Origin: Candidatus Endomicrobiellum agilis
GTDB taxonomy: Bacteria > Elusimicrobiota > Endomicrobiia > Endomicrobiales > Endomicrobiaceae
Length of the DNA: 37,513 nt
Reading direction: 5' to 3'
Assembly: GCA_020328155.1 (NCBI GenBank)
Contig: JAIXMX010000012.1
Location: forward strand, 1-37,513
Both the position numbers and the translations under genes were made by a program. The notes below the pieces were generated by a model. The model ran no database searches. It was not told the DNA's origin and saw only the letters and a program-made list of their open reading frames with translations. Below are positions 1 to 37,513 of the stretch, piece after piece. Position 1 is the first letter of the stretch. Each line of letters starts with the position of its first letter.

Positions 1-2
1 CG

Positions 3-167
3 GCTGCTTCTATTTTGCGAGAGACACAGAGGAAGAAAAGAATGGAAGCAATAAGAATTTTCGGACGTTTGTTATGCGGCACGCTGGACATGGCTGCACA
101 GCGGTCGCGCCTTGTTTTGCCGTATTATCTTGCGCTGAAATTTTTGATAAGGGAGTACAAAAAATGA
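3..167 (+). CDS. 3' end of an unidentified gene, cut by the window start
   Basis: An open frame enters from the left edge and ends at TGA 165-167, giving 54 codons with no stop. The visible C-terminus is basic and ends in LIREYKK, with a hydrophobic stretch just before it (RLVLPYYLALKF). The amino-acid mix looks protein-like, but no motif identifies a family. It could be the tail of an intact upstream gene or of another pseudogene. A second + frame is also open through about 231, so the frame choice is uncertain. From 168 to 388 I see no gene. Confidence 0.35.
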   Translation, partial: AASILRETQRKKRMEAIRIFGRLLCGTLDMAAQRSRLVLPYYLALKFLIREYKK

Positions 168-388
168 GACCTGTAGATGAGTTGTTGATGATAATTGATT
201 GCCTTTTTGACAACCTAATTAAATTTATATAGTTTAAAAATGACATCGCCTTATCGCATCCATATTTTAACAGTTTTTTCATTGAGGATAACAACCGCAT
301 TATCTGCCGTCTTAAAAGCTGCTCCGCATATTCGCAAATTAGTTTGACTAATAAATTATAAAATTGTAGAATTATCTCAAGTATATAA

Positions 389-1036
389 AAAATAAAAAAG
401 AACGGCGAGAAACTGCCGTCAACAACCGCGGCGGCGACTTGGGCGATTAAAGCTAGAAAAACAAAAAAAGATTATACTGAAGCAAAAGCAGGAACTACAA
501 AAGTTGTTCTAAGTAAAAAAACAAGCGGCAACTTTTTTGGGAATATCAAAATTATGTAAATACGGCTTTCTTAGGGAAACAATTTATCGACGCTGCTGCC
601 AGAGAAGCCATTACCGCATAAACCGCAAAGAAAGCAGGCAAGGAAATTCATGAAAGCATTAGGCTCGCCGATACATATTTAAGCATACATAAATTAAAAT
701 AAGGTTATATTTGAAAATTTGTCCGCGTATGCATTAAGACATGTTCTCAGTTCCAGATTTACGAACCGCCTGAAACGTTTATGAAAGACCTTAAAACGGT
801 GAAAGTCTAAAAAAATCTGTTAAGAAGTTCTAAAGCATAAATACGCGGCAAACGACAAATTCGCGGAAGATTTAAGAAGAGACAAGCTTATTCTAAAACT
901 AGAGCAAATTAGCGTTAACTCCAAAAGCACGGAAACGACAGATATCATTAAAACTTTTTGCGAATACCGCCGGCAAAGCAAAAAAAGGTCTGGCATACAG
1001 TTTATCAAAAGAAACAAAAATTCGACGTTAAAGTAA
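389..1036 (+). pseudogene. Multiply frameshifted remnant of an unidentified gene
   Basis: Three protein-like pieces follow one another in different + frames. Piece one is 389-559 (contains KTKKDYTEAKAGTTKVV). Piece two is 550-702 (contains NTAFLGKQFIDAAAREAITA, then an in-frame TAA, then TAKKAGKEIHESIRLADTYL). Piece three is 824-1036 (contains KYAANDKFAEDLRRDKLIL). The pieces are Lys/Glu/Asp-rich and look helical, as in a soluble protein. There is no intact start and at least two frameshifts plus a stop, so it cannot make a full product. The family is not recognised. The 3' end runs almost into the promoter of the next gene. Confidence 0.5.
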
Positions 1037-1054
1037 ATTACGACATTTTGTTTT

Positions 1055-1083
1055 TTGACGCCGATTTATGAGAAACAATAAAA
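1055..1083 (+). promoter_or_regulatory. Candidate sigma-70-type promoter for the foldase gene
   Basis: TTGACG (1055-1060) and ATAAAA (1078-1083) are separated by 17 bp, about 38 bp before the ATG at 1121. The -35 box matches consensus at 5 of 6 positions and the -10 box is weak. A ribosome-binding site AGGAG sits at 1111-1115. The AT-rich background makes chance matches likely, so this is only a candidate. Confidence 0.35.
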
Positions 1084-1120
1084 ATATTTAATTTAAACCT
1101 AAAACAGAACAGGAGTAAAG

Positions 1121-2173
1121 ATGAAAAAATTTTTCGCAGGACTGCTGACGATGGTCTTTGTGACAGGAGCAGGAAATATCTTCGCGGCACCGTCTAAGGA
1201 TCAAACGCTGGCTATAGTAAACGGCGAACCTATTCTTGCCTCAGAATTTAACAATTATTTTAATGTAGTTATTGCTCAATTAAAATCTATAATGCCCATG
1301 GATCAGATTCCAGAACAAAAAATGGGCGAGGTTAAAAATACATTTTTAAACAAAAAAATTGAAGAAGTCCTTTTGAAACAGGAAGCAAAAAAACAAAGAA
1401 TCACAGTTTCAAAAAAAGAAGTTTTAGATAGTATTAACGAGATGAAAAAGCAGGGAGGCGAAAGCGCTTTTAACGCAGAAATAAAAAAACAAAATTTTAC
1501 GCCTGCAAGTTTTGAAAAATATATGGGCGAACAACTTGTAATAATGAAGCTTTTAACCCAAAATATTCCAAGTCTCACAAGACCGGCGACGGACAGCGAA
1601 ATAAAAGATATTTACGACAAAGTTATTATAAAAATGAAAGGTGGAAATACTACGCTTCCGCCCGATGCAGATATTTTTATTGAAAGAGCCGTAATTGAAG
1701 TGAAAAAAATATTCGGCGAAAAAGCGAGAATTAAACAAATTTTTATTAAAAACCCTAAAGGCGCAACAGCTGCCGAAGCAAAAGCGGCGGCGGATAAAGT
1801 TGAAACTGTCAAAAAAGAACTCCAGAAAAAGCCCTTTGCAGATATTGCAAAACAATATTCCGAAGATATTGTTTCTAAGTCTAAAAACGGCGACGTGGGA
1901 ACAGTTGCAAAAGGCGATCTGCCCCCGGAACTAGACAAAATCATCTTTGCCATGAAAGCCGGCGATTACACAAAGGAACCCATAAAAACAGATAACGGAT
2001 ACTACTTTATAAAAGTTGAAGAGAAAACCGCAAGCAAAGAGATAACTCTTGATAAAGACCTCAAAGACCTTTTAAGAACCGTCACACTTCAAGTCAACAT
2101 AATTAAAGGCTACATTAATTTCTTAAACACTTTGAGAGCAAAAGCAAATATTAAAATAAATAAAATTTGGTAA
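1121..2173 (+). CDS. Exported PpiC/SurA-type peptidyl-prolyl cis-trans isomerase
   Basis: This 350-residue protein starts with a typical Sec signal peptide (MKKFFAGLLTMVFVTGAG, cleavage expected near AAP at 22-24). An N-terminal helical region resembling the SurA chaperone domain begins ILASEFNNYF. A single parvulin (PpiC) domain lies at roughly residues 200-300 (RIKQIFIKN, then FADIAKQYSED, then GDVGTVAKGDLPPELDK and NGYYFIKVEEK). Parvulin foldases assist folding of exported and outer-membrane proteins in the periplasm, which implies a diderm envelope. The start is supported by AGGAG six bases upstream. pdxA follows after 15 bp on the same strand, so the two are probably co-transcribed, as surA and pdxA are in many proteobacteria. 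SurA itself usually has two parvulin domains and this protein has one. Confidence 0.9.
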   Translation: MKKFFAGLLTMVFVTGAGNIFAAPSKDQTLAIVNGEPILASEFNNYFNVVIAQLKSIMPMDQIPEQKMGEVKNTFLNKKIEEVLLKQEAKKQRITVSKKEVLDSINEMKKQGGESAFNAEIKKQNFTPASFEKYMGEQLVIMKLLTQNIPSLTRPATDSEIKDIYDKVIIKMKGGNTTLPPDADIFIERAVIEVKKIFGEKARIKQIFIKNPKGATAAEAKAAADKVETVKKELQKKPFADIAKQYSEDIVSKSKNGDVGTVAKGDLPPELDKIIFAMKAGDYTKEPIKTDNGYYFIKVEEKTASKEITLDKDLKDLLRTVTLQVNIIKGYINFLNTLRAKANIKINKIW

Positions 2174-2188
2174 AGCGGAAGACCGCGC

Positions 2189-3142
2189 GTGATTAAACCT
2201 CGTTTAGCGATCACTTTAGGCGATCCTGCGGGCATAGGCTGCGAAATAGTTTTCAGGGCTGTGAATTCTTCAGCGGTAAAAAGAGTTTGCAGCCCTGTCG
2301 TATTCGGCGATAAACAGAGTCTTAAACAAAGCTCGTTTAAATACTTCAAAAATAAAACGCCATTTGAATTTATAGAATCTTCAAATATCGGAGATTCCGT
2401 AAAAATGGGAGTTCCGTCAGAAAAGGCAGGCATGATTGCGGCGTCTGCAATTTATAAAGCCGTAAAATACTGCATGGACGGCAAAGCTCTTGCGCTTGTC
2501 ACAGCTCCAGTTTCAAAAGAATCGTTAAAAATGGCAGGACTAAAATATCCGGGACATACAGAACTGCTTGCCGATCTTACAAAAAGCCGGCAAATAGCAA
2601 TGATGATGGCTTGCGGCAGCATACACAGCGTTATGGTCACAAGGCATATTCCCATTTCGGAAATCTCTAAAAACATAAAAACAAAAACCATAGTTGAAAC
2701 TGTAACGCTGAGCGCAGATTTCCTTAGGAAAACAGGCAGAAAAAATATAAAAGTCGCTTTATGCGGTTTAAATCCGCACGCCGGCGACAATTCAATTTTA
2801 GGTTTTGAAGAAAGAAAGTTTATACTTCCGGCATATAAAATATTGAAAAAATCCGGCATCAACATAACAAAACCGCTTCCCGCAGATTCTGCATGGCTAA
2901 AAACAAAAAACAAACAGTATGATTTAATATGCGCTATGTACCACGATCAGCTAATGATAGCTCTCAAATGTATTGATCCTGCAAAAATAGTAAACGTCAC
3001 CGTCGGACTTCCTTTTATAAGAACGTCTCCCGGACATGGAACGGCGTTTGACATTGCAGGCAAAAACAAGGCGGACGCACGCGCAATGACAGAGGCAATA
3101 GCGTACGCCGCGCGAGTATGCACGCAAATAAACGCAAAATAA
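2189..3142 (+). CDS. pdxA: 4-hydroxythreonine-4-phosphate dehydrogenase
   Basis: The 317-residue product is close to the usual 320-330 of PdxA. This enzyme oxidises 4-phosphohydroxy-L-threonine with NAD in the cytoplasm, in the DXP-dependent route to pyridoxal phosphate. Family signatures are visible: TLGDPAGIG near the N-terminus, TAPVSKE, GHTE, the metal-site segments GLNPHAGD and MYHDQ, and the C-terminal SPGHGTAFDIAGK substrate loop. The family's metal-binding histidines appear to be in place. The start is GTG at 2189, only 15 bp after the foldase stop, with a GGAAG-like site upstream. No damage is seen, so vitamin B6 synthesis may still be useful to the organism or its host. Confidence 0.95.
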   Translation: MIKPRLAITLGDPAGIGCEIVFRAVNSSAVKRVCSPVVFGDKQSLKQSSFKYFKNKTPFEFIESSNIGDSVKMGVPSEKAGMIAASAIYKAVKYCMDGKALALVTAPVSKESLKMAGLKYPGHTELLADLTKSRQIAMMMACGSIHSVMVTRHIPISEISKNIKTKTIVETVTLSADFLRKTGRKNIKVALCGLNPHAGDNSILGFEERKFILPAYKILKKSGINITKPLPADSAWLKTKNKQYDLICAMYHDQLMIALKCIDPAKIVNVTVGLPFIRTSPGHGTAFDIAGKNKADARAMTEAIAYAARVCTQINAK

Positions 3143-3205
3143 AACTAACGACACGTTTCCCGCTGCTCCAAAGACAGGGAACCGGCGGCGTTTTGTTTAT
3201 AAAAT

Positions 3206-3484
3206 TTATTTATGTTTAGCCGATTTTTCACCAGAGACCAGACTATTTCTCACATACAGACAAGAATCTATAAAAATCATCAGAAAATTAAAAATATACA
3301 GAAAAATAACGTTGTCGTAATTATAAAATACTTTGTGAATTATACCAAATATATAGCCTGTCAAAGCAACCAATAAAAAATGCAAACTCTTGCCTTTATT
3401 GGTTCTTGACTTATACGACTTATATATTGAAAATGGCCATGCGGCGCCGAAAAAAATCATCATTAAAGCTTCAAAAATACTCAT
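3206..3484 (-). CDS. Small PQ-loop/SemiSWEET-like membrane protein
   Basis: This 92-residue protein has about three hydrophobic helices. Conserved-looking features include an early WPFSIYKSYKSR segment followed by NKGKSLHFLL, a GYIFGIIHK segment and YIFNFLMIFIDSCLYVRN. The W-P-x-S-I-x-K-S plus GKS layout is one I associate with small bacterial PQ-loop or SemiSWEET-like proteins, which form dimers in the inner membrane and can carry small solutes. The substrate cannot be told from sequence. It converges with pdxA, whose stop lies 64 bp away. A TATAAT-like box lies upstream of the start (3507-3512). Confidence 0.65.
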   Translation of the reverse strand: MSIFEALMMIFFGAAWPFSIYKSYKSRTNKGKSLHFLLVALTGYIFGIIHKVFYNYDNVIFLYIFNFLMIFIDSCLYVRNSLVSGEKSAKHK

Positions 3485-3506
3485 TTTATTATCTCGTTTA
3501 AAAAAA

Positions 3507-3512
3507 ATTATA
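3507..3512 (-). promoter_or_regulatory. Perfect -10 box upstream of the PQ-loop-like gene
   Basis: On the minus strand the sequence reads TATAAT, 22 bp before the ATG at 3484. I see no good -35 box at 16-18 bp, so the site is only a candidate. Confidence 0.3.
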
Positions 3513-3615
3513 CCTGCAAATTAAAATCTCTTTCACTTGCAACAAACTTTAAGAACCCGCTCAAGCGTAAGAAGAAACGCCGTCGTCGCGGCAGGATCTT
3601 GCAACACCGTTTATT

Positions 3616-4170
3616 TCATACATTTTTAATGTCTTTCAACAGCTTTTCAACCGCAGTCCCAAGATTTGACACATCGTTTGAATCGTTGACAAAAGTGATA
3701 TCAGCCATATCCGCCGTTTTTCCCAGCTGTTGCCCGCTACCTTCAGTCTGAGATTCTTTTTCTTCAAACTCAGTAAATTTTTTCAAAGTCTGCGGATCTC
3801 CCAATCTTTTTCTCTTTTGCATTCTTTCAAAACGCACGCTCCGCGGGGCGGCAACATTTACCAAAACAAAATCTTTTCTTTTCCTAAGTTCTTCAACTTC
3901 TTCGGAATGTCTTATGGAAGTTATGCAACAATCGTCGTTAAAACCAATTTTTTTCAAAACTTTTCTCGCAAGAACTCCGTTTCCGTTTTCCTCTCTTAAT
4001 TCAGTTCCAAACGCTATCAGATTTTTTCTACTGGGGTCAATGCCTTTTTCTTTCATCATCTCTCTTAAAATGTCTGACAGAGAATAGTGCTTATATTCGT
4101 ATTTTTTAGAAATATATTCTGCAATCGCATCTTTGCCCGAACAGTAATAACCAGTCAAACCTATGATCAT
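3616..4170 (-). CDS. P-loop nucleotide kinase-like protein
   Basis: The 184-residue protein begins IIGLTGYYCSGKDAIAEYI, a Walker A loop with GKD where most kinases have GKS/T. The next part (KHYSLSDILREMMKEKG, then FGTELREENG) fits the NMP-binding region of small kinases. VNVAAPRSVRFERMQKR fits a Walker B/lid region, and a late ITFVNDSND resembles the adenine-binding end of dephospho-CoA-kinase-like folds. It most resembles the AAA_18/UPF0200-type or deoxynucleotide kinase-like group, so phosphorylation of a nucleotide or similar metabolite is likely but the substrate is unknown. The start is well supported by GGAGGG just upstream (4174-4179). An ATG overlapping its stop opens only a short frame ending near 3561. 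Confidence 0.75.
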   Translation of the reverse strand: MIIGLTGYYCSGKDAIAEYISKKYEYKHYSLSDILREMMKEKGIDPSRKNLIAFGTELREENGNGVLARKVLKKIGFNDDCCITSIRHSEEVEELRKRKDFVLVNVAAPRSVRFERMQKRKRLGDPQTLKKFTEFEEKESQTEGSGQQLGKTADMADITFVNDSNDVSNLGTAVEKLLKDIKNV

Positions 4171-4233
4171 CTTCCCTCCGGCGACATATTTCTAAACCCG
4201 CGGTAAATCCCTCCGGATTCGCCCGCATAACTC

Positions 4234-4494
4234 TTAAATATAATGCCTGCTCCGTTTTAATTTTCTTTTACAAATTTCGCGCCGAAAAACACTTTGCGCA
4301 GTTTCCAACTCAGCATACGGCGAAAAGAAACAGCCGCCGGGCATAACTAGCGTTGCATTTTTACCACGTATAAAAACCGATGTTTTTTTAAGCCGTCCGC
4401 CGCTGCTCGGAGCATACGGGTTTTTCTTACACGCTGTTGTCCTAACTGCTATAATTTTCGCTTCAGCCGATTGACTGTTATATCCTTTGCGCAT
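4234..4494 (-). CDS. Doubtful ORF, possibly a remnant
   Basis: An open frame of 86 codons lies 64 bp upstream of the kinase gene. The product is basic, with a short segment KKTSVFIRGKNATLVMPGG that looks protein-like. There is no signal peptide, no recognised domain and no convincing ribosome-binding site. The surroundings are full of decayed genes, so it may be a fragment or a chance frame. Nothing recognisable lies between 4495 and 4611. Confidence 0.2.
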   Translation of the reverse strand: MRKGYNSQSAEAKIIAVRTTACKKNPYAPSSGGRLKKTSVFIRGKNATLVMPGGCFFSPYAELETAQSVFRREICKRKLKRSRHYI

Positions 4495-4611
4495 TTAATT
4501 TGAAGGAGCGTTTGTAATTTATATATGAGTTCTGCAGAGCGCGGGCTGACTGTGCAGTATTCATTCAAAGGCATTGAGCAAGACTTATAAAATCAGCTCT
4601 GCAATTTCAGG

Positions 4612-4815
4612 TTAGAAGACTAAGTAAACGCCGCTTTGCGTTATTGTTTCTGTTTTTTCTCCATTATCAGAGAATACAGCTTTATTTTTAAGCCATGCGC
4701 TTGACGTTAATCTCACTTCTTCTTTCACTTGTCTTTTAGTTTCTCTATAATCTTTTGTTTTCTGAGTTTTTGATTTTCTTTTAGGACTATTTTTATTTTT
4801 ACTGCTGCGCTTCAA
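4612..4815 (-). pseudogene. Lys/Arg-rich gene fragment downstream of a larger pseudogene
   Basis: The frame is open for 67 codons (contains KTKDYRETKRQVKEEV and ends ITQSGVYLVF). Just upstream on the same strand another frame encodes NPFNTPTNRLFNLTVSGLEA and then stops near 4800. The two pieces read like consecutive parts of one product joined by a frameshift. No intact start is seen. It probably belongs with, or lay just downstream of, the pseudogene at 4872-5880. Confidence 0.35.
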
Positions 4816-4871
4816 GTCCGCTCACTGTTAAATTAAATAATCTATTAGTCGGGGTATTGAACGGGTTAAAT

Positions 4872-5880
4872 TCAATTTATTCTTAATTTGCCTTCGGCAT
4901 ATTTAACGACATCCTCTGCAAATATTTGTAAAATTCCTCGAAGGACATTCGCTTTCAAAGCAGTAAAGGAATTAGTACGATGTTTTCTAAGCTTCTCAAT
5001 TTCGCCAAGCTCTAACTCTGCAAGATCTTTTGAAAAAAGCAACGCTGATCTTTCAAAGCTGTGTTTTCTTTATATTCAGCGTGACATTTTTCCATTGCGA
5101 TACCAATATTACTCCATTTACTTTTTCTTTCGCGGTATTAACCGCCTCTTTCGTTTTTCCTTCGTTTATTTTAGGATTACTAGCCGCGCGGTCAAATTCT
5201 ATACTAACAAAATCAGGAAGAGATTTTAAAGTTGAAGGAATATTAAGATTATAGTTAAGCGTTAACGCTTTTTTGATATGCTCAAAATTTATAGTTGCAA
5301 AAGTTTGCGGATTAATATAACGTTCTCTCTCATCGAGTAAAAAATAATCTCCGCGTTTCATCCGAGAGACCAGTGCAAAAAACAGCAGTCTTCTTCGACA
5401 ACAGCGGCTTCGGATCATAAATAACAGATCCTCTTATGACTTTGAACGCTGGAATTGAGATGCCGCCTCGAGAAGTTATATATTCCAAACATTTTATCAG
5501 CTTTCTTCCTAACCTGCTCCGCATCCTAAGAGGCAATTTCTCTTTTTCCGTAAGAACAGCACTTATGCAAAGTTTGATACATAATCCGATTACTTTTTCC
5601 TGAAGATTCTATCTCAGGAACGTCTTGTGAAGGATTGTTACTTTCTCTATTATCTACTTTTAAAGGTTCTGGAGTACTTCCAGCTGAAGAATTGTTGTCT
5701 CTTGATTTACTACTGCAACAGCGGGTTATTGCCCAAATTCTTAAACCAGCTGCAACGATAGACCCAACTCCCATTCCAATTTTTTAATAATTTGAAAAGA
5801 CTCCAGACTCTGCCGACTTAGTCTCACAGCTTTCAAAATTATTTTTTAACGCATCTATTATATACACTATCTTCTTTCTT
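4872..5880 (-). pseudogene. Large broken gene with at least three frameshifts
   Basis: Protein-like pieces lie in order on the minus strand. The first, about 5880-5526, includes DALKNNFESCETKSAESG, then an in-frame TAA, then GMGVGSIVAAGLRIWAI and a Ser/Asn/Pro-rich linker. Next is 5536-5330 (GGISIPAFKVIRGSVIYDP). Then 5340-5053 (DEREYINPQTF-like, then LNIPSTLKSLPDFVSIEFDR and VNGVILVSQWKNVTLN). The last ends at TGA 4872-4874 (AELELGEIEKLRKHRTNSF, then IFAEDVVKYAEGKLRIN). Joined, they would give a protein of roughly 320 residues with one short hydrophobic segment. I do not recognise the family. The decay is moderate, so identification by homology should still work. Confidence 0.6.
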
Positions 5881-6010
5881 GATTATCTTCTTTTTTGGTT
5901 GGCAGTTTACCGCAAATAATATACATATTCACATATATTTCTTTTTTGTTCTTTTAATAATATCTTTGTACATAATTACTTGTTCAACTACATAATAAAC
6001 AAAATAACAG

Positions 6011-6163
6011 TTAAGCTGAAAGAGTTTTCCCGAACAGTAAGCAAGAAACCTCAATATTCTCGTTCCCAAACAACCTCGCAGAAGGGATATAACGACATCT
6101 GCAACTCATAAAAAGGAGTAATCCCATTAGCACAACTACAAAAATCTTTTTCTTTTTATATAT
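6011..6163 (-). pseudogene. Lipoprotein leader remnant that has lost its start codon
   Basis: The minus frame reads KKKKIFVVVLMGLLLFMSC followed by a short tail to TAA at 6011-6013. The stretch has a basic N-terminus, a hydrophobic core and the lipobox-like LFMSC, which is the classic signal for lipid attachment at cysteine. There is no ATG; ATA-TAT stands where a start would be expected. From 5881 to 6010 the sequence is AT-rich with no gene visible. Confidence 0.4.
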
Positions 6164-6194
6164 GCTTCTTACTTGTTATTAAAAATCCAGACGA

Positions 6195-6614
6195 TCATAA
6201 CGCATACTTAATATAGTTCCTCAAGGCTCTGACTCTATCGATTTCCACAATTTCAAAGAATACTCCCAATAAACTCGATGTCAATGTGAATCTAGCAAAG
6301 GTTAAACTATCAATCAAGGAGTTCATTAAGCCCATTAATGCTGGCAAGTTCGTCAAGTTCATTGGTCTCACATAATCATCTGCCGTAATTGACACCGCTA
6401 AGTCCGCATGGCTTACCGGCTTTGCTAATTCCGTATGCGGTTTCGTATAATTAACACGCTCGCAGCTGTTTGGTCTGATATCATTATTATAGCTGACAAC
6501 GCTATCTGTCCGTACATTCTCGTTGTTGTACGGTACTAATCCGACAACTGTATCTGCTCCCGCTGCCGATACTCCGAATACCACTGTCAATAGCACACAA
6601 ATTACTTTTTTCAT
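6195..6614 (-). CDS. Hypothetical exported protein, possibly truncated
   Basis: The 139-residue product opens with a good Sec signal peptide (MKKVICVLLTVVFGVSAAGA) and has a ribosome-binding site AGAGGT just before the ATG. The mature part is Asn/Tyr/Val-rich at first (NNENVRTDSVVSYNNDIRPN), then becomes more hydrophobic (LMGLMNSLIDSLTFARFTL). Two cysteines in total (one in the signal peptide) and no recognised domain. The change in character after about residue 95 could mean that a frameshift has replaced the original C-terminus. It sits among remnants of other exported-protein genes on the same strand. It is either the last intact member of that group or a recent pseudogene. Confidence 0.5.
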   Translation of the reverse strand: MKKVICVLLTVVFGVSAAGADTVVGLVPYNNENVRTDSVVSYNNDIRPNSCERVNYTKPHTELAKPVSHADLAVSITADDYVRPMNLTNLPALMGLMNSLIDSLTFARFTLTSSLLGVFFEIVEIDRVRALRNYIKYAL

Positions 6615-6669
6615 TTTTACCTCTGATCTTTGCTTACTTATGAATGTCTAAATATCCGCCAATAGCATG

Positions 6670-7364
6670 TTAATAATAATTCAAAAACTTTTTCATAATT
6701 CTTATTTTACTCAAACGGATAATCGCTATGAGTTTTAACACAACATTTCTCGCCGGTAAAGATTGGTTTTTATATCTTTCGCAAGTCATTTTTCGCATTT
6801 CTACAAACTCCCCAATATCCATAACTTACCTCTATAACAGCAAGAGATATGCTATCTATGAGACTATCTTATCTTGATATTGGTATATTTATCTCGCTAT
6901 CTCGTTATATGTCTCCGTTTAACATTAGGCAAAATCGCCGAAATAGGAGGAGATTTCTTGCATCGTTTCGACAAAAGGGAATCCAGCATAGCTTCATCAG
7001 ATTCATTAAAACCAATAAATCCTCTTATTGGAAGTATGGTCGTCTTCTTTTTCTCCAAAAATAAGTTATCCATGTATGTTCTTTATCTTGCCGGCGCCAC
7101 AATCAGCTGATGGTGGGAATATAGGAGGAAGGCAGCGAATTATATGACGGGTTTATTCCTATACGCCACGTATTTCTCTGCGCCTCTTGCACCATTTTAA
7201 AAAGCGATATCTCCGTACCGACATATAAACCAGTACATAAATCAATCCGGAGGTGATCAGGTATTTTCAACTTTAATGCGGAGTGGATTTTACAGACTAA
7301 CCACTACGCCTTTACACATTGTCAAGATACAAACTGTTAAAATTGCCGCCGCTATCCTTTTCAT
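6670..7364 (-). pseudogene. Eroded gene for an exported protein
   Basis: A start at 7364 with AAAGGT upstream gives a signal peptide (MKRIAAAILTVCILTMCKG), then TAA at 7290-7292. A +1 shift opens a continuation to TGA 7103-7105 (LKIPDHLRIDLCTGLYVGTE, then NTWRIGINPSYNSLPSSYIP), which reads like an envelope protein. Two more open pieces follow on the same strand: 6897-7073 (contains GFIGFNESDEAMLDSLLSK) and 6670-6822 (50 codons, MDIGEFVEMRK start with AGAGGT upstream). Whether all pieces come from one gene is inference; the first shift, directly after a signal peptide, is the best-supported damage. Confidence 0.45.
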
Positions 7365-7551
7365 TTTTATACCTTTACTATAGGCAATAAGAGAAGGAAC
7401 CGTATTTTCTTTGTTTTTTATAGAATTAATAATTTTATTGTACTAAATAAGTAAAATTTTATACATATTTGACACCGACTCACCATAGTTTTACGGCACT
7501 TCGTATAGGATTTTAAATTTGTATATCCGAATTTAAACCGTCAGCGCGCGT

Positions 7552-7663
7552 TTAAGCAGAGGTTGCAGCCGTTTTTTTACGGCGCCGGCGATTATTAAAA
7601 GTCCATTTACAGCAACCGAAAAGAAGTAATACCATAAAAATAATTAACAACGATTTTTTTCAT
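7552..7663 (-). pseudogene. Small lipoprotein frame shifted at a run of seven A residues
   Basis: The ATG at 7663 is followed by seven A residues (T run 7654-7660 on the + strand). As written the frame ends after 18 codons. Dropping one A gives MKKSLLIIFMVLLLFGCC followed by an Arg-rich tail to TAA at 7552-7554, which is a textbook lipoprotein signal with lipobox LLFGC. Either one base was gained in the homopolymer, or polymerase slippage restores the frame. A ribosome-binding site GAGG lies upstream. The gene is too short for a functional assignment. Confidence 0.4.
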
Positions 7664-7688
7664 AGCAACCTCAAAGTTTGAAATATCC

Positions 7689-7886
7689 TCAAGCAACGTT
7701 TTCACAAGACGAAAGAAGCGCTCTTAAAAGACCGCGCGAATAGCTTTTCCTTTCACGGTAATAACGCGCGTATTCTCTCGCGCTCTCAACATTCGGACGT
7801 TTAAAACCCTTCTTAAAGACATTGATAACTGTGCGCTGTTCTCCGTTTTTATCAATTATCCGCGCACTGTCTGCATTAAGCGCAGA
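7689..7886 (-). pseudogene. C-terminal fragment of an unidentified gene
   Basis: A frame of 65 codons is open from a TAG at 7887-7889 to TGA 7689-7691, with no possible ATG, GTG or TTG start near its beginning. The product (RIIDKNGEQRTVINVFKKG, then ESAREYARYYRERKSYSRG) looks like real, basic, helical protein. It seems to be the 3' remainder of a gene whose 5' part is gone. From 7890 to 8217 nothing recognisable remains. Confidence 0.35.
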
Positions 7887-8217
7887 CTATACAAAACGAC
7901 TGAGACTTTTTGACAAAAAAACAAATCATATAATGTAAGAAAACGCGGCGTTAAATGTTTGTCAAAAGTCTTATCTTAAAAACCAACGCCCCGCATAAAC
8001 TCTCAAACTTAAAAAGAAACTTAACAGAATTATCTGACTCGATTTACCGCTTTTAGTCTTTTTTTATTCACTTTTGTTCTCTTCGCAGCTTCCGACACCA
8101 TTTCCGCTTAACTCAATCGTATTATATCTTCAGTCTCCGCGCTTATTAAATCCCAATTCTAAATTTTTAAAATCCCATTAATTCCCAACGTCTTTTTAAA
8201 ATGATTTAATAGAAAAA

Positions 8218-8255
8218 TGTGACATTTTCAAAATCACAGATTAAGCGCAATCTGT
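8218..8255. promoter_or_regulatory. Two overlapping palindromes upstream of the AsmA-like gene
   Basis: TGTGA (8218-8222) and TCACA (8234-8238) form an inverted repeat with A/T-rich inner arms. Overlapping it, ACAGATT (8236-8242) and AATCTGT (8249-8255) form a perfect 7-bp inverted repeat with a 6-base centre. They lie about 95-130 bp before the ATG at 8350. They could be an operator or a hairpin. The TGTGA/TCACA spacing is 11, not the 6 of CRP sites, so no regulator is named. Confidence 0.3.
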
Positions 8256-8349
8256 TAAAAAGAAATAAAAATTTAATATTATTCAATGACACTAAATAAA
8301 GACAAACGGCAGAACTTTTCCGGTTTAATATCAAAATAGGATATATTTT

Positions 8350-9252
8350 ATGCAAACAAAAAAAAGAATACTTATAATAATATCAGCTATAGTGACAGTT
8401 CCCGCCATAACATATTTCGCAATCTTCACCACTTATTTTAACAGCACGAATTTTACCAAACAAATAAAATATCTCGCCGGCTCGCTGACAGAAAGAGAAA
8501 TGCGTCTGTCAAAAGCTTCACTTTCTCTCTTAGGCAAATTCGCGCTGAAAAACTTTGAGCTGTCGGACAAAAACGGCTTTGAGAGCGGAATTTTTTTGTC
8601 CATAAACGACATATCCGTAAGAATATCCATATTAAAACTGCTTAAAGCGGATTTCATTATAAACGGCATACATATCAGCGGAGCGACAGTGTATCTTAAT
8701 TATGAAGATAAAAGAAAATTCAATCATATCGAACTATACGACGATATAAAAAGGAATTTTTCAAAAAAATACGCGGGAATCGGTTTAATAAGAAGAATGG
8801 AAATCCGTTCCATTGTAATTGAAAACGGAAGTTTAAATTTAAAACTCGATATGGGAAACATTAAATTAAACAAAATCGTCTTAAAATCAAATCTGTTTGA
8901 CTACCGCAACAACTACTTCGCCGGCAACGGCTCTTTTGAATTTAAAATAGGCGCTATTCAGTCTGAGGCAAGTTTTAAGTTTAATTACGACAGAAAAGCA
9001 AAAACTCTCTGTATAACAGATTTTATATGCCGCGACTTAGCTCTATCCGCCGAAGGAACTATAAAGTTTTTCGACGACGGCAAAACAAAAATTGAATATA
9101 CGGCTAAAATAAAAAAAGAAAAACTTCAGATACTTATATCGAGTTTCGCAGGGTGTCCGGTTCCAATCAAAGATTCCGCCAACAATATGGAAGATATAAT
9201 AATTTCATATCCAAACGGCAGAGCGGAAAGGGAAATTAAAACGGTTATTTGA
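8350..9252 (+). CDS. AsmA-like membrane-anchored protein
   Basis: The 300-residue product has one N-terminal transmembrane helix (ILIIISAIVTVPAITYFAIF, residues about 7-26). The rest alternates short beta-type strands such as LSLLGKFALKNFELSDKNGF, FLSINDISVRISILKLLKAD and GIHISGATVYLNYED. That rhythm is the hallmark of AsmA/TamB-like proteins, which span the periplasm and are linked to outer-membrane lipid transport or assembly. It is shorter than full AsmA proteins (about 600 residues) and the C-terminus stops early, so it may be a short family member. A ribosome-binding site AGGA precedes the ATG by about 8 bp. The next gene starts 45 bp downstream on the same strand. Confidence 0.65.
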   Translation: MQTKKRILIIISAIVTVPAITYFAIFTTYFNSTNFTKQIKYLAGSLTEREMRLSKASLSLLGKFALKNFELSDKNGFESGIFLSINDISVRISILKLLKADFIINGIHISGATVYLNYEDKRKFNHIELYDDIKRNFSKKYAGIGLIRRMEIRSIVIENGSLNLKLDMGNIKLNKIVLKSNLFDYRNNYFAGNGSFEFKIGAIQSEASFKFNYDRKAKTLCITDFICRDLALSAEGTIKFFDDGKTKIEYTAKIKKEKLQILISSFAGCPVPIKDSANNMEDIIISYPNGRAEREIKTVI

Positions 9253-9297
9253 CACCGCAGCCTTTTGATTCTGTCGTTTCGTTATACAATTGCATTT

Positions 9298-10686
9298 ATG
9301 AATATAAAAAATATGCTTACGGCTCAAAGATACAAATCAATAATCGATAAAATTTCCGTTACTGCAAAAGAAAGCGATTTTGACGTCTATATTGTCGGCG
9401 GTTTCATAAGAGATTTACTTATCAAAAGAGAACCTAAAGACTTAGATATTATGGTCTGCGGCGGAAAAGACAACGCCGGCGGAAAATCAGCCGGAATAAA
9501 TTTTTCTAAAATTCTGGCAAAAAAATATAAGCTTAACAATCCCGTCGTTTTTGAAAGATTTGGAACGTCCAAACTGTCAATAGACGGCGAAGAAGTAGAA
9601 TTTGTAATGCCTAGAAAAGAGTATTACGGCGCGGATTCCAGAAATCCAGACACTCGTCCAGCTTCTTTAGAACATGACGCTTTAAGGAGAGACTTCACAA
9701 TAAATGCTCTGTTTTTGAGACTCAGCAACATGGAAATTCTAGATTTTACCTCACAAGGCGCCAGCGATATCAGAAACAAAATCATAAGAGTGGCCGATCC
9801 TTTAAATGCTGAAATAATATTTAAACAGGATCCTTTAAGAATCCTGCGCGCCGTGCGACAGAGCATTCAGCTCGGCTTCGACATTGAACCTGAAACTTAT
9901 AACGCAATGAAAATTTCGGCAGCGCGCATTAAAATTGTCTCGCCCGAACGCGTAAGAGATGAAATAAACAAAATTTTAGCCGAAAAAAATCCGTCAAAAG
10001 CGCTTAAGATAATGGACGAAATCAATCTGTTATTTGAAATTTTGCCTGAAGTCGCAAGATTAAAGAATTTAGAACAGCCCGCAAAATATCACGCTGACGA
10101 CGCGTTTACACATACTCTGAAAGTTCTAGACAGAATAAAAAGAGATGACATTATTCTCAAAATGGCAGCTTTACTTCACGACACGGGAAAATACGCAACA
10201 TATAAAAAAGACAGCGGTAAAATTTGCTTTTACGGACACGACGTCAAAAGCGCCAAAGAAGCCGAAATCATTTTAAAGAGACTTAGATATTCAAAAGAAT
10301 TTATACAAAAAACCGCATCGGTTATACGAAACCACATGTATCCTAAAATGTATTCGGACGGCTGGACAGACAGCGCGGTGCGCAGATTCGCCAAAAAATG
10401 CGGCGGCGAACTTGACTTAATAATGGAAATCTCAAAAGCAGATTACGGCAGAGACAGCAGCGATGCAAAACTTGTTAAACTTAAAAAGAGAATTGAAGAT
10501 TTAAAATTAAATAATACGCTGTACCCTAAACAGGAACTGCTGACGGGCAGAGACATGATGCGCATACTCAACAAATCTCCGGGCAAATGGATACGGGAAG
10601 CAAAGAATAAGATAGAAGAAATGCAGCTTGAAAACCCCAAACTTACAAAGGAAGAAGCAATAAAAACAATAAGAGAAAGAAATTAA
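9298..10686 (+). CDS. CCA-adding enzyme / poly(A) polymerase family with HD domain
   Basis: The N-terminal head has the class II nucleotidyltransferase signature: GGFIRD at 34-39 and the metal-binding DLD at 48-50. It is followed by the family's RRDFTINAL motif and a segment typical of the neck (DPLRILRAVRQSIQLGFDI). Around residue 290 an HD domain follows (HTLKVLDRI, ALLHDTGKYAT, then GHDVKSAKEAE). Enzymes of this type add or repair the CCA end of tRNAs using CTP and ATP, and some members add poly(A). I prefer the ATG at 9298 (462 residues); an in-frame TTG at 9265 would add 11 residues lacking family resemblance. No strong ribosome-binding site is seen. No tRNA gene encoded nearby helps decide between CCA addition and polyadenylation. 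Confidence 0.88.
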   Translation: MNIKNMLTAQRYKSIIDKISVTAKESDFDVYIVGGFIRDLLIKREPKDLDIMVCGGKDNAGGKSAGINFSKILAKKYKLNNPVVFERFGTSKLSIDGEEVEFVMPRKEYYGADSRNPDTRPASLEHDALRRDFTINALFLRLSNMEILDFTSQGASDIRNKIIRVADPLNAEIIFKQDPLRILRAVRQSIQLGFDIEPETYNAMKISAARIKIVSPERVRDEINKILAEKNPSKALKIMDEINLLFEILPEVARLKNLEQPAKYHADDAFTHTLKVLDRIKRDDIILKMAALLHDTGKYATYKKDSGKICFYGHDVKSAKEAEIILKRLRYSKEFIQKTASVIRNHMYPKMYSDGWTDSAVRRFAKKCGGELDLIMEISKADYGRDSSDAKLVKLKKRIEDLKLNNTLYPKQELLTGRDMMRILNKSPGKWIREAKNKIEEMQLENPKLTKEEAIKTIRERN

Positions 10687-10757
10687 AAATAAAAGACTAT
10701 AAACGACGGACTAATATATATCAAAGGGGACAAAAAAAATACATACTGGACTATTTT

Positions 10758-10804
10758 CCTTTAGCTAAACAGCTAAAGGGCTGGTTCAAATCGCTATATT
10801 TGAA
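10758..10804 (+). terminator. Two tandem hairpins after the CCA-enzyme gene
   Basis: CCTTTAGCT (10758-10766) pairs perfectly with AGCTAAAGG (10771-10779) across the four-base loop AAAC. TTCAAAT (10785-10791) pairs with ATTTGAA (10798-10804). They lie about 70 bp after the stop at 10686. No U-run follows, so they may stabilise or end the transcript without being a canonical intrinsic terminator. Confidence 0.4.
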
Positions 10805-10966
10805 ACTATCTACACAAACGCGTACACAAAACGGCACAAATACAGAGACTAACGACCCTGTATCATTTCAGATATAAACCGCCACTTATTTCTACAATTA
10901 TTCAATAACACAACACAGGGAACCATCTTAAAATAACTAAATTTAAAAAACCGATAAAAAATCAAT

Positions 10967-11076
10967 AAAAGAAAGAGAATATGGAAAAACATCATCCTCT
11001 GCAACAGAGTTGCTGAAGACATTCTTCAGGATGTTGTTTGCTAAGAGGAGAGGTTAATAAAAGAGCTTTCTTTTTT
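10967..11076 (+). ncRNA. Candidate structured RNA with a three-way junction
   Basis: Nested helices can be drawn by eye. The closing helix pairs AAAAGAAAG (10967-10975) with CTTTCTTTT (11066-11074). P1 pairs AAACATCATC (10987-10996) with GATGTTGTTT (11030-11039) with one T-T mismatch. P2 pairs CTCTG (10997-11001) with CAGAG (11005-11009). P3 pairs CTGAAG (11013-11018) with CTTCAG (11024-11029). P1, P2 and P3 meet with only three unpaired bases (11010-11012). The + strand version ends in a run of six T (11071-11076), as a transcript terminator would. No protein frame covers it. Rest of 10805-11150 is AT-rich with no gene. The strand and the very existence of a transcript are inferred. Confidence 0.3.
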
Positions 11077-11171
11077 ACCGCATAAAGCAAAGATTAAAAG
11101 AAATACATTAAATTTTTAGTTCTGACCATCTTTGCCCCTTTCGACTATGTCCTATAAAAAATTGCCATAGC

Positions 11172-11400
11172 TATCAGTATGATCATGAGTATAGTCGCCG
11201 TTTGTGTCCCTTGCCATAGCCGTCAGTACGACCATAAGTATAGTTGCCCTTTGTATCCCATGAAGAAAAATTGCCATAGCCGTCAGTGCGACCATAAGTA
11301 TAGTTGCCCTTTGTATCCCATGAAGAAAAATTGCCATAGTCGTCAGTGCGACCATAAGTATAGTTGCCCTTTGTATCCCATGAAGAAAAATTACCATAGC
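11172..11400. repeat. 60-bp tandem repeat, three near-identical copies plus a degenerate 49-bp copy
   Basis: Copies run 11221-11280, 11281-11340 and 11341-11400 and differ from one another at only one or two positions each. The fourth (11172-11220) aligns over 39 bp with eight differences and lacks the 11 bases that correspond to ATGAAGAAAAA in the other copies. The unit length is a multiple of three, so copy-number change would keep the frame. The pattern suggests recent duplication of the inner copies next to an old decaying one. Confidence 0.9.
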
Positions 11401-11458
11401 CATAACTTAAAGGAACAAAAAACAGAAACAACAAAAATAAGCAAAAAAATCTTTTCAT
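11183..11458 (-). CDS. Secreted protein made of 20-residue Tyr/Gly-rich tandem repeats
   Basis: The 91-residue product has a signal peptide (MKRFFCLFLLFLFFVPLSYG) and then three copies of the 20-residue unit YGNFSSWDTKGNYTYGRTDG. A ribosome-binding site (AGGATAGGG) precedes the ATG. After the third copy the frame changes: an 11-base loss in the next repeat replaces the rest by GKGHKRRLYS and a stop. In the shifted frame the lost continuation is still readable (DTNGDYTHDHTDSYGNF). The mature part is rich in Tyr, Gly, Asn, Asp and Thr with no cysteine, as in surface or fibre-forming repeats. Short proteins with similar Gly-Asn-Thr-Tyr themes are common in diderms, but I know no function for them. 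It may be expressed in truncated form or be a young pseudogene. Confidence 0.55.
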   Translation of the reverse strand: MKRFFCLFLLFLFFVPLSYGYGNFSSWDTKGNYTYGRTDDYGNFSSWDTKGNYTYGRTDGYGNFSSWDTKGNYTYGRTDGYGKGHKRRLYS

Positions 11459-11840
11459 TAACCCTATCCTTTGACAATTTTAGCGAGTTTAAACAAACAC
11501 TGCAAGCGGCACGCCGAAATGTCATTCGCAGTAAAAAGCTCATAAATTGTGCAATCATTACAGTTCCGAAAGTATTTTTTGAAAAATGAAAAATATAACT
11601 AAACCGCATGCCACCGATTATGAACCTAACTGCCTTTGCTCTTCCTCGCGACTGTACATTTAGACATGACAATCAACATATAAAAGTATGCCTGCATCAG
11701 CCTCAATAATTAGAGATGACGCTTTAATCCCTTCCGATAGATGCGGCTGCCCTTTTGGCGGCTGTTCGGACATGACTGACAGAGACAAACTTATTATGAT
11801 TGTAATCCATCTGGCGTAAAGTCTCTAAATATTTAACCTT

Positions 11841-12159
11841 CTAAAATTTGTCCTTTTCTTCTTTATTAAAAAACTTATTAGAATAACTTTGCAGAATGAA
11901 AAAAGTCTTCCCATCTTCTTTAATCTTTTCAAATCCATCTGGATTCGAATAAGGGTTAACTTTATCAATCTCATTTCATAGTTATAACCAATGACTGTTT
12001 TTTGCTCATGAGAGCGAACGAATGTTTATAACCTGCAGTAATATGACAATGAGGACTATCATACAAATGACCATACTCACCGCATAAATAATATAGCGGT
12101 TCACACGGTTTATTATAGCAATTAAAAAACCCGCGCGTCCAAATTTGTGAAAATTCCAT
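11841..12159 (-). pseudogene. Frameshifted gene of unknown function
   Basis: A frame from the ATG at 12159 encodes a Cys/His/Tyr-rich piece (NKPCEPLYYLCGEYGHLYD, then PHCHITAGYKHSFALMSKK) and stops at 11971. Near the stop another minus frame takes over and continues to TAG 11841-11843 (NEIDKVNPYSNPDGFEKIKE, then GKTFFILQSYSNKFFNKEE). Joined, the two would make a protein of about 105 residues. The family is not recognised. Between 11459 and 11840 I find no gene. Confidence 0.4.
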
Positions 12160-12290
12160 CGCTTCAAAAGAAAACCATCTTCATAAGTTAACGCAAGCTA
12201 CCGGCGGATTATGTGTGTTTTCTGCAAGATTATCAACAGCGCCGATAGTTTGAACGCGCGCATTTCCCGCCGCTTCATATGTTTTTGCAA

Positions 12291-12458
12291 ATGTCAGTCA
12301 ATAAACTTCCCGGCGGAAAATACATCCGATATCAACTTTATAAAATCAAGCGACAAATTCAACAGTCTCAGTTTAAACCTCAAGCGCACATAAAAAAAGA
12401 AACAGCGGGAGGCGGCGACGGCACAGCGTATTTACGCGCGACATCTTTAGAGTTTTAA
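12291..12458 (+). pseudogene. Short fragment or small ORF of unknown origin
   Basis: A 55-codon frame (MSVNKLPGGKYIRYQLYKIK start, then KKETAGGGDGTAYLRATSLE) ends at TAA 12456-12458. Upstream in another frame there is a readable piece ending AASYVFANVSQ, which suggests a frameshifted 3' end of a longer gene. No ribosome-binding site is seen. It could equally be a chance frame. Confidence 0.25.
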
Positions 12459-12508
12459 GCAAAAGCATAAATGAAAAACAAGAAAAAGAGTCCCCCCAAA
12501 AACATCAA

Positions 12509-13840
12509 TCAATAAGTATGCCTTTCCATACGAATAGAACACAAAATACCGACAGCGCACAACGACGAAAGCATTGACGAGCCTCCGTAAGAAAGAAAAA
12601 GCAGAGGCATGCCCGTCACAGGCATCATACCCATAACCATACCCACGTTGATTACCGCGCAGAACATAAACATTGTGGCAATCCCCGTCGCAACAAGAGA
12701 TCCGTATCTATCGCGAGATCCTTTCGCTATCGCAAGAGCGCGCCAAATAAAAAGAAAATATAAAAAGAGAGTAAGCTGCGCCATAATCCAGCCGCCTTCT
12801 TCGCCAATAACCGAGAAAATGAAATCCGTATGCTGTTCTGGAAGAAAGCCCAGCTGTGTTTGCGTTCCTTTTTTAAAACCTTTTCCCGCAAACCTGCCCG
12901 AACCTATGGCTATTTTTGACTGTATTATATTGTAGCCTGAACCCCGCGGATCAACTTTTGGATTCAAAAATACCACAAGCCTTTTTCTTTGATAATCTTT
13001 TAGCGACTTCTCCACAGGTATAGAAGCCGCGCAGCCAAGCAATACGGCGCCGCATAAAACAATCGGATAAATAACCGGAATTCTAATCCGCAATTTCCAA
13101 AGGAAATACCAGATGCCAGCCGTCAAAAATGGCACCGCCACGACAATATAAACGACAATCCATCCGGATTTTAAAGAAAGCGCTAAATCCGCTAAAAGCG
13201 TCCCGCCGCGCTGCATATTCAAAAAGGTGCCTAAAAGAGGTATGCCTGCGGCAAGACAGCCCGAAACCACTATGCAAAACAGATAAAAAGGATTGACGCC
13301 TGCCATAAAAAGAAGGACCAAAGTCACAGGAAAATAAGAGAGCGTGGAAGAGAAATCAGGCTGCATCATTATAAGAACCAAATGACCCGCAAGCAGCGCA
13401 AATACGGAAATTAAAAAGGATATTTTTTTCACATCTTTTATTCTCGCGTCAATAAAAGCGGCAAGCGCCAAAATAAACATTATTTTTGCAATTTCCACAG
13501 GCTGAAAAGAGACAAATCCGAAATCAAACCAGCCTTTTGTCCCTCTTTTTACCGAGCCAAAGACTAAAACGGAAATCAAAAGCGCAAGAGACAAAATATA
13601 AATGAACTTACTGAGATGCTTATAATACCGGTAGTTAAAACTCGCAAAAAGAAAAAGTCCCGCAAAACCCATTCCAGACGCTAAAAGCTGAATTGAAAGA
13701 TATTTAAACGACATTCCGCAACCAAAGCTTGCGGAATATATTGCAGTAAAACTTATAAGCATTAAAACCAAAAGCGCAAGAATAAGACGCCAATCTACAT
13801 CAGAAACCAGCTTCTTAAAAAATTTTGTTTTAAGAATCAC
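12509..13840 (-). CDS. rodA: RodA, SEDS-family peptidoglycan glycosyltransferase for elongation
   Basis: The 443-residue protein has about ten to twelve hydrophobic helices. It carries typical SEDS segments: TAIYSASFGCG early, then KRGTKGWFDFGFVSFQPVEI (the family's W-I/F-x-x-G...QPSE-like block), MMQPDFSSTL, YNIIQSKIAIGSGRFAGKG, then FLPEQHTDFIFSVIGEEGG and the C-terminal TGMPLLFLSYGGSSML. RodA polymerises glycan strands from lipid II in the inner membrane together with PBP2. It is longer than E. coli RodA (370), mainly through extra membrane sequence in the middle. It starts with GTG at 13840 and overlaps the mrdA stop by four bases, so the two are translationally coupled. Confidence 0.96.
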   Translation of the reverse strand: MILKTKFFKKLVSDVDWRLILALLVLMLISFTAIYSASFGCGMSFKYLSIQLLASGMGFAGLFLFASFNYRYYKHLSKFIYILSLALLISVLVFGSVKRGTKGWFDFGFVSFQPVEIAKIMFILALAAFIDARIKDVKKISFLISVFALLAGHLVLIMMQPDFSSTLSYFPVTLVLLFMAGVNPFYLFCIVVSGCLAAGIPLLGTFLNMQRGGTLLADLALSLKSGWIVVYIVVAVPFLTAGIWYFLWKLRIRIPVIYPIVLCGAVLLGCAASIPVEKSLKDYQRKRLVVFLNPKVDPRGSGYNIIQSKIAIGSGRFAGKGFKKGTQTQLGFLPEQHTDFIFSVIGEEGGWIMAQLTLFLYFLFIWRALAIAKGSRDRYGSLVATGIATMFMFCAVINVGMVMGMMPVTGMPLLFLSYGGSSMLSSLCAVGILCSIRMERHTY

Positions 13841-15618
13841 TGCCGCTCTTCCTTTTCCGATTCTATATTAAAATAAGTTTCATATATCTTTCTGCTTATA
13901 GGCACGGCGTTAAGTCCGCCGCCGCCGCCGTTTTCAACAACAACCGCTATCGCGATTTCAGGAGCATCCGCAGGCGCGTAAGAAACAAACCAAGCGTGGT
14001 CGCTCCCGTGCGGATTTTGGACTGTTCCCGTTTTACCGGCGATTTTAACGCCGGAAATCTTGCTTCTTATTCCTGCTCCGCTTTCAACCGTTTCCAAAAG
14101 CGCTTTATACAGCAGATTCCACGTTTTGTCCGATAAATCTATTCGCCCGCCAAATTCCAACGCATGTTTATACACTTCATTGCCGTTAAAATCCACAATT
14201 CTATCAACAATGTACGGCTTACGGCATACGCCTCTGTTTGCAACAGCAGATATCACATACGCCATTTGAATAGGCGTTACCAGAAGAGCGCCCTGCCCTA
14301 TTGCAAATATAACGGTGTCGCCATAAAGCCACGGCATTTTTAATTTTGATTTTTTCCACTCCGGACTGGGAACAAAACCTTTTTTTTCATTAGGCAAATC
14401 TATGTCCGTCTTTTGTCCGAAATAAAATTTTCTCGCATATTTTTCAAGATTTCCTATACCAAGTTTAAGTCCCAGCTGATAAAAATAAACGTTGCACGAC
14501 CGCGCTAAGGCGGAAATAAGATTCACGGCGCCGTGACCCGGTTTATACCAGCAGGAATAATGTCTGTTGCCAAGTTCAAAACTACCGGTGCAGCGCACTG
14601 TTTTTTCGGAATCAATATTCAGAAGTTCTACGGCGGCAGCAAACGTTATTATTTTAAACACAGACCCGGGCGGATAAACAGCTTGCAGCGATCTGTTAAA
14701 AAGCGGCAGATTTTTGTCTTTTAAATATCTGCCAAAATCTTTAGCGCCCGCTTTATTTGCGTCAAAGCCCGGACACGAAACCAATGCTTTTACGGCGCCG
14801 GTTCTAGTGTCAAGCACTACCACCGCCCCTCTGCCTGTGCTGCTGCTTTTTAGCGCATCGTAAGCGGCTTTTTGCAGTTTTAAATCCACCGTCGAGTAAA
14901 CGTTTGACCCAGCTTGCGGCGGAACATATTTAAACGCTTTTATCCGATACCCTTTTGCGTTCACCTCAACCTGCCATCCGCCGTCCTTGCCCTGCAAATA
15001 TACATCGTAAGACTGTTCTATGCCGCCTCTGCCGACATAATCTCCAATCTTACGCTCCTGTTCCGACCACTTCTCAATCTCGTCCACGCTTATTTCACCC
15101 GTATAGCCGATTATATGGCTTACAGCTTCTGGATAACAATAAATTCTGCGCGTCTCTCTTACAATGGAAATATTCTTTAAAATCGACTTTTTTTCCTGTA
15201 TCTTAAACATTTCTTCCATTGTGATGTTGTCCGCAAGTTTTACAAACCTGCCGTATCTATAGCATTTATCCGCCGAAATTTTTACATCTCTTCCTAAAAT
15301 TTTATTGAGTTCTTTTATACTTTCGTTCGTCGGAGTTTGCTGCTGACCAAAAGGATAAAATAAAGCGGCATAAGTAAATTCGTTATCCGCAAGCACGATA
15401 TTATCCGCAGAATAAATTACACCTCGCGGAGCGCGTTCATAGGTACTGTGCATCCTCTGCTGCTGAGACACTTTTTCATAGCTGCCGCCCTTGATAATCT
15501 GCAGATAAAAAAGACGCAAGGAAAGACAAATAAACAGCAGTATAAAAAACATAAGAATTATTTTGTGTTTTTTAAGAAAAGCCTCGTAAGCAGATTTGTC
15601 TTCTTTCTGCAACGTCAT
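13837..15618 (-). CDS. mrdA: Penicillin-binding protein 2, elongation transpeptidase
   Basis: The 593-residue product has one N-terminal transmembrane helix (ILMFFILLFICLSLRLFYLQ). A pedestal domain with GRGGIEQSYD near residue 198 precedes the transpeptidase domain. The three active-site motifs are intact: SVFK at 319 (nucleophilic serine), SCN at 374 and KTGT at 529. Length and motif spacing fit class B PBP2, which cross-links peptidoglycan during side-wall growth in partnership with RodA. It lies between mreD and rodA and shares a four-base overlap with rodA. The 321-bp spacer on the mreD side (15619-15939) is unusually long for this operon and has no gene. Confidence 0.96.
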   Translation of the reverse strand: MTLQKEDKSAYEAFLKKHKIILMFFILLFICLSLRLFYLQIIKGGSYEKVSQQQRMHSTYERAPRGVIYSADNIVLADNEFTYAALFYPFGQQQTPTNESIKELNKILGRDVKISADKCYRYGRFVKLADNITMEEMFKIQEKKSILKNISIVRETRRIYCYPEAVSHIIGYTGEISVDEIEKWSEQERKIGDYVGRGGIEQSYDVYLQGKDGGWQVEVNAKGYRIKAFKYVPPQAGSNVYSTVDLKLQKAAYDALKSSSTGRGAVVVLDTRTGAVKALVSCPGFDANKAGAKDFGRYLKDKNLPLFNRSLQAVYPPGSVFKIITFAAAVELLNIDSEKTVRCTGSFELGNRHYSCWYKPGHGAVNLISALARSCNVYFYQLGLKLGIGNLEKYARKFYFGQKTDIDLPNEKKGFVPSPEWKKSKLKMPWLYGDTVIFAIGQGALLVTPIQMAYVISAVANRGVCRKPYIVDRIVDFNGNEVYKHALEFGGRIDLSDKTWNLLYKALLETVESGAGIRSKISGVKIAGKTGTVQNPHGSDHAWFVSYAPADAPEIAIAVVVENGGGGGLNAVPISRKIYETYFNIESEKEERQ

Positions 15619-15817
15619 TTACGCATACCATCCTATCTGCGGCTGAATAACTCAAAGCGGACGCTCCGTCTGAATTTTTTGAGAAATTTTATCTGCTCCT
15701 GAGTAAAATTTACAAGCGTACAAGTCTTAGACAAAACATGCAAAAATTACAGAAGAGACAAAATCTCAAAAACTGCTCTAGCCCTTTACTTTTTCTTTTC
15801 TCTGCCCAAGTATGTCC

Positions 15818-15852
15818 AAGTTGAAAGCCGCGACAATTGCGCGACTTAACTT
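15818..15852 (-). other. Long hairpin in the mreD-mrdA spacer
   Basis: On the minus strand AAGTT, then AGTCGCG, a seven-base loop, CGCGGCT (one G-T pair) and AACTT form a 7-bp plus 5-bp stem with a small internal loop. A second, wider inverted repeat (CCCTTTCT/AGAAAGGG) lies nearby at about 15857-15902. No T-run follows, so it is not a clear terminator. It may tune mrdA-rodA expression or protect the transcript. Confidence 0.3.
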
Positions 15853-15939
15853 TTCCCCCTTTCTGATAACAGGGAAAAAGCAGCAACCATCTAAAAGAAA
15901 GGGAATAGAAATAAGCGCCGCGCGCGGCTATAATATCAA

Positions 15940-16419
15940 TCAGCCGACTATCCTGTCTAAAATATAAAATACTAAGGGAGCAAACAGCACCGTAATAATA
16001 ATTTTTACAAGAACTGACAAAATAGTAAGAGAAAACGCATAATTTTCGCCGCCGGAAACAACAAAATATATCAAGCTGAAACCCGCCCAGTAAACAATAC
16101 TCGCAAAAAATACTATTACAAACTGCGTCAAAGTCTTTTCCCTATCAAAACTTCCGCAAAATCTGCCGGCGAAATATCCTATAACGGCAAACATCACCGC
16201 TCTTATGCCGAAAATATCTGTCGAAAAGACATCCCATGTCAGACCGAACAAAAAACCCGTCAACTGCGCGTTCATTATCCCTTTTGAAAGGCCAAGATAT
16301 ACAATAAGAATCAGTATAAAGTTTGGAAAAATTCCATAAACGTTTACATATCTACCGAGAAAAAACTGAATCAGACAAAAAACAACATAAAATAAGAGAT
16401 AAGAAATTAACTTTTTCAT
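15940..16419 (-). CDS. mreD: Rod-shape-determining membrane protein MreD
   Basis: The 159-residue, very hydrophobic protein has about five predicted helices (YLLFYVVFCLIQFFLGRYVN, then IFPNFILILIVYLGLSKG and FGLTWDVFSTDIFGIRAVMF). The P-N-F/L-I-L start and the G-L-x-x-D motif in the middle are typical of MreD. MreD links cytoskeletal MreB to periplasmic MreC and the elongation machinery. Its start overlaps the mreC stop by four bases (ATGA), which supports both the start and translational coupling. Confidence 0.9.
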   Translation of the reverse strand: MKKLISYLLFYVVFCLIQFFLGRYVNVYGIFPNFILILIVYLGLSKGIMNAQLTGFLFGLTWDVFSTDIFGIRAVMFAVIGYFAGRFCGSFDREKTLTQFVIVFFASIVYWAGFSLIYFVVSGGENYAFSLTILSVLVKIIITVLFAPLVFYILDRIVG

Positions 16420-17264
16420 TCTGTTTCCGCCTGCGGCACAAGAATAACCGCTTCATAAAGAGCGCCGGTTTCATAAAAAGCTTCGGCTGTGGCAGTTTTA
16501 AAATCCGATGAAATTTTCTTTGACACATTTTTAATAACGCCTACAGGCATGCCTTTTTGAAAAACCGCGCTCAGTCCGCTTATAACAATTTCGTCGCCGG
16601 ATTCGACGCCGACACCGAGCGGAATATACGTAATTCTCAATAAACTCGCATTGAATCCCTCCGCAAGACAGTTAATGCCCTTATCTTTAATTTCTACGGG
16701 GATCACAGAAATTGAATTTGTTATTAAAGCGACTTTTGACGAAGTTTTATACGTTTCCACTATTCTGCCCGCGACGCATAACGCGTCGCTTTTTCTATTA
16801 AGCACCGCCACAGGAAGACCGTTATATAAACCGTCCGTCTCGCCTTTATCTATGATACACCACTGATACCATTCATCCGGAGATCTAAAAGAAATTCCGG
16901 CAAAAACGGATTTGGTATTTTTTATTTTTGCTAATTTTAAAAATCCTGACAAACTTTCGTATTTTTCAGACATCGCGTCATAATTGCGGAGTTTATCGGC
17001 AAGCTTTTGGTTCTTCTGTTTATAGGTAATGTTTTCCTGATGTGTATGAACCATCGCTTTAACATTGGCTGCAAAACTTCCGACAGAACGAAAAATGTAA
17101 GCCGATGTTCCGAGCGTGGGATAAGAAATGTAATAAACAAGGTTTTTTATAAGTTTTACGGGAAGAGAGAACCTGCAGGTTATAAGAAAAAAACCAACTA
17201 AAAGGAGAACTGCAAAGATGATATTTTCATATCTTGATTTTTGGCGTCGGTGCATTTTTATCAA
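16416..17264 (-). CDS. mreC: Rod-shape-determining protein MreC
   Basis: The 282-residue protein has one N-terminal membrane helix (IIFAVLLLVGFFLITCRFSL) and a coiled-coil-like region (ITYKQKNQKLADKLRNYDAM). The C-terminal beta-rich part has the family pattern FRSPDEWYQWCIIDKGETDG, then GLPVAVLN, AGRIVETYKTSSKVALITN and GDEIVISGLSAVFQKGMPVG. MreC sits in the periplasm and organises PBP2/RodA activity. It lies between mreB (53 bp upstream) and mreD (four-base overlap), the usual order. Confidence 0.95.
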   Translation of the reverse strand: MIKMHRRQKSRYENIIFAVLLLVGFFLITCRFSLPVKLIKNLVYYISYPTLGTSAYIFRSVGSFAANVKAMVHTHQENITYKQKNQKLADKLRNYDAMSEKYESLSGFLKLAKIKNTKSVFAGISFRSPDEWYQWCIIDKGETDGLYNGLPVAVLNRKSDALCVAGRIVETYKTSSKVALITNSISVIPVEIKDKGINCLAEGFNASLLRITYIPLGVGVESGDEIVISGLSAVFQKGMPVGVIKNVSKKISSDFKTATAEAFYETGALYEAVILVPQAETE

Positions 17265-17317
17265 AACCCGGTGCAGAACATAAACAGAGCCGCATACAGC
17301 CGCTTGGCAGAGCTATA

Positions 17318-18346
17318 CTATATTTTTCTTTTTGCAGATTTTTTTATGTTATCCAGCTCTTCCAAGTATGCGCCTGTTCCTTTCGCGACACAGCTAAGCG
17401 GATCATCCGCGCGATTTACGGGAAGTTCGGTTTCCTTTGATAAGAGTTCCGGCAGTCCCCGCACAAGAGAACCGCCGCCGCTTAATATTATTCCGCGGTC
17501 AACAAGATCTGCAGCAAGTTCCGCGGGAGTTTCTTCAAGAACATTTTTTATAACTTCCGTTATCTTTTTGATAGGATCTGACAACGCATTTCTAACTTCT
17601 TCCGAAGTAATAGTGACAGTTTTAGGAAGACCTGTAAGCAGATCTCTGCCTTTTACGTCCAGAGAGAGTTCTTTTTCAAGCGGAAATACGGAGCCTGTCT
17701 TCATTTTAACTCCTTCCGCTGTATTTTCGCCTATCGTAAGATTATATCTCCGTCTGAAATACTGAATTATGGCTTCATCCATTTTATCGCCCGCGACATC
17801 AAGCGACTTCGCAACGACCATACCGCCTAAAGATATAATGGCAACTTCAGTCGTACCTCCGCCGATATCAACTATCATGCTTCCTTCAGCTTCCTGAATG
17901 GGTATACCCGCTCCGATTGCAGCCGCCATAGGCTCGTCTATGAGATAAACTTCTCTCGCCCCGGCCTGTTCGGCGGATTCTCTCACGGCTCTTCTTTCAA
18001 CTTCAGTGATTCCAGAAGGAACGCCTATAACCACCCTCGGATGAAGGAGCGTTCTTTTGCTGTGAACCTTTTTTATAAAATACCTTATCATCTTTTCGGT
18101 TGCTTCAAAATCCGCAATAACGCCGTTTCTCAGAGGTCTTACGGCAATAATATTCGCAGGAGTTTTGCCAAGCATTTTTTTCGCTTCTACGCCAATAGCC
18201 AGAACGCGTTTCGTATTGCGTTCCATAGCCACGACAGACGGCTCTCTTAAAACAATATCCTGCCCTTTAATAAAAACAAGAACGGAAGCCGTTCCGAGAT
18301 CTATACCCATGTCGTTTGAAAACAATCCAAAAATATAATTGAACAT
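17318..18346 (-). CDS. mreB: Actin-like cell-shape protein MreB
   Basis: Starting at the ATG at 18346 gives 342 residues, the normal family length. This start has GAGG upstream, whereas a longer frame from 18388 adds 14 residues not found in MreB. The actin-fold motifs are clear: phosphate-1 GIDLGTASV near residue 13, [11 protein letters not shown] (phosphate 2) in the middle, and [11 protein letters not shown] (adenosine) near the end. It has the N-terminal [10 protein letters not shown] amphipathic stretch used for membrane contact. MreB filaments guide lateral cell-wall synthesis. It is the first gene of the rod-shape group and follows rplQ after about 215 bp. A TTGACT box on the minus strand (18397-18402) could be part of an own promoter, but no good -10 follows. 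Confidence 0.97.
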
Positions 18347-18561
18347 TTTTTCCTCAATATTAAAAGCGAAAATCAAAAAATGGAGCAAACTACAAAAGTC
18401 AACTTAAAGATTCTAAAAAACAACCGCCTGCCTTGAATTTATTTAAGGAGACTGCCGACAACAGAAAAAAACGCTCTTAGCCATCACTGTAATGTAAACA
18501 GTTCAAAACTATCTTCCGAAGTCCGTTTTTAACTTCATTTTTCAATTCCGTTTTTAATCGA

Positions 18562-18915
18562 TTAATCGACAAGTTTAACTATGGCAATTGGCGCTCTATC
18601 GCCGCGTCTAGTTCCTATTTTCAAAATCTGCGTATAGCCGCCGGGTCTCTCTTTATACCTAGGTACTAAAACGTCAAAAACTTTTTTTACGACATCTTTA
18701 TTGTTTATTTCTCCATTCACTGCTCTGATAGCGCTTAAATCGGCTTTTTTTGCTCTTGTTACAAGCTTTTCGGAGTAACTTACAAGTTCCTTTGCCTTAG
18801 GCAGCGTAGTCGTTATTCTCTCATGAAGAAACAACTCGACCGCCAAACTGCGGAGTAAAGCTCTTTTATGCGAACTTGTAATTCCAAGTTTGCTCCCGTT
18901 ATAAGTTTTTATCAT
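18562..18915 (-). CDS. rplQ: 50S ribosomal protein L17
   Basis: The 117-residue protein has the classic start (KLGITSSHKRALLRSLAVEL) and the block RITTTLPKAKELVSYSEKLV. It ends RRGDRAPIAIVKLVD. L17 binds 23S rRNA at the base of the large subunit. Its start lies three bases past the rpoA stop, the standard alpha-operon layout. A 12-bp palindrome TCGATTAATCGA overlaps the 3' end (18555-18566). Confidence 0.97.
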   Translation of the reverse strand: MIKTYNGSKLGITSSHKRALLRSLAVELFLHERITTTLPKAKELVSYSEKLVTRAKKADLSAIRAVNGEINNKDVVKKVFDVLVPRYKERPGGYTQILKIGTRRGDRAPIAIVKLVD

Positions 18916-18918
18916 TCT

Positions 18919-19902
18919 CTACTCCCCTTCTATTTTCATTCCGAGCGACAAGCCCAATTCTTTGACTTTATCTTTAATTTCTTCAGATGAACGCTTGCCT
19001 AATTTATCAAAGGTTAGCAAATCTTCTTCTTTCATTTTAACAAGATCGCCCACAGTTTCAATTCCGGCTTTTTTCAGGATTTTCAAAACTTTAGCTGAAA
19101 TACCCATAACGCTAATCGACTGTCTAAAAATTTCTTTTACCTGTCCTGCTTCTTTTCCCTCTTCGACGTCTTCAATATCTTCGGAAACTTCCGCAGAGTT
19201 AACCGCCGCCGCATCGTCTGTAAAAATCGCAAGACTATCTCTCAATATTTCTGCAGACTGCTTCAAAGCATTCTGCGGAGACAACGAGCCGTCCGTCCAT
19301 ATTTCCATGATAAGTCTGTCGTAGTTGAGAGCCTGCCCCACGCGGGTATTCTCAACTTCGTAATTAACTTTTGTTATAGGAGAAAACAACGAATCGAGAG
19401 TTATTGTCCCCACTGAATATTCGCTCGATTTTATCTCTTCGGCAAGAACGTATCCTTTGCCCGCAGAAACTTCCAATTCCATTTCAAGCGACGTTCCGTT
19501 GTCTATATTTGCAATTTCCTGTTCAGGATTCATTATCCTGACATTTGCGTTTTCTTCAATATCTTTTGCGGTTACTTTCCCGGCTTTTTTAACTTTTAAA
19601 TAAAGCGTTTCCGGACATGAGGAATAGAGTTTTACTTTAATTTTTTTTAAATTTAAAACAATCTGCGCTACATCTTCTTTAATACCTTTTAAAACTGCAA
19701 ATTCGTGCAAAGCTCCCGCAATTTTTACGGAAGTGACAGCCGCTCCTTCAAGACTTGAAAGAAGAATCCTTCTCAATGAATTGCCTATTGTGTGACCATA
19801 ACCGCGTTCAAAAGGTCCTGCGCTGAAACGCCCGTAAAACTCAGTAGCAGTTTTTTCATCTAAAATAAGTTTACGCAATTTTTCCAAATCCAGTGCTTTC
19901 AT
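18919..19902 (-). CDS. rpoA: DNA-directed RNA polymerase subunit alpha
   Basis: The 327-residue product matches the family length. The N-terminal assembly domain has FERGYGHTIGNSLRRILLSS and EIKSSEYSVGTITLDSLFSP followed by NYEVENTRVGQALNYDRLIM. An acidic linker (VSEDIEDVEEGKEAG) leads to a helix-hairpin-helix C-terminal domain (LKILKKAGIETVGDLVKMKE, then LDKLGKRSS-like). The alpha dimer nucleates RNA polymerase and its C-terminal domain touches UP elements and activators. It stands in the usual rpsD-rpoA-rplQ order. Confidence 0.98.
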   Translation of the reverse strand: MKALDLEKLRKLILDEKTATEFYGRFSAGPFERGYGHTIGNSLRRILLSSLEGAAVTSVKIAGALHEFAVLKGIKEDVAQIVLNLKKIKVKLYSSCPETLYLKVKKAGKVTAKDIEENANVRIMNPEQEIANIDNGTSLEMELEVSAGKGYVLAEEIKSSEYSVGTITLDSLFSPITKVNYEVENTRVGQALNYDRLIMEIWTDGSLSPQNALKQSAEILRDSLAIFTDDAAAVNSAEVSEDIEDVEEGKEAGQVKEIFRQSISVMGISAKVLKILKKAGIETVGDLVKMKEEDLLTFDKLGKRSSEEIKDKVKELGLSLGMKIEGE

Positions 19903-19942
19903 TATTTAATAACCTCACTCAAAAAGCCTTTCGGCGGTTAGT

Positions 19943-20569
19943 TTATTTCGAATAATATTCCACAATAAGCTGACTATTTATGGGATGAGAACTTTCGCCG
20001 GCAGGCGGCTCACCTAAGACAGTTCCGGCAATCTTGTTTTTATCAAAACTTAGCCATGCGGGAATGTACCCCATCGTTTTTTCAATGAGTTTTTTTATAA
20101 TCGCGTTTGATTTATATTTTTCAGGAACCGTTATGACATCGCCGACTTTCACTTGATAACGCGGAAGGTCTATTTTCTTTTCATTAACCAAAACATTCCC
20201 GTGATTTACAATCTGTCTTGCCATTCTTTTTGACGAAGCAAGCCCAAGTCGATAAACTACGTTATCGAGTCTTGATTCAAGAAGTTTAAGCAAATTATCG
20301 CCGGCGGAACCTTTCATTTTCTCTGCCATTTTATAATAATGGCTGAACTGTTCTTCCGTTAAACCGTATATTCTTCTAGCTTTTTGCTTTTCGCGTAAAT
20401 GTTTTGCGTAATCGGACATTCTACCTTTTGTAGTTCCGTGCTGTCCGGGACCATTTTTGCCTCTCTTTCTGTCAAGAGTACACTTTGAAGAGCATCTTTC
20501 CCCTTTGAGAAAAAGTCTTTCTTTTTCACGGCGGCACAACTTACATACTGACCCTAAATAACGTGACAT
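19943..20569 (-). CDS. rpsD: 30S ribosomal protein S4
   Basis: The 208-residue protein has an N-terminal four-cysteine zinc-type motif (CKLCRREKERLFLKGERC, then SSKC), then GKNGPGQHGTTKGRMSDYA and the S4 RNA-binding domain (LESRLDNVVYRLGLASSKRM, RQIVNHGNVLVNEKKIDLP). S4 starts 16S rRNA folding and in E. coli represses the alpha operon. It lies between rpsK and rpoA as usual. Confidence 0.98.
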   Translation of the reverse strand: MSRYLGSVCKLCRREKERLFLKGERCSSKCTLDRKRGKNGPGQHGTTKGRMSDYAKHLREKQKARRIYGLTEEQFSHYYKMAEKMKGSAGDNLLKLLESRLDNVVYRLGLASSKRMARQIVNHGNVLVNEKKIDLPRYQVKVGDVITVPEKYKSNAIIKKLIEKTMGYIPAWLSFDKNKIAGTVLGEPPAGESSHPINSQLIVEYYSK

Positions 20570-20654
20570 CTATAAAAATCCTCCAAGATTATTTGCATTA
20601 CTTAATTTAAATAAATGTCCGTCAGCAGTCTGCTGCGCCGAACATCATTTCCAC

Positions 20655-21047
20655 CTATACTCTTCTCAGTTTCGGCGGACGACAGCCGTCGTGAGGAACG
20701 GGAGTAATATCTTTTATAGCCGTTATGCTAAGCCCTGAACTCTGCAAACCTCTTATAGCCGTTTCTCTTCCCGGTCCGGGACCCTTTACAAAAACAGCAA
20801 TCTGCTTCACACCTATGCTCAAAGCTTTTTTACCCACTGAAACAGCAGTCATCTGAGCTGCAAAAGGAGTTCCCTTTTTTGTGCCTTTAAATCCGGAACC
20901 TCCCGACGATGACCAAACTAAAGTGTTGCCTTTTTCGTCTGTTACGTTGACAATAGTATTGTTAAACGTTGATAATATATAAGCTTTTGCCACTCCGCCA
21001 GTATATCTTTTCTTTTTAGAGCCGGCGGACCTTTTTTCTTCTGCCAT
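20655..21047 (-). CDS. rpsK: 30S ribosomal protein S11
   Basis: The 130-residue protein contains the family blocks [60 protein letters not shown] and the C-terminal [18 protein letters not shown]. It lines the mRNA path on the platform of the 30S subunit. A GGAGGA-like site lies just upstream of the start. Confidence 0.98.
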
Positions 21048-21275
21048 ACTTCCTCCGTTTACGCCATCTAATCCATTATCCCGATTATTGATCTACAACC
21101 AACAATAATAAATAACATACTACAGCGCCGCAGCTTCCTGCGAACTGCCGTTTAACCTTTGAGGAAACTGTCGTTTCTTTTACTAAGTATTCGGACTTTC
21201 CCGCAGACTATTTTTTTCACTTCGCTGCGTTTGTTCACAACAACAGATAAAACATCACCGACAACGCTATATTTT

Positions 21276-21665
21276 CTAACCCTTTTTCTTCGGAGACGGC
21301 GCTTTGCCCGCTCCGACAGTTCTTCTTTTGCCGCGCCTTGTGCGCGCATTGGTTTTAGACCTCTGCCCTCTAACGGGAAGATTTTTTCTGTGGCGCGAAC
21401 CTCTGTAACTTCCTATTTCCACAAGCCTTTTGATATTTGATTGAATTTCTCTTCTGAGATCTCCTTCAACTTTAAGATTTTTTGTTATAAGATTATTTAT
21501 ACTGCTGACTTCTTCTTCTGTCAAATCTTTAACTCTTTTTGCGGGATCCAAAGAAAGTTCCGCAATAATTTCGTCTGATATGGCAGGTCCGATACCGTAA
21601 ATATATCTTAACGCTATATCAAGCCTTTTATTTTTCGGCAAGTCTATTCCGGCTACGCGCGCCAT
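21276..21665 (-). CDS. rpsM: 30S ribosomal protein S13
   Basis: The 129-residue protein starts [20 protein letters not shown] and has the block [20 protein letters not shown] followed by [20 protein letters not shown] and [13 protein letters not shown]. It sits in the 30S head and contacts the P-site tRNA. The 228-bp spacer to rpsK is longer than usual, and a second frame stays open across the rpsM 3' end and into it (21152-21349). Confidence 0.97.
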
Positions 21666-21774
21666 TTATCTATCCTCCAATCGATTTATCAGAAATAATT
21701 CTGACACCGCTTAATATTTACTGACAGAATATGCTGTAGTTTCTGTTGACGCTCAATCTCAATTCTGTCTTTGT

Positions 21775-21888
21775 TTATCCTTGTCTCTGTTTGTGTCTCG
21801 GATTTTGGCACGTTATCCTTACAACACCTCTGCGTTTCACCACTTTACATTTCTGACAAATCGGTTTTACTGATGCTCTGACTTTCAT
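21775..21888 (-). CDS. rpmJ: 50S ribosomal protein L36
   Basis: This 37-residue gene starts [14 protein letters not shown] and ends NPRHKQRQG. The zinc ligands are all there: Cys11, Cys14, Cys27 and His32, the zinc-binding form. A GGAGCG ribosome-binding site precedes the ATG. It sits in its usual place between infA and rpsM. Confidence 0.95.
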
Positions 21889-21946
21889 TTAGCGCTCCGT
21901 TTTATTTCTATATGTATGTCGTCGCAATACACAAAAGAGAAAAGGG

Positions 21947-21989
21947 GAAAAAAGAGAGACGCAGCAGTTCATTCCAAAACAACTGCCGC
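21947..21989 (-). terminator. Intrinsic-terminator-like hairpin between infA and rpmJ
   Basis: On the minus strand GCGGCAGTT (21989-21981) pairs with AACTGCTGC (21969-21961) across an 11-base loop, giving nine pairs with one G-T. It is followed by GTCTCTC and then a run of six T. A stem followed by T residues inside the operon suggests partial termination (attenuation) or an end of a sub-transcript before rpmJ. Confidence 0.5.
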
Positions 21990-22096
21990 CTCAAATCCGC
22001 CGTTAATTTTTTTTATTCTATCACGACCATCTTTGTAAACGTAAAGAAAAAAATTCATTTTTACGGACAGAAAGCCAAATAGCATCAAAACGGTCT

Positions 22097-22315
22097 CTAT
22101 TTCTCTCGGTATGTTATTCTTCCTCTTGTCAAGTCGTAAGGAGAAAGTTCAACTTTTACTTTATCTCCGGGAAGAATTTTTATGTAGTGCATTCTCATTT
22201 TACCACATATGTGCGCCAGAATCACATGTTTTCCCTCAATTTCTACTTTAAACACGGCATTCGGCAGAGATTCTAGAACTTTTCCGTCAACAATAATCTT
22301 TTCCTCTTTGCTCAT
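22097..22315 (-). CDS. infA: Translation initiation factor IF-1
   Basis: The 72-residue single OB-fold protein has the family motifs [40 protein letters not shown] and [20 protein letters not shown], ending [13 protein letters not shown]-1 occupies the A site during initiation. It starts one base after the map stop, implying coupled translation. The spacer to rpmJ is 208 bp with a terminator-like hairpin. Confidence 0.98.
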
Positions 22316-22316
22316 T

Positions 22317-23111
22317 CTACACCTTTGTCAAAATTTCATAACCGTTTTCGGTTATCGCGACGGTATGTTCAAAGTGGGCGCTTAAACCGCCGTCTTTTGT
22401 AACAACCGTCCAGTTGTCATTTGTCATACAGACTTCACAGCTTCCGGTGTTTATCATAGGCTCTATCGCAAGCACCATACCGGGAAGCAACTTAATGCCA
22501 GTACCAGCTTTGCCAAAATTTGGAATCTGAGGATCTTCATGCAAAGACCTTCCTATCCCGTGTCCCACAAAATCCCTTACAACAGAAAATCCCCCATCTT
22601 CCGCCGTCTTCTGAACCGCATAAGAAATGTCGCCGAGTCTTTTACCCGACAACGATTGTTCAATACCTTTTTGTAAAGATAGTTCGGTAACTTCAAGAAG
22701 TTTTTCGGCGGAGGCTGAAACACTGCCCACCGCATAGGTCATTGCAGCGTCGCCATAATAGCCTTCGTAAATTACTCCTATATCTACGGAAACTATATCG
22801 CCCGATTTAAGCACGCGTGAAGCGTTCGGAATCCCGTGTACTACTTCGTCATTTATCGATACGCAAGCAGAAGCGGGAAAAGGATAACTTATTCCTCTAA
22901 CGCCTAAAAATGCAGGCGTCATTTTCAGCGACCTTATATATTTTTCTGAGAAAACGTCTATATCTTTCGTCGTTATTCCGGGTTTTATTATTCCGGAGAG
23001 TTTTTGCAGTATTTCCCCCACGACTCTGCCGGCAATTCTCATTTTTTCAATTTCTTTTGGAGTTTTTAATTCTACGTTTTGTTTCTTAAAAAATTTATAA
23101 TCCATTCGCAA
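22317..23111 (-). CDS. map: Type I methionine aminopeptidase
   Basis: The 264-residue enzyme removes the initiator methionine from new proteins. The metal ligands can be placed: the two aspartates in [20 protein letters not shown], the histidine in [20 protein letters not shown], the glutamate in VLAIEPMI and the last in [10 protein letters not shown]. It also has the typical [14 protein letters not shown]. The start may be ATG 23111 or ATG 23105 (MDYKFF); both overlap the adk 3' end by 17 or 11 bases. Its place after secY-adk is the standard one. Confidence 0.97.
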
Positions 23112-23733
23112 TGCAGCTACTTATCTGCGCAAATACGTCTTTTTCGTCTTTCAAACCATTTATATAAATAAGCGTATCGCTTTTTTCATAATACTCAATT
23201 AAAGGTTTCGTCTGTCTTTCGTAAACGGCAAATCTTTCTCTGACAACATTTTCTTTATCGTCGCTTCTCTGAAACAGCTTGCCGCCACATCGGTCGCATT
23301 TTCCATCTTCTTTTGGAGGCAGCAACGTCATATGATAACTTGCCCCGCATACGCAAATTCTTCTTCCCACTATTCTCTTAACCGCTTCCTCAAACGGAAC
23401 ATCTATCAAAAGAACTCCTTCCATTTTTATATTTTTGGATTTAAGCACCACGTCTAATTCTTCAGCCTGTTTCACGGTTCTAGGAAACCCGTCCAAAAGA
23501 AATCCTTTTTTTATTATGTCATCTTTTTCAAGATGCTTTTTCACCATATTGACAACTATTTCATCGGGAACCAACTGCCCCGCCGAGAGGAGTTTACTCA
23601 CAACTTCGTCCGATTCTTTTTCTTCCCTGAACATATCGCCCGTAGACAAATGAACCATGCCAAACTTTCCGGCAATGTTTTTCGCCTGCGTGCCTTTACC
23701 CGCTCCGGGAGGTCCCAAAATTATATAATTCAT
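23095..23733 (-). CDS. adk: Adenylate kinase
   Basis: The 212-residue enzyme interconverts ATP + AMP and 2 ADP. It has the P-loop [10 protein letters not shown] (residues 7-16), the NMP-binding [10 protein letters not shown], the [14 protein letters not shown] motif and an inserted lid with four zinc-type cysteines (CVC, then CDRC). This is the long form with a structured lid. It starts three bases after the secY stop and overlaps map. Confidence 0.97.
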
Positions 23734-23736
23734 ACT

Positions 23737-25083
23737 TTATTTTACGTTGAACCATCTTCCTTTTATGCGTCCTTCTTTCACAAATCCTTCGTAATGACGC
23801 ATAATAAGATGCGATTCTATCTGCCCGATAGTATCAAGCGAAACACCTACAACAATAAGCAACGATGTTCCTCCGAAAACAAACGGAACGCTAACCACCG
23901 ACCTTAAATAATCCGGCAGAACGGCAATACAAGCAACAAACAATGCTCCGCCGAGCGTAACTCTTTCTAAAATTTTCTGTATATATACGGAAGTCGGTTC
24001 GCCGGGTCTTATACCCGGTATGAAGCCGCCCGATTTCTTCATATTCTCCGACAAATCTTTAGGATTAAAAGATATAGAATTATAGAAATAGCAAAAGAAA
24101 ATAACAACAGACGCATAAACTAAACTATACAATATGGAACCGTTATGACTGAGCCATTCCGTAATTTTCCTAGCTATTGGAAAACCCCAAAACGTCCATC
24201 CCGGGGTAAACTGAGCTAACGTCAAAGGAGCAGACAAAACAGATACTGAAAATATTACGGCAATAACGCCGGATTGGTCAACTTTTATCGGCAGAAAAGA
24301 CGTCTGAGTGCCGTACATTTTTCTACCAATCACTCTTTTTGCATAATGAACAGGGATTTTTCTTTGCGCAGTTTCAATCCACACAACTAAAACTAAAACC
24401 ACAATCACAATAATGGCAAGCGACAAAACGAACAATACCGAAATTTCTTCCATCTGCACAAGTTTTATAATGCTTAGCATTGAATGCGGAAGTCTCTCCA
24501 CTATACCTGCAAAAATTACAAGAGAGATGCCGTTTCCTATTCCCCTTTCTGTAACCTGCTCGCCAAGCCACATAATTAACACGGAACCCGTAACAAGAGT
24601 TAAAACCGCCATAATAATCCATGACAACGACGGATTGACAACTATAGGCATTCCAGACGGAGCAGGCATTCTGCTTATCATCATTATCCAGCCGAAAGAC
24701 TGCAGCGTGCCTAACATCACCATTCCATACCTTGTAATCTGCGTAAGTTTTTTTCTACCGTGTTCCCCTTCTTTTTCAAGTTTGTCCAAATAAGGTATTA
24801 GGTGAGCGCCATGCATTAAGCTCATTATAATAGACGCATTAATATACGGCATAATACCCATAGAAAAAATTGACATTCTATTTAAAGCTCCGCCCGAAAA
24901 CATATCTAAAAAACCCAAAAGACCGTTATTATGCGCGTCAAAAAAAGACTTTAACGCTTCAGTATTGACGCCCGGAATAGGAACTATAGCTCCTATCCTA
25001 TAAGCAACAATTATAAACAAAGTGAACAGCACTTTATTGCGCAGTTCAGATATTTTAAATATATCAGTAAAAGTCTTAAGCAT
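23737..25083 (-). CDS. secY: Preprotein translocase subunit SecY
   Basis: Starting at ATG 25083 gives 448 residues and the family-like start MLKTFTDIFKISELRNKVLF. A longer frame from 25158 adds 25 residues not seen in SecY. Ten hydrophobic helices can be traced. Family marks are IVAYRIGAIVPIPGVN, a plug region LLGFLDMFSGGALNRMSIFS, GIMPYINASIIMSL, GNGISLVIFAGIV, and the C-terminal loop KKSGGFIPGIRPGEPTSVYI. SecY forms the channel for exported and membrane proteins. It lies after rplO as usual. Confidence 0.97.
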   Translation of the reverse strand: MLKTFTDIFKISELRNKVLFTLFIIVAYRIGAIVPIPGVNTEALKSFFDAHNNGLLGFLDMFSGGALNRMSIFSMGIMPYINASIIMSLMHGAHLIPYLDKLEKEGEHGRKKLTQITRYGMVMLGTLQSFGWIMMISRMPAPSGMPIVVNPSLSWIIMAVLTLVTGSVLIMWLGEQVTERGIGNGISLVIFAGIVERLPHSMLSIIKLVQMEEISVLFVLSLAIIVIVVLVLVVWIETAQRKIPVHYAKRVIGRKMYGTQTSFLPIKVDQSGVIAVIFSVSVLSAPLTLAQFTPGWTFWGFPIARKITEWLSHNGSILYSLVYASVVIFFCYFYNSISFNPKDLSENMKKSGGFIPGIRPGEPTSVYIQKILERVTLGGALFVACIAVLPDYLRSVVSVPFVFGGTSLLIVVGVSLDTIGQIESHLIMRHYEGFVKEGRIKGRWFNVK

Positions 25084-25259
25084 ATTGTTATTGTTTCCCG
25101 TTTTTATATAACAGCAAATAAAAAATATTCCGTATGCGACAGCAGATTCTTGCTTCACCTAAAAGAACAGCAAAAACTTTAAGATATCCGTAAATCCCAC
25201 ATTTAATATCGTCTTCAAACCGCCTAAACGATCCTCAAAATCTTTTATTTGTCATCTCG

Positions 25260-25706
25260 TCAAATAATTTCAGTTTTTCCGCCGGCAGCTTTAATTTTGT
25301 CAAGCGCAGATTTTGAAAAGGCGGCGGCTTTCACTGTCAAAGGTTTGTTAATATCCCCAGAACCTAAAATTTTCACAAGCTTGATTTTGGCAACAAGATT
25401 CGCTTCTTTTAGCAGTACCGGAGTAACTTCGACGCCTACTTCAAATCTATTTAAATCATTAACGTTGATAATTTCATATTCTCTGCGGAACCGACTATTG
25501 TTAAAACCTCTCTTGGGAATCCTCCTAAAAATAGGCATCTGTCCGCCTTCAAAACCCACTTTTTTCGATCCGTCTCCCGAACGCGATTTTTGTCCTTTGC
25601 AACCGCGTGTGGAACTGCGACCGTGACCGGAACCCACCCCGCGCCCGACAATCTTTTTTCTGTGCTTTGAACCCTGTGCAGGCTTTAAATTATCTAAACC
25701 TATCAT
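25260..25706 (-). CDS. rplO: 50S ribosomal protein L15
   Basis: The 148-residue protein starts [20 protein letters not shown] and has the glycine-rich [20 protein letters not shown] and [19 protein letters not shown]. It ends in the globular L15/L18e-like fold ([20 protein letters not shown]). Its ATG overlaps the rpsE stop by four bases. In most bacteria rpmD (L30) lies between these two genes; here it is absent. Confidence 0.97.
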
Positions 25707-26206
25707 ATTTCCGCGACCTCTTTCCTTCTGATTTTAGCAACATCTTCTTTTAAGCGAAGCGCCTTGAGAGCCTCAATTGTCGCATAAGCTACATTAAAAG
25801 GATTAGAAGAACGCATTGATTTCGTAAGAATATCTTTTATTCCCACAGCTTCAAGCACTGCTCTTACAGCGCCGCCCGCAATAACGCCTGTTCCGGGAGC
25901 GGCAGGTTTCAACAAAACCTTTCCCGAACCTAAAACGCCAATTATTTCATGCGGAATAGTACTTCCTTTAAGACGAATAGGAATCATATTTTTTGAAGCA
26001 TGCACTCTACCTTTTTGAACCGCAGCCTGCACTTCGTTTGCTTTGCCAAGTCCACAGCCTACTTTTCCGGATCCATCACCTACAACCACCAAAGCGTTAA
26101 AAGAAAATCTCTTGCCGCCTTTAACAACTTTTGCCACTCTGTTAACGGCGACTACTGTTTCTTTTAAACCGCTGTCGTTTTGTTGTTGTCTTGATTGTTC
26201 AGCCAA
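25703..26206 (-). CDS. rpsE: 30S ribosomal protein S5
   Basis: The 167-residue protein contains the dsRNA-binding block [40 protein letters not shown] and the late [20 protein letters not shown]. It sits near the decoding centre and mRNA entry. The start is TTG at 26206, supported by a very strong AGGAGGAGG five bases upstream. It is the first gene after the 1.95-kb interruption of the spc operon, so it may need its own promoter or depend on read-through. Confidence 0.96.
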
Positions 26207-26211
26207 CTTAT

Positions 26212-26220
26212 CCTCCTCCT
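26212..26220 (-). promoter_or_regulatory. Strong Shine-Dalgarno site of rpsE
   Basis: On the minus strand AGGAGGAGG precedes the TTG start by five bases. The unusually strong site decides the start, since no ATG is available in this part of the frame, and may offset the weak start codon. Confidence 0.7.
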
Positions 26221-26322
26221 AAAACTGCACACCACTATTTCGACGTTATCTCTATCTCCGACCACTTCTAACATCTTTAGCTTCAATAAATTTTTCAATC
26301 TTTTATCTAAATCCGTTTCTTT

Positions 26323-27178
26323 CTATAGTACGGCATCGCTATCATCTAGCTTATTATAATCTACTTCTTGCATAGTTGATAAGTTCACAAGCAAACACAT
26401 CCTGACTCTTTTTAGTTCGTTCGCAGAAAGAGTGAAAAAGCAATTAGGCACATAGCCAAACAGCTCCTCTAACTTATCATTTCCTATTGTTACGATTAAA
26501 TGATTTGTCGCCGAGACTTATCCTACTAAAAAACATGTCTGGATACGTCTTCATCTTGTTTATAACATAACTAACTTCCTTGTGTATCTTTGTACCTCTG
26601 TCTGCTGCCTGTACTACAAGAGTATCGGGAGCCATTGATGTTATAAGTCCCTTTTGTTTAAGAAACGCAGTTACGCTTATTAGTTCATCGTCTGAGTACG
26701 CGTAGCCACTCTTGCACAAAGACACTCTCCTAGCTCTATCAAGTTCCTTCAGTAGGACATGCGGCACAGGTTTGCCCGTAAAATGTTACCTCGCTCTCCT
26801 CATTTGATAGCCGCCATAAATGAATGTTTCACACTCTATATCATAGCAGGAAGCAGAGGTGTAAGCTGCAGGTACAGTAAGCGGACATATGCCAGACGCC
26901 AAATTATTGGCAGAGTTGCGGTTACTATCAACACAATGCCCTACTAAAAAAACAATCCACACGCGGCGTCGGTTTCGGGCGATAACGCGAGCATGTTAGT
27001 GCTGTGATTAGTATTAAACACCTCGCTCTTGTTATTCTCGGTTTCACTTTCAGCGTAATGGTGGATAATTTCGTTGTGGTTATGGTGTTGTAAGCGGAGC
27101 CTTGCGACACACCCGATACGTGTAGAAAAACGACACTAGCATTATTGCTTGTATAATTGCTATAATCGTTTTTAACAT
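26323..27178 (-). pseudogene. Decayed gene of an exported protein inside the spc operon
   Basis: The ATG at 27178 begins a signal-peptide-like stretch (MLKTIIAIIQAIMLVSFF). A frameshift leads into ESETENNKSEVFNTNHSTN and LALSPETDAACGLFF with a stop. Further minus-strand frames carry NNLASGICPLTVPAAYTSAS, VTFYGQTCAACPTEG, the longest piece 26477-26767 (SGYAYSDDELISVTAFLKQK, then RGTKIHKEVSYVINKMKTYP) and GNDKLEELFGYVPNCFFTLS ending at TAG 26323-26325. The pieces are in order on one strand and look like a Cys-containing secreted protein of about 260-290 residues with several frameshifts. Family unknown. Confidence 0.5.
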
Positions 27179-27197
27179 TATCTATCTTCTTTTTTAC

Positions 27198-27510
27198 TCA
27201 ATCATTCTTTTCGTTATCCCAATGATAATCGCGCAATTTTTCAATTCTCTCGTTAACCTTGAGAGAAACTCCACTTTCCGCAATGGTAAAAACTTTAATT
27301 ACATCAAAACTCTTTTATTAAGTATTGTTTGTCTTTGACGGATTCCTGAATGTCAAAAACATTCAGCTCCATAAACCGCGCTCAACTGGCAACAACGCGA
27401 TTCAAGGACAGTCCTATACGATGTTTCCGTGCGGCTATTGCCTCGCTACCGACAACAAACTTTTCTGTCTTTTCAAATGAGGCGAAAATACTTAGAAGCG
27501 GGCTGCATTC
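27198..27510 (-). pseudogene. Second decayed gene inside the spc operon
   Basis: The minus frame from 27510 reads SIFASFEKTEKFVVGSEAIA, then an in-frame TGA, then MELNVFDIQESVKDKQYLIK and a stop. A neighbouring frame continues SFDVIKVFTIAESGVSLKVN to TGA 27198-27200, which lies 20 bases before the ATG of the next pseudogene. The 5' end is missing. I do not recognise the family. The tight spacing to the next remnant suggests the two were a gene pair. Confidence 0.45.
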
Positions 27511-27639
27511 TTAAAGCATCGGCAAACTCATCTGTTTACTTAGGAAACAAGAGCATACCAGCCATAAATAAACTATACAAGTCTCTGTAAAGGAAGAAGA
27601 AAAAGTTGAAGGAGGCGTTTATATCTTTTAAACGCACTC

Positions 27640-28015
27640 TATTCTCATAATTTAATATTTTTTTAATAATTCTTAAAGAATATTAATAATATTTTTTCAA
27701 TTTTATCATTTTTTTATCTTTTTCACAAATAAAAATATTGTTATTAAGCATACTTCTTTAGATTTATGCACAAAAGCATCAAAAAAAAGAATAGACACGA
27801 GACAGAAAAGAGAAAGAGCAGTTCTAGCATTAAATTGGAACATATTGTTTTATTTTCAAACAGTAAGAAGAGAAAAAAAACTATAAAACCGACGCGATAT
27901 TAAAAAAAACAAAATAAGACAAAGACTCCATAAGCACAAAAACGGTTAACATATAACTCAGTAGGAAAACAAAGATTATATATGCAAAATACAGAAAGAG
28001 TTTTTTGATAGATGA
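27640..28015. other. Very AT-rich stretch upstream of the operon-internal pseudogenes
   Basis: This part of the rplR-rpsE gap is mostly A and T with long T runs, imperfect palindromes (around 27669-27694) and no coding frame. GCGTTTA/TAAACGC forms a short hairpin at about 27616-27636. It could have held a promoter for the two remnants. From 28016 to 28160 nothing is recognised. Confidence 0.35.
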
Positions 28016-28160
28016 GTAATTACGGATAAGCGTTTATTTATTGACGTCTAAAGCGGACAATGTCAATTTAAATTCTGCGTCAGCTTAATTCTATACAACA
28101 CTTAAAAATAAAACAATACTTTTTCTTCATCCTCGCAAAAAGGGAGGAAAAAGAAATTTA

Positions 28161-28520
28161 TTAAAACTCAAGCCCGTTTTCTCTCGCGGTATCTGCAAGA
28201 GCTTTAATTTTACCAGTATATTCGTACCCCCTACGATCAAAAACAACTTTCTTCACGCCTTTTTCAACCGCTTTTTTGGCAATTAATCCGCCGACAGATT
28301 TAGCAGCTGCTACAGTATCGGTAACTTCAAATTTCCCTTTAAGTTCCGGCGACAATGTCGATGCCGAGGCAAGAGTGACGCCTTTGCCGTCGTCAATAAT
28401 TTGCGCATAAATATGTTTATGCCCGCGGTGAACGCTTAAGCGTGGTCTGTCAGCCGTTCCGTTAATTCTGTTTCTAACTCTCTTCACGCGGTAAGTAAAT
28501 CTTTTATTTGAATCTTTCAT
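28161..28520 (-). CDS. rplR: 50S ribosomal protein L18
   Basis: The 119-residue protein has the family blocks [40 protein letters not shown] and the C-terminal [20 protein letters not shown]. It binds 5S rRNA. It is the last gene before the 1.95-kb gap; normally rpsE follows within a few bases. Confidence 0.97.
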
Positions 28521-28528
28521 TTAATCCT

Positions 28529-29095
28529 CTATTTTTTACCTGAACTTGACGCTGCCTTTCCAGCCTTTCTTATAATCTTTTCGCCTGAATACTTTATACC
28601 AAAACCTTTATAAGGTTCAGCCGGCTTCACAGCTCTTATACGGGCGGCGAATGCTCCGACTTCATATTTATCGGTCCCCGACACCGTAATCAAAGTATTT
28701 TTATCTGGCATAAGAGTCGCTGTAGTTTTCACCGCGGAAGGTATCGGAAGAGTCACTAAATGAGAGAAACCCACACTCATAACTAAGTTTTTTCCGCTCT
28801 CTATATTCGCTTTATAGCCAAGTCCTATTACTTCAAGTTCTTTCTTAAAACCTTTTGTAACGCCTTCAACCATATTGACAACAAGTCCCCTTATAAGACC
28901 GTGCAGCATATTGTGCTGGCGAGAGTCTCCGAGTGCTTCGACAAGGATACTATTTTTGTCAATTTTTACACTCATCTTCCTATCAATTGCCTGCGAAAGC
29001 CTGCCGGCAGGACCCGTTACTTCAAGTATTCTATCTTTAAACTCTGCTTTCACTTTTTCCGGCATAAAAACCGGCTTTTTACCTAAACGACTCAT
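28529..29095 (-). CDS. rplF: 50S ribosomal protein L6
   Basis: The 188-residue product starts MSRLGKKPVFMPEKVKAEF and contains two copies of the L6 fold. The conserved C-terminal block is PAEPYKGFGIKYSGEKIIRK followed by AGKAA. It lies near the factor-binding site of the 50S subunit. The start is eight bases from the rplR gene end. Confidence 0.97.
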   Translation of the reverse strand: MSRLGKKPVFMPEKVKAEFKDRILEVTGPAGRLSQAIDRKMSVKIDKNSILVEALGDSRQHNMLHGLIRGLVVNMVEGVTKGFKKELEVIGLGYKANIESGKNLVMSVGFSHLVTLPIPSAVKTTATLMPDKNTLITVSGTDKYEVGAFAARIRAVKPAEPYKGFGIKYSGEKIIRKAGKAASSSGKK

Positions 29096-29190
29096 TATTT
29101 GATCCTCAATATAAATTTTCTGCTAAACAGTCAGATATCTTAGGAGTTCATTCTTAAAAATAACAGCCGCATTAACCCGTCTGTCCTGCG

Positions 29191-29592
29191 TCACCAGACG
29201 TATCCTATCACTTCTCCGCCGATTTTGTCTCTTCTCGCCTGTCTGTCTGTCATTAAACCTTTAGACGTAGAAACAATGGTAACACCCAAACCGCCGACGG
29301 TTTTAGGCATATCCGCATAACCCTTATATATTCTCAAACTTGATTTTGAAACTCTTTTTATCCCTTGAATAACCGATTTGCCGCCGTGGATATATCTAAG
29401 ATGAATTCTCAAAATGCCATGACTTTGCTTTTCAACATTTTCGATTCTGTAATCTGTAATATACCCCTCTTCTTTCAAAATCCTTGCAATTGCTACTTTT
29501 AATTTTGAAGCCGGAATATTAATTTTTTCGTGTAATTTTAAATTTGCATTGCGAATGCGCACAAACATATCTGATATTGGATCTGTAATCAT
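29191..29592 (-). CDS. rpsH: 30S ribosomal protein S8
   Basis: The 133-residue protein starts MITDPISDMFVRIRNANLKL and has the C-terminal VGGLGVTIVSTSKGLMTDRQ, then GGEVIGYVW. It binds the central domain of 16S rRNA and in E. coli represses the spc operon. The spacer to rplF is 95 bp. Confidence 0.98.
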   Translation of the reverse strand: MITDPISDMFVRIRNANLKLHEKINIPASKLKVAIARILKEEGYITDYRIENVEKQSHGILRIHLRYIHGGKSVIQGIKRVSKSSLRIYKGYADMPKTVGGLGVTIVSTSKGLMTDRQARRDKIGGEVIGYVW

Positions 29593-29620
29593 TCAAACTG
29601 ACCTCTTCTTTTAAAAGTTA

Positions 29621-29806
29621 TCACCAACTTGACTTAGTAACACCCGGTATTTCGCCGTTGTGCGCTAATTTGCGCAGACATATTCTACAAATCCCGAAAT
29701 CTCTGTAATAGCCACGCGGTCTTCCGCACAGACGACATCTATTTCTGTAGCGCGTTGCAAATTTTTGAGGTTTACGCATTTTTGCTTCTGCTGAAGTTGT
29801 TGCCAT
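29621..29806 (-). CDS. rpsN: 30S ribosomal protein S14, zinc-binding type
   Basis: The 61-residue protein is the short type with [20 protein letters not shown], i.e. two CxxC pairs for zinc, and the ending [12 protein letters not shown]. It has no long C- form insertion. The start at 29806 gives the usual length. It lies between rplE and rpsH. Confidence 0.96.
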
Positions 29807-29824
29807 AGAAAAATATCCTTTAAT

Positions 29825-30391
29825 TTATTTGCCACTTTTGACTATTACTTTTTTAAACGGCATACCAAAAGACTCAAGCAGCACTTTTGCATGTTCATCT
29901 TTTTCCGCTGTCGTCACTATAGTGATATTCATACCTCTCGCTTTATCCGATTTTTCAACGTTTATTTCAGGAAAAACATATTGTTCTGTAAGTCCTAAAT
30001 TAAAATTACCTTTCCCATCAAAACTATCAGATTCAATACCCCTGAAGTCTCTTATACGCGGCATTGCAATATTGATAAGCCTATCTAAGAACTCATACAT
30101 CATGGCGTTTCTGAGCGTTACCTTAACGCCTATAGGCATTCCCTGTCGTATTTTAAAATTTGATACCGATTTTTTCGCACGGCAAATTAAAGGTTTTTGC
30201 CCAGTAATCGCCGCAAGCTCCTCTGCTGCAATATCTAAAACTTTAATGTTTTCTTTTGCCTCACCTAAGCCTATGTTTACGACAATCTTCGTAAGACTTG
30301 GAACTTGGTGAATATTCTTAAAGTTGAACTTTTCTCTGAGTTCCGCTTTTACATTTTTATTATAAAGTTCTTTTAAACGAGGCTGATTCAT
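29825..30391 (-). CDS. rplE: 50S ribosomal protein L5
   Basis: The 188-residue product starts [20 protein letters not shown] and has [40 protein letters not shown] and [20 protein letters not shown] with MNITIVTTA. It binds 5S rRNA. The spacer to rplX is 156 bp. Confidence 0.97.
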
Positions 30392-30547
30392 TATTCTTTC
30401 CTTATCCGTTTCCTTTATGCTTCTACCGTTTTAGAGTATTTTTTAATGAGGATTTTCTCAGCTTTCTGCTAAACAAAACTAAAAAAGCCCGTCAAAAACC
30501 GCAGACTAAAGAGATTTCCGCAAATCAAAAAACCAAAAGACAAAGCA

Positions 30548-30859
30548 CTAAATTATCATCTCGCCACAGCGGCGACATACTCTTACTTTTTTCCCGTCGG
30601 AAAGCCTGTCAAATTTAGGTCTTGAAGCCTGATCACATTTGGGACATATAAGCATAACTTTGCTTATGTTGACAGGAGCTTCTTTCTCGCAAATCCCTCC
30701 CGACTCTCTCTGCGTGGGTTTAGTATGTCTTTTGACAAAATTTACTTTTGCAACGATAACTCTATCTTTATCAGGGGAAACATAAATAACTTCGCCTTTT
30801 TTTCCTTTGTCTTTTCCCGATAAAATTATCACCTTGTCTTTTTTCTTAATGTTAAGCAT
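30548..30859 (-). CDS. rplX: 50S ribosomal protein L24
   Basis: The 103-residue protein has the KOW motif (KDKVIILSGKDKGKKGEVIY) and VNFVKRHTKPTQRESGGICE. The C-terminal part has two CxxC pairs (LICPKCDQ and VCRRCGE), the zinc-ribbon-like end seen in many L24 proteins. It starts assembly of the large subunit. Confidence 0.96.
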   Translation of the reverse strand: MLNIKKKDKVIILSGKDKGKKGEVIYVSPDKDRVIVAKVNFVKRHTKPTQRESGGICEKEAPVNISKVMLICPKCDQASRPKFDRLSDGKKVRVCRRCGEMII

Positions 30860-31025
30860 TTGTTATATTTCCCTTTCTTAATACTCGCCGCACTGATAAA
30901 ACAGTTATTTCATTTCCGAAATATCCAAACATCTATTTACCGCCTTTTTCGGAAATCTCCGCTTATTATGTTCTTTTAAAGTAACAGACAGATAAGCGCA
31001 AATATTTTGCTTCGCCCTCTGCAAT

Positions 31026-31050
31026 GACAGGTCGGACGCCTTCACCTGTC
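31026..31050 (-). repeat. Hairpin and possible dispersed-repeat remnant between rplN and rplX
   Basis: GACAGGT (31026-31032) pairs perfectly with ACCTGTC (31044-31050) across an 11-base loop. The neighbouring minus-strand sequence reads GTCATTGCAGAGGGCGAAGC (about 31009-31028), which resembles the GTCATTGCGAG...GCGAAGC palindromic repeats scattered between genes in many bacterial genomes. It lies in a 233-bp spacer that has no gene. Confidence 0.35.
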
Positions 31051-31092
31051 GTTCAATCTTTCGGCAGACAGGCAAACACGACAGGATAAAAG

Positions 31093-31461
31093 TTATATCA
31101 CTTCCGGCGCTAAAGAAATTATTTTAAGATAATTATTTTCCCTCAATTCTCTTGCGACCGGACCTAAAATACGCGTTCCTTTTGGTTCACCTTCGTCATT
31201 AATAATAACGGCTGCATTGTCGTCAAACTTAATATAGCTTCCGTCTATCCGGCGGATTTCTTTTACCGTACGCACTACTACGGCTTTAACGACATCGCCC
31301 TTTTTAATATTTGCATGCGGCAACGCATCTTGTACCGACGCATGAATTACATCGCCTATGCTGGCATACCGGCGTTTTAAACCCTTAGTGACCCTGAAGC
31401 AGCGGATTTTTTTTGCTCCCGAATTATCCGCAACGTTTAAAATAGTTCTCTCTTGAATCAT
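31093..31461 (-). CDS. rplN: 50S ribosomal protein L14
   Basis: From ATG 31461 the product is 122 residues, the standard length, starting [24 protein letters not shown] 18 bases upstream would add six residues and lacks an AAGGA site; AAGGA lies just before the chosen ATG. Other marks are [20 protein letters not shown] and [20 protein letters not shown]. Confidence 0.97.
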
Positions 31462-31489
31462 TCCGTTATCCTTCGCCAAAAACTTATTT

Positions 31490-31753
31490 TCAGATTTCTG
31501 ATATTTTATTTATTACTTCGACCAAGACCCATCTTTTTGTCTTTGACAACGGTCTCGACTCCATTATCCTGACTTTATCGCCCGTATGAGAAATATTTTT
31601 TTCATCATGCACGACAAATTTACTTTTACTGCGAAGCACGCGGTCATATAAAGAATGCCGATACGTCCTCTCAACGGAGACTCGTCTTGTCTTGCTGTTT
31701 TTGTCGCTTACAACTACGCCCGTACGGAACTTGCGTTTTCCACGTTCTGACAT
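31490..31753 (-). CDS. rpsQ: 30S ribosomal protein S17
   Basis: The 87-residue OB-fold protein has [20 protein letters not shown], then [20 protein letters not shown] and [13 protein letters not shown]. It is a primary 16S rRNA binder. Its start overlaps the rpmC stop by one base (TAATG). Confidence 0.97.
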
Positions 31754-31980
31754 TATTGTTCCTTCCCGTTATTTATCTTGTTTAGACTCTTCTTCCAGTT
31801 AATAAGAGTTTTGACTCTCGCTATATTCCTTCTTACGTTCCTTATTTCAAGAGGATTTTTGACAGGAGATGTCGAATGACGGAATCTCAATCTGAAAATT
31901 TTATCCTGCAGTTCGCTAAGCTCCGCTCTTAATTCGACATCCGACATATTTTTTATTTCATTCCAATTTTTACTTTTCAT
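31753..31980 (-). CDS. rpmC: 50S ribosomal protein L29
   Basis: The 75-residue, helical protein carries MSDVELRAELSELQDKIFRL followed by RFRHSTSPVKNPLEIRNVRR and IARVKTLI. L29 lies at the exit of the peptide tunnel. It starts seven bases from the rplP end. Confidence 0.95.
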   Translation of the reverse strand: MKSKNWNEIKNMSDVELRAELSELQDKIFRLRFRHSTSPVKNPLEIRNVRRNIARVKTLINWKKSLNKINNGKEQ

Positions 31981-31987
31981 TGCATCC

Positions 31988-32401
31988 TCAAATATCGGCT
32001 CTTACTAAAATCTTTGTATGTATAGGAAGTTTGTTTGAAGCAAGCGTCAGAGCTTTCTTTGCTTCCGCTTCCGTAATACCTTCCATTTCAAACATTACTC
32101 TTCCGGGTTTGACCACCGCCACCCAAAACTGCGGATCGCCTTTACCTTTACCCATTCTTGTTTCGGCAGGCTTCTTTGTGACCGGCTTATCGGGAAAGAT
32201 CCTAATCCAAACTTTTCCGCCTTTCTTTACAGATCTCGACAGCGCAATACGAGCCGCTTCTATCTGATTGCTGTTTATCCACACAGGTTCAAGAGCTTGA
32301 AGTCCATACTTGCCAAAAGCCAGCGAAGTACCGCCTTTGGCTTTGCCTTTCATCCTTCCCCTGTGCATTTTCCTATATTTAACTCTTTTCGGCATCAACA
32401 T
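31988..32401 (-). CDS. rplP: 50S ribosomal protein L16
   Basis: The 137-residue protein starts [20 protein letters not shown] and has [40 protein letters not shown] and [11 protein letters not shown]. It helps shape the A site of the 50S subunit. Start MLMPKR versus MPKR (32395) cannot be decided. Confidence 0.97.
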
Positions 32402-32432
32402 TATAAATGTCCTCTGACTTTTTATGCATCAA

Positions 32433-33155
32433 TTATTTAGATTCTTCTTTCGCCTTAGCAGTCTGCACCTGTTCCGTCACCGCATTTAAATCAACAACTT
32501 TTGCTTCTTCAATTAATTCTTTAGTTGTCTTTTTAAAAAGTTCTTTTTTGAATATCCACACTTTTACGCCTATCTGCCCCATAGTCGTATATGCTTCCAC
32601 AAAACCGTAATCAATATCGGCTCTGAATGTCTGCAGAGGAACTCTCCCTTCCTTAAGCCACTCGGTTCTTGCAATTTCTGCGCCGCCGAGCCTGCCCGAA
32701 ACCATCACTTTTATCCCCTGTATCCCCGACATCATCGCTCTTTCAATCGCTTTTTTCATTACTCTTCTGAAAGCAACATGTTTTTCCAGCTGAAATGCAA
32801 TGCTTTCAGCCACAAGCTGAGCATCTATTTCAGGTCTTTTAATCTCCATGACATTTACAAAAGTTTTCCTTGCCGACATGGTTTCAATTTCTTTTCTCAA
32901 GTTCTCAATACCCTGCCCGCCTTTTCCGATTACAATGCCCGGACGAGATGTGTAAATATTTATGCGTAAATATTTACCGGGTCTCTCTATAACAATTTTT
33001 GATACCGCAGCTAATTTAAGTTTATTTTTTAAATAAACTCTTATGTGGTAATCCTCTTCTATAAAATTGGGCATCTCTTTTATATTAAACCATTTAGATT
33101 CCCAGTCTTGAATATACCCTAGTCTCACGCTTTTTGGATGTACCTTATGCCCCAT
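32433..33155 (-). CDS. rpsC: 30S ribosomal protein S3
   Basis: The 240-residue protein starts MGHKVHPKSVRLGYIQDWES, has the KH domain (RPGIVIGKGGQGIENLRKEI) and the S3 C-terminal domain (GIQGIKVMVSGRLGGAEIAR, then WLKEGRVPLQTFRADIDYGF). It lies at the mRNA entry channel. The C-terminal tail is Lys/Glu-rich. Confidence 0.98.
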   Translation of the reverse strand: MGHKVHPKSVRLGYIQDWESKWFNIKEMPNFIEEDYHIRVYLKNKLKLAAVSKIVIERPGKYLRINIYTSRPGIVIGKGGQGIENLRKEIETMSARKTFVNVMEIKRPEIDAQLVAESIAFQLEKHVAFRRVMKKAIERAMMSGIQGIKVMVSGRLGGAEIARTEWLKEGRVPLQTFRADIDYGFVEAYTTMGQIGVKVWIFKKELFKKTTKELIEEAKVVDLNAVTEQVQTAKAKEESK

Positions 33156-33185
33156 TTTTCTTACCTTTCCTAAAAATTTTTTATC

Positions 33186-33578
33186 TTATTCCGCTTCCTG
33201 CGTTTTTACTTTATTTTTGTCCACTTTTTTCTTTGTTTTTTCCGGAACTACGCCGACATCTGTAACAACTATCGTAAGATGAACGGTTCTTTTTTTTATC
33301 GGCATGCTTCTCCCCTTAGATCCAGCTCTCATTCTTTTTAATGTCGGTCCGTTTCCGACCCACGCTTCTTTCACTTTGAGATTTGAATAATCCTTGAGTT
33401 TTCCTGCATTTGCAACCGCGCTTTTTAAGACCTTTTCAACAAACGAGGCGGCCGATTTGGGAAGAAAAGAAAGAACCTCAAACGCTCTCCTGACTTTTTT
33501 ATCTCTGACAAGCGCAAGAACTTGATTTACCTTTCTTGGAGTATATCTGACAAACTTTGCCGTTGCTTTTGCTTCCAT
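33186..33578 (-). CDS. rplV: 50S ribosomal protein L22
   Basis: The 130-residue protein has ATAKFVRYTPRKVNQVLALV and the extended loop block VGNGPTLKRMRAGSKGRSMP followed by KKRTVHLTIVV, which lines the peptide tunnel. It has a basic C-terminal tail (VPEKTKKKVDKNKVKTQ). Confidence 0.97.
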   Translation of the reverse strand: MEAKATAKFVRYTPRKVNQVLALVRDKKVRRAFEVLSFLPKSAASFVEKVLKSAVANAGKLKDYSNLKVKEAWVGNGPTLKRMRAGSKGRSMPIKKRTVHLTIVVTDVGVVPEKTKKKVDKNKVKTQEAE

Positions 33579-33684
33579 CTAAATATCCTTTTACGTTTAA
33601 CAATAACACTTTCGCTCAAACAACAGCTGCCGACACTGCACCTTCGACGAAGCACAACCGTTGCATATTTTTATTTATATTTGC

Positions 33685-33969
33685 TTATACAAGAGACGTT
33701 TCTTGTTTTGTCATTCCGCTATGACCTTTAAAAGTCCTTGTCGGCGAAAATTCCCCAAGTCTATGACCCACCATTTGTTCCGATATAAATACCGGGAGAA
33801 ACTTCTTGCCATTATGTATCGCTATCGTATGTCCGACAAATTCCGGAGTTATAACACTCGCTCTCGCCCATGTTTTAATAACTTTTCTGTCGCCGGTTTT
33901 ATTAAGTTTCTGCATTTTCTTTAAAAGTTTCTCATCTACATAAGGACCTTTTTTTGTTGAACGACTCAT
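33685..33969 (-). CDS. rpsS: 30S ribosomal protein S19
   Basis: The 94-residue protein starts [20 protein letters not shown] and has [20 protein letters not shown], then [20 protein letters not shown]. It binds S13 in the 30S head. The spacer to rplV is 106 bp, longer than in most bacteria. Confidence 0.98.
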
Positions 33970-33985
33970 CTATTTTTTCCTCCAC

Positions 33986-34819
33986 CTACTTCTTAGCTTT
34001 ATTACGATGACTGATTATTACCCAATCCCAGATTTTTTTAGGTCTCGTCTTAAAACCTTTCGCAGGTTGGTTCCAAGGACTTCTGGGCTGATTATTGCCT
34101 TTAGATCTGCCTCTGCCGCCTCCGTGCGGATGGTCAACGGCGTTCATCGCGGTTCCGCGCACATGAGGCTTTCTGCCCATGTGCCGATTTCTACCAGCAG
34201 AACCCAGAGTAATATTTTCGTGATCCAAATTTCCCACCTGACCAATTGTTGCATAACAGTTCACTCTGATAAGCCTTATCTCGCCGGAAGGCATTCTTAT
34301 ATGAGCGTAATCGCCCTCTTTGGCAAGAAGCTGCGCCGCGGCGCCGGCAGAACGGACGAGTTGTCCGCCTTTACCCGCTGCAAGCTCCAAATTATGTATA
34401 AAAGTCCCCACAGGTATATTCGCAATAGGAAGAGAATTTCCCGGTTTTATTGCAGCGTCAGGACCGGACACAAGCAAATCCCCAACTTTTACACCTACAG
34501 GGTGGATTATATATCTTTTTTCGCCGTCCCTGTATTGCAGAAGAGCGATTCTGCTTGAACGGTTAGGATCATATTCTACTGACATTACCTCTGCCGGAAT
34601 GTTAAATTTATTCCGTTTAAAATCAATAATTCTGTAAAATCTTTTATGGCCGCCGCCTTTGAAACGAACCATTATCTGCCCGGTATTGTTGCGACCGCCT
34701 TTTTTCTTTACTATTTTTGTCAACGATTTTTCAGGCTTCGTCTTTGTGATGTCTGAAAAGCTTGAAACTGACATATGTCTTCTTGACTGCGTATACGGCT
34801 TAAATGTTTTAATCGGCAT
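33986..34819 (-). CDS. rplB: 50S ribosomal protein L2
   Basis: The 277-residue protein starts [20 protein letters not shown] and has [40 protein letters not shown] and [20 protein letters not shown], the block near the peptidyl-transferase centre with the essential histidine. It ends [20 protein letters not shown]. Confidence 0.98.
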
Positions 34820-34975
34820 TACTTTTTCCTGTTATCGGGCAAACGTCTTCGACACCTCTATCTTATTTGCGCCCATAGCTGTTTCTATAATAAACAAATG
34901 TTGTTTTCCCCTGACTTCATCCACGATACTTCAAATTACGCATTTATCGCACAACCATAACCAGATTTGACATCA

Positions 34976-35000
34976 GTTGAAAAGTAAGTTACTTTTCAAC
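34976..35000. other. Perfect 11-bp hairpin in the rplW-rplB spacer
   Basis: GTTGAAAAGTA (34976-34986) pairs perfectly with TACTTTTCAAC (34990-35000) across the triloop AGT. It lies 18 bases past the rplW stop in a 198-bp spacer. No T-run follows on the minus strand, so it is not an obvious terminator; a processing site, RNA stabiliser or protein-binding site is possible. Confidence 0.5.
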
Positions 35001-35017
35001 AAAAACCACGTCCGAAA

Positions 35018-35317
35018 TCAGACTTCGTCGGTTAATTGAATTTCCTGTCCCTCGCCAAGTTTTACTATCGCTTTTTTCCAATCACTCTTGTAGCCCAGTC
35101 CAGAGCCGCCATGCATTCCCACTCTCCTGCTTTTTCCCGCATAGTTTGAAGTGTGAACGCTTTTTACTTTTACGTTAAACAAAGCTTCAATGGCATGCTT
35201 TATTTGAAATTTATTTGCACCTTTATCCACCACAAAAGTATATTTATTATTTTTTTCTTTCATAATTGTGGCTTTTTCCGTTACTACCGGTTTCTTGATA
35301 ATATGTCTTATATCCAT
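35018..35317 (-). CDS. rplW: 50S ribosomal protein L23
   Basis: The 99-residue protein starts [20 protein letters not shown] and has [20 protein letters not shown] followed by [20 protein letters not shown]. It is the docking site for trigger factor and SRP at the tunnel exit. The start is 35 bp from the rplD end. Confidence 0.96.
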
Positions 35318-35351
35318 TTTATTTCCTAAATAACAAAAGACAATTTCTACT

Positions 35352-35978
35352 TTATACGGCGGCGGACTGTCTTTCTTTTATTAAATTAACAGCTTCGGGA
35401 GTAATAATCAGTTTGTCAGCCCAGAGAACTTGATACGCGTTGATATTTTTAATATTTTCAATTACGACGTTTCTTATATTTCTTGCCGCTTTTTTAAAAT
35501 CCACGTCGTCAGGAATCGCAAAAACAACTTTCTTATTTTCAACTTTAAGATTTTTTATAAGTTCCGCTACCTTTTTCGTCTTAACTTCGCTTACTTTTAT
35601 CGAATCGACAACAATTATATTGCCGTTTTGAAGCTGCGCTGAAAATGCCATACTCAAAGAAAGTCTCTTTTTCTGCTTTGACATTTTTGTATAATAATCC
35701 CTAGGCTGAGGTCCAAAAATGATGCCGCCTTTTCTCCATAACGGAGAATTTTTCTGTCCCGCGCGAGCATTGCCCGTACCTTTCTGCTTCCATGGCTTTG
35801 CTCCTGAAAAAGATACTTCGCCTCTCGTTTTTGTTTTGTGCGTACCAGTCCGTTGATTATTTAAATACGCTGTCGTAATTTCATGCAAAAGAGCGCTGGA
35901 CACTTTTACGTCGAAAAAAAAGGGAAGCTCTATTTTCCCTTTTTCGTCGCCTTTTGCATCATAAACTGTTGTTTCCAT
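35352..35978 (-). CDS. rplD: 50S ribosomal protein L4
   Basis: The 208-residue protein has the long-loop block [20 protein letters not shown], then [20 protein letters not shown] and [20 protein letters not shown]. It ends with [18 protein letters not shown]4 lines the peptide tunnel and in E. coli represses the S10 operon. The spacer to rplC is 321 bp. Confidence 0.97.
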
Positions 35979-36056
35979 TTTACTTTCTCTCTTTTAGCCT
36001 CATCCAAAACATCGCGGGAAAATCCGTTATATTTTTATCTAAAGCTACACCAAATA

Positions 36057-36090
36057 ACCGCTTCAAATTACGAACCGGTTTCAAAGCGGT
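36057..36090. other. Hairpin in the 321-bp rplC-rplD spacer
   Basis: ACCGCTT (36057-36063) pairs with AAGCGGT (36084-36090) around a loop containing the self-complementary AACCGGTT. ATCTAAAGCT is present twice flanking it (36037-36046 and 36094-36103). The spacer holds no coding frame. Its role is unknown; regulation of rplD or a relic of an inserted repeat are both possible. Confidence 0.35.
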
Positions 36091-36299
36091 AAATATCTAA
36101 AGCTCGGTAAGCGTCATGTCTTTTGCGTCAAACCAAATTCTCCACACACAGCTATTTTACATCTTCGCTTTCTTACTGCGAAATCCGCTAGGACATACTC
36201 AAAAGCGACAGTTTCCTATTTCAAAAATGCTCAAAACCGCACATTTCAAATCAAACTAAATTTCAACCAAGCCAAACATAAGCTGTAAAACAGTAAACA

Positions 36300-36977
36300 C
36301 TATTTCTTCTTAGTTTTTGCTTTTTCCGGCACGACTGAAATTTTTGGAATTTTTTTAAGCGTACTGCTTATAAACAACGTTCCTTTATTAACAGAAGGAA
36401 CAGAACCTTTAATAAGCAAAATATTTTTTCCAGCGTCAACATTTACAACAAGCAGCTTCTGCACCGTAACATATTCATTACCTAAATGTCCGGACATTTT
36501 CATGCCTTTTAAAACTTTCTGAGGTCCCTGCGCACCGCTTGAACCTCTTGAACGGGTTCTATCAGACTGCCCGTGAGAAACAGGCTGCATGCCAAAATTA
36601 TGTCTCTTAATAACTCCGGCATAGCCCTTGCCTTTTGTAAGAGCAAAGACATCAACGTAATCGCCGGCTTTAAACACATCCACTTTTATTTCTTGTCCGA
36701 CAGAAAAACCACTCGCGTCAGAGACTCTGAACTCTCTGATAATTTTTCTGCACGATATATTATTTTTCTTAAAAAATCCCAATTGTGGATTGCTGAGGCT
36801 TTTTTCCTTTATTTCCCCAAAACCAAGCTGAACAGCGGCATAACCGTTTTTTTCAACCGTGCGCACACCTGTGACAATGCAGGGTCCCGCTTCTACCACA
36901 GTTACAGGTACGACATTCCCTTTCTCGTTGAAAACCTGCGTCATGCCTATTTTTTTTCCAATAATAGATTTTAACAT
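36300..36977 (-). CDS. rplC: 50S ribosomal protein L3
   Basis: The 225-residue protein starts [20 protein letters not shown] and has [40 protein letters not shown] and [21 protein letters not shown]3 is needed early in 50S assembly. The C-terminus is Lys-rich. Confidence 0.98.
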
Positions 36978-37009
36978 ATTTTCTCTCTAAAATTCAAATA
37001 TTTTAACCA

Positions 37010-37336
37010 TTACATCTTGATTTCAATATCAACGCCCGCTGGCAAATCAAGTTTCATAAGTTCCTCAACAGTTTTTGAAGAAGGTTCGCGAATGTCGACC
37101 AATCTCTTGTGAACTCTCATTTCAAACTGTTCGCGCGATTTCTTGTCGGTATGCACAGATCTGTTAACCGTATATTTTTTTATGCTGGTAGGCAAAAGCA
37201 CAGGTCCCGTTATAGCCGCACCGGTACGTCTTGCCGTTTCTACAATTTTTGCAAGAGAATCGTCTAACATTTTATGATCATACGCCCGCAACTTAATCCT
37301 TAAACGCTGAGTCGGCACTACTTTTTCATTTACCAT
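37010..37336 (-). CDS. rpsJ: 30S ribosomal protein S10
   Basis: The 108-residue protein has the family blocks [40 protein letters not shown] and [21 protein letters not shown]10 is part of the 30S head and also binds NusB in antitermination. It is the first gene of the long ribosomal run in this window. Upstream, 37337-37513 holds no recognised gene, only a 25-codon minus-strand frame (37405-37482, MIEVFSKYALRRYIFENEK) without a ribosome-binding site. Confidence 0.98.
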
Positions 37337-37513
37337 AAAATTTAATCCTGTTCATTTTATCTTCGTTTTCTAAATAAGCGTTAAGTCTTTACTCGCAACA
37401 ACAGTCAATCAATAATAGTCTTCCCTTTCTCATTCTCAAAAATATATCGCCTTAAAGCATATTTACTAAATACCTCTATCATCACTCAACTATTTCCGTA
37501 ACCACTCCCGAAC

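Follow-up and report, generated by a model that had tools for sequence, protein, structure and literature searches.

A probable split of the spc operon between rplR and rpsE, with decaying and partly phage-type DNA in the rpsE leader

Judging from its sequence, the spc operon analyzed here has probably become two transcription units at the junction between rplR and rpsE, with decaying and partly phage-type DNA situated in the leader of rpsE. The window, i.e. the whole analyzed stretch of 37,513 nucleotides, is the entire contig C4 of a 1.29-Mb genome (G000; 23 contigs, 99.9% complete), and was compared most closely with the genomes of two sister species, G289 and G297. These organisms fall in the Endomicrobium group, known for termite-gut symbionts, and by its relatives and genome size the window species is probably one too; the junction lies in a normally tight ribosomal-protein operon. 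What can be read directly from the DNA is a clade-restricted gap, a conserved promoter-like island, a motif recurring upstream of other genes, and the remnant of an exonuclease gene. The features of the junction, in the direction of transcription, are as follows.

28161 to 28520, minus strand: rplR (L18), intact, the last gene before the spacer; reading frame and gene order conserved in relatives
28117 to 28156, minus strand: hairpin directly 3' of the rplR stop codon (fold z -2.45), not called by the terminator scan
27600 to 28160, no strand assigned: AT-rich non-coding spacer (26% GC) holding the promoter-like island
27682 to 27742, minus strand: conserved island, kept in G289 and G297
27700 to 27728, minus strand: sigma-70 type candidate promoter with extended -10, TTGTGA-N17-TAAAAT, directed at rpsE
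26230 to 27600 (boundaries approximate, about 1.4 kb), minus strand: decayed DNA (40% GC), found only in the window genome
26555 to 26686, minus strand: N-terminal remnant of a phage-type PD-(D/E)XK exonuclease (ELISVTAFLKQKGLIT...AADRGTKIHKE), identified by a profile match
26207 to 26231, minus strand: conserved ribosome-binding region of rpsE, identical at 25/25 nt in G289 and 23/23 in G297
25703 to 26206, minus strand: rpsE (S5), intact, with a TTG start

The first-pass annotation had described a block of about 1.95 kb parting rplR from rpsE, and this was borne out, with 1,954 bp (26207-28160) lying between the two intact minus-strand genes. By comparing the junction across related genomes, as that annotation had also suggested, we found a gap of only 2-282 bp in 44 out of 46 relatives, a few uncertain start codons shifting the small gaps slightly. 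The two exceptions are the sister species G289 (648 bp) and G297 (718 bp). In a second, partly overlapping genome set the gap was 0-255 bp. The three genomes with the enlarged gap group together in a tree of rplF, rplR, rpsE and rplO (support 0.987), and the best relatives of rpsE in the named collection were Endomicrobium and other Elusimicrobiota MAGs. Since relatives keep rplR and rpsE close, the enlargement is, on this comparison, derived and restricted to the clade.

Other junctions of the cluster are long as well in all three clade genomes, namely rplC-rplD (321-423 bp) and infA-rpsM (431-654 bp, a span that includes rpmJ by reading of the alignment), while within the window no other cluster junction exceeds 431 bp. 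The rplO-secY spacer (window 25084-25259) measures 176 bp in the window genome versus 47 and 51 bp in the sister species. Another relative, G021, has a 282-bp rplR-rpsE spacer (C81, L006 2005-2289) with GC-rich palindromic sequence, as opposed to the AT-rich spacers of the window clade, so that this junction has been enlarged by more than one route in the genus.

Only two stretches of the block are clearly conserved in the sister species, i.e. the last 23-25 nt before rpsE and the island at 27742-27682, the rest of the spacer being unalignable to theirs. Identity within the island reaches 88% for a 43-nt stretch in G289 and 82% for a 61-nt stretch in G297. Against shuffles the island has a z of 7.9, while the remaining spacer stretches gave values of -1.6 to 1.1, within noise. 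Inside it, the hexamers TTGTGA and TAAAAT are spaced 17 nt apart with a TG ahead of the -10, as in extended -10 promoters, and the same motif is found at the matching position in G289 and G297, 273 and 398 nt before rpsE, respectively. It is absent from the compared rplR-rpsE spacers of relatives outside the clade. When the region was scanned with the plain consensus, seven promoter-like sites came up against 7.1 in shuffles, i.e. no excess, and two other candidates outscore 27728-27700 on hexamers alone; the case for a promoter consequently rests on conservation and motif class.

The motif class was traced through the genome by the pattern TTGN17TGATAAAAT, which occurs four times in the window genome (none for the reversed control pattern). 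These matches and perfect occurrences of the 19-nt core gave five sites for inspection besides the one at rpsE, and all five are intergenic, in sense orientation and 11-485 nt before a gene (gene names from reading the translations):

196 nt before rpsB, sense
11 nt before def, sense
485 nt before purC, sense
126 nt before a transporter gene, sense
58 nt before an acetyltransferase-like gene, sense

Two of these sites are also present in G289, 177 nt before rpsB and 192 nt before purC. The purC leader thus differs strongly in length between the two genomes (motif at G000:C22:15110-15138, L216, and at G289:C16:113109-113137, L220). Some other matches in G289 and G297 fall within open frames, and the pattern alone is therefore no proof of a promoter. 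A mobile repeat was also considered for this short recurring sequence and rejected, as the repeat is the promoter motif itself. The first-pass annotation had asked how rpsE and the genes after it are transcribed past the block, and the conserved candidate promoter at 27728-27700 supplies the likely answer.

Between the island and rpsE lies DNA of a different character. Searches of the decayed part across 41 + 18 genomes from the class and the genus found no relatives beyond weak matches, and it does not align to the sister spacers, including the additional 140-250 bp present in those. The block holds no intact gene: its longest sense open frame of 102 codons was reached by 11 out of 400 dinucleotide shuffles, and a codon-usage scan gave no clear tracing of coding frames. 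Pfam and PHROGs searches with the read-through pieces returned nothing usable (weak matches to DUF1418, DUF3370 and phrog_21532 (0.007) were discarded), nor were relatives found by phage and plasmid tblastn, IMG/VR scans, a phage DNA search or a solved-structure search. A replication-protein winged helix at 26530-26220 was dropped for want of any match, and inverted repeats near the block ends look like chance. Two frameshifted genes, one starting with a signal peptide, had been proposed here. These cannot be demonstrated; the supposed signal peptide (MLKTIIAIIQ...) runs into stops after a short distance and is without a relative, and a single remnant has a demonstrable origin.

This remnant, at 26686-26555, was detected with a profile seeded by the RecT-linked G139 exonuclease (L086) and proteins related to it. 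It matches profile positions 7-51 out of 141 (E 4.7e-7), and no other significant match came up when the whole window was scanned in six frames. It also resembles (41%, E 4.1e-5) the N-terminal nuclease domain of a large helicase-nuclease in the same genome (G000:C1:60674), a domain that in turn matches the phrog_298 exonuclease (3.7e-15), whose conserved N-terminal region (SVT ... RGTKIHKE) is present in the remnant. As the profile match ends at position 51, with nothing of the catalytic core further on in any frame, the sequence is best described as a remnant and not a member of the phrog_298 family. No RecT neighbor was found on comparing the block with loci L082-L086. Since the genus does have loci that combine RecT with such exonucleases, a phage source of the block is plausible, but none of these loci matches the remainder of the block; by sequence matches, 26686-26555 is the only piece of the decayed part with a demonstrable origin. 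The region around the helicase-nuclease (G000:C1:52000-70000, L046) is a defense-type cluster with OloA- and OloB-like genes, a type III methyltransferase and a PDC-S06 ATPase; the helicase-nuclease itself has 1,573 amino acids and carries its phage-type exonuclease domain near the N-terminus.

Taken together, the spacer would have grown in the ancestor that the window species shares with its two sisters, and would there have come to hold a housekeeping-type sigma-70 promoter of the kind seen elsewhere in the genome. Two units would result, one ending at rplR and the other (rpsE-rplO-secY-adk-map-infA...) starting ahead of rpsE. The leader between promoter and rpsE would, in the window genome, hold DNA that includes the beginning of a gene for a phage-type recombination exonuclease and is eroding by truncation, frameshifts and stops. 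The transcript would thus run through about 1.5 kb of dead DNA on its way to rpsE, compared with leaders of 273 and 398 nt in the sister species. The operon may tolerate such DNA because it would be read through from the promoter and because rpsE is served by a strong ribosome-binding site of its own. This presumes that the promoter is active and the main source of rpsE mRNA. The decayed DNA may have entered as one insertion, although most of it had no relative in the collections searched. As a counterpoint to the split, a 1.5-kb untranslated leader would be costly and open to Rho-dependent termination. The first-pass view of an old insertion now eroding accordingly holds for the derived gap and for the decayed gene remnant in part of the block. 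It is not supported as a full account of the very AT-rich stretch, correctly noted by that annotation at 27600-28160, whose promoter-like island is common to the sister species.

A promoter that predates the inserted DNA is favored by its resemblance to housekeeping promoters elsewhere in this genome. The reverse, unlikely in our estimate, is that the promoter arrived with a phage-type insertion before the three species diverged, the genes of the insertion being almost fully lost in the sisters and the promoter kept as the driver of rpsE. Decayed DNA and promoter do share orientation, with the promoter upstream, and the promoter is confined to the clade with enlarged spacers, but the decayed part is unlike the extra DNA in the sisters, and given the housekeeping resemblance a phage source for the promoter is not needed. 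Its fullest form, in which a phage-derived promoter was captured to drive rpsE-rplO-secY and the essential operon now depends on it, with the parent element almost erased, is quite unlikely.

A continuous operon, still read through from upstream promoters, with the insert as a long untranslated gap and the island having another role or surviving by chance, appears improbable. The long spacers elsewhere in the cluster (200-650 bp in the clade) fit such read-through, as does the terminator scan of the region, which found no classical terminator on the sense strand; the survival of the island in unalignable surroundings, and the same motif upstream of other genes, argue against it. The hairpin after rplR, a similar short stem core of which is visible in G289 and absent from G297, is possibly a transcript end or stabilizer and not a classical terminator. 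The leader RNA had no Rfam match above threshold and is not unusually stable (fold z -0.55), leaving a structured or autoregulatory leader unsupported by these searches. The strong site before the TTG start of rpsE had been read as compensation for the block; GGAGG and TTG are found in most genus members, and being that common they are ancestral and no response to an insertion. Finally, a contig wrongly joined across unrelated sequence is scarcely credible: the decayed part is unmatched in relatives, but rpsE is single copy in the genome, and the clade-specific island and 25 nt before rpsE are in the correct order, which would require two joins inside one spacer.

The split-operon interpretation thus concerns a highly conserved ribosomal-protein operon that appears divided in a reduced symbiont lineage with all its genes retained. 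Three sister stages (648, 718 and 1,954 bp) are at hand for comparison, making this a testable case of an essential operon tolerating dead DNA by means of its own probable promoter close to the break. The phrog_298 exonucleases share the N-terminal region with the remnant and adjoin RecT in related loci, whereas the remnant is without catalytic core, intact frame or recognized RecT neighbor. Studies of Endomicrobium and Endomicrobiellum genomes have reported pseudogenes and acquired genes as well as exposure to phages and plasmids (PMC8809381, PMC11257099); the likeness is dead DNA in a reduced symbiont genome, the difference its position inside an essential ribosomal-protein operon, so that the process is ordinary for such genomes and the place unusual. 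Internal promoters that split ribosomal-protein operons into sub-operons offer the other parallel, with a sigma-70 type promoter in the spc gene order ahead of rpsE-rplO-secY, but the candidate described here is found in one clade only, in an enlarged spacer, and with pseudogene DNA in the leader of one species.
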